Of a stretch of 64,000 nt of DNA, positions 1-64,000 are shown in pieces. Each line of letters opens with the position of its first letter. Position 1 is the first letter of the stretch. The stretch comes from Streptomyces flaveolus (GTDB lineage: Bacteria > Actinomycetota > Actinomycetes > Streptomycetales > Streptomycetaceae), in NCBI RefSeq assembly GCF_000716535.1, contig NZ_JNWV01000018.1:1-64000 (forward strand), given 5' to 3'. The position numbers and the translations under genes were made by a program. Under the pieces are notes generated by a model that made no database searches, was not told where the DNA came from, and saw nothing but the letters and a program-made list of their open reading frames with translations.

Positions 1-372
1 GCCGCGCGCGGCGACGGCAAGAAGATCATCCTCGCCCTGGACACGGTGAAGAACCTGGCCGACGAGGAGATGAAGGTCGTCGTGGACCCCGAGAAGGGCA
101 TGACGCGGATCACCAAGCTGATGGACCCGGCCGAGGCCACCGGCGAGTACATCGGCGTCACCCTGATCGAGGGCGACGCCGCTCCCGAGCTGGCCGACGC
201 GCTGAAGGTGGTCTGGGAGACCGACCCGCAGCAGTTCTACGAGCACGGCTACCAGGAACTGGTCAACCGCGGCTTCCGCATCGACGTGGCGCCGATCGGC
301 GAGGTCGAGTGGGTCGAGATCGACAACCACGACGACCTCGCCCGTGGACGGGTGATCGCGTGCCAGTACTGA
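1..372 (+). CDS. Nucleotidyltransferase, C-terminal part (5' end outside window)
   Basis: The reading frame is open at the left edge and ends at TGA 370-372, leaving 123 residues without the N-terminal nucleotide-binding loop. The visible part ends with the segment VEWVEIDNHDDLARGR, the usual closing pattern of sugar-phosphate or alcohol-phosphate nucleotidyltransferases. The downstream genes are a polyol-phosphate dehydrogenase and a CDP-alcohol phosphotransferase, so a CTP-using enzyme that makes a CDP-alcohol is the likely role; that is inference from context. The next gene starts inside this one, so the two are probably translationally coupled. The substrate cannot be read from this fragment. 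Confidence 0.72.
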   Translation, partial: AARGDGKKIILALDTVKNLADEEMKVVVDPEKGMTRITKLMDPAEATGEYIGVTLIEGDAAPELADALKVVWETDPQQFYEHGYQELVNRGFRIDVAPIGEVEWVEIDNHDDLARGRVIACQY

Positions 373-1421
373 CCCGGCTCATCCCCTCGCCGGTCGTCGT
401 CGACATCCGCCCTGGTGCTCTGGACGACCTGGCCTGCGTCCTCGCCGACCAGCGCATCTCGCACTCCGGGCGGCTCGCCGTCGCCGTCAGCGGTGGCTCC
501 GGCGCCCGGCTGCGCGAGCGCCTCACGCCGTCCCTGCCCGGGGCGATCTGGTACGAGGTGGGCGGCGGCACCCTGGACGACGCGATCCGGCTGGCCGGCG
601 AGATGAAGGCCGACCACTACGACGCGGTCGTCGGCCTCGGCGGCGGCAAGATCATCGACTGCGCCAAGTTCGCCGCGGCACGCGTCGGCCTGCCCCTGGT
701 CGCCGTACCGACGAACCTCGCGCACGACGGCCTGTGCTCACCGGTCGCCACCCTCGACAACGACGCGGGCCGCGGCTCCTACGGCGTCCCCAACCCGATC
801 GCGGCCGTGATCGACCTGGACGTCATCCGCGAGGCCCCGGCCCGCTTCGTGCGCGCCGGCATCGGTGACGCCGTCTCCAACATCAACGCGGTCGCGGACT
901 GGGAGCTGGCGAACCGGATCAAGGGCGAGCAGATCGACGGCCTGGCCGCCGCCATGGCCCGGCAGGCCGGTGAGGCGGTGCTCCGGCACCCGGGCGGCAT
1001 CGGGGACAACGACTTCCTCCAGGTGCTCGCCGAGGCGCTGGTCCTCACCGGTGTCGCGATGTCCATCTCCGGTGACTCCCGGCCCGCCTCGGGCTCCTGC
1101 CACGAGATCAACCACGCCTTCGACCTGCTCTACCCCCAGCGCGCCGCGGCCCACGGCGAGCAGTGCGGCCTCGGCGCCGCCTTCGCGATGTACCTGCGCG
1201 GCGCCCACGAGGAGTCGGCGTACATGGCCGAGGTGCTGCGCCGGCACGGGCTTCCGGTGCTGCCGGAGGAGATCGGTTTCACGGTGGACGAGTTCGTCCG
1301 CGCGGTGGAGTTCGCCCCCGAGACCCGGCCCGGCCGCTACACGATCCTCGAACACCTCGACCTCAAGACGAACCAGATCAAGGACACCTACGCCGACTAT
1401 GTCAAGGCCATCGGTAGCTGA
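360..1421 (+). CDS. Iron-containing alcohol dehydrogenase family (glycerol-1-phosphate dehydrogenase-like)
   Basis: A 353-residue protein of the NAD(P)-dependent, metal-dependent polyol-phosphate dehydrogenase group (AraM/EgsA type). The glycine-rich nucleotide site GLGGGKIIDCAK is near residues 92-103. The likely metal ligands are D170, H248 (in HEINH) and H265 (in HGEQCG), spaced as in bacterial glycerol-1-phosphate dehydrogenases. I chose GTG 360 because GGACGGG lies about 7 bases upstream and homologues begin near VLTRLIPSPVVVDI; an ATG at 309 would add an unlikely Arg-rich extension. It overlaps the upstream gene by 13 bases. Presumably it makes the polyol phosphate activated or transferred by its neighbours (inference). 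Confidence 0.82.
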   Translation: MPVLTRLIPSPVVVDIRPGALDDLACVLADQRISHSGRLAVAVSGGSGARLRERLTPSLPGAIWYEVGGGTLDDAIRLAGEMKADHYDAVVGLGGGKIIDCAKFAAARVGLPLVAVPTNLAHDGLCSPVATLDNDAGRGSYGVPNPIAAVIDLDVIREAPARFVRAGIGDAVSNINAVADWELANRIKGEQIDGLAAAMARQAGEAVLRHPGGIGDNDFLQVLAEALVLTGVAMSISGDSRPASGSCHEINHAFDLLYPQRAAAHGEQCGLGAAFAMYLRGAHEESAYMAEVLRRHGLPVLPEEIGFTVDEFVRAVEFAPETRPGRYTILEHLDLKTNQIKDTYADYVKAIGS

Positions 1422-2178
1422 ACTCCGTCCGGTCGTCCACCCCGCGGGGGTGAAGGACCGGCGCAGCGGTGAGCACTGGGCGGGACGCCTCTACATGCGT
1501 GAGGTGTCCCTGCGCGTCGACCGCTACCTGGTGAACACCAGGGTCACGCCCAACCAGCTCACGTACCTGATGACCGTCTGCGGCGTGCTCGCGGCCCCGG
1601 CCCTGCTGGTGCCGGGGATCCCGGGCGCCGTGCTCGGCGTGGTCGCCACCCAGCTCTACCTGCTGCTGGACTGCGTCGACGGCGAGATCGCCCGTTGGAG
1701 GAAGCAGTACTCGCTCGGCGGGGTCTACCTGGACCGCGTCGGCGCCTACCTCACCGACGCGGCCGTCCTGGTCGGCCTCGGCCTGCGCGCCGCCGACCTG
1801 TGGGGCAGCGGCCGGATCGACTGGCTGTGGGCCTTCCTCGGCACCCTCGCCGCACTCGGCGCCATCCTGATCAAGGCCGAGACCGACCTGGTGGGCGTGG
1901 CACGGCACCAGACCGGCAAGCCCCCGGTCAAGGAAGCCGCCTCGGAGCCGCGCTCCTCCGGCATGGCGCTGGCCCGCCGGGCCGCCTCGGCGCTGAAGTT
2001 CCACCGGCTGATCCTCGGCATCGAGGCCTCGCTGCTCATCGTCGTCCTCGCGATCGTGGACCAGGCCCGCGGCGACCTGTTCTTCACCCGCCTCGGCACG
2101 GCCGTCCTCGCCGGCATCGCCGTGCTCCAGACGCTGCTGCACCTGGTGTCCATCCTCGCCTCCAGCAGGCTGAAGTGA
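1399..2178 (+). CDS. CDP-alcohol phosphatidyltransferase family membrane protein
   Basis: A 259-residue membrane enzyme of the CDP-OH-P transferase family, which moves a substituted phosphate from a CDP-alcohol to an acceptor alcohol. The signature begins D91-x2-D94-G95-x2-A98-R99 and continues G108-x3-D112, but the last position, normally Asp and thought to act as catalytic base, is A116. Several hydrophobic helices follow. ATG 1399 overlaps the dehydrogenase gene by 23 bases. With its neighbours it probably builds a phosphodiester-linked lipid or headgroup at the cytoplasmic membrane. The donor and acceptor are unknown, and the missing Asp leaves the mechanism open. Confidence 0.82.
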   Translation: MSRPSVAELRPVVHPAGVKDRRSGEHWAGRLYMREVSLRVDRYLVNTRVTPNQLTYLMTVCGVLAAPALLVPGIPGAVLGVVATQLYLLLDCVDGEIARWRKQYSLGGVYLDRVGAYLTDAAVLVGLGLRAADLWGSGRIDWLWAFLGTLAALGAILIKAETDLVGVARHQTGKPPVKEAASEPRSSGMALARRAASALKFHRLILGIEASLLIVVLAIVDQARGDLFFTRLGTAVLAGIAVLQTLLHLVSILASSRLK

Positions 2179-3059
2179 GCGCGCCCATGAAGGTCGGTGC
2201 CGTCATCATCACCATGGGCAACCGGCCCGAGGAGCTGCGGGCCCTGCTCGACTCCGTCGCCAAGCAGGACGGTGACCCGGTCCAGGTGGTCGTCGTCGGC
2301 AACGGCTCACCCGTCCCGGACGTGCCCGAGGGCGTGCGGACCGTCGAGCTGCCCGAGAACCTGGGCATCCCCGGCGGGCGCAACGTCGGCATCGAGGCCT
2401 TCGGGCCCGGGGGGCGAGATGTCGACATATTGCTCTTCCTCGACGACGACGGCCTGCTCGCCCGCCACGACACCGCGGAGCTGTGCCGCGAGGCCTTCGC
2501 GGCCGACCCGGAGCTGGGCATCATCAGCTTCCGCATCGCCGACCCCGACACCGGCGAGACCCAGCGCCGGCACGTGCCCCGGCTGCGCGCCTCCGACCCG
2601 ATGCGCTCCTCCCGGGTCACCACCTTCCTCGGCGGCGCCAACGCCGTCCGCACCCGTGTCTTCGCCGAGGTCGGCGGGCTCCCGGACGCCTTCTTCTACG
2701 CGCACGAGGAGACCGACCTGGCCTGGCGGGCCCTCGACGCGGGGTGGATGATCGACTACCGGTCCGACATGGTGCTCTACCACCCGACGACCGCGCCCTC
2801 GCGGCACGCGGTCTACCACCGCATGGTCGCCCGCAACCGCGTCTGGCTCGCCCGCCGCAACCTCCCCGCGCTCCTGGTCCCGGTGTACCTCGGCGTCTGG
2901 CTGCTGCTCACGCTGCTGCGCCGCCCCTCGCGGCCGGCCCTGAAAGCATGGTTCGGCGGCTTCCGGGAAGGCTGGTCCACGCCCTGCGGCCCGCGCCGCC
3001 CGATGCGCTGGCGTACGGTGTGGCGACTCACCCGACTGGGCCGTCCGCCGGTCATCTGA
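2175..3059 (+). CDS. Glycosyltransferase family 2
   Basis: A 294-residue GT-A fold glycosyltransferase. An N-terminal beta strand (VGAVIITMGNRPEE) leads to a GGRNVG loop and the metal/nucleotide-sugar motif LFLDDDG at residues 87-93. FLGGANAVR and the acceptor-side HEETDLAWR motif follow. The C-terminus has a hydrophobic, possibly membrane-associated helix (VYLGVWLLLTLL). GTG 2175 overlaps the upstream stop as GTGA; ATG 2187 is an alternative only four codons in. In this operon it should add sugar to the lipid or polymer exported by the following ABC transporter. The sugar cannot be predicted. Confidence 0.85.
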   Translation: MSAPMKVGAVIITMGNRPEELRALLDSVAKQDGDPVQVVVVGNGSPVPDVPEGVRTVELPENLGIPGGRNVGIEAFGPGGRDVDILLFLDDDGLLARHDTAELCREAFAADPELGIISFRIADPDTGETQRRHVPRLRASDPMRSSRVTTFLGGANAVRTRVFAEVGGLPDAFFYAHEETDLAWRALDAGWMIDYRSDMVLYHPTTAPSRHAVYHRMVARNRVWLARRNLPALLVPVYLGVWLLLTLLRRPSRPALKAWFGGFREGWSTPCGPRRPMRWRTVWRLTRLGRPPVI

Positions 3060-3148
3060 CAAGCTCGTCCCTGGAGTGCCCGGGCGTCCGTGGGCGGGCG
3101 CCGGGGAGACGAACTCGAACGCGAATCCGAAGACGAAAGTATCCACCT

Positions 3149-4078
3149 GTGAGTGAGACCACGCACGACGGCACGGTCGCCGTGACCGAGGCCGCGCCGC
3201 CCGACGAGGGGCTGACGGCGGCCCAGCTGGCCGCCAAGTACGGGCTCGCCGTGAGCGGCGCCCGGCCCTCGCTCGTGGAGTACGTCCGTCAGCTCTGGGG
3301 GCGCCGCCACTTCATCCTCGCCTTCTCCCACGCGAAGCTGACCGCGCAGTACAGCCAGGCCAAACTCGGCCAGCTCTGGCAGGTGGCCACGCCGCTGCTG
3401 AACGCGGCCGTGTACTTCTTCATCTTCGGGCTGATCCTGCACGCCAGCCGCGGCATGTCGCAGGACGTGTACATCCCGTTCCTGGTCACCGGCGTCTTCG
3501 TGTTCACCTTCACGCAGAGTTCGGTGATGTCGGGCGTCCGCGCGATCTCCGGCAACCTCGGCCTGGTGCGCGCCCTGCACTTCCCACGCGCCTCGCTGCC
3601 CGTCTCCTTCTCGCTCCAGCAGCTCCAGCAGCTGCTGTTCTCGATGATCGTGCTGTTCCTCGTGGCGATCGGCTTCGGCAGCTATCCGGACATGTCCTGG
3701 CTGCTGATCGTGCCGGTCCTCGCCCTGCAGTTCCTCTTCAACACCGGTCTCGCGCTGATCATGGCCCGTGCGGGAGCCAAGACCCCGGACCTGGCCCAGC
3801 TCATGCCGTTCGTGATGCGGACGTGGATGTACGCCTCCGGCGTGATGTTCTCCATCCCGATCATGCTGGAGGACAAGCCGCACTGGATCGCGACGGTCCT
3901 GCAGTGGAACCCGGCCGCCATCTACATGGATCTGATGCGCTTCGCCCTGATCGACGGCTACGGTTCCGAGAACCTGCCCGCCCATGTGTGGGCGGCGGCC
4001 GGCTGCTGGGCCGTGCTCTTCGCCGTGGGCGGCTTCGTGTACTTCTGGAAGGCTGAGGAGCGGTACGGCCGTGGCTGA
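3149..4078 (+). CDS. ABC-2 type polysaccharide/teichoic-acid-like export permease
   Basis: A 309-residue integral membrane protein with a hydrophilic N-terminus of about 55 residues and then about six membrane segments (for example VYFFIFGLIL, LLFSMIVLFLVAIG, FLFNTGLALIMA). The amphipathic entry FSHAKLTAQYSQAKLGQLWQ resembles TagG/Wzm-type exporters of undecaprenyl- or lipid-linked glycans. GTG 3149 follows an 89-base gap that holds only short imperfect repeats. The 3' end overlaps the ATPase gene by 8 bases, so the two subunits are coupled. The substrate is presumably the product of the upstream CDP-alcohol and GT2 enzymes (inference). Confidence 0.85.
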   Translation: MSETTHDGTVAVTEAAPPDEGLTAAQLAAKYGLAVSGARPSLVEYVRQLWGRRHFILAFSHAKLTAQYSQAKLGQLWQVATPLLNAAVYFFIFGLILHASRGMSQDVYIPFLVTGVFVFTFTQSSVMSGVRAISGNLGLVRALHFPRASLPVSFSLQQLQQLLFSMIVLFLVAIGFGSYPDMSWLLIVPVLALQFLFNTGLALIMARAGAKTPDLAQLMPFVMRTWMYASGVMFSIPIMLEDKPHWIATVLQWNPAAIYMDLMRFALIDGYGSENLPAHVWAAAGCWAVLFAVGGFVYFWKAEERYGRG

Positions 4079-4859
4079 GCAGAACACCCAGGACCGTCGC
4101 CCGACGGTGATCGCGGACGACCTGCACATCGTCTACCGGGTCAACGGCGCCAAGAGCGGCAAGGGCAGCGCCACGGCGGCCCTGAGCCGGATCCTGCGGC
4201 GCGGCTCCGACGACGCGGCGCGCGGGGTGCGCAAGGTGCACGCCGTGCGCGGCGTGTCCTTCGTCGCCTACCGCGGCGAGGCCATCGGTCTTATCGGTTC
4301 CAACGGCTCCGGCAAGTCGACGCTGCTGCGGGCCATCGCCGGCCTGCTGCCCGCGGAGAAGGGCAAGGTCTACACCGATGGCCAGCCGTCCCTGCTGGGT
4401 GTGAACGCGGCCCTGATGAACGATCTGACCGGTGAGCGGAACGTCATTCTGGGCGGGCTCGCCATGGGGATGTCCCGGGAGCAGATCAAGGAGCGCTACC
4501 AGGACATCGTGGACTTCTCGGGCATCAACGAAAAGGGCGACTTCATCACCCTGCCGATGCGCACCTACTCCTCCGGCATGGCGGCGCGCCTGCGCTTCTC
4601 CATCGCCGCCGCCAAGGACCACGACGTCCTCATGATCGACGAAGCGCTGGCCACCGGTGACCGCAAGTTCCAGAAGCGCTCGGAGGAGCGCATCCGGGAG
4701 CTGCGAAAGGAGGCCGGCACGGTCTTCCTGGTCAGTCACAACAACAAGTCCATCCGTGACACCTGCAACCGGGTGCTGTGGCTGGAGCGCGGCGAGCTGC
4801 GCATGGACGGACCCACCGAAGAGGTCCTCAAGGAGTACGAGAAATTCACGGGCAAGTAA
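4071..4859 (+). CDS. ABC transporter ATP-binding protein, TagH/Wzt-like
   Basis: A 262-residue nucleotide-binding domain. It has Walker A GSNGSGKST (residues 76-84), the degenerate signature YSSGMAARLRFSIA, Walker B DVLMIDEALATGD and switch histidine FLVSHN. The signature YSSGM and the sequence DEALATGD are characteristic of exporters of wall teichoic acid, O-antigen and similar polymers (TagH, Wzt, RfbB). There is no C-terminal carbohydrate-binding extension. GTG 4071 lies inside the permease gene. It is the last gene of the operon, and a perfect 14-bp hairpin follows 12 bases after the stop. Confidence 0.88.
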   Translation: MAEQNTQDRRPTVIADDLHIVYRVNGAKSGKGSATAALSRILRRGSDDAARGVRKVHAVRGVSFVAYRGEAIGLIGSNGSGKSTLLRAIAGLLPAEKGKVYTDGQPSLLGVNAALMNDLTGERNVILGGLAMGMSREQIKERYQDIVDFSGINEKGDFITLPMRTYSSGMAARLRFSIAAAKDHDVLMIDEALATGDRKFQKRSEERIRELRKEAGTVFLVSHNNKSIRDTCNRVLWLERGELRMDGPTEEVLKEYEKFTGK

Positions 4860-4871
4860 CCCGTTTCGGTC

Positions 4872-4904
4872 AGGGCCCCGCCGGAATTCCTCCGGCGGGG
4901 CCCT
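4872..4904 (+). terminator. Strong hairpin terminator after the export operon
   Basis: AGGGCCCCGCCGGA (4872-4885) pairs perfectly with 4891-4904 across a 5-base loop. It starts 12 bases after the ATPase stop codon. There is no T tract, as is common for Streptomyces terminators. It separates the export operon from the hopanoid genes. Confidence 0.85.
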
Positions 4905-5004
4905 CCCGTCTGCAAAGGAAACGTCAACTCCGCCCGACGTTAGGAATCTTGAAGGCAATCGGTGTGTTGTTGTGATGTGCAGGACACCCTGCCGCGCCAC
5001 GCCG

Positions 5005-5016
5005 CGTTGTACAACG
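5005..5016. promoter_or_regulatory. Perfect 12-bp palindrome in the hopanoid promoter region
   Basis: CGTTGTACAACG is perfectly self-complementary. It lies about 140 bases upstream of the candidate hpn leader start, in an AT-richer stretch of the 300-base gap between the terminator and hpnC. The gap also holds a weak sigma-70-like pair (TTGAAG 4949, TGTGAT 4971). An operator for a regulator of hopanoid synthesis is possible but not shown. Confidence 0.35.
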
Positions 5017-5157
5017 TAAGCTGTACCGGCGTCGGAAACCGGCAAGTGGGGCGATAATGCGCGCCCGCCTGCGGTGGGCACGCCTGCGCGGAGCGGGGCG
5101 GCGTGTCCGAAATAGTGTGTATCGGATCGGCAGTGTAGAACGGGAGATGTGACGGCA

Positions 5158-5223
5158 ATGGCTACGGAAACTCCCCTGCTCAGCGGAGCATGTGCCGTCC
5201 ACGCCCCGGGCAGCGTCCGATGA
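5158..5223 (+). CDS. Candidate 21-residue leader peptide coupled to hpnC
   Basis: ATG 5158 opens a 21-codon frame whose TGA (5221-5223) overlaps the hpnC ATG at 5220 as ATGA. GGGAG lies 11 bases upstream, a rather long spacing. The peptide (MATETPLLSGACAVHAPGSV plus R) has no recognised domain. The arrangement would let translation of the leader feed ribosomes to hpnC, which has no good ribosome site of its own. It may equally be a chance frame. Confidence 0.3.
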   Translation: MATETPLLSGACAVHAPGSVR

Positions 5224-6116
5224 CGGCCACCGCCGAGGCGCCCGACCTGGAACGCGCCACCCTGGACAAGGCCGCGAGCGAGAACTTTCCGGTGGCCCCC
5301 TTCTTCCTGCCCCGGGACTGGCGCGCCGACCTCATGGCCGTCTACGGCTTCGCCCGTCTGGTGGACGACATCGGCGACGGCGACCTCGCCCCCGGCGGCG
5401 CCGACGCCCGGCTGCTCGGCGTGTCGCCCGCCGAGGCCACCGACCGCCTGGTCCTCCTCGACGCCTTCGAGGCCGACCTGCGCCGCGTCTTCGACGGCAC
5501 CCCGCACCACCCGCTGCTGCGCCGCCTGCAGCCCACCGTCCGCCGTCGCGGCCTCACCCCCGAGCCGTTCCTCGGGCTGATCGCCGCGAACCGCCAGGAC
5601 CAGCTCGTCACCCGGTACGAAACCTACGACGACCTCCTCGCCTACTGCGAACTCTCCGCCAACCCGGTCGGCCGCCTCGTCCTCGCCGTCACCGGCACCT
5701 CCACCCCCGAGCGGATCCGCCTGTCCGACGCGATCTGCACGGCGCTCCAGATCGTCGAGCACCTCCAGGACGTCGCCGAGGACCTCGGCCGCGACCGGAT
5801 CTATCTCCCCGCCGCGGACATGAAGCGTTTTCACGTCCAGGAAGCGGACCTCGCCGCGAAAACCACGGGCGCATCGGTGCGCGCCCTGGTTGCATACGAA
5901 GCACAACGCGCCCGCGAACTGCTGAATGAAGGCGCCCCCCTGGTGGGTAGCGTCCACGGCAGGCTCAAGCTGCTGCTCGCAGGGTTCGTGGCGGGAGGAA
6001 GGGCGGCGATCAGGGCGATCGCCGCCGCCGAATACGACGTACTTCCCGGCCCGCCCCGACCCGGCAAGGTCCAGTTGCTGCGTGAGGCGGGCGTGATCCT
6101 GCGAGGAGAGGGGTGA
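5220..6116 (+). CDS. hpnC: Squalene synthase HpnC (hydroxysqualene synthase)
   Basis: A 298-residue trans-isoprenyl diphosphate synthase of the squalene/phytoene synthase fold. HpnC converts presqualene diphosphate into hydroxysqualene, the second step of the HpnCDE route from farnesyl diphosphate to squalene. Both aspartate-rich motifs are visible: FARLVDDIGDG near residue 45 and the helix VEHLQDVAEDLGRDRIYLP in the C-terminal half. ATG 5220 gives the N-terminus MTATAEAPDLERATL. A start at 5190 would have GGAG only one base away. It is the first enzyme gene of the hopanoid cluster and overlaps hpnD by 4 bases. The assignment to HpnC rather than HpnD rests on gene order and similarity. Confidence 0.93.
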   Translation: MTATAEAPDLERATLDKAASENFPVAPFFLPRDWRADLMAVYGFARLVDDIGDGDLAPGGADARLLGVSPAEATDRLVLLDAFEADLRRVFDGTPHHPLLRRLQPTVRRRGLTPEPFLGLIAANRQDQLVTRYETYDDLLAYCELSANPVGRLVLAVTGTSTPERIRLSDAICTALQIVEHLQDVAEDLGRDRIYLPAADMKRFHVQEADLAAKTTGASVRALVAYEAQRARELLNEGAPLVGSVHGRLKLLLAGFVAGGRAAIRAIAAAEYDVLPGPPRPGKVQLLREAGVILRGEG

Positions 6117-7075
6117 TCCGGACCGTGGATTCTCCGCCGCACGTGTCCGCACCGGTACTCGCCGCCTACAGCTACTGCGAGACCGTCACCGGGCAGCAGG
6201 CCCGTAACTTCGCCTACGGCATCCGGCTGCTGCCGACGGCCAAGCGCCGCGCCATGTCGGCGCTGTACGCGTTCTCCCGGCGCGTGGACGACATCGGCGA
6301 CGGCGAACTGGCCGACGAGGTCAAGCTGGCGCGGCTGGAGGAGACCCGGGCACTGCTCGCCCGGATCCGCGGGGGCGAGGTCGAGGAGGACGACACCGAC
6401 CCGGTGGCCGTCGCCCTCAGCCACGCCGCGGGCGCCTTCCCGATCCCGCTCGGCGGTCTGGACGAGCTGATCGACGGCGTCCAGATGGACGTACGCGGGG
6501 AGACCTACGAGACCTGGGACGATCTGAAGGTCTACTGCCGGTGTGTCGCCGGTGCCATCGGCCGCCTCTCGCTCGGCGTCTTCGGCACCGAACCGGGCGC
6601 GCGCGGCGCCGAGCGCGCATCCGAGTACGCCGACACGCTGGGCCTCGCCCTCCAGCTCACCAACATCCTGCGCGACGTCCGCGAGGACGCGGCCGGCGGC
6701 CGTACCTACCTGCCCGCCGACGACCTCGCCAAGTTCGGCTGCTCGGCCGGGTTCAACGGACCGACCCCGCCGGAGGGCTCCGACTTCGCGGGCCTCGTGC
6801 ACTTCGAAGTGCGGCGAGCCCGCGCCCTGTTCGCCGAGGGTTACCGGCTGCTGCCCATGCTCGACCGCCGCAGCGGCGCCTGCGTGGCTGCGATGGCCGG
6901 CATCTACCGCCGGCTGCTGGACCGCATCGAGCGCGACCCGGAGGCCGTGCTGCGCGGCCGCGTCTCGCTGCCCGGACACGAGAAGGCCTACGTCGCCGTG
7001 CGCGGCCTGTCCGGGCTCGACACCCGGCACGTGACCCGCCATGTCTCCAGGCGCTCCGTCCGGAGGCGCGCCTGA
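6113..7075 (+). CDS. hpnD: Presqualene diphosphate synthase HpnD
   Basis: A 320-residue squalene/phytoene synthase-fold enzyme that condenses two farnesyl diphosphates into presqualene diphosphate. Substrate-binding Asp motifs are FSRRVDDIGDG near residue 60 and LTNILRDVREDAAGGRTYLP in the C-terminal half. The start is GTG 6113, overlapping the hpnC stop as GTGA, with AGGAGAGG just upstream. It acts before HpnC although it lies after it. The 3' end overlaps the next small frame as TGATG. Confidence 0.93.
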   Translation: MIRTVDSPPHVSAPVLAAYSYCETVTGQQARNFAYGIRLLPTAKRRAMSALYAFSRRVDDIGDGELADEVKLARLEETRALLARIRGGEVEEDDTDPVAVALSHAAGAFPIPLGGLDELIDGVQMDVRGETYETWDDLKVYCRCVAGAIGRLSLGVFGTEPGARGAERASEYADTLGLALQLTNILRDVREDAAGGRTYLPADDLAKFGCSAGFNGPTPPEGSDFAGLVHFEVRRARALFAEGYRLLPMLDRRSGACVAAMAGIYRRLLDRIERDPEAVLRGRVSLPGHEKAYVAVRGLSGLDTRHVTRHVSRRSVRRRA

Positions 7076-7332
7076 TGCGGCGCACCGAACCGGAACCGGC
7101 CGAACCGGACGGCATGCGACAGGCAACCCTCCCGTGCGGCGTGGCGTCCCTGACGGCGACGGCGGAGCGTGCACCGTTCAACCAGCGCACTCGCGCCCCG
7201 CAGGGGCGCGGGGCTCTGTCGGACCTGCGGCTACCGCCGCGTGGGCACGACCAGCCACGACGAAGCCGCGGACGAAAGGCGAGCCGTAGCGGCCCAGCCC
7301 GCGGAGCGCTCGCACGGAAGGACGCACGATGA
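7075..7332 (+). CDS. Small conserved protein between hpnD and hpnE (DUF6380-like)
   Basis: An 85-codon frame starts at ATG 7075, overlapping the hpnD stop, and ends at TGA 7330-7332, overlapping the hpnE ATG. The segment RQATLPCGVASLTATAERAP resembles, from memory, a short actinobacterial family (DUF6380) seen at this place in other Streptomyces hopanoid clusters. From about residue 40 the frame runs through a dispersed DNA repeat and becomes Arg-rich. The natural protein may therefore have been about 40-50 residues, with the tail read from inserted repeat. No function is known. Confidence 0.5.
   Translation: MRRTEPEPAEPDGMRQATLPCGVASLTATAERAPFNQRTRAPQGRGALSDLRLPPRGHDQPRRSRGRKASRSGPARGALARKDAR
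7190..7300. repeat. Dispersed Streptomyces-type intergenic repeat with 8-bp hairpin
   Basis: CGCGCCCC (7192-7199) and GGGGCGCG (7203-7210) form a hairpin with loop GCA. They are followed by GCGGCTACCGCCGC near 7228 and a GACCAGCCACGACG stretch near 7249. This combination resembles a short sequence found scattered between genes in many Streptomyces genomes (from memory). Here it sits inside the hpnD-hpnE junction, within the tail of the small frame. Confidence 0.6.
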
Positions 7333-8756
7333 GCGACGGCGCACCCCCCGCACCGGACCGGGCCGGCACCGCGCGGACGGCAGGCCGCAGCGCGGTCGTG
7401 GTCGGCGGCGGCCTCGCCGGGATCACCGCGGCGCTCGCCCTCGCCGACGCGGGCGTCCGGGTCACCCTGCTCGAAGGCAGGCCCAGGCTGGGCGGCCTCG
7501 CCTTCTCCTTCCAGCGGGGCGAACTGACCGTCGACAACGGCCAGCACGTGTACCTGCGCTGCTGCACCGCCTACCGCTGGTTCCTCGACCGGATCGAGGG
7601 CGCGGCGCTGGCACCGCTGCAGGACCGCCTGGACGTGCCCGTCGTCGACGTCGCCAAGCCCGAGGGGCGGCGGCTCGGCAGACTGCGGCGCGACCCGCTG
7701 TCCGTCCCCCTCCACCTGGGGCGCAGCCTGGCCGCCTATCCGCACCTCTCGCTCACCGAGCGCGCGGCCGTCGGGCGGGCCGCGCTCGCGCTGAAGGGGC
7801 TCGACCTCGCCGATCCGACCCTGGACACCCAGGACTTCGGCAGCTGGCTGGCCGCGCACGGTCAGTCGGCACGCGCCATCGAGGCCCTGTGGGACCTGGT
7901 CGGGGTCGCCACCCTCAACGCGGTTGCGGGCGACGCCTCGCTGGGGCTCGCCGCGATGGTGTTCAAAACCGGTCTGCTGTCCGACCCGGGCGCGGCCGAC
8001 ATCGGCTGGGCCCACGTCCCGCTGGGCGAACTGCACGACCGGCTGGCCCGCAAGGCGCTCGACTCCGCGGGCGTGCGCACCGAGGTCCGTACACGCGTCA
8101 CCTCCGTCTCTCTCAACGAGAACGGGACGTGGAGCGTTCAGGTTCCCGGCGAGCTGATCGACACCGACGCCGTCGTCCTCGCCGTACCCCAGCGCGAGGC
8201 CCACGAGCTGCTGCCGCCCGGAGCCCTCGACGCGCCCGAGCGGCTGCTGGAGATCGGCACCGCGCCGATCCTCAACGTCCACGTGGTGTACGACCGCAAG
8301 GTGCTCGCCCGGCCCTTCTTCGCCGCGCTCGGCACCCCCGTGCAGTGGGTGTTCGACCGGACCCACGCCTCCGGGCTGCGCACGGGGCAGTACCTGGCGC
8401 TGTCCCAGTCGGCCGCGCAGGACGAGATCGACACCCCGGTCGCGGAACTCCGCGAGCGCTACCTGCCCGAGTTGGAACGACTGATTCCGGGTACGCGCGC
8501 GGCCGAGGTGCTGGACTTCTTCGTGACCCGGGAGCGGACGGCGACGTTCGCACCCACCCCCGGCGTCGGGCGGCTGCGGCCCGGCGCCCGCACCAAAGCC
8601 CCCGGCCTGTACCTGGCCGGAGCGTGGACCGCCACCGGGTGGCCCGCGACCATGGAGAGTGCGGTCCGCAGCGGAGTGAGCGCGGCCGACGCCGCGCTCA
8701 GCGCCCTGGGCCGGCCCCGCCCCCGCCACCTCTTCGAGTTCGAGGAGGCGGCCTGA
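7329..8756 (+). CDS. hpnE: Hydroxysqualene dehydroxylase HpnE
   Basis: A 475-residue FAD-dependent amine-oxidase/phytoene-desaturase-like enzyme that reduces hydroxysqualene to squalene, the last step of HpnCDE. The N-terminal dinucleotide motif VVVGGGLAGITAALALADAG is followed by a Glu at the end of the second strand (TLLEG) and RLGG. The C-terminal FAD closure LYLAGAWTATGWPATMESAV is typical of the family. ATG 7329 has GGAAGGA seven bases upstream. It is linked by TGATG overlap to the polyprenyl synthase gene. Confidence 0.93.
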   Translation: MSDGAPPAPDRAGTARTAGRSAVVVGGGLAGITAALALADAGVRVTLLEGRPRLGGLAFSFQRGELTVDNGQHVYLRCCTAYRWFLDRIEGAALAPLQDRLDVPVVDVAKPEGRRLGRLRRDPLSVPLHLGRSLAAYPHLSLTERAAVGRAALALKGLDLADPTLDTQDFGSWLAAHGQSARAIEALWDLVGVATLNAVAGDASLGLAAMVFKTGLLSDPGAADIGWAHVPLGELHDRLARKALDSAGVRTEVRTRVTSVSLNENGTWSVQVPGELIDTDAVVLAVPQREAHELLPPGALDAPERLLEIGTAPILNVHVVYDRKVLARPFFAALGTPVQWVFDRTHASGLRTGQYLALSQSAAQDEIDTPVAELRERYLPELERLIPGTRAAEVLDFFVTRERTATFAPTPGVGRLRPGARTKAPGLYLAGAWTATGWPATMESAVRSGVSAADAALSALGRPRPRHLFEFEEAA

Positions 8757-9889
8757 TGCCCGATCAGCAGGCGGCCGGTCCCCGCACCCCCGGTACCGCA
8801 ACAAGAGGAGAGACTGTGCCCACTGTGCCCCCGGCCTCGACGCCCGCTCCACGGGCCGCGGTGGACGTGACCGCGCTGCTGGAGCGCGGGCGGAACCTGG
8901 CCACACCGGTGCTGCGCGCGGCCGTCGACCGCCTGGCGCCTCCCATGGACACCGTCGCCGCCTACCACTTCGGCTGGATCGACGCCGCCGGCAACCCCGC
9001 CGACGGCGACGGCGGCAAGGCCGTCCGCCCCGCGCTCGCCGTGCTCTCCGCCGAGGTCACCGGCGCCGCACCGGAGGCGGGCGTCCCGGGCGCGGTCGCC
9101 GTCGAACTCGTGCACAACTTCTCGCTGCTGCACGACGACCTGATGGACGGCGACGAGCAGCGCCGGCACCGCGACACCGTCTGGAAGGTGCACGGCCCCG
9201 CCCAGGCCATCCTGGTCGGCGACGCCCTGTTCGCCCTCGCGGGCGAGGTACTGCTGGAACTCGGCACGGTCGAGGCCGGCCGCGCCGCCCGCCGGCTGAC
9301 CACCGCCACCCGTGCCCTGATCGACGGTCAGGCGCAGGACATCTCCTACGAGCACCGCGACCGGGTCAGCGTCGAGGAGTGCCTGGAGATGGAGGGCAAC
9401 AAGACCGGCGCCCTGCTCGCCTGCGCCTCCTCCATCGGAGCGGTCCTCGGCGGCGCGGACGACGCCACCGCCGACGCGCTGGAACGGTACGGCTACCACC
9501 TCGGCCTCGCCTTCCAGGCCGTGGACGACCTGCTCGGCATCTGGGGCGACCCGGAGGCCACCGGCAAGCAGACCTGGAGCGACCTGCGCCAGCGCAAGAA
9601 GTCCCTGCCCGTGGTGGCCGCGCTCGCGGCCGGCGGCCCCGCCTCCGAGCAGCTCGGCGAGATCCTCGCCGCCGACGCCAAGAGCAGCGACTTCGAGAAC
9701 TTCTCCGAAAAGGAGTTCGCGGCCCGTGCGGCCCTCATCGAGGAGGCCGGCGGCCGCGAGTGGACGGCGGCGGAGGCACGCCGTCAGCACACCATCGCCA
9801 TCGAAGCCCTCGACGCCGTCGACATGCCCGACCGGGTGCGGGAATCCTTCACGGCGCTCGCGGACTTCGTCGTCGTACGGAAGAGATGA
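8756..9889 (+). CDS. Polyprenyl diphosphate synthase (probably farnesyl diphosphate for hopanoids)
   Basis: A trans-prenyltransferase of 377 residues that condenses isopentenyl diphosphate with allylic diphosphates. The first aspartate-rich motif is LLHDDLMDGDEQRRHRDT and the second is FQAVDDLLGIWGDPEATGK. In this cluster it most likely supplies farnesyl diphosphate to HpnD/HpnC (inference; chain length is not provable here). ATG 8756 overlaps the hpnE stop and has GAGGAGG at 8742-8748. GTG 8816 has an equally good AGGAG and would give 357 residues. The residues between the two starts are poorly ordered and may not be conserved. Confidence 0.88.
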   Translation: MPDQQAAGPRTPGTATRGETVPTVPPASTPAPRAAVDVTALLERGRNLATPVLRAAVDRLAPPMDTVAAYHFGWIDAAGNPADGDGGKAVRPALAVLSAEVTGAAPEAGVPGAVAVELVHNFSLLHDDLMDGDEQRRHRDTVWKVHGPAQAILVGDALFALAGEVLLELGTVEAGRAARRLTTATRALIDGQAQDISYEHRDRVSVEECLEMEGNKTGALLACASSIGAVLGGADDATADALERYGYHLGLAFQAVDDLLGIWGDPEATGKQTWSDLRQRKKSLPVVAALAAGGPASEQLGEILAADAKSSDFENFSEKEFAARAALIEEAGGREWTAAEARRQHTIAIEALDAVDMPDRVRESFTALADFVVVRKR

Positions 9890-10008
9890 TCACTATTGGC
9901 CTGACGAGCCTCGCGTAGTCGCCGGCCGGTCTCTCCCCACCTCGAAGGAGACCGGCCGACGGCGGACCCACAGCAGCACGACTCGCACGACTGCACGAAG
10001 GGGAAGCC

Positions 10009-12039
10009 ATGACAGCGACGACCGACGGAAGCACCGGGGCGACCTTGCCGTCCCGGGCTGCCGCGGCCAGCGACACCACCCTCACCACCCCCGAGGCGGT
10101 CGGGGTACAAGAAGCCGCCGCGCGCGCCGCACGACGCGCCACCGACTTCCTGCTCTCCCGGCAGGACTCCCAGGGCTGGTGGAAGGGCGACCTGGAGACC
10201 AACGTCACCATGGACGCCGAGGACCTGCTGCTCCGACAGTTCCTGGGCATCCGGGACGAGGAGACCACGCAGGCCGCCGCGAAGTTCATCCGCGGCGAGC
10301 AGCGTGAGGACGGCACCTGGGCCACCTTCTACGGCGGCCCCGGCGAACTGTCCACCACCGTCGAGGCGTACGTCGCCCTGCGTCTGGCCGGCGACGCGCC
10401 CGACGCCCCGCACATGGCCAAGGCGTCCGCCTGGATCCGCGAACGGGGCGGCATCGCCGCCTCCCGCGTCTTCACCCGGATCTGGCTCGCCCTGTTCGGC
10501 TGGTGGAAGTGGGAGGACCTGCCCGAACTTCCCCCGGAGCTGATCTGGTTCCCCACCTGGATGCCGCTCAACATCTACGACTTCGGATGCTGGGCCCGGC
10601 AGACCATCGTCCCGCTCACCATCGTCTCGGCCAAGCGTCCGGTGCGCCCCGCGCCCTTCCCGCTGGACGAACTGCACACCGACCCGGCCCGGCCCAACCC
10701 GGCCAGGCCCCTGGCCCCGCTGGCCAGTTGGGACGGCGCCTTCCAGCGCATCGACAAGGCGCTGCACCAGTTCCGCAAGGTCGCCCCGCGCAGGCTGCGC
10801 AAGGCCGCGATGAACGCGGCGGCCCGCTGGATCATCGAGCGGCAGGAGAACGACGGCTGCTGGGGCGGCATCCAGCCCCCGGCCGTGTACTCGATCATCG
10901 CCCTCCACCTGCTCGGCTACGACCTCCAGCACCCCGTGATGCGTGAGGGCCTCGCCTCGCTGGACCGTTTCGCGGTCTGGCGCGAGGACGGCGCCCGGAT
11001 GATCGAGGCCTGCCAGTCCCCGGTCTGGGACACCTGCCTGGCCACCATCGCCCTCGTGGACGCCGGTCTGCCCGTCGACCACCCCCAACTGGTCAAGGCG
11101 GCCGACTGGATGCTCGGCGAGGAGATCGTCCGGCCCGGCGACTGGGCCGTGAAGCGTCCCGGACTGCCGCCGGGCGGCTGGGCGTTCGAGTTCCACAACG
11201 ACAACTACCCGGACATCGACGACACCGCCGAGGTCGCTCTCGCGCTGCGCCGGGTCCGGCACCACGACCCCGAGCGCGTCGACAAGGCGATCGGCCGGGC
11301 CGTGCGCTGGAACCTCGGCATGCAGTCCAAGAACGGCGCCTGGGGCGCGTTCGACGTCGACAACACCAGCCCGTTCCCCAACCGGCTGCCGTTCTGCGAC
11401 TTCGGCGAGGTCATCGACCCGCCGTCCGCGGACGTCACCGCGCACGTCGTGGAGATGCTCGCCGCCGAGGGCCTCGCCCACGACCCGCGCACCCGGCGCG
11501 GCATCGACTGGCTGCTCGCCGAACAGGAGCCGAACGGCTCGTGGTTCGGCCGCTGGGGCGTCAACTACATCTACGGCACCGGCTCGGTCGTGCCCGCGCT
11601 GACCGCGGCCGGACTGCCCGGCTCGCACCCGGCGATCCGGCGGGCCGTGACCTGGCTGGAGAGCGTCCAGAACGACGACGGCGGCTGGGGCGAGGACCTG
11701 CGCTCCTACAAGTACGCCAAGGAGTGGAGCGGCCGGGGCGCCTCGACCGCCTCGCAGACCGCGTGGGCGCTGATGGCACTGCTCGCGGCGGGGGAGAAGG
11801 ACTCCAAGGCCGTCGAGCGCGGCATCCAGTGGCTGGCCGGGACCCAGCGCGAGGACGGCACCTGGGACGAGCCGTACTTCACCGGCACCGGCTTCCCGTG
11901 GGACTTCTCCATCAACTACCACCTGTACCGGCAGGTGTTCCCGCTCACCGCGCTCGGTCGCTACCTGCACGGCGACCCCTTCGAGCGGAACCTGCTCGCC
12001 AAGGCCGGGACGGCAGCGTCACGGGCGACGGGGAGCTGA
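10009..12039 (+). CDS. shc: Squalene--hopene cyclase
   Basis: A 676-residue class II triterpene cyclase that converts squalene into hopene and hopanol at the membrane. The protonating DxDD motif is D402-I-D404-D405 in NYPDIDDTAEV. At least six QW repeats are visible (QDSQGWW, QREDGTW, QENDGCW, QSKNGAW, QEPNGSW, QNDDGGW), which stabilise the two alpha-barrels. ATG 10009 follows GAAGGGGAAG. The 119-base gap before it is the longest within the hpnC-hpnO run and could hold a separate promoter. hpnG follows directly. Confidence 0.97.
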   Translation: MTATTDGSTGATLPSRAAAASDTTLTTPEAVGVQEAAARAARRATDFLLSRQDSQGWWKGDLETNVTMDAEDLLLRQFLGIRDEETTQAAAKFIRGEQREDGTWATFYGGPGELSTTVEAYVALRLAGDAPDAPHMAKASAWIRERGGIAASRVFTRIWLALFGWWKWEDLPELPPELIWFPTWMPLNIYDFGCWARQTIVPLTIVSAKRPVRPAPFPLDELHTDPARPNPARPLAPLASWDGAFQRIDKALHQFRKVAPRRLRKAAMNAAARWIIERQENDGCWGGIQPPAVYSIIALHLLGYDLQHPVMREGLASLDRFAVWREDGARMIEACQSPVWDTCLATIALVDAGLPVDHPQLVKAADWMLGEEIVRPGDWAVKRPGLPPGGWAFEFHNDNYPDIDDTAEVALALRRVRHHDPERVDKAIGRAVRWNLGMQSKNGAWGAFDVDNTSPFPNRLPFCDFGEVIDPPSADVTAHVVEMLAAEGLAHDPRTRRGIDWLLAEQEPNGSWFGRWGVNYIYGTGSVVPALTAAGLPGSHPAIRRAVTWLESVQNDDGGWGEDLRSYKYAKEWSGRGASTASQTAWALMALLAAGEKDSKAVERGIQWLAGTQREDGTWDEPYFTGTGFPWDFSINYHLYRQVFPLTALGRYLHGDPFERNLLAKAGTAASRATGS

Positions 12040-12040
12040 C

Positions 12041-12682
12041 TTGAGCAACCAGCCCGCCCCGGCCCCGCTGCTGATCGCCTGCGCGCTCGGCATCGAGCAC
12101 CTCGCCCTGCGCACCGGCGACAGGAGCGGGGCGGACGGGCCGTACACCGTCGTCCGTACGGGCATGGGCCCGAGGGCGGCGGAACGCTCCGTCGGCCGGC
12201 ACCTCGCCGGCCCGGCGGCGGCCGGCACGGCCGTGCTGGCCACCGGTTTCTGTGCCGGGCTCGCCCCCGGCATGCACCCCGGCGACCTGGTCGTCGCCGA
12301 GGAGACCCGGGACTCGCACGGGACCGTCCCGTGCGTGGGCACCGACCTGCTGGTCAAGGAACTCGTGCGCCTGCTGCCCGTGCGCACGGTCCACACCGGC
12401 CCGCTCACCGGCTCCGACCACGTCGTGCGGGGGTCCGAGCGATCCGATCTGCTCGCCACCGGCGCGATCGCGGTCGACATGGAGTCGGCGGCCACGCTCC
12501 GTACGGCCGTCCGCACCGGCGAGCGCCCGGTCGCGGCCGTCCGGGTGGTCGTGGACGCACCGGAACACGAACTCGTCCGGATCGGCACGGTGCGCGGTGG
12601 GATATCAGCCTTCCGCGTGCTTCGTTCCATCCTTCCCTCATTTTTTGAATGGCACCGTTCTTTGCTGCTCCCCCGGAGGTGA
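12041..12682 (+). CDS. hpnG: Adenosylhopane nucleosidase HpnG (phosphorylase superfamily)
   Basis: A 213-residue nucleoside-phosphorylase-fold protein. HpnG releases adenine from adenosylhopane to give ribosyl- or phosphoribosylhopane, an intermediate of C35 hopanoids. Family marks are the glycine-rich loop ATGFCAGLAPGMHPGD and the ribose-binding AVDMESAAT. The start appears to be TTG 12041, one base after the shc stop, with GGGAG upstream. The last 20 codons include an unusual AT-rich run (cattttttgaatgg) encoding SFFEW. hpnH starts six bases after the stop. Confidence 0.88.
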   Translation: MSNQPAPAPLLIACALGIEHLALRTGDRSGADGPYTVVRTGMGPRAAERSVGRHLAGPAAAGTAVLATGFCAGLAPGMHPGDLVVAEETRDSHGTVPCVGTDLLVKELVRLLPVRTVHTGPLTGSDHVVRGSERSDLLATGAIAVDMESAATLRTAVRTGERPVAAVRVVVDAPEHELVRIGTVRGGISAFRVLRSILPSFFEWHRSLLLPRR

Positions 12683-12687
12683 GCCAG

Positions 12688-13710
12688 ATGGCCATGCCGT
12701 TGCGCCAGTCCATCAAGGTCGCGACATACCTGGCTGAACAGAAGCTCCGCAAGCGGGACAAGTTCCCGCTCATTGTCGAGCTGGAACCACTGTTCGCCTG
12801 CAATCTGAAGTGCGAGGGCTGCGGCAAGATCCAGCACCCGGCCGGTGTGCTCAAGCAGCGCATGCCGGTCGCCCAGGCCGTGGGCGCGGTACTGGAGTCC
12901 GGTGCGCCGATGGTGTCCATCGCCGGCGGCGAGCCCTTGATGCACCCTCAGATCGACGAGATCGTGCGGCAGTTGGTGGCGAAGCGGAAATACGTCTTCC
13001 TGTGCACCAACGCGATGCTGCTGCGCAAGAAGATGGACAAATTCAAGCCCTCGCCCTACTTCGCCTTCGCCGTGCACATCGACGGACTGCGGGAGCGGCA
13101 CGACGAGTCCGTCGCGAAGGAAGGCGTCTTCGACGAGGCGGTCGAGGCCATCAAGGAGGCCAAGCGACGCGGCTTCCGGGTGACCACCAACTCCACCTTC
13201 TTCAACACCGACACCCCGCAGACCATCATCGAGGTGCTCAACTTCCTCAACGACGACCTCAAGGTCGACGAGATGATGATCTCGCCCGCCTACGCCTACG
13301 AGAAGGCCCCCGACCAGGACCACTTCCTCGGCGTGGAGCAGACCCGCGAGCTGTTCAGGAAGGCCTTCGCGGGCGGCAACCGCAAGAAGTGGCGGCTGAA
13401 CCACTCCCCGCTCTTCCTGGACTTCCTGGAGGGCAAGGTCGACTTCCCGTGCACCGCGTGGGCGATCCCGAACTACTCGCTCTTCGGCTGGCAGCGCCCC
13501 TGCTACCTGATGAGCGACGGGTACGTGCCGACGTACCGCGAACTCATCGAGAAGACCGACTGGGACAAGTACGGCCGCGGCAAGGACCCGCGCTGCGACA
13601 ACTGCATGGCGCACTGCGGCTACGAGCCGACCGCCGTCCTCGCCACCATGGGCTCCCTGAAGGAGTCCCTGCGGGCGATGCGGGAGACCGTCTCGGGAAA
13701 CCGGGAGTGA
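12688..13710 (+). CDS. hpnH: Radical SAM adenosyl-hopene transferase HpnH
   Basis: A 340-residue radical SAM enzyme that joins the 5'-deoxyadenosyl radical to hopene, giving adenosylhopane. The [4Fe-4S] cluster motif is C38-N-L-K-C42-E-G-C45. The SAM-binding GGEP loop ([11 protein letters not shown]) follows, and a Cys-rich C-terminal segment ([11 protein letters not shown]) is present. ATG 12688 has GGAGG eight bases upstream and matches the family start [17 protein letters not shown]. An upstream in-frame ATG at 12649 lies inside hpnG and lacks a ribosome site. Confidence 0.95.
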
Positions 13711-13714
13711 CGCG

Positions 13715-14842
13715 ATGACCGCCGTTCCCTTGGGCGTTCCCGGGGTACCGGCCCGTCCGGTCGCGCCGCGACGGCAGTCGCGGCGGATCCACGTCGGGCC
13801 GGTGGCGGTCGGGGGCGGAGCCCCGGTGTCGGTGCAGTCCATGACGACGACCCGCACGTCGGACATCGGCGCCACCCTCCAGCAGATAGCCGAACTCACC
13901 GCGTCCGGCTGTCAGATCGTCCGCGTCGCCTGCCCCACGCAGGACGACGCGGACGCCCTCGCGACCATCGCCCGCAAGTCGCAGATCCCGGTGATCGCGG
14001 ACATCCACTTCCAGCCGAAGTACGTGTTCGCGGCCATCGAGGCCGGCTGTGCGGCGGTGCGCGTGAACCCCGGCAACATCAAGAAGTTCGACGACCAGGT
14101 GAAGGAGATCGCGCGGGCCGCCAAGGACCACGGCACGCCGATCCGGATCGGAGTCAACGCCGGTTCGCTGGACCGCCGGCTGCTCCGGAAGTACGGCAAG
14201 GCGACCCCGGAGGCCCTGGTCGAGTCGGCGCTGTGGGAGGCGTCGCTCTTCGAGGAGCACGACTTCCGCGACATCAAGATCTCGGTCAAGCACAACGACC
14301 CGGTCGTGATGATCGAGGCCTACCGGCAGCTCGCCGAGCAGTGCGACTACCCGCTGCACCTGGGCGTCACGGAGGCCGGTCCCGCCTTCCAGGGCACGAT
14401 CAAGTCGGCGGTGGCCTTCGGGGCGTTGCTGTCCCGGGGCATCGGGGACACCATCCGGGTGTCGCTGAGCGCGCCGCCCGTCGAGGAGGTCAAGGTCGGC
14501 ATCCAGATCCTCCAGTCGCTGGGGCTCCGGCAACGGCGCCTGGAGATCGTCTCCTGCCCGTCCTGCGGCCGGGCGCAGGTGGACGTGTACAAGCTCGCCG
14601 AGGAGGTCACCGCTGGGCTCGACGGCATGGAAGTGCCGCTCAGGGTCGCGGTGATGGGGTGTGTGGTCAACGGTCCGGGCGAGGCCCGGGAGGCCGACCT
14701 CGGAGTTGCCTCGGGCAACGGCAAGGGTCAGATCTTCGTCAAGGGCGAGGTCGTCAAGACCGTCCCCGAGTCCAGGATCGTGGAGACCCTCATCGAGGAG
14801 GCCATGAAGCTCGCCGAGCGGACGAGCCCCGCAGACAGTTGA
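13715..14842 (+). CDS. ispG: 4-hydroxy-3-methylbut-2-enyl diphosphate synthase IspG
   Basis: A 375-residue MEP-pathway enzyme that reduces methylerythritol cyclodiphosphate to HMBPP. The [4Fe-4S] ligands are C281 and C284 (CPSCGR) and C316 ([10 protein letters not shown]), followed by the catalytic glutamate E323. The N-terminal TIM barrel begins [23 protein letters not shown]. Streptomyces usually keep another ispG with the housekeeping isoprenoid genes, so this is probably a second, cluster-dedicated copy (inference). ATG 13715 lies four bases after the hpnH stop. Confidence 0.95.
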
Positions 14843-14878
14843 GTTGAGGCAAGGCACGGACCGAGAGGGGGCCCTAGC

Positions 14879-16777
14879 GTGACCATGCTGGAGAACATCC
14901 GGGGACCACGCGACCTGAAGGCGCTGTCCGAGGCGGAACTCGGTGAACTGTCCGAAGAGATACGTGAGTTCCTGGTGCACGCGGTGTCGAGGACCGGCGG
15001 TCACCTCGGCCCCAACCTGGGGGTGGTGGAACTGTCCATCGCGCTCCACCGGGTCTTCGAGTCACCGGTCGACCGCATCCTGTGGGACACCGGCCACCAG
15101 AGCTACGTGCACAAGCTCCTGACCGGCCGTCAGGACTTCTCCAAGCTGCGCGGCAAGGGCGGACTGTCCGGCTACCCCTCGCGCGAGGAGTCCGAGCACG
15201 ACGTCATCGAGAACAGCCACGCCTCGACCGCGCTCGGCTGGGCCGACGGGCTCGCCAAGGCCCACCAGGTGCTGGGGGAGAAGGGCCATGTGGTCGCGGT
15301 CATCGGCGACGGCGCGCTGACCGGCGGCATGGCCTGGGAGGCGCTCAACAACATCGCCGCGGCCAAGGACCGGCCGCTGATCATCGTCGTCAACGACAAC
15401 GAGCGGTCGTACTCCCCGACCATCGGCGGCCTCGCCAACCACCTGGCCACCCTGCGCACCACCGACGGCTACGAGAGGGTCCTCGCCTGGGGCAAGGAGG
15501 TGCTCCAGCGCACCCCGGTCGTCGGCACCACGCTCTACGAGTCCCTGCACGGTGCGAAGAAGGGCTTCAAGGACGCCTTCGCCCCGCAGGGCATGTTCGA
15601 GGACCTGGGCCTGAAGTACCTCGGCCCGATCGACGGCCACGACATCAGCGCCGTCGAGTCCGCGCTGCGCCGCGCGAAACGCTTCCACGGCCCGGTCCTG
15701 GTCCACTGCCTCACCGTGAAGGGCCGCGGCTACGAGCCCGCCCTCGCGCACGAGGAGGACCACTTCCACACCGTCGGCGTGATGGACCCGCTCACCTGCG
15801 TACCGCTCGCCCCGGCGGGCGGTCCCTCGTGGACCTCGGTGTTCGGCGAGGAGATCGTGAAGATCGGGGAGGAGCGCGAGGACGTCGTGGCGATCACGGC
15901 GGCCATGCTGCACCCGGTCGGCCTCGGGAAGTTCGCCGAGCGCTTCCCGGACCGGGTGTGGGACGTGGGCATCGCCGAGCAGCACGCGGCCGTCTCCGCG
16001 GCCGGCCTCGCCACCGGTGGGCTGCACCCGGTCGTCGCCGTCTACGCCACCTTCCTCAACCGGGCCTTCGACCAGCTCCTGATGGACGTCGCCCTGCACC
16101 GCTGCGGGGTCACCTTCGTCCTGGACCGGGCCGGCGTCACCGGCGTCGACGGACCCTCCCACAACGGCATGTGGGACATGTCCGTCCTCCAGGTCGTCCC
16201 GGGCCTCAGGATCGCCGCCCCCCGCGACGCCGACCAGCTGCGCGCCCAGCTGCGCGAAGCGGTCGCCGTGGACGACGCGACCACCCTGGTCCGCTTCCCG
16301 AAGGAGTCCGTCGGCCCGTCCCTCCCGGCGCTCGACCGGGTCGGCGGCATGGACGTCCTGCACCGCGCCGACGAGCCCGAGGTGCTGCTGGTGGCCGTCG
16401 GCGTGATGGCTCCCGTGTGCCTCCAGGCCGCCGAGCTGCTCGAAGCCCGCGGGATCGGCTGCACGGTGGTGGACCCGCGCTGGGTCAAGCCGGTCGACCC
16501 CGCGCTGCCGGGCCTCGCGGCCGGGCACCGCCTGGTGGCCGTCGTGGAGGACAACAGCCGGGCGGCGGGCGTCGGTTCGGCGGTGGCACTGGCCCTCGGC
16601 GACGCCGACGTCGACGTGCCGGTACGGCGGTTCGGCATCCCGGAGCAGTTCCTCGCGCACGCCAAACGCAGCGAGGTGCTGGCCGACATCGGTCTCACGC
16701 CCGTCGAGATCGCCGGGCGGATCAGCGCGAGCCTGGCCGTCAAGGACGTCGGCGGCGCAGTCAAGGAGAGTGAATGA
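14879..16777 (+). CDS. dxs: 1-deoxy-D-xylulose-5-phosphate synthase
   Basis: A 632-residue thiamine-diphosphate enzyme that condenses pyruvate with glyceraldehyde 3-phosphate, the first step of the MEP pathway. The TPP/Mg motif [16 protein letters not shown] lies near residues 143-158. The transketolase-type glutamate is in [14 protein letters not shown]. The C-terminal transketolase_C domain is complete. The start is GTG 14879 with GAGAGGGGG upstream; ATG 14885 is possible. With ispG it should raise precursor supply for hopanoids. A second dxs elsewhere in the genome is likely (inference). Confidence 0.95.
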
Positions 16778-18159
16778 CCACCGAGTTCGACCTCGGCGCC
16801 CTGCTCGCCGAGCGCGGAGCCGAGCGCTACGAGCTGCACGCGAAGCACCTCAATCCGCAGCTCCCGCGCATGCTGCACACCATCGGCTTCGACAAGGTCT
16901 ACGAGCGTGCCGAGGGAGCGCACTTCTTCGACGCGGAGGGCAACGACTACCTGGACATGCTGGCCGGGTTCGGTGTGATGGGCCTCGGCCGCCACCACCC
17001 GGTCGTCCGCAAGGCGCTGCACGACGTCCTGGACCTGGACCTCGCCGACCTCACCCGCTTCGACTGCCAGCCGCTGCCCGGCCTGCTCGCCGAGCGGCTG
17101 CTGGCCCACAGCCCGCACCTGGACCGGGTGTTCTTCGGCAACAGCGGCACCGAGGCGGTCGAGACGGCCTTGAAGTTCGCCCGGTACGCCACCGGCAAGC
17201 CGCGCGTCCTCTACTGCGACCACGCCTTCCACGGCCTGACCACCGGCTCCCTCTCGGTCAACGGCGAGAGCGGCTTCCGCGACGGCTTCGCCCCGCTGCT
17301 GCCCGACACCGCCGTACCGCTCGGCGATCTCGACGCCCTGGCGCGGGAGTTGCACAAGGGCGACGTCGCCGCGCTGATCGTGGAGCCGATCCAGGGCAAG
17401 GGCGTGCACGAGGCGCCGCCCGGCTATCTGCGGGCCGCGCAGGAGCTGCTGCACCGGCACAAGGCGCTGCTGATCGCCGACGAGGTGCAGACCGGCCTCG
17501 GCCGCACCGGCGACTTCTACGCCTACCAGCACGAGGACGGCGTCGAACCCGACCTGGTGTGCGTGGCCAAGGCCCTCTCCGGCGGCTACGTGCCCGTCGG
17601 CGCCACCCTCGGCAAGGAGTGGATCTTCAAGAAGGTCTACTCGTCCATGGACCGGGTGCTGGTGCACTCGGCGAGCTTCGGCTCCAACGCCCAGGCGATG
17701 GCGTGCGGGCTCGCGGTGCTCTCGGTCATGGAGAACGAGCAGATCGTCGCCGGTGTGCGCCGGACGGGCGAACTGCTGAAGTCCCGGCTCACCGCCCTGA
17801 TCGACACGTACGAGCTGCTCGCCGACGTCCGGGGCCGGGGCCTGATGATCGGCATCGAGTTCGGCAAGCCGTCCTCACTGAAGCTGCGCGGCCGCTGGAC
17901 CATGCTCCAGGCGGCCCGCAAGGGGCTGTTCGCCCAGATGGTCGTCGTACCACTGCTGCAGAAGCACCGCATCCTCACCCAGGTCTCCGGCGACCACCTG
18001 GAGGTGATCAAGCTGATTCCGCCGCTGGTCGTCGACGAGGCCGACGTGGACCGGTTCGTGGACGCCTTCACCGCGGTCATGGACGACGCGCACAGCGGTG
18101 GCGGCCTGATGTGGGACTTCGGCAAGACCTTGATCAAGCAGGCGGTGGCCAACCGCTGA
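16774..18159 (+). CDS. hpnO: Class III aminotransferase, HpnO-type (aminobacteriohopanetriol formation)
   Basis: A 461-residue PLP fold-type I aminotransferase. The cofactor lysine is K266 in [15 protein letters not shown]. The phosphate-binding [13 protein letters not shown] and [14 protein letters not shown] (Asp for the pyridine nitrogen) are also present. In hopanoid clusters such enzymes aminate a ribosylhopane-derived aldehyde to make aminobacteriohopanetriol; the exact substrate is inferred from position. ATG 16774 overlaps the dxs stop as ATGA. The 91-base gap after it carries the operators of the regulator gene. Confidence 0.85.
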
Positions 18160-18195
18160 CGGTGGCGCCCTCGGGCGCGGCAGCTCCCTCGGTCT

Positions 18196-18230
18196 TTGCC
18201 TCTGAGGCAATAAAATTGCCTCTGGGGCAA
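18196..18230. promoter_or_regulatory. Tandem 15-bp palindromic operators flanking a -10 box
   Basis: TTGCCTCTGAGGCAA (18196-18210) is a perfect palindrome of 7-bp arms around one base. TTGCCTCTGGGGCAA (18216-18230) repeats it with one mismatch. The sites are exactly 20 bp apart and TAAAAT (18211-18216), a good -10 hexamer, lies between them. They end 20 bases before the XRE-cupin start codon, so autoregulation by that protein is the simplest reading. Confidence 0.8.
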
Positions 18231-18250
18231 GACTGGGGCTGAATGGAGGC

Positions 18251-18880
18251 ATGAACGCCTCAGACGCCGCGCCGGCGGCGGGCTCGGCTCCGGACGACGG
18301 CCTCCCCGCCGTCGCGCCGCAGCTGCGCGCCCTGCGCCGGCGCGCCGGCCTCACGCTGGAGGCCGCGGCCCGCGCCGCCGGTCTCTCCCCGGCCCACCTC
18401 TCCCGGCTGGAGACCGGGCAGCGCCAGCCGTCGCTGCCGATGCTGCTCGCGCTCGCCCGTATCTACGGTACGACCGTTTCAGAGCTGCTCGGGGAGACGG
18501 TCGGCGACCGGGACGCGATCGTGCGGGCCGCCGACATGGAGCCGACCCGCGCGGGCGGGTGGACGTACGTCCAGGCCGGGGCGCCGGGCCGGGGCATGCA
18601 GGCCCTGCGGGTGCGGGTGCCGCATGGTTCGCAGGGCGACATCGTGCGCGTCCACCCCGGTGAGGAGTGGCTCTACGTCCTCAAGGGGCGCCTGCGCCTG
18701 CGCCTCGGCGACACCGCGCACCTGCTGGGGCCCGGTGACAGCGCGCACTTCGACTCGCTGACCCCGCACCGCCTCGCCGCCGAGGACCACGACGGCGTGG
18801 AGCTGCTGTTCGTCCACACCCTGCTGCAGAGCCCCACGGCCACGCTGTGCCTGGGCCCGCTGACCGGAGAGCTGCCATGA
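18251..18880 (+). CDS. XRE-family regulator with C-terminal cupin domain
   Basis: A 209-residue DNA-binding protein. The helix-turn-helix lies at about residues 20-75 (LRALRRRAGLTLEAAARAAG, then SPAHLSRLETGQRQPS). A beta-barrel cupin with PGEEWLYVLKGRLRLRLGD and DSLTPHRLAAEDHDG forms the C-terminal half and may sense a small ligand. It follows the hopanoid genes and has two tandem operators just upstream. GGAGG lies only one base before ATG 18251, an unusually short spacing. Whether it controls only itself and the next gene or the hpn genes too cannot be seen. Confidence 0.88.
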   Translation: MNASDAAPAAGSAPDDGLPAVAPQLRALRRRAGLTLEAAARAAGLSPAHLSRLETGQRQPSLPMLLALARIYGTTVSELLGETVGDRDAIVRAADMEPTRAGGWTYVQAGAPGRGMQALRVRVPHGSQGDIVRVHPGEEWLYVLKGRLRLRLGDTAHLLGPGDSAHFDSLTPHRLAAEDHDGVELLFVHTLLQSPTATLCLGPLTGELP

Positions 18881-18999
18881 GCAACTTCGAGGAGAAGTTC
18901 CCCCGTTCCCTGTGGATCCGGCTGATCATCTACATCGCCCTCGGGCACGTCCTGGCCGCGTTCCTCTACCTGCTGTTCGCGTTGGGCGGCAAGAGCTGA
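18877..18999 (+). CDS. 40-residue single-helix membrane protein (DUF6126-like)
   Basis: ATG 18877 overlaps the stop of the XRE-cupin gene as ATGA, and GGAGAG lies upstream. The 40-codon product begins MSNFEEKFPRSLWIR and then forms one hydrophobic helix (LIIYIALGHVLAAFLYLLFAL), ending GGKS. Small proteins of this pattern follow XRE-cupin genes in Streptomyces hopanoid clusters (remembered as DUF6126). The strict pairing suggests a joint function with the regulator, perhaps membrane anchoring or sensing (inference). Confidence 0.75.
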   Translation: MSNFEEKFPRSLWIRLIIYIALGHVLAAFLYLLFALGGKS

Positions 19000-19028
19000 C
19001 GCCGCGGGGCGCGTGACAGGGCGTGCGG

Positions 19029-19687
19029 ATGCCCGAGACGTCAGACCTGGTCACCGCCCTCTGGCCCGTCGCCTCGCCGCGTACGGCCGACTGGCTGTCC
19101 GAGCCGGGGGCGGCGTCACCGGGGTTGATACCACCGCCGCTGCCCGACGCGGCCTGGGGTGCTGGGCGCCATGTACGAGCACGAGCGGCTTCCGGCCGGC
19201 GTGACGTACGACGACCGCCACCGGGCCGGCCCGGTGGCGGGCGGCGCCGAACGGGAGACCGTCGGCGGGACCGACCTCACCGGTGTCGGGGCGGCGACCG
19301 GGGGCGGTCTGGGCCGGGCCGGGCATCCCGGTCCCGGCCGGCGGCGGCTGCACTGGGCGGAGCTCGCCGCGCGGACCGGTGACCCGCCGGTGCCCGAGGG
19401 GCTGCTGCCGACGTACCGGTGCTTCCCGTCCGCGCGGAAGGGGAAGAGCCGGCCGCCGCGGATCGTGCCGCCCGCCGAGGGCGGCCTGGACCGCGAGACC
19501 TGGAACCGGCTGACCGAGATCCCCGATCGACTTCAGCCCGTCCAGCCTCTGGGCCGAGGACCGCACGTGGGCCGTGTGCACCGACTACGGCCGGTGGGCC
19601 ACCGAGGTGGCGGGCCCCGCACCGCTCGTCGAGGCCCTGCTGCACGACGCCGGGATCGAGGCGGTCCGCCTGCCGTGGGCTCCCTGA
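19029..19687 (+). pseudogene. Decayed gene of unknown function with several frameshifts
   Basis: Protein-like segments continue from frame to frame. MPETSDLVTALWPVASPRTAD (from 19029) is followed one frame over by MYEHERLPAGVTYDDRHRAG (from 19171). GIPVPAGGGCTG appears in the third frame near 19324, then ELAARTGDPPVPEGLLPTYR and a Lys/Arg-rich RKGKSRPPRIVPP return to the second. The ending SLWAEDRTWAVCTDYGRWAT runs in another frame to TGA at 19685-19687. The pieces look like one protein broken by at least three indels and an internal loss. The family is unnamed to me. Confidence 0.65.
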
Positions 19688-19697
19688 GCGGGGCCCG

Positions 19698-20495
19698 TCA
19701 GTCCAGCAGGCGGGCGCGCAGGCGCTCGCGGGAGTCGGGGGAGAGGCCCAGGCCCCGGGCCAGGTAGGTGTCGACGTCGCCCCAGGTCTCCTCGATGCTC
19801 GCGAAGGCCGCCTCCAGATACTCGGCGCGGGCGTCGAAGAGCGGGTTGAGCAGCTCCATCACCTCCGGGGTGTACGCGGTCTCCGCGCTGCCGCTGCGGC
19901 GGACCTTGTAGCGGCGGTGCTCGGCACCCGACTCCAGGTAGTCCGCGACGATCGCGTCCCGCTCCACCCCGAGAGCGAGGAGCGTGACCGCCATCGAGAT
20001 GCCCGCGCGGTCCTTGCCGGCCGCGCAGTGCATCAGCGCGGGCACGCTGTCGCCGGCCAGATCGCGCAGCACGCGCGCGTGCTCGGCGGTGCGCTCCGTG
20101 ACGATCTTCCGGTAGGACGCGATCATCCGGGCCGCGCCCTTGCCGTCGTCCAGGATCGCGCGGAGCTGGTCGAGGTCGCCGTCGCGGACCATCTGCCAGA
20201 ACTCGGCGCCGTCCGCCGGGTCGCTCAGCGGCAGGTTCACGTTCCGCACGCCGGGCAGCTCGACATCCGGGCCCTCCAGCTTCTGGTCGGCCGCGTTGCG
20301 GAAGTCGAAGATCGTGTGCAGGCCCAGGGAGGAGAGGAAGGCCGCGTCCTCCTCGGTCGCGTGCGCCAGGTGCCCGCTGCGGAACAGCACGCCGTACCGC
20401 ACCCGCCGCCCGTCCGTGGTCGGCAGCCCGCCCACGTCACGGAAATTGCGCACTCCGGCCAGCTCCGGCTCGGTCGACGGGACCTGCTGCGTCAC
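19698..20495 (-). CDS. Protein-tyrosine/serine phosphatase (Y_phosphatase3 type)
   Basis: A 265-residue phosphatase of the bacterial dual-specificity group. The N-terminal GVRNFRDVGG is the family entry motif. The catalytic P-loop is H156-C157-A-A-G-K161-D162-R163, with C157 as nucleophile. I chose GTG 20495 because GGGAGGAG lies six bases upstream; a longer frame from ATG 20678 has no ribosome site and would cross the divergent promoter. Targets may be proteins or phosphoinositides (family knowledge). It is divergent from the alpha-galactosidase gene and convergent with the pseudogene. Confidence 0.88.
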   Translation of the reverse strand: MTQQVPSTEPELAGVRNFRDVGGLPTTDGRRVRYGVLFRSGHLAHATEEDAAFLSSLGLHTIFDFRNAADQKLEGPDVELPGVRNVNLPLSDPADGAEFWQMVRDGDLDQLRAILDDGKGAARMIASYRKIVTERTAEHARVLRDLAGDSVPALMHCAAGKDRAGISMAVTLLALGVERDAIVADYLESGAEHRRYKVRRSGSAETAYTPEVMELLNPLFDARAEYLEAAFASIEETWGDVDTYLARGLGLSPDSRERLRARLLD

Positions 20496-20625
20496 GGGGG
20501 CTCCTCCCGGTCGGTCCCCGCCGTCGCGGCTCGTCGGCGGGCGCTCCGTCGACCATACGGCATCGATTTCCTCGGGCAATGAGTTGTCCACAGGCATTGT
20601 CAGAGGGGTGCGCGGCCCATGATGA

Positions 20626-20657
20626 TGTTGGCACTTGAGCGGATCTGTTGGCACCTG
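20626..20657. promoter_or_regulatory. 20-bp-spaced direct repeat upstream of alpha-galactosidase
   Basis: TGTTGGCACTTG (20626-20637) and TGTTGGCACCTG (20646-20657) differ at one base and are offset by exactly two helical turns. They lie 10-42 bases before the alpha-galactosidase start codon. This is the shape of a paired operator for a regulator such as a sugar-responsive repressor (inference). Confidence 0.5.
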
Positions 20658-20667
20658 TGAGGTCTCG

Positions 20668-22743
20668 ATGGTGGACATCGCCGAAAACGGTCGTACCTGG
20701 CTCCTGTCGGGCCCCAGCAGCAGCTATGCCCTGCATCTCACCGACGCGGACGAGCTGCTCCATCTGCACTGGGGGCCACGGATCGCCCTCGCCGACGCCG
20801 AGGCGCTCGCGGTGAGCCCGCTGCCCGGCTACTGGCCCTTCGAGTCCCCGCTGGACGGCCGGGAGGAGTACCCCGTCGAGGGCGGCCCCCGCTTCGTGCG
20901 CCCCGCCCTGTCCGTCCGCACCGAGGAGCGGCGCGGCACCGAGTGGCGCTTCGCGTCGTACGACGCCACGGAGGACGACGAGCTGCGGCTGCGCTTCGAC
21001 GACGACGGCGTGGGGATCACCCTGCACTACCGGATGCGCGGCGACGTGGTGGAGCGCTGGGTGACCGTCGAGAACGGCGGCCACGCGCGCGTGGAGCTGC
21101 TGCGGGCCGACGCGGCCACCTGGACCCTGCCCGACCGCGAGGGCTGGCGGCTGTCCCAGCTGCACGGTCGCTGGGCCGCCGAGTCCCGGCTGACCACGGC
21201 CCCCCTCACCTACGGTGAGAAGGTCATCGGCAGCCGCCGCGGCCACACCGGCCACCAGCACCTGCCCTGGGTCGCCCTGGACACCGACGCCACCGAGGAG
21301 CGCGGCGAGGTCTACGGCTGCGCGCTCGGCTGGTCCGGCTCCTGGCGCATCGCGGTCGCCCAACTCCCCGACGCGCGCGTGCAGATCACCGGCGGCGCCG
21401 GTTACGACGACTCGGGCCTGCTGCTCCTCGCACCCGGGGAGTCGTACACCACACCGGTCTTCGCCGGGCTGTGGACCGACGGCGGCTTCGGCGGCGCGAG
21501 CCGCGCCTGGCACGCCTACCAGCGCGCGTACGTCATCCCGGACGCCGAACGGGACCGGCCCGTGCTGTTCAACTCCTGGGAGGCCACCTTCTTCGACATC
21601 TCCGAGGAGCAGCAGCTCGCCCTCGCCCGCCGGGCCGCCGAGATCGGGATCGAGCTGTTCGTCGTCGACGACGGCTGGTTCGGCGCCCGCACCAGCGACC
21701 GCGCCGGCCTCGGTGACTGGACGCCCAACCCCGACCGCTTCCCCCAGGGCCTCAAGCCGCTCGCCGACCAGGTGCACGGGCTCGGCATGCAGTTCGGCAT
21801 CTGGGTCGAGCCCGAGATGGTCAACCCGGACAGCGACCTGTACCGGGCCCACCCGGACTGGGTGCAGTACCAACCGGGACGGAAGCGGACGGAACTGCGC
21901 AATCAGCTCGTTCTCAACCTCGCGCGCGAGGACGTCCAGGAGTACCTGTGGGAGCAGTTGGACGCCCTGCTGTCGAGCGCCCCCATCGACTACGTGAAGT
22001 GGGACTTCAACCGCTGCTTCACCGACGCCGGCTGGCCCGGGGAGCCGTACCCGCAGCGCCTGTGGGTGGACCACGTCCGTGCCCTGTACGCCCTGCTGGA
22101 CCGGCTGCGGGCAGCCCACCCGGGGGTCGCCTTCGAGTCCTGCTCGGGCGGCGGCGGCCGGATCGACCTCGGCGTGCTCGGCCGCACCGACCAGGTGTGG
22201 ACCTCCGACAACACCGACCCGCTGGACCGGCTCGCCATCCAGCACGGCTTCACGCAGCTGCATCCGGCGCGCGTGATGGCGGCCTGGGTCACCGACAGCC
22301 CGAACACCCAGCTCAACGGGCGGGTCAGCTCGCTGCGCTTCCGGTTCGTCAGCGCCATGGCGGGTGTGCTCGGGGTCGGCGGCGACCTGACGGAGTGGAG
22401 CGCCGAGGAGCTGGCCGAGGCCCGGCGATGGGTGGAGCTGTACAAGGAGATCCGCCCCGTCGTGCAGCACGGCGAGCTGTACCGGCTGCGGCCTCCGGCC
22501 GGGGGTCTGAGTGCCGTGCAGTACGTCCGCGGGGAGGAGACCGTCGTCCTTGCCTGGCTTCAGGCCCAGAGCCACGGTGAGGCGGTGCCGGCGGTGCGGC
22601 TGCGCGGGCTGGACCCGACGGCGTCGTACGAATGCCGCGAAACGGGCGAAGTGCACCGGGGTGCCGTACTGCTGCACCACGGGCTGCGCACCGGGCTCAA
22701 GGGAGACCTGGACGCGGCCGTCATCCGACTGCGCCGTATCTGA
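20668..22743 (+). CDS. Alpha-galactosidase, glycoside hydrolase family 36
   Basis: A 691-residue retaining alpha-galactosidase without a signal peptide, so it probably acts on imported galactosides. An N-terminal beta-sandwich (about residues 1-300) precedes the TIM barrel. The nucleophile is D446 in YVKWDFNR and the acid/base is D514 in TSDNTD. Other GH36 marks are VVDDGWFGAR, GIWVEPEMV and ESCSGGGGR. ATG 20668 has GAGG five bases upstream. It stands alone, divergent from the phosphatase gene. Confidence 0.93.
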   Translation: MVDIAENGRTWLLSGPSSSYALHLTDADELLHLHWGPRIALADAEALAVSPLPGYWPFESPLDGREEYPVEGGPRFVRPALSVRTEERRGTEWRFASYDATEDDELRLRFDDDGVGITLHYRMRGDVVERWVTVENGGHARVELLRADAATWTLPDREGWRLSQLHGRWAAESRLTTAPLTYGEKVIGSRRGHTGHQHLPWVALDTDATEERGEVYGCALGWSGSWRIAVAQLPDARVQITGGAGYDDSGLLLLAPGESYTTPVFAGLWTDGGFGGASRAWHAYQRAYVIPDAERDRPVLFNSWEATFFDISEEQQLALARRAAEIGIELFVVDDGWFGARTSDRAGLGDWTPNPDRFPQGLKPLADQVHGLGMQFGIWVEPEMVNPDSDLYRAHPDWVQYQPGRKRTELRNQLVLNLAREDVQEYLWEQLDALLSSAPIDYVKWDFNRCFTDAGWPGEPYPQRLWVDHVRALYALLDRLRAAHPGVAFESCSGGGGRIDLGVLGRTDQVWTSDNTDPLDRLAIQHGFTQLHPARVMAAWVTDSPNTQLNGRVSSLRFRFVSAMAGVLGVGGDLTEWSAEELAEARRWVELYKEIRPVVQHGELYRLRPPAGGLSAVQYVRGEETVVLAWLQAQSHGEAVPAVRLRGLDPTASYECRETGEVHRGAVLLHHGLRTGLKGDLDAAVIRLRRI

Positions 22744-22902
22744 CTCTTCTGTCCGAATTGACATCTTCTTTCCAAGTCGCAGCGAAATGGGGGGACCTGG
22801 GGAAAGTGCGCGTGAGGAGGGTCATATCCGTGACCGTGCGTCGCGCGTCATGTCCACGTAATCGCGGTGCCGTAAAGGCGAATTGAAAGGGAGAAGGGCG
22901 CG

Positions 22903-22954
22903 GGAATTCACGCTCGGTGAGCGTGAATTCCGGTTTCCGATCACCGAAAACCGG
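22903..22954. promoter_or_regulatory. Two adjacent hairpins (13-bp perfect stem plus 7-bp stem)
   Basis: GGAATTCACGCTC (22903-22915) pairs perfectly with 22919-22931 across loop GGT. Immediately after it, CCGGTTT (22930-22936) pairs with AAACCGG (22948-22954). They lie 160 bases beyond the alpha-galactosidase stop and about 40 bases before the riboswitch. They may be a terminator for the upstream gene or part of the riboswitch transcript's 5' end. The 467-base gap holds no convincing gene; a GAGGAGG-preceded 18-codon frame (22830-22886) is noted separately. Confidence 0.6.
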
Positions 22955-22989
22955 AACAACGGGAACCGGCTGCTTGTTTCCGCGCGTCC

Positions 22990-23200
22990 TGCTCGCTTAC
23001 GTTCGCCACCGACCGGGCGGAACGCCGAATCCTGCCGCCGTCCGGACTCCCCACACATGACCCGCGTCGGCAGGAGCGGGGGACCCACCAGGTACGACTG
23101 CCTGTCCGGTCTCCGCGACAGGCCAGGGGTGCAGCCGTGCCGCGCACGGCCGGGCAGCTCCAGCCCGAACCCGACAGCTCACCTCGCAGGCGCCGGAGAG
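22990..23200 (+). ncRNA. ydaO/yuaA-type cyclic di-AMP riboswitch
   Basis: The leader of the M23 endopeptidase gene contains the core pairs of the ydaO motif. CGCCGAATCCTGCCG (23023-23037) is matched by CGGCAGGAGCGGGGGACC (23068-23085), with further stems to about 23200. In Streptomyces this riboswitch class precedes wall-hydrolase genes and turns expression off when c-di-AMP is high (family knowledge). The boundaries are approximate. The ribosome site of the downstream gene (GGAGAGGAA, 23198-23206) directly follows, so control may act on transcription or translation. Confidence 0.85.
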
Positions 23201-23210
23201 GAATTGCGCC

Positions 23211-24122
23211 ATGCCTGCCAAGGGTAAGCACCGACGTCCCAAGACCCCGCGTTTTTCCCGCTCCCTCGCCGTCGCCGGAACCGGTGGCGCCGCCCTGGCC
23301 CTGCCCCTCCTCGGGGCCACCGGAGCGCACGCCGCGCCCACCGCGCAGTCCGCCCCCGGAGCGGCCGTGCGGACCCTTCCCGACACGGTGAAGCAGACCG
23401 CCGCGCGGCAGGACGCGGGCGCGCGCACCTACACCGTGCGCAGCGGCGACTGCCTCGCGACGATCGCCCAGGACCAGCATGTCGGCGGCGGCTGGCAGCG
23501 GCTCTACGACGACAACCGGCAGGCCGTCGGCGCCGACCCGGGGCTCATCCACCCGGGCCTGAAGCTCAGCATCGGCGGGAAGGCCGCGCCGGCCACCGCG
23601 CAGCCGGCGCCCCCCGAGTCCACCGAGCCGGCTGCCCCCAAGGCCGGCGAGTACGCCGCGCCGCAGGCCACCCGGCAGGCCGCGCCGAAGCCCGCCGCCC
23701 AGCCGGCCTCCGCCGGTTACACCCTCCCGGTGGCCGGCGCCACCGTCGGCACCGGATACCACGTCGCCGGCAGCATGTGGTCCAGCGGCTACCACACCGG
23801 CGTCGACTTCGTCGTCCCGACCGGCACCCCCCTCAAGGCCGTCGCCGCGGGCACCGTCGTCTCCGCCGGCTGGGGCGGCGCGTACGGCAACCAGGTCGTC
23901 ATCAAGCTGAACGACGGCTACTACGCCCAGTACGGCCACCTCTCCCAGCTCTCCGTGTCGGCCGGGCAGACCGTGACCGCGGGTCAGCAGATCGGCCTGT
24001 CCGGCGCCACCGGCAACGTGACCGGCCCGCACCTGCACTTCGAGATCCGCACCACTCCGGACTACGGCTCGGACGTCGACCCGGTCGCCTACCTCCGCTC
24101 GCACGGCGTCGCCGTCGGCTGA
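23211..24122 (+). CDS. Secreted LysM-M23 peptidoglycan endopeptidase
   Basis: A 303-residue exported wall hydrolase. A basic N-terminus and hydrophobic core (SLAVAGTGGAALALPLLGA) form a signal peptide likely cut after AHA near residue 42. A LysM domain (YTVRSGDCLATIAQDQHVGG) covers about residues 74-122. A Pro/Ala linker leads to an M23 domain with zinc ligands in HTGVDF and HLHFEI and catalytic H in YGHL. It should cleave peptide crosslinks in peptidoglycan during growth or germination. The c-di-AMP riboswitch upstream links it to wall stress or osmotic control. Confidence 0.93.
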   Translation: MPAKGKHRRPKTPRFSRSLAVAGTGGAALALPLLGATGAHAAPTAQSAPGAAVRTLPDTVKQTAARQDAGARTYTVRSGDCLATIAQDQHVGGGWQRLYDDNRQAVGADPGLIHPGLKLSIGGKAAPATAQPAPPESTEPAAPKAGEYAAPQATRQAAPKPAAQPASAGYTLPVAGATVGTGYHVAGSMWSSGYHTGVDFVVPTGTPLKAVAAGTVVSAGWGGAYGNQVVIKLNDGYYAQYGHLSQLSVSAGQTVTAGQQIGLSGATGNVTGPHLHFEIRTTPDYGSDVDPVAYLRSHGVAVG

Positions 24123-24166
24123 CGCCCGCGCCCCCCGCGCCCCCGCACCACCTGCCCGCCACGCTG

Positions 24167-24205
24167 CCGAAGGCCGGACCCACGATCCCCGGGTCCGGCC
24201 TTCGG
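24167..24205 (+). terminator. Strong 15-bp hairpin terminator after the M23 gene
   Basis: CCGAAGGCCGGACCC (24167-24181) pairs perfectly with 24191-24205 over a 9-base loop, 45 bases after the stop codon. It isolates the riboswitch-controlled gene. Confidence 0.85.
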
Positions 24206-24279
24206 TGTACCGTGCAGCTTCTATTCCTGGCTTTGCAAACTATTTAAGAGTGGCTCATCTCACCATTCGTCAAGCCCTG

Positions 24280-24295
24280 CTTACGGTCGCGTAGG
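24280..24295. promoter_or_regulatory. Inverted repeat upstream of the SGNH hydrolase
   Basis: CTTACG-GTCG-CGTAGG (24280-24295) is a 6-4-6 inverted repeat with one mismatch, 30 bases before the GTG start. The preceding 50 bases are unusually AT-rich (CAAACTATTTAAGAG near 24237). It is plausibly an operator over the promoter; the regulator is unknown. Confidence 0.4.
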
Positions 24296-24324
24296 TCACA
24301 TCCGAAGGTGAATCATGGTCCGAC

Positions 24325-25143
24325 GTGGCAGACGATTCGAAGAATGACAGCAGATCAGTGATCGGGTCGTACGTGGCGGTGGGGGACAGCTTCACCGAGG
24401 GCGTCGGCGACCCCGGCCCCGACGGGGCGTTCGTGGGCTGGGCCGACCGGTTCGCGGTGCTCCTCGCCGACCGGCGTCCCGAGGGCGACTTCCAGTACAC
24501 CAACCTCGCGGTGCGCGGAAAGCTGCTGGACCAGATCGTGGCCGACCAGGTGCCGCAGGCCGTCGAGATGGCCCCGGACCTGATCTCCTTCTGCGCGGGC
24601 GGCAACGACATCATCCGTCCCGGCACCGACCCCGACGAGGTGGCCGAACGCTTCGAACGCGCCGTGGCCCGGCTGACGGAGGCCGCCGGCACGGTGATGG
24701 TGACGACCGGGTTCGACACCCGCGGCGTCCCCCTCCTGAAGCACCTCCGCGGCAAGATCGCCACCTACAACGGCCATGTCCGTGCCATCGCCGACCGGTA
24801 CGGCTGCCCCGTCCTCGACCTGTGGTCCCTCAAGTCCGTGCAGGACCGCAGGGCCTGGGACAGCGACCGGCTGCACCTCTCGCCCGAGGGGCACACGCGC
24901 GTGGCGCTGCGCGCGGGACAGGTCCTCGGCCTGGACGTCCCGGCCGACCCGGAGCAGCCGTGGCCGCCGCTGCCGCCCCGGGGCACGCTGGAGATCCGCC
25001 GCGACGACGTCCAGTGGGCCCGGGAGTACCTCGTCCCCTGGATCGGCCGCCGGCTGCGCGGCGAGTCCTCGGGCGACCACGTGACCGCCAAGGGCGCGCT
25101 GTCACCGGACGACATCAAGATGCGGATCGCCTCGGTGGCCTGA
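24325..25143 (+). CDS. SGNH/GDSL-family hydrolase (esterase/lipase)
   Basis: A 272-residue cytoplasmic SGNH hydrolase. Block I VAVGDSFTEG carries the nucleophile S22, block III GGND (FCAGGNDII) the oxyanion Asn, and block V DRLHLSPEGH the catalytic Asp/His pair. It has no signal peptide. Family members deacylate sugars, lipids or peptidoglycan; the substrate is not predictable. GTG 24325 is the only reasonable start, with GAAGGTGA at a long spacing of about 13 bases. It is monocistronic and is followed by a perfect hairpin. Confidence 0.88.
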   Translation: MADDSKNDSRSVIGSYVAVGDSFTEGVGDPGPDGAFVGWADRFAVLLADRRPEGDFQYTNLAVRGKLLDQIVADQVPQAVEMAPDLISFCAGGNDIIRPGTDPDEVAERFERAVARLTEAAGTVMVTTGFDTRGVPLLKHLRGKIATYNGHVRAIADRYGCPVLDLWSLKSVQDRRAWDSDRLHLSPEGHTRVALRAGQVLGLDVPADPEQPWPPLPPRGTLEIRRDDVQWAREYLVPWIGRRLRGESSGDHVTAKGALSPDDIKMRIASVA

Positions 25144-25185
25144 CGCGGCCGACCGGTCGATCCGGCCGCCCCACCACCCCGCCAC

Positions 25186-25214
25186 GGCCCGCGCCGGCAC
25201 CACCGGCGCGGGCC
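25186..25214 (+). terminator. 12-bp hairpin terminator after the SGNH gene
   Basis: GGCCCGCGCCGG (25186-25197) pairs perfectly with 25203-25214 across loop CACCA, 42 bases after the stop codon. Confidence 0.8.
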
Positions 25215-25254
25215 CTCGCCGCTCCGGAGACGGACGCACCTCCTGCGTGGTCCA

Positions 25255-25445
25255 GCCCCCGTCGTGCAGCTCTCAGTGCTCGCGGATCCAGGGCACGGCC
25301 CGGGAGATGCGGCTCGGGCCGCGGTGGCACCGCTGGTCAAGCGGGAGATCCTGGGGCGCCTGATCATGAGCGACCGGGGGCGACGGTGCGCCGGCTCGGC
25401 CTGGCCGACAGCGGCCTCGGCGTCGCTGACGGCGATCCCGGACGG
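25255..25445 (+). pseudogene. Remnant of an AraC-family regulator (AraC_N domain piece)
   Basis: In one frame the DNA reads VAPLVKREILGRLIMSDRG and, after a one-frame shift, ATVRRLGLADSGLGVADG. Joined, these match the end of the AraC_N ligand domain as I remember it (APLxxREIL-RLL, then IGLADSSL). The DNA-binding half that should follow is missing or unrecognisable. The rest of the gap to 25740 shows one more protein-like run (RLQDETEAEDRPLGPDLEEL near 25516) without a known family, and nothing else. Confidence 0.5.
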
Positions 25446-25740
25446 CGTGCCTGCGCCGGCGCGCGGGGTGTCCCCGGGGCCTGCCCGCAGCAGCGGTTCG
25501 GCGACGGTGGACGGCTCCAGGACGAGACCGAAGCCGAGGACCGGCCGCTCGGGCCCGACCTGGAGGAACTGCCCGGTGACGGGCGGGTCGACGGATGCGA
25601 CCAGCTACTGCGGACATGGAGAGCGCCGGCGGGTCCGACCGGTCCGCCTTCGAGACGAGGACGCCATCGACGGCGGTGGTCCGGCAGGGGGCGGAGCTCT
25701 GCGAGGTGCCTACGTCCTTGCAGCCGTGAGGGGCGGCGCG

Positions 25741-26361
25741 TCAGCCCCGCCTGCCGGTCAACGCCTCGCGCTCCAGGCTCAGTTCACGGGCGAGAGCGTC
25801 GTCCACCCACTCCTGTGCCCGGGACCGGGGCACCGCGCCCGGGTACGACGTGAGCTGCACCGCCAGCCCGTCCAGCAGCGCGGTCAGCCGCAGTGCCGTG
25901 CCGGTCGGGTCCGCGCACGCGAACTCACCGGCCGCGACGCCCTCGGCGATGACGCCCGCGATCGCCGCCTTCCACTGCTCGTCCAGCTCCCGGGTGACCT
26001 TCCGCAGGGCGGGTTCGCGCAGGGACACGGCCCAGCCCTCGATCCACAGCCGCCAGCCCTTGGCCTGCCCGGTCGGCGCGTACCAGCGCACCGCCGCCCG
26101 CAGCCGGCGCAGCGCGGTGGTCCGCCGGCCCAGCAGCTTGCGCAGGCGCGCGAGGTCGTCCTCGGCCGCGTACGTGAACGCGGCGGCGACCAGCTTCTCC
26201 TTCGTGGAGAAGTGGTACAGCACCAGCGCGTTGCTCACACCGAGGGCCGCGGCCACGTCGGCGATCCTGACCGCCGCCACGCCCCGCGCCTCGATCTGCT
26301 CGATGGCCGCCCGCAGCAGTTCCTCCCGCCGCTCGGCCACGCTCAACCGCACTCTCGCCAC
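25741..26361 (-). CDS. TetR-family transcriptional regulator
   Basis: A 206-residue repressor-type protein. The N-terminal helix-turn-helix VRIADVAAALGVSNALVLYHF lies at about residues 32-52. It is followed by an all-helical ligand domain rich in Trp (WRLWIEGWAV). It starts at GTG 26361 with AGGGTGA upstream. It lies 56 bases downstream of the amino-acid dehydrogenase gene on the same strand and may control it; a palindrome sits at that gene's promoter (27644-27655). Ligand unknown. Confidence 0.9.
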   Translation of the reverse strand: MARVRLSVAERREELLRAAIEQIEARGVAAVRIADVAAALGVSNALVLYHFSTKEKLVAAAFTYAAEDDLARLRKLLGRRTTALRRLRAAVRWYAPTGQAKGWRLWIEGWAVSLREPALRKVTRELDEQWKAAIAGVIAEGVAAGEFACADPTGTALRLTALLDGLAVQLTSYPGAVPRSRAQEWVDDALARELSLEREALTGRRG

Positions 26362-26417
26362 GCGGTCACCCTAGTCGTTGACCCCGACGCCGCCGAAGCC
26401 GTCGCGCGGCAGGCCCG

Positions 26418-27620
26418 TCACCGGTACCACCCGAACCGTTCCGCGATCTCCGGCAACCGGTCGGCCACCAGGGCGTGCGCGGCCACGCGCGGGGTCGTCC
26501 CGTCGGCCTCCGCACGGTCCAGCATCCGGCCGACCAGGGCGCGCATCGAGCGCCGGATGTGCCCGAACGCCTCGTCGGCGTCCGCGCCGATGTCACCGAA
26601 CAGGGTCCACCACCACCAGGCGTTCGTCGCGGAGTTGACCACCACGTCCGGCAGCACCGTCACCCCGCGCGCGGTCAGCAGCGCCTCCGCCTCGGGCACG
26701 ACGGGCATGTTGGCGGCTTCGACGATCCAACGCGCCCGGACCCGCCCCTGGTTCGCACCGTCGACGGCGTACGACACGGCGGCCGGCACCAGCACCTCCG
26801 CCTCCGCGGACAGCCAGGCGTCGCCGGGCAGTTCGCGGTCGCCGGGGCGCAACGCGCCGCGGTCCACGGTGCCGTAGCCGTCCCGCGCCGCCAGCAGCGT
26901 CTCGACGTCCAGCCCCGCCGGGTTGGCGATCGTGCCCTTGATGTCGGCGACGGCCACGACCGTCAGGCCCGCGCGGGCGAGGAAGCGCGCGGTGGCCCCG
27001 CCCATCGTGCCGAGACCCTGCACGGCGACCCGGGTGCCCGGATACGGCACCGCCGCCCGGTCCAGGGCCGTCAGCACCGACTCGGCGACCCCGCAGCCGC
27101 CCGCCAGCTCGTCCAGGCCGATGCCGTCCACCTCCACCGCGAAGGCGTCCGCGAGCCGCGCGCGGGCCGTCGCCTCGTCGTCCAGCAGCGGATACACCGC
27201 CTGGACCGAGGAGACCAGGCCCGCCTCGGCCGCCGCGCGGTCCACCAGGTCCTGGGTGAGGCCCAGATCCTCGCCGGTGGTCCAGCAGCTCTCGACGTAC
27301 GGCCGCATGGCGCGCAGGTACCGGACGAGGAGCCCGTACGCCTCCGGGTCCCGGGGATCGCAGTCGATGCCGCCCTTGGCACCGCCCAGCGGGACGTAGC
27401 GGCCCTCGGGGTCGTAGTGCAGGGCCTCCTTCATCGTCATGCCGCGGGCGAGCCCCGTCACCTCCTCCAGCGTGCAGCCGGGCCGCATCCGCAGCCCGCC
27501 GCTCGCCACGCCCCGCACCAGCCGGTCCACGACCAGGAAGCCCTGGCGGCCGGTGACGTGATCGATCCACACGAGCGACAGCAGAGGGGTGGTCACGGGG
27601 GTGGCCATGGGGGTGGTCAT
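26418..27620 (-). CDS. Glu/Leu/Phe/Val dehydrogenase family protein
   Basis: A 400-residue amino-acid dehydrogenase. The substrate domain carries MTMK64 and the catalytic lysine K82 in LGGAKGGIDCDP. The Rossmann domain has VQGLGTMGGATARFLARAG. The C-terminal NSATNAWWWWTLFGD replaces the hexamerisation tail of classical GDH. The enzyme would oxidatively deaminate an amino acid with NAD(P); specificity cannot be told from the motifs. ATG 27620 has GAGGAAGC upstream; an in-frame ATG at 27653 lies beyond that site. A well-formed promoter lies 48-77 bases upstream. Confidence 0.87.
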   Translation of the reverse strand: MTTPMATPVTTPLLSLVWIDHVTGRQGFLVVDRLVRGVASGGLRMRPGCTLEEVTGLARGMTMKEALHYDPEGRYVPLGGAKGGIDCDPRDPEAYGLLVRYLRAMRPYVESCWTTGEDLGLTQDLVDRAAAEAGLVSSVQAVYPLLDDEATARARLADAFAVEVDGIGLDELAGGCGVAESVLTALDRAAVPYPGTRVAVQGLGTMGGATARFLARAGLTVVAVADIKGTIANPAGLDVETLLAARDGYGTVDRGALRPGDRELPGDAWLSAEAEVLVPAAVSYAVDGANQGRVRARWIVEAANMPVVPEAEALLTARGVTVLPDVVVNSATNAWWWWTLFGDIGADADEAFGHIRRSMRALVGRMLDRAEADGTTPRVAAHALVADRLPEIAERFGWYR

Positions 27621-27643
27621 GGGGCTTCCTCGGGGGAGCGATG

Positions 27644-27697
27644 AGGTGATCACCTGAACGGCGAGTCAGTATCCGGAGCCGGTCCGGACCCTGTCAA
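27644..27697 (-). promoter_or_regulatory. Promoter and operator of the amino-acid dehydrogenase gene
   Basis: On the minus strand TTGACA (27697-27692) and GATACT (27673-27668) are spaced by 18 bp, a near-consensus sigma-70-type promoter. The perfect palindrome AGGTGATCACCT (27644-27655) falls just after the expected transcription start, where a bound repressor would block elongation. The neighbouring TetR protein is one candidate. Confidence 0.65.
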
Positions 27698-27802
27698 CGC
27701 GCTGAACGGTTCGTCAGCGGCGGGCGGACGCACCCCTCCGTGGCCGGGCCGCCGGCGGGGCCGACCATAATGGGGGCTTCACCCACTCCACCGGGAGGTA
27801 CC

Positions 27803-28978
27803 GTGACCGGTCTGCGTTCCGCGAGCTCCGGGCTCCGCGCGCTGCGGCCCGCTGCGTTCGGAGCGGACCCGGGAGGTGAGCGCATGGCGCGCATCCGCCG
27901 CTCGCCGCACTTCAAGGACGGCGTCTTCCAGAACCCCGGCGGCCCCGCACGCACCCGGCCCTCCGGCTCCTCGCTGGACCTCGCAAAGGTGTTCCTGGAC
28001 AAGGACACCCGGCCGCTGCGCGCCCCCAAGGGCACCGTCCCGGTGCATCCCACGACCTTCGCCGACCTGGCCAAGCCGCCCGCCACCGGACTGCGGCTGA
28101 CCTGGATGGGCCACTCCAGCGTGCTCGCCGAGATCGACGGCCACCGGGTCCTGTTCGACCCGGTCTGGGGCGAGCGCTGCTCCCCGTTCCCCTTCGCCGG
28201 GCCCAAGCGGCTGCACCCGGTGCCGCTGCCGCTGGCCGCGCTCGGCCCGGTGGACGTCGTCGTGATCTCGCACGACCACTACGACCACCTGGACCTGCCC
28301 TCCATCAAGGCGCTGGCGGGCACGGACACCGTGTTCGCCGTGCCGCTCGGCGTGGGCGCCCACCTCGAGCACTGGGGCGTCTCCCCCGACCGGCTGCGCG
28401 AGCTGGACTGGCACGAGTCCACCCGGGTCGGCGGCCTCACCCTCACCGCCACCCCGGCCCGCCACTTCTGCGGCCGGGGCCTGCGCAACACCCAGCACAC
28501 CCTCTGGGCGTCCTGGGCCGTCGCCGGCGAGGAGCACCGGATCTACCACAGCGGCGACACCGGCTACTTCGACGGCTTCAAGGACATCGGCGCCGCGCAC
28601 GGCCCGTTCGACGCCACGATGGTCCAGATCGGGGCGTACAGCGAGTTCTGGCCCGACATCCACATGACCCCCGCGGAGGGCCTGCGCGCCCACCTCGACC
28701 TCCAGGGCGGCGCGCCGCACGGCGTCCTGCTGCCGATCCACTGGGGCACCTTCAACCTCGCCCCGCACCCCTGGGCCGAGCCGGGGGAGTGGACGAAGGA
28801 GGTCGCCGAGGAGGCCGGCCAGGCGGTGGCCCTGCCCCGGCCGGGCGAGCCCTTCGAACCCGCCGGCAAGCTGCCCGCGGAGGCGTGGTGGCGGAGCGCG
28901 TCGGGGGACGTGCGGCGCACCTGGCGCTCGGTCGGGGCGTTCGTCGCGGAGCCGCCCGCGCGCGGCACCGGCGTCTGA
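27803..28978 (+). CDS. MBL-fold metallo-hydrolase (NAPE-PLD/UlaG-like)
   Basis: A 391-residue metallo-beta-lactamase fold protein. Metal ligands are visible in SHDHYDHLD (HxHxDH type), in the ARHFCGR loop, in HSGDTGYFDG and in LPIHWGTFNL. WMGHSSVLAEIDG opens the fold. The arrangement matches NAPE-phospholipase-D-like and UlaG-like lactone or phosphodiester hydrolases. GTG 27803 has GGGAGG four bases upstream. A CATAAT box (27766) may be the -10 of its promoter. Substrate unknown. Confidence 0.87.
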   Translation: MTGLRSASSGLRALRPAAFGADPGGERMARIRRSPHFKDGVFQNPGGPARTRPSGSSLDLAKVFLDKDTRPLRAPKGTVPVHPTTFADLAKPPATGLRLTWMGHSSVLAEIDGHRVLFDPVWGERCSPFPFAGPKRLHPVPLPLAALGPVDVVVISHDHYDHLDLPSIKALAGTDTVFAVPLGVGAHLEHWGVSPDRLRELDWHESTRVGGLTLTATPARHFCGRGLRNTQHTLWASWAVAGEEHRIYHSGDTGYFDGFKDIGAAHGPFDATMVQIGAYSEFWPDIHMTPAEGLRAHLDLQGGAPHGVLLPIHWGTFNLAPHPWAEPGEWTKEVAEEAGQAVALPRPGEPFEPAGKLPAEAWWRSASGDVRRTWRSVGAFVAEPPARGTGV

Positions 28979-29034
28979 GCCGACTGACCCGACTGGGCCG
29001 ACCGTGCCGAGTGGGCCCGCTTCCGCGGATAAAA

Positions 29035-29078
29035 CGTACGATTGTGAATGAAATGTACGATGTACGCGGCGTACGCGG
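29035..29078. promoter_or_regulatory. Cluster of GTACG half-sites before a tetR gene
   Basis: GTACGAT occurs at 29036 and 29055 (19 bp apart). GTACGCGG occurs at 29062 and 29071, just before the start codon, with CGTACG self-complementary at 29035. Actinobacterial TetR proteins often bind such GTAC-centred repeats in their own promoters, so this is probably an autoregulatory operator. Confidence 0.5.
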
Positions 29079-29087
29079 AGTGCGGCC

Positions 29088-29822
29088 ATGGCAGAGCGCG
29101 ACAAACCGGAGAGGCGGCGGCGCCTGAGCCGCCCCGTGGTGCTCGCCGCGGCCGTCGCCCTCGTGGACCGAGAAGGGCTGGCGGCCCTGACCATGCGCCG
29201 CCTGGCGGCGGACCTGGGCGTGGAGCCGATGGCGCTCTACCGGTACACGGACGGCAAGGAAGGGCTGCTGGACGGCTTGGTGGAGGCCTTCTTCGCCGAG
29301 GTCAACGAACGGCTGCGGACCTCTGTCGAGCAGGCCCGCGCCGACGCGGCCACCGAACCGCACTGGCGGGCCGAACTGCGCCGTATCGCGCGGGCCTTCG
29401 CCGGCGTGGTGCACGCCCATCCCGAAGTGCTGCCGGTGGTGGCCGTCCGCCCGCTCGCCGTGCCCGTCGCCCGGCGACCCGAGCCGTGGCTCCAGCTCAC
29501 CGAGCACATGTTCGCCGTCCTCGCCCGCGCCGGATTCGACGACCCCACCGCGCTGACGATCTACCGCACCTTCGTCTCCTGGACCCTCGGCTGTCTCCTC
29601 GTCGACAAACGCCAGGCCGTGGACAACCCCGAGGAACCGGACCCCGTGCTGCGCCTCGGTCTGCACCGGTTGTCCGCCGCCGACTATCCGCGGCTGCGCG
29701 CCCTGGTCCCGCACTTCGCCGACTACGACGACGAACGCGAACTGGCGAACGGCCTCGACAGCCTGCTCAGCCGCATGCCCGAGGCGCCTCTTGACGCCTT
29801 CTACGGTCACGGAGGACCCTGA
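29088..29822 (+). CDS. TetR-family regulator with large C-terminal ligand domain
   Basis: A 244-residue protein. The helix-turn-helix LTMRRLAADLGVEPMALYRY lies at about residues 34-53, and an AcrR/TetR_C1-type ligand domain follows (FVSWTLGCLL). ATG 29088 has GGAG about seven bases upstream. A 126-base gap separates it from the next gene. The MBL-fold gene upstream ends 109 bases before it, so the target could be that gene, the following gene or itself. Confidence 0.9.
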   Translation: MAERDKPERRRRLSRPVVLAAAVALVDREGLAALTMRRLAADLGVEPMALYRYTDGKEGLLDGLVEAFFAEVNERLRTSVEQARADAATEPHWRAELRRIARAFAGVVHAHPEVLPVVAVRPLAVPVARRPEPWLQLTEHMFAVLARAGFDDPTALTIYRTFVSWTLGCLLVDKRQAVDNPEEPDPVLRLGLHRLSAADYPRLRALVPHFADYDDERELANGLDSLLSRMPEAPLDAFYGHGGP

Positions 29823-29948
29823 GGATACGACGTACACATCGGGCATACAGCCCAGGACAGCAGTAAATCGCTCAGCCTTCGTCGCTCGGAGCGTGTGCTG
29901 TCGACCCGGCGCCGTTCGCCGCGTGTCCCCCGTGCGGAAGAAGCCGTC

Positions 29949-30257
29949 ATGTCCACCACCCCCCAGCCCATCCTGCGCGTGCGTGTCACCGCCCGGGATG
30001 CCGAAACCCTGCGCGCGCTCCTGCGCGACACCCACCCCGACGTCGGCGGGCTCGCTCGCCGCGCCGACGACGGGAGCTGCTCCATCGAGGCCTATGTGAC
30101 CCCCGACCAGGCCGAGACGCTCCGGCGCGAGGGCGTGTCCGTCACGGCGATCGAGGACGTCACCGCCAAGGGTCAGGACCGCCAGGCCGAGGTCGGCCGG
30201 GGCGACCGCTTCGCCCCCGCCGACGCCGTGCCCCACGGGCTGGCCGACAAGGTCTAG
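29949..30257 (+). CDS. Propeptide-like small protein upstream of an M14 carboxypeptidase
   Basis: A 102-residue soluble protein without signal peptide or cysteine pair. Its middle reads ILRVRVTARDAETLRALLRD and later EAYVTPDQAETLRREGVSVT, a beta-alpha-beta pattern. It recalls the N-terminal pro-region found fused to many actinobacterial M14 carboxypeptidases. Here it is a separate gene 18 bases before an M14 enzyme that lacks such a region. A chaperone or inhibitor role for the protease is a reasonable hypothesis only. ATG 29949 is preceded by GGAAGAAG. Confidence 0.6.
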   Translation: MSTTPQPILRVRVTARDAETLRALLRDTHPDVGGLARRADDGSCSIEAYVTPDQAETLRREGVSVTAIEDVTAKGQDRQAEVGRGDRFAPADAVPHGLADKV

Positions 30258-30275
30258 GGCGCGGGGAGGAACACC

Positions 30276-31349
30276 ATGCCGTACCTGAACATCACCGAGG
30301 TCGAGTCCGCCGTGACCAGCCTGGCCACCGCCTTCCCGGGCGCGAGCGAGCTGATCGACCTGCCCGAGCCCTCGGTCGAGGGCCGCGCCTGCCACGCCCT
30401 GCGGATCGGCACCGTCCCCGCCGGGACCAACGACTGCGCCGTACTCGTCGGCGGCGTGCACGCCCGAGAGTGGGGAAGCTGCGAGATCCTGGTCAACCTC
30501 GCCGCCGACCTGCTGGAGGCGCACGACGCCGGCACCGGTCTCGCCTACGGCGGCACCGCTTTCACCGCCGACGACGTGCGCACGATCCTGAGCGAACTGG
30601 ACCTCGTCGTCTTCCCGCTGGTCAACCCGGACGGCCGGCGCTACAGCCAGAGCGTCGAACCGATGTGGCGCAAGAACCGCAACCCGGCCCGGTCGGGCGG
30701 CGACCCCGACCGCATCGGCGTCGACATCAACCGCAACTACGACTTCCTGTTCGACTTCGACACCGCCTTCGATCCCGCCGCGGCCCCGCGCGTCTCCTCC
30801 GACCCCGGCGACCTCGTGTACCAGGGCCCCCGGCCGTTCTCCGAGCCCGAGACCCGCAACGTCCGCTGGCTGTTCGACACCTACCCGCGCACCCGCTGGT
30901 TCGTCGACGTGCACAGCTACTCCGAGGACATGCTGACCGTCTGGGGCGACGACGAGAACCAGTCCCACGACCCGTCCCAGAACTTCCTCAACGCCGTCTA
31001 CGACCATCGGCGCGGCCGTGGCGCGGACACCTACGCGGAATACCTCCCGAAGCCCGACGCCGACGACGCCGTCGTGCTCGCCGAACAGTTCTGCGCGGCC
31101 CTGCACGGCGTGCGCGGCCGTGCCTACCGTCCGATGTCCGGCTACCACCTGTACCCGACCTGCGGAACCAGCGACGACTACGCCTACTCCCGGCACATCG
31201 TCGACGAGCGGAAGGGCAAGATCCTCGGCTTCACCGCCGAGTGGGGCGACGCGGCCGGGGGCTTCCACCCGCCGTGGGCCGAGATGGAGCGGATCATCCT
31301 GGACGTCGACGCCGGACTCGTCCGGTTCTGCCTCACGGCACTCACCTGA
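30276..31349 (+). CDS. M14-family zinc carboxypeptidase without signal peptide
   Basis: A 357-residue metallocarboxypeptidase. Zinc ligands are H62 and E65 (HAREWGS) and H213 (DVHSYSE). The substrate-binding pair is N152-R153 (DINRNYD) and the general base is E322 (FTAEWGD). The protein begins directly with the catalytic domain: no signal peptide and no pro-region, unlike secreted Streptomyces relatives. It therefore acts in the cytoplasm or leaves by another route. RBS GGGGAGG is well spaced before ATG 30276. A bidirectional terminator follows. Confidence 0.9.
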   Translation: MPYLNITEVESAVTSLATAFPGASELIDLPEPSVEGRACHALRIGTVPAGTNDCAVLVGGVHAREWGSCEILVNLAADLLEAHDAGTGLAYGGTAFTADDVRTILSELDLVVFPLVNPDGRRYSQSVEPMWRKNRNPARSGGDPDRIGVDINRNYDFLFDFDTAFDPAAAPRVSSDPGDLVYQGPRPFSEPETRNVRWLFDTYPRTRWFVDVHSYSEDMLTVWGDDENQSHDPSQNFLNAVYDHRRGRGADTYAEYLPKPDADDAVVLAEQFCAALHGVRGRAYRPMSGYHLYPTCGTSDDYAYSRHIVDERKGKILGFTAEWGDAAGGFHPPWAEMERIILDVDAGLVRFCLTALT

Positions 31350-31383
31350 GGGGACCGGCGAAGGCCTGGGGTCGGAGGGATCG

Positions 31384-31415
31384 GTGGAGGCGCCCGCTCC
31401 TGCGGACGCCTCCAC
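31384..31415. terminator. Bidirectional terminator between convergent genes
   Basis: GTGGAGGCG (31384-31392) pairs with CGCCTCCAC (31407-31415). The inner CCGC-TCCT-GCGG extends the stem after one mismatch. It lies between the stops of the M14 gene (plus) and the Asp-box gene (minus), only 14 bases from the latter. Confidence 0.8.
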
Positions 31416-31428
31416 TCGATGAACGGGT

Positions 31429-32823
31429 CTACGCGGCCCAGTGGAAGAAGAACGGGTCGATGGACGTCGGCACCCGTGTCACGTTGTCGAGGTCGAGCAA
31501 CTGGTGGTGCACGAAGTCGGCGTGGCGCTGATAGGTCACGCCCTCCGGAAAGTTGGCCGGGTCGGGTGTGTTGTTCCCGCAGAACACCCCGTAGAGGTCC
31601 CGGCCCACGGTGATCAGCCGGATGTAGTCGCCCAGGTACGGCAGGAAGCGCGCCGGTGGCACCGTGGCCGGCGCCTGGTGCAGCACATGCCGCTCCGGCG
31701 TGTTCCGCCAGTCGTCGGACGTCAGCTCCAGCGCCGTCACCCACTGGCCCTGCTTGAACTGCTGGCAGACGAGCCCGAGCAGGGAATCGGTGGTGACGGC
31801 CAGGGCCGGATTCTTGGCGTCCGTGACGGTACGCACGTCCGACGACCAGGTCTGCCCGTGGTCGGTCGAGTGCCGCACGTGCAGCGTGCAGCCCATCTGC
31901 GTGCCGACGCGGTCGCACCAGGCCACCCAGACGCTCGCCGCGTCCGTGGGATCCACCGCGATCGAGAGGTCGCCGCCGAGGCGCTCCTGGCCCATGAACG
32001 CGTTGAACCGCTCGGACCGCTGCGCCACCACCCGCTGGCCGATGGCCGAGTCGTCGGCGTCCTTGAGGTCCTGGAAGGCGTTCGCGCCGGCACCGCCGTT
32101 GTCGTCACGGGTGACGACGACGTCGAAGGTGACGTTCACGACGCCGCCGCCGGCGGAGGCCGCGTTCGTCCAGCTCTCGAAGGTGGCGTACACCGTGCCG
32201 TCCGGGTGCAGCGCGGTGCGTACGGGCGGCCCGTCCTGCCCGGACGGGGAACGCTGTTCGACGGTGTTGCGCCGGAAGCCCGCGGGCGCCGGGGCCGTGC
32301 GGGCGTCGCCGGACACGTCCACGGCGGCGGACTTGGGGCGGCGTCCCAGGTCGTTGTTGGAGACGTAGACGCGGTCGCGGACGCCGCCGTCCACCTGGAC
32401 GCTCCCGGCCTCGACCCAGGGCTGGTCGACCCGGTCCCGGCTGACGAGCAGCTCCATGGGCGCCGTCGAGGAGATGCCGGGCGCGCGCAGGATCTGCATG
32501 CGGAGGATGTCCTGCAGGGACGCCTCGGCGTTGAGGATGCCCGCGTACAGGGCGCCCCCCTCGGACGCGAAGCTGACCGAGATGTCGCTCGTGCCCAGCT
32601 CCGCGGTGCCGCCCGGGACGATGCTGCGCATCACCCAGGTGGTCCCGCCGTCGGTCGACACGTAGACGGGGGCGAGCGCTCCGCCCATCGGGTCGGGGGT
32701 GAACGCGGTCGCCACGATCTCCTCGGGGTGCTGGGGGTTGACGGCGAGGCTGGGTTCGGCGTCCTGGGTGCGGTCCCCGCTCAGGGCGACGGGGGTGATG
32801 TTGACGACTTTGAGCGTGGGCAT
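31429..32823 (-). CDS. Asp-box (BNR) beta-propeller protein, sialidase-like
   Basis: A 464-residue protein with propeller-type repeats. Asp-box motifs of the S-x-D-x-G-x-T-W pattern are visible as VSTDGGTTWV and HSTDHGQTWSS, with looser copies elsewhere (VVTRDDNGG). The first line, VVNITPVALSGDRTQDAEPSLAVNP, is typical of sialidase/exo-alpha-sialidase-annotated propellers. No catalytic Arg triad of true sialidases is obvious, and there is no signal peptide. It probably binds rather than cleaves glycans or proteins. It sits six bases downstream of the following minus-strand gene, so they form one operon. Confidence 0.75.
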   Translation of the reverse strand: MPTLKVVNITPVALSGDRTQDAEPSLAVNPQHPEEIVATAFTPDPMGGALAPVYVSTDGGTTWVMRSIVPGGTAELGTSDISVSFASEGGALYAGILNAEASLQDILRMQILRAPGISSTAPMELLVSRDRVDQPWVEAGSVQVDGGVRDRVYVSNNDLGRRPKSAAVDVSGDARTAPAPAGFRRNTVEQRSPSGQDGPPVRTALHPDGTVYATFESWTNAASAGGGVVNVTFDVVVTRDDNGGAGANAFQDLKDADDSAIGQRVVAQRSERFNAFMGQERLGGDLSIAVDPTDAASVWVAWCDRVGTQMGCTLHVRHSTDHGQTWSSDVRTVTDAKNPALAVTTDSLLGLVCQQFKQGQWVTALELTSDDWRNTPERHVLHQAPATVPPARFLPYLGDYIRLITVGRDLYGVFCGNNTPDPANFPEGVTYQRHADFVHHQLLDLDNVTRVPTSIDPFFFHWAA

Positions 32824-32829
32824 GCCCGG

Positions 32830-33588
32830 TCACCTCCGTGCTGCCTGCAGTGTTTCGAGCCTCTGCACCGGCTGGTAGTCGTCCGGGTGGAGGATCTGGA
32901 AGGGGGCCAGTTCGGCCAGCGCGCCCTCGGTGGTGTGCAGGAACCACATGCCCTGCTGCGCGGCCTGTGGCTTCGGCGCGTCGAACCAGCGGAAGTCCCG
33001 GCTGTTGGGGAAGAGCACCGTGAGCTGACCCGGGGCCACCGGCCCTTGCTCCACATGCCCCACGTCGATCCGCGCGAGCCACCATTCCGGGGCGTGCTCC
33101 GAGACCCGCTCGTCCGCCGCCGCCCCGGGGTCCGCCTCCCGCAGGCCCACGACGACCCCGACGACGACCGCGTCCGCCTCGTCGGCGTGCGCGACCATGT
33201 CCGCGTCCTGGATGTCGCGCTCCACCGCCGTGAACGGCATGGCGTCGGCGGTCCTGGCCGCGCGGGCCACGTGCGGCTGTACGGCGTCCGCGGGCAGGCG
33301 CCCGACCTCCCGGACGGCGAGGCCCTCGCCGTAGACCGCGCCGTCGGCGAAGAACGCCGCCGCGTCGCCGACGGCCGGCGGTTCGAGGTCGTCCGACAGC
33401 CGAACGGTGACCTCGCTCCCGCCGAGCCGCTTCAAGGCGTCGGGCGCGTGCAGCACCTCGGCGACCCGGACCACGGCCGTGTGGTCGTCGGCCGGGACGC
33501 TCGCCACGCGCGAGTCGCCGAGCCGGACGACCGTACCGAGAAAGCTCAGGGGGGCCTTCCGGACGAGTTCGCTGAGGTCTTCAGGCAT
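32830..33588 (-). CDS. Hypothetical protein with apparent internal duplication
   Basis: A 252-residue protein of no recognised family. Residues about 12-110 and about 130-230 look like two copies of one beta-rich domain. Each has a pattern of VxGxVVxL, then an Ala/Arg-Val beta strand, a G-x-x-VxV strand and an aromatic FF or WFL strand (GTVVRLGD / VGVVVGLREA; DAAAFFADG / GMWFLHTTEG). There is no signal peptide or cysteine cluster. The gene lies between the small membrane protein and the Asp-box gene on the same strand, 35 and 6 bases away. An OB-like binding module is one possibility. Confidence 0.6.
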   Translation of the reverse strand: MPEDLSELVRKAPLSFLGTVVRLGDSRVASVPADDHTAVVRVAEVLHAPDALKRLGGSEVTVRLSDDLEPPAVGDAAAFFADGAVYGEGLAVREVGRLPADAVQPHVARAARTADAMPFTAVERDIQDADMVAHADEADAVVVGVVVGLREADPGAAADERVSEHAPEWWLARIDVGHVEQGPVAPGQLTVLFPNSRDFRWFDAPKPQAAQQGMWFLHTTEGALAELAPFQILHPDDYQPVQRLETLQAARR

Positions 33589-33623
33589 GGCGGTTCCTTC
33601 CCTTTCGCCTCAGCCAGGTGCCG

Positions 33624-33896
33624 CTAACGCGCGGAATGCGCGGCAGCGGGGTGGGTGCGGCGCCATTCGACGCGCGCGCCGAGCACGCACAGGACGGTGA
33701 CCAGCGCGGTGATCGCCACGATCAGCCATTCGAGCGTGCCGCTCCCGGCGTCCGGATCGGCGCCGAAGGCGAGTTCGATCCAGGTGGGCCAGACCAGCGT
33801 GACGAGGAAGAGCAGTCCGGACAAGGTTCCCAGACCGGCTTCCGCCCAGAAGCGCGTCCGGACCGGGCGCGGCCCGTGGAGCGCGTGGAAGGCCAT
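33624..33896 (-). CDS. Small two-helix membrane protein
   Basis: A 90-residue protein with two hydrophobic helices (GTLSGLLFLVTLVWPTWIELAF and WLIVAITALVTVLCVLGARV) and a basic C-terminus. Similar short proteins are sometimes labelled ABC permease, which the size does not support. I chose ATG 33896 because GGGGAGG lies upstream; a longer frame starts at 33965. It is the first gene of the minus-strand trio. The 582-base gap to the conservon holds no convincing gene, only an 11-codon frame behind GAGGAGGG at 34141 and a TTGTCA/GATGCT promoter-like pair at 34301/34323. Confidence 0.65.
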   Translation of the reverse strand: MAFHALHGPRPVRTRFWAEAGLGTLSGLLFLVTLVWPTWIELAFGADPDAGSGTLEWLIVAITALVTVLCVLGARVEWRRTHPAAAHSAR

Positions 33897-34478
33897 GGGA
33901 CAGCCTCCCCTCCGTGCCGGGGGAAAGAAACGGGTTACGGGCCGACCGATCGGGCCACCGTACACCTACGCAGCACACGTACTACGTACACCAGTCTCCG
34001 CTCCGGCCCTGTCCCGGTCAAGGCCAAAGCGAACACGTTGAGTGATGATGCCTCGGCAGACACCGCTGCGCGGCGGAACCCTGAGGGAGCGCCACGGAGG
34101 CGGCGCGGGGAGCGCCTGCCGCGCGCGCGTGCGCCGCACGGAGGAGGGACGGTGGTGTGGGCGATCAGTCGACTGTTCCGTTCCTGACCGCTTGTGACCA
34201 GGTCGGATCGCTCCTGACTCGGATCGGTCCGGTGCCGAGCGGCGGTCACCGGACTTTCGTACGACGCCTCATACCAGAGCGGGACGATGCTCGGGTGACT
34301 TTGTCAACTGCCCACCGCACATGATGCTCAGGCAACTACTGTGAGTGTCCGCCGGGCGACGCGCGGCCGGGTGCACCGGTCCGCCGGCCGGCAGCGATGA
34401 CGCATGCCCGCATCGACGCATGCCAGCACCGCGCACCGCACGAGGACACAGGCCCGACGGACCAGTACGAGGACGCAG

Positions 34479-36932
34479 ATGTCTCACCTCCGAGCACCGG
34501 CCGCCCGCGCCGATCGCCGCGAGGGCGGCCGGCACGGGCGACCGGTCGCCCGACCCGCTCCCGCACTGCCCGAAACGTACATACGGCCCCAGTTGATGCG
34601 GCTCGCCGTCCTGCCGCCCCTCGCGGTCGCGCTCAGCGCCACCGCCGCGGTGCTGTTCAGCATCCGTTCCACCGGCGCACGCACCGGCCCCCTCCTGTGG
34701 GCCGTGCTCGCCGGGGCGGTCACCGTGGCCGTCGCCGGCATCCTGATCGCCGCCGTGGCCGCCGACCGCGCCGCCCGCTCGGTCACCGACCGCGTCGACG
34801 CGCTGCGCCGCACCGCCGCGCGCGGCGAGGCCGACCTGCACGCCCTGGTCGACGCGCTCCGGCAGGGCGAGACGCCGCCGCAGCGCGGCCCGCGCCGCCG
34901 GCCGCCCGCCGACGCCGACGACTTCGAACTGCTCGCCGCCGATCTGGCGCGCGCGTACGACGGCGCCGTCACCGCCGTCGTCCGGGCCGCCCAGCTCTCC
35001 AGCCAGACCGGCAGCCAGCAGAAGCTGGAGGTGTTCGTCAACCTCGCGCGGCGGCTCCAGTCCCTGGTGCACCGGGAGATCTCGATCCTGGACGACCTGG
35101 AGAACGAGATCGAGGACCCCGATCTGCTCAAGGGGCTCTTCCACGTCGACCACCTGGCCACCCGCATCCGCCGGCACGCCGAGAACCTCGCCGTGCTCGG
35201 CGGCGCGGTCTCCCGCCGGCAGTGGAGCAACCCCGTCAGCATGACCGAGGTGCTGCGCTCCGCCATCGCCGAGGTCGAGCAGTACTCCCGGGTCAGACTG
35301 GTGCCGCCCATCGACGGCGAACTGCGCGGCCACGCCGTCGCCGACGTCATCCACCTGCTCGCCGAACTCATCGAGAACGCCACGGTGTTCTCCGCCCCGC
35401 ACACCCAGGTGCTGCTCCGCGCCAACCTCGTCACCTCCGGCCTCGCCGTGGAGGTCGAGGACCGCGGGCTGGGCATGCCCGTCGCCGAGCAGGAGCGGAT
35501 GAACGCCGTGCTCGCCGACCCCGACCAGGTCAACGTCGCCAGCCTGCTGGCCGACGGCCGTATCGGGCTCTACGTCGTCTCCCAGCTCGCCCGGCGGCAC
35601 AGCATCCACGTGCGGCTGCAGACCAACATCTACGGCGGGGTGCAGGCCGTCCTGGTCGTGCCGCAGGCCCTGCTGGGCAACGCGCCGGGAGTGCCGGGCA
35701 CGGACGCCGGGACAGCCGTACCGCAGCTCGCCGGGACAGCCGTACCGCAGCCGCAGCCGCAGATGCCGGGGGAGGCCGGGGCGTCGCAGGAGGTGCCGGT
35801 GGCGGCACCCGTACCCGCGCCCGGTGCCGGGAACGGTGCCGGAGCGGGGAGTGCCGCCGGAGGCGGGCGCGGCTCCAGGCCGGGCAGCGGGGACCGGGCC
35901 GGTGATGCGGCCGAGTCCGGGACGGGCGGCGGGCAGACCGCGGCCACCGGCCGGCGACGGCACGCCCAGCGGGGACCGGGACGGCGTGCGACCGAGAGCG
36001 GTACGCGCGGCCGGGACGGCGGTGCCCCGGCCCCGCTTCCCGTGCGCGGCGCCCAAGAGGCACGGCCCACACCCGCCGAGGCCGTGCCCGGCATCAGCGC
36101 CGGGGACCGGGCGGCGGTGGATGCGCACACGGGCGTCCTGCCCACCCCGCGCGTCGGCCCGGTCCGCGGCACCATGGACAAGCCCCAACTGCCCCGTCGG
36201 CGTGCCCAGGAGCACATCGTGCCCCAGCTGCGCGGCGGCCCGCTGCCCCGCCAGGAGAGCGACACCGTCGCCGGCCATGACCCCGGACTGATGGCCGCCT
36301 TCCAGCGCGGCATCGGACTCGCGGAGGCCCAGCAGAGCCTGGAGTCCGAGCATGAGGAGCCGGAGTTCCGGGCGCCGGAGCCCCGGGGGGCCGAGTTCCG
36401 ACAGCCTGGGTTCCAGGCGCCTGGGTTCCGTGAGCCGGGGTTCCGGGAGCCGGAGTACGAGAACACGGCGTACGGGCACATGGGTTCGGGCCACATGGAT
36501 GCCGGGCACAGCGCAGGCGCGCACCTGGCGGCGTCCGAGCCGGGATCGGCCGAGCCGACGCGCGCCCGTCCCGAGCACGGCGGCCCGGACCACATGGGGT
36601 CACAGCACACGGGTCAGGAGCACGCGGACCAGAAGCACATGGGGCCGGACCACACGGGTGCGGACCACATGGGGCCGGACCACGCGGCCCAGGGCTACAC
36701 GGGTGCGCACCACATGGGGCCGGGCCACACGTCCACAGGCCACATGTCCCCAGACCACACGCCGGCAGGCCACACAGCCGAGCCCCCCACCACCTCGGAC
36801 CGCACCACCCCCCGCCACTCCGCCCAGGACACCCTGCCCCCGGCCCCGATACCCCAGGCGCACGCCCACGCGCCCGCAGCCGACGGCGTTCGCGGAACAG
36901 GCCGGTCCGAGGGGAGCGCCCCGGCCGGATGA
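34479..36932 (+). CDS. cvnA: Conservon sensor histidine-kinase-like protein CvnA with His-rich tail
   Basis: An 817-residue membrane protein. Two N-terminal helices (about 42-62 and 71-94) with almost no external loop precede a dimerisation region and a HATPase_c domain. Its N box is ELIENATVF (296-304) and the G box RGLGMPVAEQE. There is no conventional phospho-acceptor His motif. After about residue 410 the chain is low-complexity (Pro/Gly/Ala/Arg). It ends in a histidine-rich stretch (667-769) with His at nearly every fifth residue. ATG 34479 follows GAGGAC. CvnA, B, C and D form a membrane GTPase-signalling complex in Streptomyces. Confidence 0.88.
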   Translation: MSHLRAPAARADRREGGRHGRPVARPAPALPETYIRPQLMRLAVLPPLAVALSATAAVLFSIRSTGARTGPLLWAVLAGAVTVAVAGILIAAVAADRAARSVTDRVDALRRTAARGEADLHALVDALRQGETPPQRGPRRRPPADADDFELLAADLARAYDGAVTAVVRAAQLSSQTGSQQKLEVFVNLARRLQSLVHREISILDDLENEIEDPDLLKGLFHVDHLATRIRRHAENLAVLGGAVSRRQWSNPVSMTEVLRSAIAEVEQYSRVRLVPPIDGELRGHAVADVIHLLAELIENATVFSAPHTQVLLRANLVTSGLAVEVEDRGLGMPVAEQERMNAVLADPDQVNVASLLADGRIGLYVVSQLARRHSIHVRLQTNIYGGVQAVLVVPQALLGNAPGVPGTDAGTAVPQLAGTAVPQPQPQMPGEAGASQEVPVAAPVPAPGAGNGAGAGSAAGGGRGSRPGSGDRAGDAAESGTGGGQTAATGRRRHAQRGPGRRATESGTRGRDGGAPAPLPVRGAQEARPTPAEAVPGISAGDRAAVDAHTGVLPTPRVGPVRGTMDKPQLPRRRAQEHIVPQLRGGPLPRQESDTVAGHDPGLMAAFQRGIGLAEAQQSLESEHEEPEFRAPEPRGAEFRQPGFQAPGFREPGFREPEYENTAYGHMGSGHMDAGHSAGAHLAASEPGSAEPTRARPEHGGPDHMGSQHTGQEHADQKHMGPDHTGADHMGPDHAAQGYTGAHHMGPGHTSTGHMSPDHTPAGHTAEPPTTSDRTTPRHSAQDTLPPAPIPQAHAHAPAADGVRGTGRSEGSAPAG
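36576..36785 (+). repeat. Fourteen 15-bp units encoding histidine pentapeptides in cvnA
   Basis: The DNA encodes HGGPD HMGSQ HTGQE HADQK, then HMGPD HTGAD HMGPD HAAQG, then YTGAH HMGPG HTSTG HMSPD and finally HTPAG HTAEP (residues 700-769). Thirteen of fourteen units begin with His. Four further units (HMGSG HMDAG HSAGA HLAAS) stand at residues 667-686. The similar codons point to expansion of a 15-bp unit. Confidence 0.9.
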
Positions 36933-37021
36933 CCGCCCCCGCACCCGCACCCGCACGTCGTACCCCCACCCCCACCCCCAGCGCTCCCGCTGGTCTTCGT
37001 ACCCCAAGGAGTCGATCCACC

Positions 37022-37456
37022 ATGGCGAGCGATGCGCCGACCGCCCACGCATCCGACCTCGACTGGCTGCTGAGCGGCCTCGTGCAGCGCGTACCGCACA
37101 CCACCAGCGCGGTGCTCCTGTCCAGCGACGGACTGGTGAAGTCCGTGCACGGCCTGGACGCCGACAGCGCCGACCACATGGCGGCCCTGGCCTCCGGGCT
37201 GTACTCCCTCGGCCGCAGCGCGGGGGTCCGGTTCGGCGACGGCGGGGACGTCCGCCAGGTCGTCGTCGAACTCGACGCGACCCTGCTGTTCGTCACCACC
37301 GCCGGCTCCGGCACCTGCCTCGCCGTGCTGGCGGGCCGCGAGGCCGACGCCGCGGTGCTCGGTTACGAGATGGCGATGCTGGTCAAGAGCGTCCGTCCCT
37401 ACCTGGTCACCGCGCCCCGGCAGCACGCCGTCGGACCCACGGCGACGAGGCCCTGA
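37022..37456 (+). CDS. cvnB: Roadblock/LC7-domain conservon protein CvnB
   Basis: A 144-residue roadblock fold protein (LDWLLSGLVQRVPHTTSAVLLSSDGLVKS at the N-terminus). In conservons CvnB pairs with the GTPase CvnD, probably as a GTPase-activating or scaffold partner (family knowledge). ATG 37022 has AAGGAG nine bases upstream. An in-frame ATG at 36929 overlaps the cvnA stop but adds a Pro/Thr-rich, unlikely extension. cvnC starts two bases after its stop. Confidence 0.92.
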   Translation: MASDAPTAHASDLDWLLSGLVQRVPHTTSAVLLSSDGLVKSVHGLDADSADHMAALASGLYSLGRSAGVRFGDGGDVRQVVVELDATLLFVTTAGSGTCLAVLAGREADAAVLGYEMAMLVKSVRPYLVTAPRQHAVGPTATRP

Positions 37457-37458
37457 GC

Positions 37459-37830
37459 GTGGCCGCAGCCGGCGACGGGCCCTGGCTGGACGACGCGGCC
37501 GGACGGCTCGTGCGGCCGTTCACGGTCAGCAACGGCCGCACCGAACCCAGCATCGCCCTCGACCTGATGTCGCAGGTGATGGCCACCGGCGTCACCCCGC
37601 TCGGCTACCTCGGCCCCGAACACGCGCAGGCGCTCGACCTGTGCCGCGCGCCCGTCTCGGTCGCCGAGGTCGCCGCCCAGCTGAAACTGCCCGCCGTGGT
37701 CACCAAGGTGCTGCTCTCGGACCTGGTCGACTGCGGCGCGCTGACCACCAAGCCGCCCGTCTACCACCACACTCCCACTGACCGGTCTCTGCTGGAGGCA
37801 GTGCTCGATGGACTACGACGACAGCTCTGA
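37459..37830 (+). CDS. cvnC: DUF742 conservon protein CvnC
   Basis: A 123-residue winged-helix-like DUF742 protein: RLVRPFTVSNGRTEP at the front and the helix-rich LCRAPVSVAEVAAQLKLPAVVTKVLLSDL in the middle. It is the third member of the cvnABCD order. GTG 37459 follows GACGAGG. The 3' end overlaps cvnD by 23 bases in another frame. Its biochemical role is unknown; interaction with the other Cvn proteins is expected from conservon studies. Confidence 0.92.
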   Translation: MAAAGDGPWLDDAAGRLVRPFTVSNGRTEPSIALDLMSQVMATGVTPLGYLGPEHAQALDLCRAPVSVAEVAAQLKLPAVVTKVLLSDLVDCGALTTKPPVYHHTPTDRSLLEAVLDGLRRQL

Positions 37831-38407
37831 CCCGTTCCCGACCGCGCTCAAGATCCTGGTGGCGGGCGGGTTCGGCGTCGGCAAGACCACCTTCGTGGGC
37901 GCGGTCAGCGAGATCGCCCCGCTCAGCACGGAGGAGCTGCTCACCACGGTCAGTGTCGGCACGGACAGTCTCGACGGCGTCGAGAACAAGATGGAGACCA
38001 CCGTCGCCATGGACTTCGGCCGGATCACCCTCGATCCGCACCATGTGCTGTACCTGTTCGGCACGCCGGGGCAGGAGCGGTTCTGGTTCATGTGGGACGA
38101 GCTGTCCGAGGGCGCGCTCGGCGCGGTCATCCTCGCCGACACCCGGCGGCTGCAGGACTGCTTCGCCGCCGTGGACTTCTTCGAGGAACGCGGGCTCGCC
38201 TTCATCGTCGCCCTCAACGAGTTCGACGGCGCCCACCGCTACGACCCCGAGGAAGTGCGGGCCGCCATAGACCTCGACCCGGAGGTCCCGGTGGTCCGCT
38301 GCGACGCCCGTATCTCCAGCTCCGGCGTCCAGACACTGCTCGTCCTCGTCCGCCACCTCCTCGCCCACGCCCCGGCCACCGCGCCCAGCCACGGCGCCCA
38401 CATGTGA
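37808..38407 (+). CDS. cvnD: Small Ras-like GTPase CvnD
   Basis: A 199-residue G protein of the MglA/Cvn type. G1 is GGFGVGKTT (residues 20-28) and G3 is FGTPGQERF, with Pro in place of the Ala of Ras-type DTAGQ. The base-recognition motif is the weak LNEFDG instead of NKxD, common in CvnD. A TTV-rich switch region (TTVAMDFGRI) lies between. It acts with CvnA-C at the membrane. Start ATG 37808 lies inside cvnC. Confidence 0.93.
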   Translation: MDYDDSSDPFPTALKILVAGGFGVGKTTFVGAVSEIAPLSTEELLTTVSVGTDSLDGVENKMETTVAMDFGRITLDPHHVLYLFGTPGQERFWFMWDELSEGALGAVILADTRRLQDCFAAVDFFEERGLAFIVALNEFDGAHRYDPEEVRAAIDLDPEVPVVRCDARISSSGVQTLLVLVRHLLAHAPATAPSHGAHM

Positions 38408-38468
38408 TCCCGCCCTACCGCCCACGGAGCCCCTATATGAGGTACGCCCACAGCGACGGAGCCAGGCC

Positions 38469-39044
38469 ATGAGCTACGAGCCGCCCCGGCCGGTCCGGGG
38501 TCTGCTGCTCACCCCCGAGGACAAGGAGGCCCCCGCCCGTGTCCACCGGTTGCGCCGGCTCGGCCTGGCGGACCGGCCCGACCCCGCGCTCGACGCCTTC
38601 GCCGGCCACCTCGCGCAGCTCACCGGCGCGCTCTACGCCATGGTCAACTTCATCGGCGAGGACCACCAGTTCTTCGCGGGCCTGAGCGCCCCGGCCATCT
38701 CGCCGGTCGTGCGGGACGACGGCACCAGGGCCGGGATCGGCCGGGTGCTGCCACGCGACCACGGTTTCTGCCCCCATGTGGTGGTCCGCCGCAAGGCACT
38801 CGTCCTGGAGGACGTCAGCGACTACCCACGGTTCGCGTGCAATCCGGTCGTCGACGGGTACGGCATCCGCTCCTACCTCGGCGCCCCGCTCATCGACAGC
38901 TCCGGCATGGCGCTCGGCACTGTGTGCGCGGCCGACACGGCGCCCCGCGCCTGGGGCAGACCCGGCCTGGAAACCATCAAGGCGCTCGCCGCCGATCTCG
39001 TCGTACGCCTCGAACGGAGTACGGGGGACGGTCTGCCTCTCTGA
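38469..39044 (+). CDS. GAF-domain protein of the conservon operon
   Basis: A 191-residue single GAF domain. MVNFIGEDHQFFAGL, the H-x-F-C-x-H segment DHGFCPHVVVRR and the closing YLGAPLIDSSGMALGTVCAAD are typical of free-standing GAF sensors. It follows cvnD by 61 bases on the same strand, and a terminator directly follows its stop, so it is the last gene of the conservon transcript. Ligand unknown. The C/H pair could bind a metal or haem, but that is speculation. Confidence 0.85.
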   Translation: MSYEPPRPVRGLLLTPEDKEAPARVHRLRRLGLADRPDPALDAFAGHLAQLTGALYAMVNFIGEDHQFFAGLSAPAISPVVRDDGTRAGIGRVLPRDHGFCPHVVVRRKALVLEDVSDYPRFACNPVVDGYGIRSYLGAPLIDSSGMALGTVCAADTAPRAWGRPGLETIKALAADLVVRLERSTGDGLPL

Positions 39045-39052
39045 CGCGTAGG

Positions 39053-39083
39053 ACACCGCTTCGGCGCGGTGTGACGGGCGTTT
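39053..39083 (+). terminator. Hairpin with T-run ending the conservon operon
   Basis: ACACCGC (39053-39059) pairs with GCGGTGT (39066-39072) around TTCGGC. A short T-run (GCGTTTTC) follows near 39078. It begins 9 bases after the GAF stop. Confidence 0.75.
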
Positions 39084-39242
39084 TCGAGAGGTGTGTAGGA
39101 AAGCTGAGGCGCCGGTTAAGAAAAGCTCGATGGACCCCGGCCCCCACGTAGGGCAGATTGCAGGGTGATTCCACCCCTCTGACCCGGTGCGGGCTCCTTC
39201 GGCGTGCCCGCGGGCCGGGCCTCACCCACAGGAGCCGTAGCG

Positions 39243-40271
39243 TTGAAGGCGCTGGTCAAGGAGAAGGCGGAGCCGGGACTCTGGCTGACGGACGTCCCGG
39301 AGCCCGCCATCGGCCCCGGTGACGTCCTGATCAAGGTCATGCGGACCGGTATCTGCGGCACCGATCTGCACATCCGGTCCTGGGACGGCTGGGCCCAGCA
39401 GGCGATCCGCACCCCGCTCGTGCTCGGCCACGAGTTCGTCGGGCAGGTCGTCGAGACCGGGCGGGACGTGACCGACATCCGCATCGGCGACCGGGTGAGC
39501 GGAGAGGGCCACCTGGTGTGCGGCAAGTGCCGCAACTGCCTGGCCGGCCGCCGTCACCTGTGCCGCGCCACCGTCGGCCTCGGCGTCGGCCGCGACGGCG
39601 CGTTCGCCGAGTACGTCGCCCTGCCCGCGTCCAACGTCTGGGTGCACCGCATCCCGGTCGACCTCGACGTCGCCGCGATCTTCGACCCGTTCGGCAACGC
39701 CGTGCACACCGCGCTCTCCTTCCCGCTGGTCGGCGAGGACGTGCTGATCACGGGCGCGGGCCCGATCGGCCTGATGGCCGCCGCCGTGGCACGGCACGCG
39801 GGCGCCCGCAACGTCGTCGTCACCGACGTCAGCGAGGAGCGCCTGGAGATCGCCCGCAAGATAGGGGTGAGCCTCGCCCTGAACGTCGCCGAGTCCACCA
39901 TCGCCGACGGACAGCGCGAGCTCGGACTGCGCGAGGGCTTCGACATCGGCCTGGAGATGTCCGGCCGGCCCGAGGCCATGCGCGACATGATCGCGAACAT
40001 GACGCACGGCGGCCGGATCGCCATGCTCGGCCTGCCCGCCCAGGAGTTCCCGGTGGACTGGGCCCGGATCGTCACCTCGATGATCACCATCAAGGGCATC
40101 TACGGCCGCGAGATGTTCGAGACCTGGTACGCGATGTCGGTGCTCCTGGAGGGCGGCCTGGACCTCGCCCCCGTGATCACCGGCCGGTACGACTACCGCG
40201 ACTTCGAGGCGGCCTTCGCCGACGCCGCGAGCGGCAAGGGCGGCAAGGTCATCCTGGACTGGACCGCGTAA
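39243..40271 (+). CDS. tdh: L-threonine 3-dehydrogenase
   Basis: A 342-residue zinc-dependent medium-chain dehydrogenase that oxidises L-threonine to 2-amino-3-ketobutyrate with NAD. The catalytic zinc site is C38-G-T40 and H63-E64. The structural zinc is held by C93, C96, C99 and C107. The Rossmann motif is [20 protein letters not shown]. The start is TTG 39243 ([15 protein letters not shown]), with AGGAG eight bases upstream; the length equals that of E. coli Tdh. It forms an operon with kbl, 44 bases downstream. Confidence 0.95.
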
Positions 40272-40315
40272 CCCCCTTCACCCGCAAGCACTTTCAGGTA
40301 TTCAGGAGCACCCTC

Positions 40316-41509
40316 ATGTTCGACACCGTCCGCGACGACCTGCGCGCCACCCTCGACGAGATCCGCGCCGCCGGCCTGCACAAGCCCGAGCGGGTCATCG
40401 GCACCCCGCAGTCCGCGACCGTGAACGTCACCGCCGGCGGCCGCCCCGGCGAGGTCCTCAACTTCTGCGCCAACAACTACCTCGGCCTCGCCGACCACCC
40501 CGACGTGATCGCCGCCGCCCACGCCGCCCTGGACCGCTGGGGCTACGGCATGGCCTCCGTCCGCTTCATCTGCGGCACCCAGGAGGTCCACAAGGAGCTG
40601 GAGGCCCGGCTGTCGGCGTTCCTCGGCCAGGAGGACACGATCCTGTACTCCTCCTGCTTCGACGCCAACGGCGGTGTCTTCGAGACCCTGCTCGGCGAGG
40701 AGGACGCGGTGATCTCCGACGCCCTCAACCACGCCTCCATCATCGACGGCATCCGCCTGTCCAAGGCCCGCCGCTTCCGCTACGCCAACCGCGACCTCGC
40801 GGACCTGGAGGCCAAGCTCAAGGAGGCGTCCGACGCCCGGCGCCGCCTCATCGTCACCGACGGCGTGTTCTCCATGGACGGCTACGTCGCCCCCCTCGCC
40901 GAGATCTGCGACCTCGCCGACCGCTACGACGCGATGGTCATGGTCGACGACTCGCACGCCGTCGGCTTCGTCGGCCCGACCGGCCGCGGCACCCCCGAGC
41001 TGCACGGCGTCATGGACCGCGTCGACATCGTCACCGGCACCCTCGGCAAGGCCCTCGGCGGCGCCTCCGGCGGCTACGTCGCCGCCCGCGCCGAGATCGT
41101 CGCCCTGCTGCGCCAGCGCTCCCGCCCCTACCTGTTCTCCAACACGCTCGCCCCGGTGATCGCCGCCGCCTCCCTGAAGGTCCTCGACCTGCTGGAGTCC
41201 GCCGACGACCTGCGGCTGCGACTCGCCGAGAACACCAAGCTGTTCCGCAGCCGGATGACCGAGGCGGGCTTCGACGTCCTCCCCGGCGACCACGCCATCG
41301 CCCCCGTCATGATCGGTGACGCGGCGCAGGCGGCCCGCATGGCCGAACTGCTGCTGGAGCGCGGGGTCTACGTGATCGGCTTCTCCTACCCGGTCGTCCC
41401 GCAGGGCCAGGCCCGCATCCGCGTCCAGCTGTCCGCCGCGCACTCCACGGACGACGTCAACCGCGCGGTCGACGCGTTCGTCGCGGCGCGTGCCGAGCTG
41501 GCGGCCTGA
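40316..41509 (+). CDS. kbl: Glycine C-acetyltransferase (2-amino-3-ketobutyrate CoA ligase)
   Basis: A 397-residue PLP enzyme of the alpha-oxoamine synthase family that splits 2-amino-3-ketobutyrate with CoA into glycine and acetyl-CoA. The cofactor lysine is K245 in [23 protein letters not shown] provides the Asp and His that contact PLP. Length matches the family exactly. AGGAG lies seven bases before ATG 40316. With tdh it completes the threonine-to-glycine pathway. Confidence 0.95.
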
Positions 41510-41533
41510 CCAGGGCGGACGCCCTGGGATAAT
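41506..41533 (+). promoter_or_regulatory. Probable leaderless promoter of the LysR gene
   Basis: CTGACC (41506) and GATAAT (41528-41533) are spaced by 16 bp. The expected transcription start, 6-7 bases downstream, coincides with ATG 41540, implying a leaderless mRNA. The -35 box overlaps the kbl stop codon. Confidence 0.55.
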
Positions 41534-41539
41534 GGGGGC

Positions 41540-42442
41540 ATGATCGAGGCACGGCGGCTCCACATCCTCCGTGCGGTGGCCGACCACCGCACGGTCACCG
41601 CGGCGGCCGCCGCGCTCTACCTCACCCCCTCCGCCGTCTCCCAGCAGCTCACCGCCCTGGAGCAGGAGACCGGCCACCGACTGGTCGAGCGCGGCGCCAA
41701 GGGCGTACGGCTCACCCCGGCGGGCGAGATCCTGCTCAGCCACACCAACGCGGTCCTCGCCCAACTGGAGCGGGCCGAGGCCGAGCTGGCCGCCTACGGC
41801 TCGGGCGAGGCGGGCACCGTCACCGTGGCGGCCTTCGCGACCGGCATCGCCCAGGTCGTGGCCCCGGCCGTGGCCCGCCTCGCCCACCACGCGCCCGGCA
41901 TAAGGATCCGTGTGCAGGACGCGGAGGGCGACGCCAGCCTGCCCATGGTCCTGGACCGGCAGGTCGACGTCGCGGTCGCCGTCGAGTACCGGGGCGCGCC
42001 GCCCGCCGACGACCCCCGCCTGACCCACGTCCCGCTCTACGCCGAGCCGTTCGACGCCGTCGTACCCCTCGGGCACCGCCTGGCGGACGCCCTCGAGGTC
42101 CCCCTCGCCGAACTGGCCAAGGACCCCTGGATCGGGCCGTACCCCGGCAACCCCTGCCACGACGTGGTCGTCCTCGCCTGCGAGAGCGCCGGCTTCCAGC
42201 CCCGCCTGGAACACTCCTCCGACGACTTCCGGGCCGTCGTCGCCCTCGCCTCGGCCGACGCGGGGGTGGCGCTCGTCCCGCGCTCCGCGCTGCGCGGCAT
42301 GGACCTCACCGGCGTGGTCGTCCGCCCCGTCGACGGCGTCGCCCCGACCCGCCGGGTCTTCGCCGCGGTCCGCCGGGGCGCCGAGGAGCACCCGCTGATC
42401 CGCCCGGTGCTGGAGGCACTCGGCGAGGCGGCGCAGGCGTGA
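41540..42442 (+). CDS. LysR-family transcriptional regulator
   Basis: A 300-residue LysR protein. The winged helix (LHILRAVADHRTVTAAAAAL, then TPSAVSQQLTALEQETGH) covers about residues 7-66. A periplasmic-binding-protein-like effector domain follows (TVTVAAFATGIAQVVAPA onward). It is cotranslational neither with kbl (30-base gap) nor with the next gene. Control of tdh-kbl is possible, but LysR targets are often divergent and there is no divergent gene here. Confidence 0.92.
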   Translation: MIEARRLHILRAVADHRTVTAAAAALYLTPSAVSQQLTALEQETGHRLVERGAKGVRLTPAGEILLSHTNAVLAQLERAEAELAAYGSGEAGTVTVAAFATGIAQVVAPAVARLAHHAPGIRIRVQDAEGDASLPMVLDRQVDVAVAVEYRGAPPADDPRLTHVPLYAEPFDAVVPLGHRLADALEVPLAELAKDPWIGPYPGNPCHDVVVLACESAGFQPRLEHSSDDFRAVVALASADAGVALVPRSALRGMDLTGVVVRPVDGVAPTRRVFAAVRRGAEEHPLIRPVLEALGEAAQA

Positions 42443-42469
42443 GGATTCCGTAACACCGCCGTCCCATAT

Positions 42470-42486
42470 CCGGGATAGCGTCCCGG
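42470..42486. promoter_or_regulatory. Inverted repeat overlapping the XRE gene start region
   Basis: CCGGGATAGCGTCCCGG is a perfect 6-5-6 inverted repeat. It ends two bases before ATG 42489 and contains TAGCGT, a possible -10 box. Binding here would block transcription, so autoregulation is likely. Confidence 0.55.
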
Positions 42487-42488
42487 AC

Positions 42489-43055
42489 ATGAGAAACGAG
42501 GACGCGGTCGATCTCCTCATCGGCGCCCGGCTCGCCGAACTGCGCGCCCAGCACGGCTGGTCCCTCGGTGAACTGGCGGAGCGCAGCGGAGTCAGCCGGT
42601 CCACCCTGTCCCGCGCCGAACGCGCGGAGACCAGCCCCACCGCCGCCCTCCTGAACCGGCTCTGCCACGTGTACGGCCGCACCATGTCCCAGCTCCTCAG
42701 AGAGGTGGAGGCGGCACCGGCGCCCCTGGTCCGCGCCGCCGACCAGCAGGTGTGGGAGGACCGCGCCTCGGGTTTCGCCCGCCGGTCCGTGTCCCCGCCG
42801 CACACCGGACTGCGCGGCGAGCTGGTCGAGGGCCGGCTCACCCCGGGCGCGGACATCGCCTACGACCGCCCGCCCGTGCCGGGCCTGGAACAGCATCTGT
42901 GGCTGCTTAAGGGAGCCCTGGAGGTCACCGTCGGGGACCAGGCCCACCGGCTCGACGCGGGGGACTGCCTGCGGATGCGGGTGACCGGCGCGACCCGCTT
43001 CCGCTGTGCCGGGGCGGGGGAGGCGCGGTACGTGCTGGCGGTGGTGCGGCCATGA
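42489..43055 (+). CDS. XRE-family regulator with cupin domain
   Basis: A 188-residue protein: helix-turn-helix (LAELRAQHGWSLGELAERSG, then SRSTLSRAERAETSP) and a C-terminal cupin (LEQHLWLLKGALEVTVGD, RLDAGDCLRMRV). It is a second architecture of this kind in the window, though not closely similar to the protein at 18251. It has almost no untranslated leader. It overlaps the GNAT gene as ATGA, so regulator and acetyltransferase are one unit. Confidence 0.88.
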   Translation: MRNEDAVDLLIGARLAELRAQHGWSLGELAERSGVSRSTLSRAERAETSPTAALLNRLCHVYGRTMSQLLREVEAAPAPLVRAADQQVWEDRASGFARRSVSPPHTGLRGELVEGRLTPGADIAYDRPPVPGLEQHLWLLKGALEVTVGDQAHRLDAGDCLRMRVTGATRFRCAGAGEARYVLAVVRP

Positions 43056-43597
43056 GGCCTCGCGAGGACGCGGCGACGAGGGTGGAGCGCTGGGACGGCG
43101 CCCAAGTGTGCGACCGTGCCGACGACTTGGCTGCGCTGCTGACCGACACCGTGGCCTCGGGCGCCTCCGTCGGTTTCCTCGCTCCGCTCGGCCACGCGGC
43201 GGCGGTCGCCTGGTGGCGGCAGCGGGCGGAGGCCGCGGCGGCGGGCCTGCTCGCCGTCTGGGCGGCCCTGGACCGGGCGGACCGTGTGACCGGCACGGTC
43301 GGCCTGGCCTACCCCGACAAACCGAACAGCCGGCACCGCGCCGAGCTGGTCAAGCTGATGGTGCACCGCTCCGCGCGCGGACAGGGTCTCGGCCGCAGGC
43401 TCCTCACCACCGCCGAACAGGCGGCCGTGGCCGACGGCCGCACCCTGCTCCATCTCGACACCGAGACGGGCAGCCCCGCCGAGCACCTGTACCGCTCGGC
43501 CGGCTGGACCAGGGCCGGGACCATCCCCGACTACGCGGCGAGCCCGGCGGGCCTGTTGCGGCCGACGACGCTGTACTACAAGCGGCTCGCGGGGTGA
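43052..43597 (+). CDS. GNAT-family N-acetyltransferase
   Basis: A 181-residue acetyl-CoA-dependent acetyltransferase. Motif A, with the pyrophosphate loop, is LVKLMVHRSARGQGLGRRLL (R-x-x-G-x-G type). LYRSAGWTRAGTIPDY is the motif B region. The substrate could be a small molecule or protein N-terminus. ATG 43052 overlaps the XRE-cupin stop, so the regulator probably controls it. Confidence 0.88.
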   Translation: MRPREDAATRVERWDGAQVCDRADDLAALLTDTVASGASVGFLAPLGHAAAVAWWRQRAEAAAAGLLAVWAALDRADRVTGTVGLAYPDKPNSRHRAELVKLMVHRSARGQGLGRRLLTTAEQAAVADGRTLLHLDTETGSPAEHLYRSAGWTRAGTIPDYAASPAGLLRPTTLYYKRLAG

Positions 43598-43662
43598 CGG
43601 CTCGGAGGATGACGGCCGGCGGGTGACGGTCCGGAGGGTGACTGTCAGTGGCAGGAGCTACC

Positions 43663-44031
43663 GTGCGTGGCATGCCGGATGCACACGACGTACGCCGAAT
43701 CGCCTTGTCCCTGCCGGACACCACGGAGAAGATCGCCTGGAGCATGCCCACGTTCCGGGTCGCCGGGAAGATGTTCGCGACCCTCCCCGAGGACGAGACG
43801 TCCATCGCCGTGCGCTGCCCCAAGGAGGAGCGCGACGAACTGGTGCTGGCCGAGCCGGAGAAGTTCTGGATCGCCGACCACGAGGCACAGTTCGCCTGGG
43901 TGAGAGCGAGACTCGCCGCCCTGGAGGACGAGGACGAGCTGCGGGACATCCTGGCCGACTCCTGGCGCCAGGCCGCCCCGACGCGACTCCTCGACGTCCA
44001 TCCGGAGCTGGGGCGTCCGGCCGGGGACTGA
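43663..44031 (+). CDS. MmcQ/YjbR-family DNA-binding-like protein
   Basis: A 122-residue CyaY-like fold protein: VRRIALSLPDTTEKIAWSMP at the front, then FRVAGKMFATLPEDETSIAV and a C-terminal ADSWRQAAPTRLLDVHP. Members are annotated MmcQ/YjbR; their function is unclear. GTG 43663 has AGGAG five bases upstream; ATG 43672 is also possible. The 65-base gap before it contains short GGGTGAC/GGATGAC repeats. Confidence 0.85.
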   Translation: MRGMPDAHDVRRIALSLPDTTEKIAWSMPTFRVAGKMFATLPEDETSIAVRCPKEERDELVLAEPEKFWIADHEAQFAWVRARLAALEDEDELRDILADSWRQAAPTRLLDVHPELGRPAGD

Positions 44032-44172
44032 AAAGCCCGGCGGGCGCGGCCGGGGGGTGGCATGATCCCGCCTCGGTGGGCGGCGAGCGGCCACAGCACG
44101 GGCGGGAAGCGGTACGGACGGGGAACGGCACGGGCGGGGGGAACGGCCGGGTCGGGGAGGGGAACACTCGGG

Positions 44173-45465
44173 ATGACCGGTACGGACGCGCGGCGGGATG
44201 TCGCCGCCCAGGGTGTGCGGAAGGCGGCGGCCGACGCCCCGGCGGTCTGGTCGCGGGACTTCGCGCTCTTCTTCGTGGCCCGGGCCGTCGCCCGCCTCGG
44301 CGACACCATGCTGCCCGTCGCCCTCGCCGCGGGCCTGCTGGAACACGGGTACGGCGCGGGCGCGGTCGGCCTCGCCATGGCCTCCACGGCCGCCGCGTTC
44401 GCCGGGCTGGTCGTCTTCGGCGGGGTCATCGCCGACCGGTTCAGCACCCGCAGGCTGATGATCGGCGCCGACCTCGTCCGGCTCGGCACCCAGTCCGTCG
44501 CCGCCGGCCTGTTCTTCACCGGGCACGTGGTGCTGTGGCAGATCTGCGCCATCGGCGTCGTCAACGGCGTGGCCGGCGCGGTCTTCCAGCCCGGCGTGGC
44601 CAGCACCGTGCCCCGCCTCGCCACCGACATCCAGGGCGCCAACGGCGCCATCCGCATCGCCGAGTCCGCCGCCCAGCTCGCCGGTCCGGCCGTGGCCGGC
44701 GTCCTGGTGGGCCTCGCCTCGCCCGGCGGGGTCTTCGCCGCGCACGCCGCCACCTACGCGCTCAGCGCGCTGTGCCTGCTGCTCCTCCGGCTGCGCCCGC
44801 TCCCCGTCGCCGCCCGCGCCGCCACCGGCTCCGCCCTGCGCGCCTTCCGCGCCGATCTCGTCGACGGCTGGCGGGAGTTCCGCTCCCGCGCCTGGCTGTG
44901 GGGCGTGATCGCCGTCTGGTGCCTCTACATGATCGCCGTATGGGGCCCGACCGTGCCCCTGGTGGCCACCGAGGTGGTCCGGCACCACGGCGCGGGCGCC
45001 TACGGCCTGGTCAACTCGGCCCTCGGCGCGGGCACGGTGGTCGGCGGCCTGCTCGCCCTGCGGCTGCGCCCCCGCCGCATGCTCCGCGCGGGCGCCCTCT
45101 CCCTCTTCGCCTTCTTCGGCTTCCCGGCGACCGTCGGAGCGGGCCTCGGCGTACCGGCGATGGCGGCCGGGGCCGCGGTCGCGGGCGCCGGGATGTCGTT
45201 CTGGGGCGTGATGTGGGCGACCACCGTGCAGACCCAGGTCCCGGCCGACGTCCTCAACCGCATCCACGCCTACGACGTGGCCGGCTCCCTGGCCATGATG
45301 CCGGTCGGCCAGGCCCTCGCGGGCCCGGCGGCCGGATCCCTGGGCGCCGACCACGTCCTGCTGACCGCGGCGGTGGTGAGCCTCGCGGTGGCGGCCATCC
45401 TGCTGGCGATCCCCCCGATCCGCGACTTGACCCGAGCCGACGCGACGGCATCCACCGCGCCCTGA
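44173..45465 (+). CDS. MFS transporter (enterobactin-exporter-like drug efflux family)
   Basis: A 430-residue membrane protein with about 12 helices in two halves. The loop motif GGVIADRFSTRRLMIGADLVR (residues 77-97) is the MFS signature between helices 2 and 3. FQPGVASTVPRLATDIQGAN is characteristic of the EntS/MFS_3 exporter type. ATG 44173 is the best start, following AGGGGA about ten bases upstream; an in-frame ATG at 44062 adds a Gly/Arg-rich stretch. The exported compound is unknown. Confidence 0.85.
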   Translation: MTGTDARRDVAAQGVRKAAADAPAVWSRDFALFFVARAVARLGDTMLPVALAAGLLEHGYGAGAVGLAMASTAAAFAGLVVFGGVIADRFSTRRLMIGADLVRLGTQSVAAGLFFTGHVVLWQICAIGVVNGVAGAVFQPGVASTVPRLATDIQGANGAIRIAESAAQLAGPAVAGVLVGLASPGGVFAAHAATYALSALCLLLLRLRPLPVAARAATGSALRAFRADLVDGWREFRSRAWLWGVIAVWCLYMIAVWGPTVPLVATEVVRHHGAGAYGLVNSALGAGTVVGGLLALRLRPRRMLRAGALSLFAFFGFPATVGAGLGVPAMAAGAAVAGAGMSFWGVMWATTVQTQVPADVLNRIHAYDVAGSLAMMPVGQALAGPAAGSLGADHVLLTAAVVSLAVAAILLAIPPIRDLTRADATASTAP

Positions 45466-45510
45466 CCTGGGCGGCGTCGACGGCACCGCATCCGCAACAT
45501 CCCGGGGTGC

Positions 45511-45915
45511 GAGGGCCGAGCGTGATCCGGGGGGCCGGTGCCACCGTGCCGGGCCGTGCCTTGTGCGCGCGGGCGGGGGGTGACCTGATCCGGACGAGGG
45601 GACCGGCTCCGCGAGACGAGGGCCGAGTGTCGGGCGTGATGGCGCGCAAGGGCCGGGCGTGATCCGGGGAGCCGGTGCCGCTGTGCCGGGCCATGTCTTG
45701 TGCGCGCGGGCGGGGGGTGACCTGATCCGGACGAGGGGACCGGTTCCGGCAGACCCTGGTTACGAGGGTCGGGTGTGATCCCGGGCGACGGGACCACCTC
45801 CGCGAGACGGGGGCCGAGGGCTGGGCGTGATTCGGCGGGAGCCGGTGCCACCGTGCCGGGCCGTGCCTTGTGCGCGTGGGCGGGGGGACCTGATCCGGGG
45901 TGACGGGGCCGGCTC
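45511..45915. repeat. Three imperfect tandem repeats (about 137 and 168 bp) in a convergent gap
   Basis: A unit starting GGCCGGGCGTGATCCGG and containing GTGCCGGGCCGTGCCTTGTG, GGGCGGGGGG and CTGATCCGG occurs at about 45514, 45651 and 45818. The 541-base gap between the MFS gene (plus) and the transketolase genes (minus) is almost wholly made of it. It keeps frames open on the minus strand, but these read as low-complexity Pro/Arg and are not believed. Confidence 0.85.
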
Positions 45916-46006
45916 CGCCGGACCCTGGGCGGGGGAGCGTCGCCCATGACCTGGTTCGTGCGTGCCGGCATGACCCACTCCGCCGCCCCACCCGGAGGGC
46001 AGGCGC

Positions 46007-46930
46007 TCAGCCGCGTCCCGCCGTCACCCGCCCCGCATCCATGAAGTGGCCGATCCGCTCCCGCAAGGTCGCCGCGTCCAGACCATGGGCGGCCACATGT
46101 TCCTCGATCGTGCCGTAGCGGCGAAGTTCGCGGCGGGCGACGCCGAGGCCGAGGACCCGGTGCGGGACATCGGCCAGTGCCTCGGTCGCCGCGGCCGTCG
46201 ACGTCCCGGCCAGGTACGGCTCGACCAGCACGACGTCCGTGCCCGCCGCCTCCGTCGCCCGGCGCAGCCCGGCCGCGTCGAACGGTCGTACGGTCGTCGC
46301 GTACAGCACGGTCACGTCCAGGCCCTCCGTCGCCGTGAGGACCGCGTCCAGCATCGGGCCCACGGCGAGCACCACACCCGAGCGGCCCTTGCGGACCGTG
46401 ACGAAGTGCCGGCCGTCGATCACCCGGCCCTGCCGGTTGGACTGCACGGACAGCCGCACGTACACCCGGTCGTCGCCCGCCGCGGCCGCGTGGTGCAGCA
46501 GCGTCTCGGCCTCGTCCGGGTGCCCGGGCACATGTACGGTCCAGCCGTCCAGCGTGTCGAGGAGGGCCACGTCGCCGGGGGCCATGTGGGTGAAGCCGCC
46601 GGCCGGCCAGTCGAAGGAGGCGGCGGCACTCACCAGCACCGCGCCCGTGTCCTGATGCCCCAGATCCAGCTTGACCTGCTCGAACGGCCGCTCCACGAGG
46701 AAGCTGGCGAAGGTGTGCACGATCGGCCGAAGCCCGGTGAGCGCCAGCCCCGCCGCCGTGCCGACCAGCAACTGTTCACGGATGCCGACGTTGATCACCC
46801 GGTCGGGGTGCCGGCGTTCGGCCTCGCGGAACCCGTCCCGGCCGATCTCGGCGAGGACGACCGCGACCCGGGGGTCCTCGTCCAGCAGCCGGGAGACGAC
46901 GGGGGCGAAACGGTCACGCATGGTGTCCAT
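46007..46930 (-). CDS. Transketolase-like C-terminal subunit
   Basis: A 307-residue protein holding the pyrimidine-binding and C-terminal domains of a split transketolase. The TPP-activating glutamate is in VINVGIREQLLVGTAAG. HTFASFLVERPFEQVKLDL and VEPYLAGTS are typical. ATG 46930 is 22 bases after the stop of the N-terminal subunit gene. Together they would transfer two-carbon ketol groups, perhaps in a special sugar pathway rather than the main pentose phosphate pathway. Confidence 0.88.
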   Translation of the reverse strand: MDTMRDRFAPVVSRLLDEDPRVAVVLAEIGRDGFREAERRHPDRVINVGIREQLLVGTAAGLALTGLRPIVHTFASFLVERPFEQVKLDLGHQDTGAVLVSAAASFDWPAGGFTHMAPGDVALLDTLDGWTVHVPGHPDEAETLLHHAAAAGDDRVYVRLSVQSNRQGRVIDGRHFVTVRKGRSGVVLAVGPMLDAVLTATEGLDVTVLYATTVRPFDAAGLRRATEAAGTDVVLVEPYLAGTSTAAATEALADVPHRVLGLGVARRELRRYGTIEEHVAAHGLDAATLRERIGHFMDAGRVTAGRG

Positions 46931-46952
46931 CGAAAAGACCCTTTCCGGGAAG

Positions 46953-47660
46953 TCAGGCGTTCTTCGGCCCGACGCGGGCCACGACGACATGCGGCCGGCC
47001 GGGATGCGGAGCGGTGAACGCGGCGTACAGCGCCTCGTGGTCGCGCCCGTCGACGGTCACCGCGGACCAGCCCGCGGCCTTGAACCGGGCGGCGATACCG
47101 CCGGGCAGCGCGTGGCTGGCGGAGGAGTTGTCGATCACGACGGTGTGCAGCCGGTCCAGCCCGGCGGGGCCCGCGAAGGCGATCGCCTCGTGGTTGCTGC
47201 CCTCGTCCAGCTCGGCGTCCCCGATCAGCACCCAGACCGCCGGCTCGGGCCGGCCCTGTGCCCGCAGGCCCAGCGCGGTGCCCACGGCGATCGGCAGCCC
47301 GTGCCCGAGCGATCCGCTGCCGATCTCGGCCCCCGGCACCAGCACCCGGTCCGGGTGGTGTCCGAGCGGGGAGTCGTAGGAGCCGAAGCCGGGCAGCCAC
47401 TCGACGGGCAGGAACCCCTTCGCGGCCAGCACGGCGTAGTACGCCATGGGCCCGTGTCCCTTGCTCAGCAGGAAGCGGTCCCGGGCCGGGTCGTCCCGCC
47501 GCTCCGGAGTGACCCGGAGCACCCGGTCGTAGAGCACCCACAGCGCGTCGAGTGTCGAGGTGGCGGCCGGTCCGTGCTTCTCGTCGCCGGTCATCAGCCC
47601 CATGAGCCGGGGCAGGTCGTCGTAGCCGTACGTACGGCTCTGGTCCGTTGCGAGCGTCAT
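46953..47660 (-). CDS. Transketolase-like N-terminal (TPP-binding) subunit
   Basis: A 235-residue thiamine-diphosphate-binding half-transketolase. The TPP/Mg motif is LIGDAELDEGSNHEAIAFA. LLSKGHGPMAYYAVLAAKG and GSLGHGLPIAVG are further family marks. The first gene of a two-gene operon, it starts at ATG 47660. It probably lacks a 5' leader because its promoter ends seven bases before the ATG. Confidence 0.9.
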   Translation of the reverse strand: MTLATDQSRTYGYDDLPRLMGLMTGDEKHGPAATSTLDALWVLYDRVLRVTPERRDDPARDRFLLSKGHGPMAYYAVLAAKGFLPVEWLPGFGSYDSPLGHHPDRVLVPGAEIGSGSLGHGLPIAVGTALGLRAQGRPEPAVWVLIGDAELDEGSNHEAIAFAGPAGLDRLHTVVIDNSSASHALPGGIAARFKAAGWSAVTVDGRDHEALYAAFTAPHPGRPHVVVARVGPKNA

Positions 47661-47667
47661 GCCGACG

Positions 47668-47698
47668 ATCGTGCAACCTCAACCAAAGTCGAGGTCAA
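47668..47698 (-). promoter_or_regulatory. MerR/SoxR-like promoter with 19-bp spacer, leaderless
   Basis: On the minus strand TTGACC (47698-47693) and CACGAT (47673-47668) are 19 bp apart. The spacer is filled by an inverted repeat (ACCTCAAC-CAAA-GTCGAGGT, 47676-47695, one mismatch in 8-bp arms). Stretched spacers carrying a dyad are typical of MerR-family-activated promoters. The predicted start is the ATG itself. Confidence 0.65.
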
Positions 47699-47785
47699 CA
47701 GGAAAAGGGGCGCGCGACCACCGACCCGAGTGCGGTATTGTTTCCCTGCGCGTTCGGCCGGGGGAAACCCCAGGTCAGACGGCAC

Positions 47786-47859
<74 letters not shown>

Positions 47860-47877
47860 CTTGTGAGAGTCGCCGGT

Positions 47878-47913
47878 GAGGGCCGGTTCCGGAGACATCC
47901 GGAACCGGCCCTC
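47878..47913 (+). terminator. 16-bp perfect hairpin terminator after tRNA-Pro
   Basis: GAGGGCCGGTTCCGGA (47878-47893) pairs perfectly with 47898-47913 across loop GACA, 18 bases after the tRNA. The next 249 bases, to the stop of the NUDIX gene, contain only short inverted repeats and no supported gene. Confidence 0.9.
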
Positions 47914-48162
47914 GATCGTGTCGAACGGTCCGCCTTTCGACCTTGCCGGCATGCGCGGCGACGCGGCGTTCCGGGTGGCGGTCACCGCCTCGGCGGCCAC
48001 CTGGTCCGCGCTCCGCCCCTCGAACGGTCCCGGGAAATCCGCTGCATTTCCTGGGGCGGCCGCACTCTCACCTCGTGACGGCCGCCGTGGAAGTCCGCTT
48101 TCCCGGGAATTATGGAGTAGCCGCTTCCTCTTCCCGTGCGGCGGGGCGTTGCTGACGGCCGG

Positions 48163-48699
48163 TCACAAGGCCAGCCCCACGTGCGCCAGCGCCTGCTTCA
48201 GCAGGACCCCGTGTCCGCCCGGCATCTCGTTCTGCACCGCCGGGGAGGCGGCCTCCTGGGGGCTGAACCAGACGAGGTCCAGCGCGTCCTGGCGGGGCCG
48301 GCAGTCGCCGGTCACCGGCACGACGTAGGCCAGGGACACCGCGTGCTGACGCGGGTCGTGATACGGCGTGATGCCCGCCGTCGGGAAGTACTCCGCGACC
48401 GTGAACGGCTGGAGCGAGGCCGGGACGCGCGGCAGGGCGACCGGACCGAGGTCCTTCTCCAAGTGGCGCAGCAGCGCGTCGCGGACCCGCTCGTGGTGCA
48501 GCACCCGGCCGGAGACCAGGGTCCGGCTGACCGTGCCGTCGGGGCCGATGCGCAGCAGCAGTCCGATGCTGGTGACTTCACCGCTGTCGTCCACGCGCAC
48601 GGGCACGGCTTCGACGTACAGGATCGGCATCCGGGCCCTGGCCATCTCCAGCTCGTCCGTGGTCAGCCAGCCGGGCGTGGTTTCGGTCATGTCAGACAT
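48163..48699 (-). CDS. NUDIX-fold hydrolase family protein (DUF4916-like)
   Basis: A 178-residue protein with the NUDIX beta-alpha core: VEAVPVRVDDSGEVTSIGLL, then the region RVLHHERVRDALLRHLEKDLG where the NUDIX helix should be. The canonical GX5EX7REUXEEXGU box is degenerate: GRVLHHERVRDALLRHLEKDLG keeps R, E and the final EKDLG but lacks the RE-UXEE core. Catalysis is therefore uncertain. ATG 48699 lies seven bases after the amidohydrolase stop, so it is the last gene of a four-gene operon. Confidence 0.72.
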   Translation of the reverse strand: MSDMTETTPGWLTTDELEMARARMPILYVEAVPVRVDDSGEVTSIGLLLRIGPDGTVSRTLVSGRVLHHERVRDALLRHLEKDLGPVALPRVPASLQPFTVAEYFPTAGITPYHDPRQHAVSLAYVVPVTGDCRPRQDALDLVWFSPQEAASPAVQNEMPGGHGVLLKQALAHVGLAL

Positions 48700-48706
48700 T
48701 GCTTGA

Positions 48707-49882
48707 TCATACTTTCCGGGTGGGGCGCCCGCTGGAATCGCGGGCCGGTTCGGATACGGACGGTCCGTACAGTCGGCGGGCGTTGTCGCGGCCCGTCCAG
48801 GATGCGATCCGCAGGGCGTCGGCAAGGCTCAACTCGTCGGCGTCCACGCGTTCTTGCAGCAGATCGGCGAGACCCTGCCGGAAGCACAGGGCACCCAGGT
48901 GGTGGAACTCGGCCACACCATAGGCGTCGGAGCTGTACAGCAGTTTGCGGAACGGAGTGATCTCCAGCGCCTCCTCCAGTACCGCCCGGCAGCGGGCCGG
49001 GCCGGTGTAGTGCAGGGCGAGTCCGACGTCCAGGTACACCTGCTCGAACACCGCGGCCAGATAGGCGGCCTGGCGGTGGTACGGCCAGCAGTGCAGCAGC
49101 AGCACCGGGATCGTGCCGGCGGTCCGGTGCAGCCAGTCGGTGAGCAGGGCGGGGTCCGCGCGGTGCAGCCGTACGTCCGCGTCGCCGAAGCCGGTGTGCA
49201 GTTGCAGCGGCAGTCCCAGTTCGACGGCGGTCCACAGCACGTGCCGGACCAGGACCGGGTCCGTGAGGCGTCCGCCCCGTGCCAGCCAGTGCCGGGCGGC
49301 CTCCGTCACCTCGGCCTCCGCCGGGCGCTCCGGGTCCAGGGCGAACCCCGTGCGGTAGGCCGCGACCGACTTCACCGCCACCACGTCCGGCCGCCGTACG
49401 GCCTCCTCGGCGGCGGCGCGGAACACGGCCGCGTACTCGCCCGCATCCACGCCCCGTGCCGCCACCGACTCGGCGACCTGCTCCAGCCGTACGACCTCGC
49501 GGGCGGCCGAGCCGGACGCCGCCGCCAGCTCGGCGGGGGTGGTGACCGGGTGCGGGGCGTAGCCGGTGTCCACGCAGAACACCCCGGCTCCGGCCGCCGT
49601 CAGGAAGCGGCGGTTGACCTCCCGCCAGCCGAGCTGCGCGCGCCGGGCCACGTAGTCGGCGGGCGGCGCGTGCCGGGGGAGGTCCAGCAGGGGAGCGCAG
49701 TGGCGGCGTACGGCCAGGCCGACGGGGCTGTCGAAGGGCGAGACGCCCGGCCAGGCCGCGCCCTCGGTGATCAGGGACGCGAACTCCGTGCCGCTCAGGT
49801 CGGCCGTGACCGCGCCGTGGCAGTGGTGGTCGACGAGCGGCAGCGCGGCGAGGGCCTCGTGGACCGGTCCGGAGGCGGCCAT
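48707..49882 (-). CDS. Amidohydrolase (FluG N-terminal-like)
   Basis: A 391-residue TIM-barrel amidohydrolase. Metal-binding motifs are LVDHHCHG near residue 18, LQLHTGFGD and LLLHCWPYHRQAAYLAAVF, and the final Asp is in LLYSSDAYG. Such proteins form the first half of fungal FluG, with a glutamine-synthetase-like half behind it. Here the GS-like gene lies directly upstream: its stop and this ATG (49882) are one base apart. Possible activity is hydrolysis of a gamma-glutamyl or related amide, but the substrate is unknown. Confidence 0.82.
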   Translation of the reverse strand: MAASGPVHEALAALPLVDHHCHGAVTADLSGTEFASLITEGAAWPGVSPFDSPVGLAVRRHCAPLLDLPRHAPPADYVARRAQLGWREVNRRFLTAAGAGVFCVDTGYAPHPVTTPAELAAASGSAAREVVRLEQVAESVAARGVDAGEYAAVFRAAAEEAVRRPDVVAVKSVAAYRTGFALDPERPAEAEVTEAARHWLARGGRLTDPVLVRHVLWTAVELGLPLQLHTGFGDADVRLHRADPALLTDWLHRTAGTIPVLLLHCWPYHRQAAYLAAVFEQVYLDVGLALHYTGPARCRAVLEEALEITPFRKLLYSSDAYGVAEFHHLGALCFRQGLADLLQERVDADELSLADALRIASWTGRDNARRLYGPSVSEPARDSSGRPTRKV

Positions 49883-49883
49883 C

Positions 49884-51287
49884 TCAGTACGCCCAGCGGT
49901 AGGCCGCCGCCACCTGGTCGGGGCCGAGCCCCTCGACGGCCGCCGCCTCGCCGAGCCGTACGGCGATCACCGCGTCCGCGAGGACCGGGCCGAGCGCGGC
50001 CCGCGGCACCGGGTCCGCGCGGAACTCCTCGACCGCCTCCGGCAGCGACCGCGGCAGCCGCCGTACGCCCAGGGCCGCCGCCTCGTCGGCGCCGAAGCGG
50101 GCCGGATCGCCGGTGATCTCGTCGGGCAGGGCGCGGGACGCCGTGACGCCGTCGAGTCCCGCGGCGATCACGCAGCCGAGGGCCAGATACGGATTGGCGG
50201 CCAGGTCGACCGGTTTGACCTCCATGTTGGCGTCCTGGTCGTGGCGGCCCGCCGTGCCCGTGATCATCCGCAGGGCGGCCTCCCGGGTCTCGCGGCCCCA
50301 GGCGGTGAAGACCCCGGCCCACTGGGAGGGCTTCAGCCGGAGATAGCTGGCCGGGCTGGGGGCGGTGACCGCCGTCAGGGCCGGGAGGTGGGCGAGGACC
50401 CCGGCCGCGAAGGACTCCGCCTCGGCCGTCATGCCGTACCGGCGCTCGCCGCCGGCGTGCAGGTTCACGCCGTCGCGCCAGCAGGACAGGTGCAGATGGC
50501 CGCCGTTGCCGACGCCCTCGGCGGACACCGCGGGCGCGAACGAGACCCGCAGGCCGTGCCGCTGGGCCACCGCCCGGATCGTCTGGCGGACCAGCACACT
50601 GAGGTCGGCCGCCGTCACCGGATCCCGGGCGCCCACCGAGATCTCGAACTGTCCGGGCGCGTACTCGGGGTGCAGCTGGTCGACGTCCACGCCCTGCGCG
50701 GCGCACGCGGCCAGCAGATCGGCGGTGTAGTCGCTCAGGCCGACCTGCCGGATCGCGCCGTACGCCGGGCCGGAGACGGCCGGTACGAACTCCCCGGCGG
50801 GCGCCGAGCCCAGCCCGACGGACCACTCGATCTCGATCGCCGCCTTGAAGGCGAGGCCGTGCCGTTCGGCGGCGTCCGTGACGGTCCGGCGCAGGAACGT
50901 CCGGGCACAGCCGGGGTGCCGGGCGCCCTCCTGGGTGATCCGGTCCACCGGCGCCCACGCCCAGCCGGGCTGGCCGGCGAGCGGCACCAGCCGGTCCAGG
51001 TCCGGGTAGAGCCTGAGGTCGCCGTCGGGGGAGCCGAGCGCGTCGGTGGTGACGATCGAGTCGTCGGCGAGAAAGGTGTCGAACACCGGGGACATGCCGA
51101 CGCCCCAGGACACGGCCGCCTCCAGCCGCGCCGTGGGGATCGTCTTCACCCGGCCGACGCCCGCGGTGTCCACGTACGCCAGCACGACGCCGTGCACGCC
51201 CCGCGCGGTCAGGTCGGCGGTGAGACCGGCGACCCGGCGCAGGTCTCCGGGACGGCCGCCGGGCACGGGGTCGGCAAAAGTCGTCAT
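49884..51287 (-). CDS. Glutamine-synthetase-family protein (gamma-glutamyl amide ligase-like)
   Basis: A 467-residue GS-fold protein. Glutamate/metal residues are seen in IEIEWSVG and APGQFEISVG. The ATP/metal loop is NGGHLHLSCW, and the C-terminal ANMEVKPVDLAANPYLALG is the GS closing motif. The adenylylation-loop tyrosine region of GlnA is absent. It probably ligates glutamate to an amine other than ammonia, as GlnA-like paralogues of Streptomyces do (family knowledge). ATG 51287 follows GAGGACG, 39 bases after the methyltransferase gene. Confidence 0.85.
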   Translation of the reverse strand: MTTFADPVPGGRPGDLRRVAGLTADLTARGVHGVVLAYVDTAGVGRVKTIPTARLEAAVSWGVGMSPVFDTFLADDSIVTTDALGSPDGDLRLYPDLDRLVPLAGQPGWAWAPVDRITQEGARHPGCARTFLRRTVTDAAERHGLAFKAAIEIEWSVGLGSAPAGEFVPAVSGPAYGAIRQVGLSDYTADLLAACAAQGVDVDQLHPEYAPGQFEISVGARDPVTAADLSVLVRQTIRAVAQRHGLRVSFAPAVSAEGVGNGGHLHLSCWRDGVNLHAGGERRYGMTAEAESFAAGVLAHLPALTAVTAPSPASYLRLKPSQWAGVFTAWGRETREAALRMITGTAGRHDQDANMEVKPVDLAANPYLALGCVIAAGLDGVTASRALPDEITGDPARFGADEAAALGVRRLPRSLPEAVEEFRADPVPRAALGPVLADAVIAVRLGEAAAVEGLGPDQVAAAYRWAY

Positions 51288-51326
51288 ACGTCCTCCTCGG
51301 CGGGCCCGGCCCGCGCGCGGCCGGGG

Positions 51327-52139
51327 TCAGGGTTTCACGGCCACCGCGCCGAACTGCGGCACCGGGGCGGCGGAGGCCGACTCGGCGCGCCACTGCGAGC
51401 ACGGCACCAGGCCCGGCTCCACCAGGTCCAGGCCCTCCAGGAACCCGGCGATCTCGGCGCGGCCACGCGCGGTGATCGGCGGGGTGGCGTGGGCGTTCCA
51501 GAACTCCATGGCGGCCACGTTGCCCTCGCCGCCCACGTCGGGGTCGTACGTCGGATGGGTGAGGACCAGGTGGCTGCCCGCGGGCAGCGCCGCCAGCAGC
51601 CGGCGCACGATGTCCCGGGCCTCGGCGGTGTCCAGCACGAAGTTGAGGATGCCCAGCATCAGCACCGCGACCGGCCGGGTCAGGTCCAGGGTCTCGGCGG
51701 CCCGCTCCAGGATGCGGTCCGGGTCGTGCGCGTCGGCGTCGACGTAGTCCGTGACGCCCTCGGGGGAGCTGGTGAGCAGCGAGCGGGCGTGCACGAGCAC
51801 GATCGGGTCGTTGTCGACGTACACGATCCGGGACTCGGGGGCGATCCGCTGCGCGATCTCGTGCGTGTTGTCGGCGGTCGGCAGGCCGGTGCCGATGTCG
51901 AGGAACTGCCGGATGCCCCGCTCGGCGGCCAGGAAGCGCACCGCCCGCCCCAGGAACTCCCGGTCCGCGCGCGCCACCGCCCGGATCACCGGGAACATCC
52001 CGGCGATCTGTTCGCCCACCCGCTGGTCGACCTCGTAGTGGTCCTTGCCGCCGATCCAGTAGTTCCAGACCCGGGCGTTGTGCGCCACGGTGGTGTCCAG
52101 CCGTGCCGATCCGGCCCCCGGGGAGTCGACCTCGCTCAC
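51327..52139 (-). CDS. SAM-dependent methyltransferase, DUF574 type (copy 1)
   Basis: A 270-residue protein of the actinobacterial DUF574 group. The entry VWNYWIGGKDHYEVDQ and the SAM loop FLDIGTGLPTADNTHE are diagnostic, followed by VYVDNDPIVLVHA. GTG 52139 starts the four-gene operon (methyltransferase, GS-like, amidohydrolase, NUDIX). Substrates of DUF574 enzymes are unknown. A paralogue lies at 53232-54029 on the same strand; the two share most motifs. Confidence 0.87.
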   Translation of the reverse strand: MSEVDSPGAGSARLDTTVAHNARVWNYWIGGKDHYEVDQRVGEQIAGMFPVIRAVARADREFLGRAVRFLAAERGIRQFLDIGTGLPTADNTHEIAQRIAPESRIVYVDNDPIVLVHARSLLTSSPEGVTDYVDADAHDPDRILERAAETLDLTRPVAVLMLGILNFVLDTAEARDIVRRLLAALPAGSHLVLTHPTYDPDVGGEGNVAAMEFWNAHATPPITARGRAEIAGFLEGLDLVEPGLVPCSQWRAESASAAPVPQFGAVAVKP

Positions 52140-52357
52140 CTGTCCGCCCTTCTCACGTGCGGTTCTCCGCCGTCATTGTGCCCCCCGGTGATCGCGCTGT
52201 CCCGGGAAACGGGCACGGTGGGCGGTTCCGGGCAGGCTTGCGGGCCGCCCCGGGAGGTCCCGGGCAGCCGTGCGCCCCGGCCCTCCGGGCGGTTCCGGGC
52301 CCGCGAGGCGCATGAGGAACACTGGACCGGTATCCCGCCCCCGACCGGAAGAAGGAC

Positions 52358-53242
52358 ATGCCCGCCACGCCCACGCCCCTCCTCGACGCCTCCGGACTGC
52401 CCGCCGGCCCCGCCGACATCCGGCTGATCGTCACCGACATGGACGGCACGCTGCTGGACGACGCCAAGCGGATCCCCGACGGGCTGTGGCCGATGCTCGC
52501 CGAACTGCGCCGCCGCGGAGTGCTGTTCAGTCCGGCGAGCGGACGCCAGTACGCCACCCTCTTCCGGCAGTTCGAGGCGGTCGCCGAGGGCATGGTGTTC
52601 ATCGCGGAGAACGGTACGTACGTGGTCCGCGACGGCGTGGAGCTGAGTTCCGACCCGCTGGACCGGTCCGTCGCCGCCGGGGTCGCCCGGACGGTACGGC
52701 GGCTGGTCGCGGACGGCGCGGACGGCGCGGACGTCGGCGCGGTCGTCTGCGGCAAGCGGGCGGCGTACGTCGAGCGGACCGACGAGCCGTTCCTGGCGGA
52801 GGTGCGCAAGTACTACGTCGAGCACCGGATCGTCGAGGACGTCACCGCCGTGGACGACGAGGTGATCAAGGTGGCGCTGTTCGACTTCGGGTCCGCCGAG
52901 CACACCACCGCCCCGGCCCTCGCCGCGTTCGCCGCCACCCACCAGGTCGTCGTCTCCGGCGAGCACTGGGTGGACGTGATGAACCGCACCGCCGACAAGG
53001 GGGCCGCCCTGCGCGGCCTCCAGCGGGCGCTCGGCATCACACCCGCGCAGACCATGGTGTTCGGGGACTACCTGAACGACCTGGAGATGCTCGACGCCGC
53101 CGAGTGGTCCTTCGCCATGGAGGGTGCCCACCCCGAGGTGATCCGGCGGGCCCGCCACCTGGCCCCGTCCAACAACGACGACGGCGTACTGCGGACCGTC
53201 GCCCGCGTGCTGGACCTGCCGTACGACGGCGTCAGGGCTTGA
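52358..53242 (+). CDS. Cof-type HAD-IIB sugar-phosphate phosphatase
   Basis: A 294-residue HAD phosphatase. Motif I is VTDMDGTLLDD, motif II FSPASGRQY and motif IV FGDYLNDLEML. The large C2B cap (about residues 90-215) marks the Cof/SupH type acting on sugar phosphates or flavin precursors. It lies between the two DUF574 methyltransferase genes on the opposite strand. Its last 11 bases overlap the end of the second one. Confidence 0.9.
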   Translation: MPATPTPLLDASGLPAGPADIRLIVTDMDGTLLDDAKRIPDGLWPMLAELRRRGVLFSPASGRQYATLFRQFEAVAEGMVFIAENGTYVVRDGVELSSDPLDRSVAAGVARTVRRLVADGADGADVGAVVCGKRAAYVERTDEPFLAEVRKYYVEHRIVEDVTAVDDEVIKVALFDFGSAEHTTAPALAAFAATHQVVVSGEHWVDVMNRTADKGAALRGLQRALGITPAQTMVFGDYLNDLEMLDAAEWSFAMEGAHPEVIRRARHLAPSNNDDGVLRTVARVLDLPYDGVRA

Positions 53243-54029
53243 CCGCGACCCCGCCGTACAGCGAGACCGGCCCGTCGGGCGCACCCTCGGGCCGCCACTC
53301 GGCCACCGACACGATCCCGGGCTCCAGCAGCCGGAGTCCAGCGAAGAAGGTGCCCACTTCGGCGTGCGAACGCGCCACCAGGGTGACTCCGCCGGCCGCG
53401 TAGGCCGCGATGCCCCGCTGGACGTTCTCCGGTTCGAAGTCGGCCGTCATGGTCGACAGCACCAGACAACTGCCCGGCGCCAGCGCGCCGACCAGGTTGG
53501 ACACCAGGTCGTGGGCGCCGTCCTCGTCGGCGATGAAGTGCAGCAGGGCGATGAGGGAGAGGGCCACCGGGCGGTCGAGGTCCAGGACGCGGGCGGCCTG
53601 TTCGAGGATCGCGCGCGGATCCCGGGCGTCCGCCTGCACGTACTCCGTCACGCCCTCCGGGGTGCCGCGCAGCAGCGCGTTCGCGTGAGCCAGCACGATG
53701 GGGTCGTAGTCGACGTACACCACGCGGGCGTCCGGGGCCACGGACTGGGCGATCTGGTGCAGGTTGGGCTCGGTCGGTATGCCGGTGCCGATGTCCAGGA
53801 ACTGGCGGATCCCCAACTCCGTGGCCAGCACCCGCGTGCCGCGGCGCATGAACGCCCGGTTGGCGCGGGCGGCCTTCGGGGCGCCCCCGTCGATCTCCGA
53901 GATCCGCCGGCCCAGCTCCTCGTCGACCGGATAGTTGTCCTTGCCGCCGAGGAACCAGTCGTACACCCGGGCCGGATGCGGCCGGGTGGTGTCGATGACG
54001 TCCTGCGTCTCCGGCCCGGTCCCCGTCAC
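53232..54029 (-). CDS. SAM-dependent methyltransferase, DUF574 type (copy 2)
   Basis: A 265-residue DUF574 protein: VYDWFLGGKDNYPVDEE, FLDIGTGIPTEPNLHQ and VVYVDYDPIVLAHANAL line up with copy 1. The C-terminus LYGGVAVKP matches FGAVAVKP of copy 1. GTG 54029 is the likely start. It is monocistronic and overlaps the HAD gene at the 3' end. Two copies in 3 kb suggest a local duplication around the HAD gene. Confidence 0.87.
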   Translation of the reverse strand: MTGTGPETQDVIDTTRPHPARVYDWFLGGKDNYPVDEELGRRISEIDGGAPKAARANRAFMRRGTRVLATELGIRQFLDIGTGIPTEPNLHQIAQSVAPDARVVYVDYDPIVLAHANALLRGTPEGVTEYVQADARDPRAILEQAARVLDLDRPVALSLIALLHFIADEDGAHDLVSNLVGALAPGSCLVLSTMTADFEPENVQRGIAAYAAGGVTLVARSHAEVGTFFAGLRLLEPGIVSVAEWRPEGAPDGPVSLYGGVAVKP

Positions 54030-54095
54030 GTGCTGCTCCTCGACCCGTTCGGTCCCGGTGGTCGCTCCGGGACGTGCGGGAGCAGTCTGACACGA

Positions 54096-54743
54096 TCAAG
54101 CGGCCCGGCGCAGACAGTCTTCGGCCACCTGTCCGTCGAGCGCCGCCCGGACCAACGCGGCGGCCAGGACGGCCGGTTGGGTGTCCCCGGCCAGCTCGGT
54201 CAGCTTCTCCGGGTCCTTCGGCAGGCCGAGCCGCCCGGCCCCGGACAGCGCCTTGGCGTCCAGGTAGGGCGCGACGTCCGGCCACACCCGCTGCGCCTCG
54301 CGCAGGAAGATGTCGGCGCCGGCCGGGCCGATGCCCGGCTCCTCCTGGAGCAGCCGCTTCAACTCGCCGGTGTCTCCGTGCGCCTCCCGGTGCAGCCGGC
54401 GCAGGTCGCCTCCCCAGCGCTCGGTCAGCAGTTCGGCGCCGTCCCCGAGCTGAGTGGCGGTGCGCTCGTCGTACCGGCGGTAGCCGCCCCGGCCGAGCGC
54501 GTCCACCCGCTGCTGCCAGCCGGCCTCGGCCATCCGGCGGGGGCTGTCCAGGTGGTCCTCGTGCAGGGCCCGGGCGGCGGCCACCGCGACGGAGGCCCGG
54601 ATCCGGGCGCTGAGCAGCAGGGACAGCACGAGCAGCCGGTACAGCGGCTGCGGGGTGTCCTTCAGGCGGATGCCCGCCTCCTCGGCGTACGTCCGCCCGT
54701 ACTCGGACACCAGCTCGCGCACGACCCGTTCGTCCCGGTCCAT
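54096..54743 (-). CDS. HhH-GPD (endonuclease III-like) protein without Fe-S cluster
   Basis: A 215-residue all-helical protein. The helix-hairpin-helix region LLQEEPGIGPAGADIFLREAQ lies at about residues 130-150 and the conserved Asp follows in WPDVAPYLD. The Lys of EndoIII-type beta-lyases (GVGRKTA) is replaced by Ala (GIGPAGA). The C-terminal four-Cys cluster is missing. It therefore looks like a monofunctional DNA glycosylase or an inactive relative. It shares an operon-like run with the next two minus-strand genes. Confidence 0.75.
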   Translation of the reverse strand: MDRDERVVRELVSEYGRTYAEEAGIRLKDTPQPLYRLLVLSLLLSARIRASVAVAAARALHEDHLDSPRRMAEAGWQQRVDALGRGGYRRYDERTATQLGDGAELLTERWGGDLRRLHREAHGDTGELKRLLQEEPGIGPAGADIFLREAQRVWPDVAPYLDAKALSGAGRLGLPKDPEKLTELAGDTQPAVLAAALVRAALDGQVAEDCLRRAA

Positions 54744-54756
54744 GACGCGGTTCCGG

Positions 54757-55101
54757 CTAGGGCTTGAGCGGGTCGTGGCCCAGCGTCATCAGCCGGTGCC
54801 GGCGCCGGGTGTCCTCCGGCGTGCTCTCCGGCTCGGGTTCGTTCTCCATGTCGACCAGGTCATCGACCGTGTCGACGACCTTGTGCATGACCCGGACGTC
54901 GTCGTCGGTGAGGTCGGTACGGCGCTTCTGCAGGATGGCGAGGACGTGCTGCCCGGTGGGCGTGCCCGCCTCCTCCGGCAGCGGTTCCGTCTCCTCGTCG
55001 GCGTCCCGGACCTTCAGCCAGGCCGCGAGTTCCGCCGAGGTCATGTTCACCACGCGGTGGAAGTCCTCCCACAGCGCCTCGATCTCCAGGGCGTCGGCCA
55101 C
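54757..55101 (-). CDS. DUF3140 protein
   Basis: A 114-residue acidic protein: ALEIEALWEDFHRVVNMTSAELAAWL at the front and LTDDDVRVMHKVVDTVDDLVDME near the end, the pattern of DUF3140 (from memory). It starts at GTG 55101 with GGGGGAGA four bases upstream. It lies 13 bases upstream of the endonuclease-like gene and 50 bases downstream of dps. It probably belongs to the DNA-protection group by position only. Confidence 0.75.
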   Translation of the reverse strand: MADALEIEALWEDFHRVVNMTSAELAAWLKVRDADEETEPLPEEAGTPTGQHVLAILQKRRTDLTDDDVRVMHKVVDTVDDLVDMENEPEPESTPEDTRRRHRLMTLGHDPLKP

Positions 55102-55151
55102 GGGTCTCCCCCTTCCGTGCGGGAGTGGGTGTACTGGCGGGAGTGGGCGTA

Positions 55152-55643
55152 CTAGTCGGCGGCGCCGTCGCGCGGGTGGTTCTCCGCCTCGAACATCCAG
55201 CGCTGCTTCTCCAGGTCGGCGGTGACGGAGATCAGCAGGTCCTGGGTGACCGGGTCGGCCTTCTCGGTCGCCTCGATCCGCTCGCGCAGCCGGCCGATGG
55301 CCGCCTCCAACGCCGACACCATCAGCTCCACCGCCTCGGTGTCGCGCAGCCAGCCGTCCTTGGCGCCGGGCAGCGCGAAGGACGCGGCGATGGTCTCCGG
55401 CCGGCCGTCCGGCGGCACGCCCAGCGCGGCGGCACGCTCGGCCACCGTGTCCGAGTGGCTCCGGGCCGTGGCGACCACCTCGTCCAGTTGGAGGTGGATC
55501 GACCGGAACCGCGGGCCCACGACGTTCCAGTGCGCCTGCTTGCCGATCAGCGACAGCCCGAGCAGGTCGACGAGGGTCTCCTGCAGGGCGGTCCCGGTGA
55601 CGCCGAGCGCCTCCTCGGGCAGCGTGCTCTTGACCACGGTCAT
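55152..55643 (-). CDS. dps: Dps-family ferritin-like DNA-protection protein
   Basis: A 163-residue Dps. The inter-subunit ferroxidase site is given by H38 (IGKQAHWNV), H50 and D54 (SIHLQLDE). WNVVGPRFRSIH is the family core. Dps 12-mers store iron and protect DNA from peroxide. The N-terminal tail is short and not very basic, so direct DNA binding may be weak. It heads a run with DUF3140 and the HhH protein, all on the minus strand, a plausible stress-protection operon. Confidence 0.93.
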   Translation of the reverse strand: MTVVKSTLPEEALGVTGTALQETLVDLLGLSLIGKQAHWNVVGPRFRSIHLQLDEVVATARSHSDTVAERAAALGVPPDGRPETIAASFALPGAKDGWLRDTEAVELMVSALEAAIGRLRERIEATEKADPVTQDLLISVTADLEKQRWMFEAENHPRDGAAD

Positions 55644-55726
55644 GGTCCGTATATCCCCTTTCGGCAGCTTCCACGGTCATGTCCGACAGGGCGGGTGCCC
55701 GCTGCGTGGGGGAGCAAACCGGCTGA

Positions 55727-56536
55727 TCAGCGGGGCAGTACCCGGTCCAGGAAGCCCAGCAGTTCCGCGAAGACGTCCTCCTGGCACGTCTCGTGGAACA
55801 CCTCGTGCCGCGCCCCCGGGAAGATCCGCTCGGTCAGCCGGCCGCCGCTCAGGCGCTCCACGCCGGTCCGGCTCCCGGCCGGCGGCACCAGGCGGTCGTC
55901 GTCGCCGTGCAGCCACAGCAGCGGCAGCCCGCCGACGTCACCGCCCCGGGCGACGGTTTCCAGCGTCCGGGCGAACGCCTCCAGCGTCGGCCGCTTCATG
56001 GGCCCGTGCCAGACCAGGGGATCGGCCGCGTACGCGGAGCCCACGGCCGGGTCCCGGGAGAGCGCGGACGGGCTGATGGGGACGTCCGGGATCTCGTCCA
56101 GGGCCAGCAGCCGTCCCGGCAGGTCCCAGGCGCCGATCACCGGGCCGGACAGGACCAGGGCGGTCAGTTCCGCGCCGTACCGCTGGGCGTAGCGGGCCGC
56201 GATCAGCCCGCCCATGGAGTGGCCGACCAGGACCAGCGGCAGACCGGGTCGCGCGGCGCGGGCCGAGTCCGCCACCGCGTGCACGTCCGTGACCACGTCC
56301 TCGAAGTCCTCGATCACCACCCGCTCCCCGGCCGACCGCCCGTGGCCGGCGTGGTCCGGCGCGTACACGGCGGCGCCGTGCCCGGTGAGCCGGGCGGCCA
56401 GTTCCGCGTACCGGCCGGCGTGCTCGCCGTACCCGTGCACCAGGAGTGCCAGCCAGCGGGGGGCCGGGTGCGGCCACTCCCGTACGGCGAGGGCTCCGTG
56501 CGTGCCGTCGAGGACGTGCTCGCGGACGTGGGGCAT
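55727..56536 (-). CDS. Alpha/beta hydrolase, monoacylglycerol-lipase-like
   Basis: A 269-residue serine hydrolase of the Hydrolase_4 (MGLL) group. The nucleophile elbow is VGHSMGG, the catalytic Asp is in LHGDDDRLVP and the His in GARHEVFHE. LLVHGYGEHAGRY carries the oxyanion region. ATG 56536 has GGAGGAG upstream; an in-frame ATG at 56566 is poorer. It is divergent from the thiolase gene, with an operator-like palindrome between, so both may serve lipid breakdown. Confidence 0.88.
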   Translation of the reverse strand: MPHVREHVLDGTHGALAVREWPHPAPRWLALLVHGYGEHAGRYAELAARLTGHGAAVYAPDHAGHGRSAGERVVIEDFEDVVTDVHAVADSARAARPGLPLVLVGHSMGGLIAARYAQRYGAELTALVLSGPVIGAWDLPGRLLALDEIPDVPISPSALSRDPAVGSAYAADPLVWHGPMKRPTLEAFARTLETVARGGDVGGLPLLWLHGDDDRLVPPAGSRTGVERLSGGRLTERIFPGARHEVFHETCQEDVFAELLGFLDRVLPR

Positions 56537-56607
56537 CTCTCCTCCAGCAGCCTCGGGGAAGGTCATGGGGATCTTCCCAGTGGCGTGGTCGGGGGTCTAT
56601 AGTCCAA

Positions 56608-56624
56608 AACTAGCAGTGCTAATT
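56608..56624. promoter_or_regulatory. Palindromic operator between lipase-like and thiolase genes
   Basis: AACTAGCA-G-TGCTAATT is an 8-1-8 palindrome with one mismatch in an AT-rich pocket. TATAGT (56598) and, on the other strand, TTAGCA/TATAGA at 15-bp spacing suggest that it overlaps promoters. A shared TetR- or GntR-type lipid regulator would fit. Confidence 0.55.
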
Positions 56625-56701
56625 AATAGCTGCCGGACAGCGTGCACAGCCGTCGCGAGGTCCGTGCTGATCCACAGCGTCGTAGGTCAGGAGTCCCAGC
56701 C

Positions 56702-57889
<1,188 letters not shown>

Positions 57890-57973
57890 GGGCTGTCTGA
57901 CGCTTCCCCAACGCAGGCTCCCCGCAAGGGGATCCGGTACACGAGCCGCAGCAAGGAAACGGAGCAGCACTCC

Positions 57974-59485
57974 ATGGCCACCCTGTCCGTCGCCGCCATC
58001 CTCGCCGAGAACGCCCGGCGCCGCCCCGGCAGGACCGCCCTCGTCGAAGGCGACCTGCGGCTCACCTTCGCCGACGCGTGGCAGCGCGCTCTGGCCCAGG
58101 CGGGAGCGCTCACCGCTCTCGGCGTACGGCCCGGCGACCGGGTCGCCCTCATGGCGCCCAACACCGCCGAGTTCCCGGTGGCGTACTACGCGATCGCCGC
58201 GGCGGGCGGGGTCGTCGTCCCCGTGCACCTGCTGCTCTCGGCCGGGGAGGTCGAGCACGTGCTGCGCGACAGCGGGGCCACCCTGCTGCTGGTCCACCCG
58301 GCCCAGGCGGAGACCGGCACGGCCGCCGCACACGCCACGGGCGTCCGAGCGGTCACCCTCGGCACGGAGTTCGAGAAGCTCGCGGCCGACGCCGAACCCC
58401 TCCCGTCGTACGTCACCCGGGCCGCCGACGACCCCGCGGTGATCTTCTACACCAGCGGCACGACCGGTGTCCCCAAGGGGGCCCTCCTCAGCCACTTCAA
58501 CCTGGTGATGAACGCGACCGTCAACGCCTTCGACGCCAACGACATCCGCGCCGACGACATCGCCCTCGGCGCGCTGCCGCTGTTCCACGCCTTCGGCCAG
58601 ACCGTGTCGCTCAACTCCACCTGGCGGGCCGGCGCCACGCTCGTGCTGCTGCCCCGCTTCGACGCGGCCCGCGCGATCGACCTGATGGTGCGCAAGGGCG
58701 TGAACACCTTCCACGGCGTGCCCACCATGTTCGTCGCCCTCGCGGCGGCCGCCGGGGAAGCGGAGCGGCTCCCGGTGCTGCGCGTGTGCGTCTCCGGCGG
58801 GGCCTCGCTCCCGGTGGCCGTCCTGGAGCGGTTCGAGGCCGCGTTCGGCGCGAAGATCCACGAGGGGTACGGGCTGTCGGAGACCTCGCCGACCGCCACC
58901 GTCAACCAGCCGGTGTTCGGCACGAAGGCCGGCACCATCGGCCACCCGCTGTGGGGCATCGACGTGGAGATCGCCCGTGCCGAGGTGGAGGGCCGGATCG
59001 AACTGCTGCCGCCCGGTGAGGTGGGCGAGGTCGTCATCCGCGGCCACAACGTCTTCTCCGGCTACCTCGGCCGCCCCGAGGCCACCGCCGAGGCCCTGGT
59101 GGACGGCTGGTTCCGCACCGGCGATCTCGGCACCAAGGACGACGAGGGGTTCCTGCGGATCGTCGACCGGAAGAAGGACGTCATCATCCGCGGCGGCTAC
59201 AACGTCTACCCGAGGGAGGTCGAGGAGGTCTTGACCCGCCACCCGGAGGTCGCCCAGGTCGCCGTCATCGGCCTGCCCGACGACCTGCACGGCGAGGAGG
59301 TGTGCGCGGTCGTCGTCCCCGCGCCGGGGACCGCGCCGGACGCCGCCGCGCTCATCGAGTGGTCCAAGGAGCACCTGGGCAGGCACAAGTACCCCCGGCG
59401 GGTGGACCTCGCGGACGCGCTGCCGCTCGGGCCCAGCATGAAGGTCCTCAAGCGGGAGCTGCGGGCGCGGTACACGGGCCGTTAG
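57974..59485 (+). CDS. Long-chain-fatty-acid--CoA ligase (AMP-forming)
   Basis: A 503-residue adenylate-forming enzyme. The P-loop-like motif is FYTSGTTGVPKGALL. EGYGLSETSP is A5, WFRTGDLG is A7 and KDVIIRGGYNVYPREVEE is A8. The A10 lysine is in LGPSMKVLKREL. It activates a carboxylic acid to its CoA thioester, which with the thiolase suggests a short beta-oxidation unit. ATG 57974 is preceded by GCAAGGAAACGGAG. Chain length is not predictable. Confidence 0.9.
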   Translation: MATLSVAAILAENARRRPGRTALVEGDLRLTFADAWQRALAQAGALTALGVRPGDRVALMAPNTAEFPVAYYAIAAAGGVVVPVHLLLSAGEVEHVLRDSGATLLLVHPAQAETGTAAAHATGVRAVTLGTEFEKLAADAEPLPSYVTRAADDPAVIFYTSGTTGVPKGALLSHFNLVMNATVNAFDANDIRADDIALGALPLFHAFGQTVSLNSTWRAGATLVLLPRFDAARAIDLMVRKGVNTFHGVPTMFVALAAAAGEAERLPVLRVCVSGGASLPVAVLERFEAAFGAKIHEGYGLSETSPTATVNQPVFGTKAGTIGHPLWGIDVEIARAEVEGRIELLPPGEVGEVVIRGHNVFSGYLGRPEATAEALVDGWFRTGDLGTKDDEGFLRIVDRKKDVIIRGGYNVYPREVEEVLTRHPEVAQVAVIGLPDDLHGEEVCAVVVPAPGTAPDAAALIEWSKEHLGRHKYPRRVDLADALPLGPSMKVLKRELRARYTGR

Positions 59486-59570
59486 GCGGTACGCCCGCCG
59501 TTGCCCCGGGACCGACCGGCGAGACGCTCCTTACGCCGGACCCATGCATGTGCATAGCATCGGTTCCTCC

Positions 59571-60344
59571 ATGAACACGATGACGCTCTGGCACATGTCC
59601 GGCTGGGGGTTCGCGGCGCTCGCCTTCGCGGCCCTGCTCGTCGGCTTCTCCAAGACGGCCGTCAGCGGGGCCAACACGGTCAGTCTCGCGATCTTCGCGG
59701 CGGTCCTGCCCGCCCGCGCCTCCACCGGCGTCCTGCTGCCCGTCCTGATCGCCGGGGACGTGCTCGCCGTCCTCACCTACCGGCGGCACGCGCACTGGCC
59801 CACGCTGTGGCGGCTGTTCCCGGCGGTGGCGGCGGGGGTGGTGGCCGGCACGCTGTTCCTGGTGTGGGCCGACGACGGCATCGTACGGACCTCGATCGGC
59901 GCGATCCTGCTGCTGATGGCCGGGGTGACGCTGTGGCGGCGTCGGACGGCCGGCACCCCGGAGGAGCCGGACGGGGTCGGCAGCCCCGCGGGCCGCGTCA
60001 AGGCCCGCTCGTACGGCGTGCTCGGCGGGTTCACGACGATGGTCGCCAACGCCGGCGGGCCGGTGATGTCGATGTACCTGCTGTCCGCAGGTTTCCGCAA
60101 GCTCGGCTTCCTGGGCACCTCCGCGTTCTTCTTCCTCATCGTGAACGTCTCGAAGGTGCCGTTCAGCGCGGGTCTGGGACTGATCGACGGGCACTCGCTG
60201 CTCCTCGACGCCGCGCTCGCGGTGTTCGTGGTGCCCGGCGCGTTGTTCGGCAAGTGGGCTGTGAACCGGATCAACCAGCGACTCTTCGAACAACTCGTCA
60301 TCGCGGCGACGATCGTGGGCGGCCTGCAACTGCTACTCCGCTAG
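59571..60344 (+). CDS. TSUP-family (TauE/SafE) anion transporter
   Basis: A 257-residue membrane protein with about eight helices and two inverted halves. GFSKTAVSGANTVSLAIFAAVLPARAS in the first half and GGFTTMVANAGGPVMSMYLLS in the second are the TSUP signature segments. The family exports sulfite, sulfoacetate or related anions. ATG 59571 fits family starts; an in-frame ATG at 59544 adds MHVHSIGSS. The last 12 bases overlap the convergent HAD gene. Confidence 0.88.
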   Translation: MNTMTLWHMSGWGFAALAFAALLVGFSKTAVSGANTVSLAIFAAVLPARASTGVLLPVLIAGDVLAVLTYRRHAHWPTLWRLFPAVAAGVVAGTLFLVWADDGIVRTSIGAILLLMAGVTLWRRRTAGTPEEPDGVGSPAGRVKARSYGVLGGFTTMVANAGGPVMSMYLLSAGFRKLGFLGTSAFFFLIVNVSKVPFSAGLGLIDGHSLLLDAALAVFVVPGALFGKWAVNRINQRLFEQLVIAATIVGGLQLLLR

Positions 60345-61121
60345 CCCCAGCAGCGCCGGGGCGTCCGCGAAGGAGTCCAGGACGTGATCGGGGGTGCCGC
60401 TCGCGTTCTCGTGCGTCTCCGGCTGGTACTTGCCCGTCTTCACCAGCACCCCGGTCAGCCCGGCCCGCTGCGCCGCCAGCACGTCCGACTCGATGTCGTC
60501 CCCGATCATCAGCGCACGCTCCGCGTCCACTCCCAGCCGGGCGAGCGCCGCCGCGAAGAACGCCGGGGACGGCTTGCCCGTGACCTCCGCCTCCACGCGC
60601 GCCGCCCGCTCCAGCCCCAGCACGAACGCCCCCGAGTCCAGCCGCAACCCGGCGTCGGTGCGCCAGTACAGGTTGCGGTGCATGGCGACCAGCCGCGCGC
60701 CCCGCTGCAACTCGCCGAACGCCCGGTCGAGCGCCGCGTAGTCGAACTCCGGCCCGGCGCCGCCGACCACGACCACGTCGGCACCCTCCTCGACCAGCGT
60801 GACGTCGCCCAGATCCGCCGCGATGTCCCCGCTGTTGAGCAGCAGACACCGGGCGCCCGGATGGTGCTCGGCCAGATGGGCGGCCGTGACGGCGGGCGCG
60901 GTCAGCACGTCCTGCGCGCCCACCTCGAAACCGGCCTCCGACAGCGTGTCGGCGATCGACGCCCGGGTCCGGGAGGTCGTGTTCGTCACCAGGGCCACGC
61001 CGAGCCCGGCCGCGCGGATGCCGCGCAGCGCCTCCACCGCACCGGGCAGCGGCTTCCAGGACACGGTGAGGACCCCGTCGATGTCGATCAGGACGGCACG
61101 CACGGACGCCAAGGACTCCAT
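60333..61121 (-). CDS. HAD-IIA family phosphatase (NagD/LHPP-like)
   Basis: A 262-residue phosphatase. Motif I is LIDIDGVLTVS, motif II VALVTNTTSR and motif IV MIGDDIESDVLAAQRAG. The C2A cap and the length fit TIGR01458-type HAD-IIA enzymes (NagD, PGP, LHPP). ATG 61121 has no ribosome site. TACCGT six bases upstream may be the -10 of a leaderless transcript. It is divergent from cobK with 60 bases between. Confidence 0.88.
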   Translation of the reverse strand: MESLASVRAVLIDIDGVLTVSWKPLPGAVEALRGIRAAGLGVALVTNTTSRTRASIADTLSEAGFEVGAQDVLTAPAVTAAHLAEHHPGARCLLLNSGDIAADLGDVTLVEEGADVVVVGGAGPEFDYAALDRAFGELQRGARLVAMHRNLYWRTDAGLRLDSGAFVLGLERAARVEAEVTGKPSPAFFAAALARLGVDAERALMIGDDIESDVLAAQRAGLTGVLVKTGKYQPETHENASGTPDHVLDSFADAPALLGLAE

Positions 61122-61181
61122 GGCCCGACGGTAGCGACCCGGGCGGCGGACCGGCCCGCACGACCTCGTACGCTCACCCCT

Positions 61182-61928
61182 ATGCCCGCGCACGTCCTGA
61201 TCCTCGGCGGCACCACCGAGGCCCGTCGCCTCGCCGCCGACCTCGCCGCCCGGCCCGGGGTGCGGGTCACCACCTCGCTCGCCGGCCGGGTCACCCGGCC
61301 CGGGGCGCTGCCCGGCGAGGTGCGGACCGGCGGCTTCGGCGGACCGGAGGGCCTCGCCGACTGGCTGCGCGCGCACCGGGTGGACGCCCTGGTGGACGCC
61401 ACCCACCCCTTCGCCGCGTCGATCACGGACCACGCGGCCCGCGCGGCGCGGGCCACGGGCGTCCCCGCCGTCGTCCTGCGCCGCCCCGGCTGGCGGCCGG
61501 GCCCCGGCGACCGATGGCACGACGTCCCGTCCCTGGCCGCGGCCGCCGAGGCCCTGCCCGGCCTCGGCCGCCGGGTGTTCCTCACCACCGGCCGCCTCGG
61601 CCTCGCGGCCTTCGCGCACCTCACCGGCCTGCGCTTCCTCGTCCGCTCCGTCGACCCGCCCGAGCCCCCGCTGCCCCCGGGCACCACCGTCGTCCTGGCC
61701 CGGGGCCCCTTCACGGTCACCGGTGAGACGGAACTCCTGCGCGCCCACCGCATCGACGTCCTGGTCACCAAGGACAGCGGCGGCGACGCGACGGCGGCGA
61801 AGCTGACGGCGGCACGCGAGCTGGGTCTCCCCGTGGTCCTCGTACGCCGCCCCGCCCTGCCGGCCGGCGTGACCGCCGTACCCGACGTGGCGGGCGCCCT
61901 GGAACGGCTGGGCTTCAGCCCGGCCTGA
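61182..61928 (+). CDS. cobK: Precorrin-6A reductase CobK/CbiJ
   Basis: A 248-residue corrin-ring reductase that reduces (cobalt-)precorrin-6A with NADPH. It has the CobK nucleotide motif VLILGGTTEARRLAADLAAR at the N-terminus. VDATHPFAASITDHAARAAR and the C-terminal VTKDSGGDATAAKLTAARELG are diagnostic. There is no ribosome site; TACGCT seven bases before ATG 61182 suggests a leaderless mRNA. It is separated from cobF by a zinc-ribbon gene. No cobalamin riboswitch is seen upstream. Confidence 0.93.
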   Translation: MPAHVLILGGTTEARRLAADLAARPGVRVTTSLAGRVTRPGALPGEVRTGGFGGPEGLADWLRAHRVDALVDATHPFAASITDHAARAARATGVPAVVLRRPGWRPGPGDRWHDVPSLAAAAEALPGLGRRVFLTTGRLGLAAFAHLTGLRFLVRSVDPPEPPLPPGTTVVLARGPFTVTGETELLRAHRIDVLVTKDSGGDATAAKLTAARELGLPVVLVRRPALPAGVTAVPDVAGALERLGFSPA

Positions 61929-62409
61929 CGGCGGCGGCCCTCAGCCGATCGATCGCGCGCAGCACCTCGTCCCGGTTCTTGGCGCTCTTCATCCAGGAGG
62001 GGAGACGGGCGACCAGGGTCATCTTCCGGCCGGTGTCGTGCCAAGGGGCGCGTTCCCGCAGACCAGCCGCGACATAGCGCCGGATGAGGTCCAGATGCCG
62101 CAGGTCGTACGCCCACTCCCGGCCGTGCCGGGTCTCGCGCTGCAGCCACAGCCGGGCACGGAAGCACGGATCCCGCGCGGGTCCCGCCGAGCCCGAATCG
62201 AGGACCACGGACCGGCCGGCCCAGGTGCGGGACAGACCACAGGAACGGCAGACCAGGCACCGGGGTGCGAAGATCCACCGCTCCTCGGCCTCCGGCCGCC
62301 GCCGTACACGGGCCACGCCGTCGCAGCGGGGGCAGTGCACCAGCACCGAGTCGAGGAAGTCGTACTTGGTGCTGCGCGGATCGCGGAAGCGGAGGGGCGG
62401 GGCGGACAT
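61915..62409 (-). CDS. TFIIB-type zinc-ribbon protein of unknown function
   Basis: A 164-residue protein. A four-Cys zinc ribbon is formed by CPRCDG near residue 26 and CLVCRSCG about 30 residues later. The rest is helical, with FRARLWLQRETRHGREWAYD and a Lys/Arg-rich KMTLVARLPSWMKSAKNRDE. GATACT lies six bases before ATG 62409, so the mRNA may be leaderless. The 3' end overlaps cobK by 14 bases. A role in nucleic-acid binding is possible but unproven. Confidence 0.75.
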   Translation of the reverse strand: MSAPPLRFRDPRSTKYDFLDSVLVHCPRCDGVARVRRRPEAEERWIFAPRCLVCRSCGLSRTWAGRSVVLDSGSAGPARDPCFRARLWLQRETRHGREWAYDLRHLDLIRRYVAAGLRERAPWHDTGRKMTLVARLPSWMKSAKNRDEVLRAIDRLRAAAVRPG

Positions 62410-62517
62410 TCCCCGAGTATCACGACGTCCGGCCCCGGCCCGCACCTGATTTAGGGTCCCTGCTCCGCTCCATCGCCCGGCCGAGGTGCCGGCCCCCGCC
62501 TCCCCGAGCCCGGTACG

Positions 62518-63300
62518 TCAGTCCCGCTCGTCCCGCGACGGGTGCCGGCGCAGCAGATACGTGTCCATGATCCAGCCCTTGCGTTCCCGTGCCTCGGCCC
62601 GCACGCGCTCGATGCGCGGACCGGCCTCGGCGATCGGGCCGGAGACGAGGATCTCGTCCGGCGTGCCTATGTAGGCACCCCAGAAGATGTCCATGTCCTC
62701 CTCGGTGTACCGCCGGAAGGCCTGGTGCGCGTCGAGCATCACGACCACGTCGTCGACCCCCTCCGGGAAACCCTCGGCCAGCCGTCGCCCGGTGGTGATC
62801 TGCACCGGCCGGGCGACCCGGTTCAGCCCCGTGCGATGCCGGGCGACCAGTGCGGAGACACTGCTGATGCCGGGCACCACGTCGTACGTGAACTCCACCG
62901 CGCCCCGCTCCAGCACCTCCTCCAGGATGCCCAGCGTGCTGTCGTACAGCGCCGGGTCCCCCCAGACCAGGAAGGCTCCCGTGCCGTCCCCGTCCAGCTC
63001 CTCGGCGATCAGCCGCTCGTAGATCCCGGCGCGGGCGCTGCGCCAGTCCCCGACGGCCGGGGAGTAGGCCGACCCGCCCGCCGTGCGGTCCCGCTCCGGA
63101 TCACGGGCCTCCACCACCCGGTACGACCCCTCGGGCAGATGCGCGTCCAGCATGTCCCGGCGGAGCTGGGTGAGATCGCTCTTCACCTCGCCCTTGTCGA
63201 GCAGGAAGAACACGTCCGTGCTCCGCAGCGCCTTGACCGCCTGGAGGGTCAGCTGGTCCGGGTCGCCCGCGCCGATACCGATGACATGAATCTTTCGCAC
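62518..63300 (-). CDS. cobF: Precorrin-6A synthase (deacetylating) CobF
   Basis: A 260-residue SAM-dependent corrin C1-methyltransferase of the aerobic cobalamin route. The tetrapyrrole-methylase motifs are IHVIGIGAGDPDQLTLQAV (first), FLVWGDPALYDSTLGI (second) and VVPGISSVSALVARH (third). CobF identity comes from the RGVRKIHVIG start and KGEVKSDLTQLRRDML. GTG 63300 is the family start. Its presence implies the oxygen-dependent pathway, consistent with CobK nearby. Confidence 0.92.
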   Translation of the reverse strand: MRKIHVIGIGAGDPDQLTLQAVKALRSTDVFFLLDKGEVKSDLTQLRRDMLDAHLPEGSYRVVEARDPERDRTAGGSAYSPAVGDWRSARAGIYERLIAEELDGDGTGAFLVWGDPALYDSTLGILEEVLERGAVEFTYDVVPGISSVSALVARHRTGLNRVARPVQITTGRRLAEGFPEGVDDVVVMLDAHQAFRRYTEEDMDIFWGAYIGTPDEILVSGPIAEAGPRIERVRAEARERKGWIMDTYLLRRHPSRDERD

Positions 63301-63449
63301 GCCCCGAGTCTGCCGCATCCCCCTGACCATGCGTCCACCGCCTCCGCACAGACTGCGACGGCGGCCCGGTCAGGGCGGACAGGGGACGTTGCGCGACTGC
63401 CGTACCCCGTGCCGGGCAGGAGCCGGGGCGGGGTCATCCGGGGGTGCAT

Positions 63450-63556
63450 CGGTCACGGTCCGCCTCGGCTTCCGCGTCGATCGGTGCCGGATCACCCAGG
63501 GGTGTGGAGTCACGGTCCCAGGCGTGGTGCCTCGGTTTCCGCGTCGATCGGTGCCG
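63450..63556. repeat. 27-bp direct duplication at the 3' end of the DUF309 gene
   Basis: The 27 bases 63463-63489 recur at 63530-63556 with one mismatch (shared core TTCCGCGTCGATCGGTGCCG). GTCACGGTCC is also doubled (63451 and 63510). The second copy is coding and includes the stop region; the first lies beyond the gene. This is a small tail duplication 60-67 bp apart. Confidence 0.8.
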
Positions 63557-63977
63557 AGCCGTTCTCCACCCGTTCCGCCAGTTCCCGGGCCCAGCGGGTG
63601 AGGCCCGGGATGTCCAGTCCGTACGGGCGGTCCTCGCCCCGTTCGGTCGCCCACTCCTCGACCGCGCCGGCGCCCCGCCGCAGCAGTCGCGCCCCGCCGA
63701 CGCCGTTGCCGCGGGCGGCGTGGGTGAGGCCCACCGCGAGCTGGGCCAGGCCCCGCCACAGCGCGCGCTCGTCCTCCGGGCCCGACTTCCAGGCGTCCTC
63801 GAACACCTCGTGCGCGTGGAACGGCCGCCCCGAGGCCAGCAGTGCCCGCGCCTCGGCGACCGTCTCCCGCGGCGTCCGCAGGACCCCCTCCGGCTGCCGG
63901 GGGACGCCCTCGGCGCCGTACGGCAGCGGGCGTCCCAGCCCGTCCCGGGGCCGCGCGTTCCGCGCCCGTCCGGTCAC
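63510..63977 (-). CDS. DUF309 protein
   Basis: A 155-residue helical protein with the DUF309 core: FHAHEVFEDAWKSGPEDERALWRGLAQLAVGLTHAARGN (residues 53-91). The H-x-x-H-E-x-x-E-x-x-W pattern is suggestive of a metal site; function is unknown. GTG 63977 lies close to the right edge and AGGGACCGGGA precedes it. The gene is independent of cobF (209-base gap filled by short repeats). Confidence 0.85.
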   Translation of the reverse strand: MTGRARNARPRDGLGRPLPYGAEGVPRQPEGVLRTPRETVAEARALLASGRPFHAHEVFEDAWKSGPEDERALWRGLAQLAVGLTHAARGNGVGGARLLRRGAGAVEEWATERGEDRPYGLDIPGLTRWARELAERVENGSAPIDAETEAPRLGP

Positions 63978-64000
63978 GTCCCGGTCCCTGGCATCCGATG

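Follow-up and report, generated by a model that had tools for sequence, protein, structure and literature searches.

Conservon systems, a form of G-protein signalling in bacteria, are widespread but still poorly understood. In Streptomyces coelicolor, according to the accessible text of PMC8510531, the kinases CvnA1 to CvnA6 carry NIT domains and CvnA7 to CvnA13 are devoid of external domains, and a GAF gene is found only in cvn7 and cvn8. CvnA7 corresponds to SCO6794 (accessible text of PMC9739842). Accessory genes accompany the CvnA proteins that have no sensory domains, and CvnF8 was found to form a complex with CvnA8 and to stimulate its ATPase and autophosphorylation, as described in the accessible text of PMC13343842, whose authors also modelled CvnF7 on CvnA7. 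Deletion of cvn7 in S. coelicolor caused no obvious change during interspecies interactions (accessible text of PMC8510531). A term look-up in the accessible text of PMC13343842 and PMC8510531 returned no mention of a repeat tail of CvnA, and no description of such a tail on a CvnA7-type kinase was found in open-access main texts. Similarly, we found no open-access paper in which His-rich pentapeptide repeats or Streptomyces 15-bp tandem repeats are linked to a histidine kinase.

Coding minisatellites, or variable-number tandem repeats, are a known class in bacterial proteins. As for His-containing tracts, squid beak proteins (HBPs) harbour tandem GHGxY pentads that act as a His-based pH switch for phase separation, a process that requires Tyr and was abolished by Tyr to Ala replacement (accessible text of PMC6884462). 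In bacteria, 82 His-rich tracts of cobalamin-biosynthesis proteins contain 53% His, 23% Asp and 9% Glu, for a mean length of 36 residues (accessible text of PMC6821194). Here we describe an array of His-containing pentapeptides in the tail of a cvn7-type kinase of Streptomyces flaveolus, identified in the window, i.e. the whole 64,000-nucleotide stretch of DNA analysed.

Materials and methods

The tails of the 120 relatives listed among 6367 in a protein search were read, and the exact AAFQRG anchor is present in 110 of these 120. A genome scan provided the best 80 of 407 loci, to which 60 regions from genus genomes were added. Once rows that were incomplete, out of frame or duplicated had been removed, the set comprised 124 distinct tails. 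Eleven of the 81 sequences of the first set were removed, either because they were open at a contig end (L003, L040, L053, L060, L070 and L080) or because they were out of frame or had no anchor (L006, L012, L059, L066 and L074); the regions removed from the additional 60 were L141, in which the core was missing, L127, in which the anchor was missing, and four duplicates. The presence of an AAFQRG-type anchor in all 124 tails follows from the fact that the tails were chosen by that anchor. An in-phase His is a His with another His five residues before or after it. For the comparison of tail turnover, proteins were paired when the final 300 residues of their cores were 98% identical or more, and both anchors are present in 110 of 122 proteins.

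Results

A cvn7-type operon

The coordinates of the operon and of the features of its kinase are collected in Table 1. The cvnA start at 34479 is supported by the invariance of M1 and S2 in a 41-row alignment; an alternative in-frame ATG is located upstream at 34404. We call the locus cvn7-type, a putative assignment based on its GAF gene and on the tdh/kbl neighbourhood of cvn7 in S. coelicolor.

Table 1. Features of the cvnA locus in the window.
Feature	Position	Strand	Remarks
cvnA (CvnA7-type conservon histidine kinase), 817 aa	34479..36932	+	87-99% identity over residues 1-420 to the 120 relatives listed of 6367
N-terminal pair of long helices (residues 35-65 and 71-128), ~5-residue loop between	34581..34862	+	AlphaFold2, block pLDDT 58-78
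HATPase_c domain, residues 289-396	35343..35666	+	PF02518, E 4.6e-08, above cut-off
Conserved helix around AAFQRGIGLAEAQQ (AAFQRG...), residues 602-623	36282..36347	+	predicted helix
Phe/Tyr pentads (FRxPG-like)	36356..36473	+	15-bp phase is that of the long His array; Tandem Repeats Finder
Short His array, four pentads, residues 667-686	36477..36536	+	two residues out of phase with the long run
Main His array, 14 pentads, residues 700-769	36576..36785	+	13 His, 1 Tyr
Last cvnA codons	36909..36932	+	EGSAPAG-stop in the window; DGSxxAG in 89/124 tails
cvnB (roadblock/LC7)	37022..37456	+	PF03259, E 3.1e-24; ATG 37022 preceded by AAGGAG
cvnC (DUF742)	37471..37830, exact start not settled	+	PF05331, E 1.7e-36
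cvnD (small GTPase)	37808..38407	+	PF03029, E 1.3e-32
cvnF, stand-alone GAF protein after cvnD	38469..39044	+	PF01590, E 2.3e-14

This CvnA is predicted to have no external sensor domain, given the very short loop between its N-terminal helices in a weak AlphaFold2 model (mean pLDDT 47). An earlier note on this DNA had attributed this property to conservon kinases in general, which fits the present protein and CvnA7 to CvnA13 but not CvnA1 to CvnA6 with their NIT domains (accessible text of PMC8510531). In the same model, the tail is predicted to be disordered, with pLDDT values of 28-40 in nearly all blocks, the conserved helix excepted.

The cvnF gene lies 3' of cvnA at 72 of 80 loci, and the eight misses are loci of 7.2-8.2 kb cut by a contig end, so that it is present at all 72 informative loci. 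A relative of CvnF (E up to 1e-40) occurs in 255 of 295 genus genomes. As the operon carries CvnF, whose relative CvnF8 activates CvnA8, this protein is a better candidate than the repeat tail for the 'missing input', and by analogy it would most likely be the input of this kinase. A Pfam scan of ten neighbouring open reading frames matched eight, a zinc carboxypeptidase among them, and revealed no metal-homeostasis family among those eight, which counts against a role of the tail in metal sensing.

A His pentapeptide array in the CvnA tail

Reading the sequence from the start at 34479 reproduces exactly the 14 pentads, 13 of them starting with His, that the earlier note had placed at residues 700-769, and the four additional pentads it reported at residues 667-686 are present as well. 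The successive units of the long run are HGGPD, HMGSQ, HTGQE, HADQK, HMGPD, HTGAD, HMGPD, HAAQG, YTGAH, HMGPG, HTSTG, HMSPD, HTPAG and HTAEP, and those of the short run are HMGSG, HMDAG, HSAGA and HLAAS. Tandem Repeats Finder delimits period-15 arrays at 36356-36456 (6.7 copies), 36473-36510, 36604-36704 and 36723-36775. The 212-residue tail (606-817) contains 17 in-phase His residues and 14 His-x4-His pairs, versus a mean of 2.1 (s.d. 1.3, maximum 9) in 20,000 shuffles. No Pfam family matches the tail at E up to 1, including the profile of the pentapeptide-repeat family, PF00805. A PDB sequence search with the array yielded no match, which counts against a metal-responsive tail. The array comprises 17% His and 12% Asp plus Glu over 103 residues; this His density, compared with 53% in published His-rich tracts (accessible text of PMC6821194), also argues against that proposal.

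Other features would rather suit a tail responsive to pH or prone to self-association. The pentad run opens further upstream with Phe/Tyr units in phase with the long His run, providing aromatic pentads next to the His units, and the net charge of the array, computed with assumed pKa values, including 6.5 for His, goes from +4.8 at pH 6 to -4.7 at pH 7, with zero near 6.5. However, HBPs need Tyr (accessible text of PMC6884462), while the long His array has a single Tyr in its 14 units and the four-unit run has none.

Distribution and composition of orthologous tails

Among the 124 tails, which range from 22 to 329 residues in length, the number of in-phase His residues varies between 0 and 32: 71 tails have at least three and 55 at least six, and 36 have none. 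The absence of in-phase His from 36 orthologues and the lack of conservation of unit number run against the idea, put forward in the earlier note, of a metal-responsive CvnA tail, and the many orthologues that have no array also count against a pH-driven role. The array is missing from the most divergent rows (L175, L177-L181, L183 and L184, with core identities of 61-74%), whose tails are 22-43 residues long. Short tails of 22-50 residues are found in several lineages, as might be expected of a neutral segment.

The consensus of the unit is His-[Met/Thr/Val]-[Asp/Gly/Glu]-[Ser/Pro/Ala]-[Ala/Gly/Pro/Asp]. The residue that follows the array His is Met in 0.35, Thr in 0.25 and Val in 0.08 of units. 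A Cu(I)-type Met motif was rejected as the main reading, since Met alternates freely with Thr and Val. Position 3 is often acidic (Asp 0.24, Glu 0.17), and the His and Met fractions are correlated across tails (rho 0.55); both observations are compatible with metal binding, but Cys is nearly absent, with four occurrences in 17,185 tail residues. The spacing of His is strikingly regular, another feature that metal binding might explain. In 70 tails, a His is present at i+5 in 356 of 639 cases, compared with 63 +/- 7 after shuffling; lags 10 and 15 are also strong, and every other lag between 1 and 14 is under the shuffled level. Of 1276 intervals between successive His residues, 578 measure five residues and 123 measure ten.

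Rapid turnover of the repeat

The protein P0001, the nearest among those listed, is 99% identical to the window CvnA over residues 1-420, yet its main array has 11 units versus 14 in the window. More generally, in the 128 overlapping pairs defined above the count of in-phase His differs in 96, tail length is equal in 18 and the tails are identical in six. On a kinase-core tree built by a quick method with a midpoint root, the state 'six or more' in-phase His undergoes 24 changes by parsimony, at least nine of which are forced by starred branches; the state is clustered on the tree nonetheless (0 of 500 shuffles as low). The range of unit numbers, the differences between close pairs and the number of changes all bear out the prediction of the earlier note that the 15-bp unit expands rapidly and varies.

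The gaps between the window sequence and L001 amount to 20, 20 and 10 codons. The accepted alignments of close pairs contain 121 gaps, 40 of which have a length divisible by five codons, modestly more than the expected fifth, and the remaining 81 indicate that clean whole-unit slippage is not the sole process or that the alignments are poor. Units that contain no His expand likewise, as exemplified by LTDMG in L030, YENPT in P0036 and MGRDD in P0009.

Is His itself under selection?

Between neighbouring units of 70 tails, His is retained with a frequency of 0.557, the highest among common residues, ahead of Met (0.398) and Asp (0.346). This retention would be in line with metal binding, and it does not favour a purely neutral array. 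Neither does codon usage: the array His codons of the 124 tails are CAC 732 times and CAT 91 times, and the use of both indicates that it is the amino acid, not one codon, that is kept.

Substitution patterns were compared in those 40 of 187 close pairs whose tail identity is at least 0.6; the pairs share sequences and are not independent. The omega-like value of His is 0.26 in arrays versus 1.82 in the linker, a difference that runs against neutrality but is partly inflated by in-phase misalignment; low values were also obtained for array Asp and Glu (0.41 and 0.34). Twelve other array residues, pooled, give 1.08, near neutrality, as a neutral segment would. In a bootstrap over the 40 pairs, with a local identity of at least 0.5, array His is better kept than linker His by 0.22-0.42. 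As in-phase misalignment pairs His with His, the low His value weakens on well-aligned codons: at a local identity of at least 0.75, His is kept at 0.779, little above Pro (0.767), Met (0.750) and Asp (0.734), and the pool of G, P, A, S, T, Q, L, R, V and M is kept at 0.663. Much of the His advantage therefore comes from in-phase misalignment, a point in favour of neutral drift. Where an aligned His differs, it is replaced by Arg 41 times, Pro 41 times and Tyr 15 times. This absence of aromatic preference led us to reject a reading of the units as aromatic 'stickers', and it also disfavours a condensate-forming tail.

The retention of His between units and above the level of linker His indicates that the array is not purely neutral, which counts against drift of a mere spacer. 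In addition, His turns up again in the loop of an MFS transporter, where units have expanded independently (see below), which suggests that something favours this residue. We conclude from these comparisons that the array favours His to a weak or moderate degree and that the remaining positions drift.

The array is flanked by a conserved helix and by frozen codons at the gene junction

The synonymous codons of the AAFQRG helix vary freely in the 124 tails, as exemplified by Arg (CGC 82, CGG 33, CGT 5, CGA 4). By this codon evidence, the helix is constrained as protein and appears to be where selection truly acts to preserve the tail. The end of the gene shows a different pattern. The codons GAC, GGG and AGC are each invariant in the 89 loci with a DGSxxAG ending, and 81 of these loci share GGA; the window, which is outside these 89, has GAG GGG AGC and GGA at the junction. 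At the junction of cvnA and cvnB (36909-36940), a candidate element acting as DNA or RNA probably holds these last codons. We discarded the possibility that DGSAPAG is a C-terminal peptide ligand, because the codons are frozen at synonymous sites, which points to a constraint on DNA or RNA.

The cvnA stop codon usually overlaps an ATG (at 36929 in the window, in frame with cvnB). The frame that starts from this ATG leads into cvnB at many loci, although not in L009, L010, L013 and L025, for example. Judging from the apparently kept AAGGAG...ATG arrangement, CvnB probably starts at 37022, and a longer form of the protein perhaps exists in some species.

Similar arrays elsewhere

The window genome has 11 kinase-core matches. 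Of the other ten, the analysis covered seven loci, in two of which the tail was readable; as neither of these two tails has a His-x4-His pair, we rejected the array as a conservon-wide feature. Using the array as a query, no second match was obtained in that genome below E 0.01, the next value being 0.028. Of 327 candidates in a database search with residues 660-775, eight proteins matched at E up to 0.001, and each of the eight has the HATPase domain PF02518. A synthetic pentad query found matches in 66 of 290 genus genomes at E up to 0.001; some of the strongest matches (in G274, G083, G145 and G096) are within ~2.6 kb upstream of cvnF, and thus in cvnA.

We also looked at seven regions that lie next to cvnA or away from it. 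In four of them (L187 and L189-L191) the repeat frames have an un-Streptomyces base composition, and in L188 the repeat is part of a coding-like frame of 845 aa. In one species, an unrelated MFS transporter encoded near cvn7 (region L192, i.e. L045 11509-11712, minus strand) has gained 11 similar units in a central loop, nine of them with His. A relative of this transporter in L072 (88% identity over 131 residues) does not have the His units, and the DNA of the transporter array has no clear similarity to that of cvnA. In another Streptomyces genome, a putative membrane protein with the pentad HMGLG is encoded near an ECF sigma factor gene (L193/L194; L194 3642-4469, minus strand). The presence of this His/Met pentad in a second protein might argue for metal binding, but the protein matches no Pfam or NCBIfam family. 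With arrays in the transporter and in the HMGLG protein, such expansions are not special to kinases.

Genome G110 has the closest CvnF outside the window genome (95%), but in its region L127 the frame of cvnA departs from the family sequence ahead of the AAFQRG helix, an ending that P0093 shares. An array match is found further on in L127, in an open frame of 713 codons, and this arrangement reflects either an assembly error or a real break. Two other repeats of the window were recorded. A 12-bp tandem repeat (27586-27624) is located at the predicted N-terminus of a minus-strand gene of the Glu/Leu/Phe/Val dehydrogenase family and encodes Met/Thr/Pro-rich residues; the true start of the dehydrogenase may be further in. 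Approximately four copies of a 15-bp unit (43583-43642) overlap the end of an acetyltransferase gene (43052-43597) and run on past it.

Discussion

Our preferred explanation, to which we assign a probability of roughly 0.6, is that the array is a slippage-driven 15-bp coding minisatellite that forms a disordered, tunable spacer under mild selection for His, with CvnF as the input of the kinase. Replication slippage would add and remove 15-bp units in the disordered C-terminal tail; as it works by units, the array would keep its phase of five residues even though species differ in its length and in the sequence of its units. The array might thereby constitute a soluble, flexible spacer of adjustable length after the AAFQRG helix, kept hydrophilic and weakly charged by selection that mildly prefers His and acidic residues. 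The signal would enter by docking of the GAF protein CvnF on the kinase and not via the array. The number of units changes quickly, often to none, which gives the array the look of a fast-evolving flexible spacer and not of a dedicated metal sensor.

It is tempting to speculate that the array is an evolvable rheostat, in which slippage alters the number of His units and thereby retunes, both within and between species, the response of this G-protein-coupled kinase to cytoplasmic pH or a divalent metal, in parallel with CvnF. If so, selection for such tuning would explain why His recurs in independent expansions and why it is preferentially retained from unit to unit. We consider this proposal unlikely. 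The other explanations all rank below the slippage-generated spacer. A purely neutral origin, with slippage acting on a loop that is free of constraint and serves no function, not even through its His residues, is equally unlikely: it would account for the near-neutral values of most array residues and for the small lead of His on well-aligned codons, but not for the retention of His between units. Still less probable is a tail in which protonation of His switches the net charge and self-association of the membrane kinase, for which squid HBPs set a precedent with their GHGxY switch (accessible text of PMC6884462), given the scarcity of Tyr. Least probable of all is a metal-responsive tail, proposed in the earlier note as a new input for Cvn signalling, in which spaced His residues, with Met or Asp, would bind cytoplasmic Zn, Ni or Cu and alter kinase activity or its coupling to the GTPase, in view of the modest His content, the limited frequency of Met after His, the absence of a metal-homeostasis family among the matched neighbours and the presence of CvnF in the operon.

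Fast turnover of a repeat on a kinase tail supplies natural length variants with which the function of the tail can be probed, and the variation of the tail shows that its really conserved part is the AAFQRG helix. If the number of His residues tunes responses, the array would represent a fast-evolving input module. If it does not, the array cautions against equating evenly spaced His residues with a metal sensor.

Among known systems, the operon of the window is most akin to cvn7, with a HATPase CvnA that has a tiny inter-helix loop, a roadblock CvnB, a DUF742 CvnC, a CvnD GTPase and a GAF protein CvnF. The tail differs between such loci, as that of S. violaceoruber L064 has just two in-phase His residues versus 17 in the window. 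The five-residue period is the only likeness to the pentapeptide-repeat proteins of PF00805, as the tail has no match to their profile and is predicted to be disordered. The His-rich tracts of cobalamin, Ni and Co proteins (accessible text of PMC6821194) are similar in that they are low-complexity segments of His and acidic residues in bacterial proteins, although the array does not share their His-dominated composition. Squid beak proteins resemble it by their disordered tandem pentads with Gly and one His per unit, but they form an extracellular material and their units contain the necessary Tyr (accessible text of PMC6884462), and we claim no homology. As for coding minisatellites of bacterial proteins, the array has in common with them a 15-bp unit in tandem whose copy number differs between close relatives, and it is set apart by its location on a cytoplasmic kinase tail and by the recurrent His at position 1.
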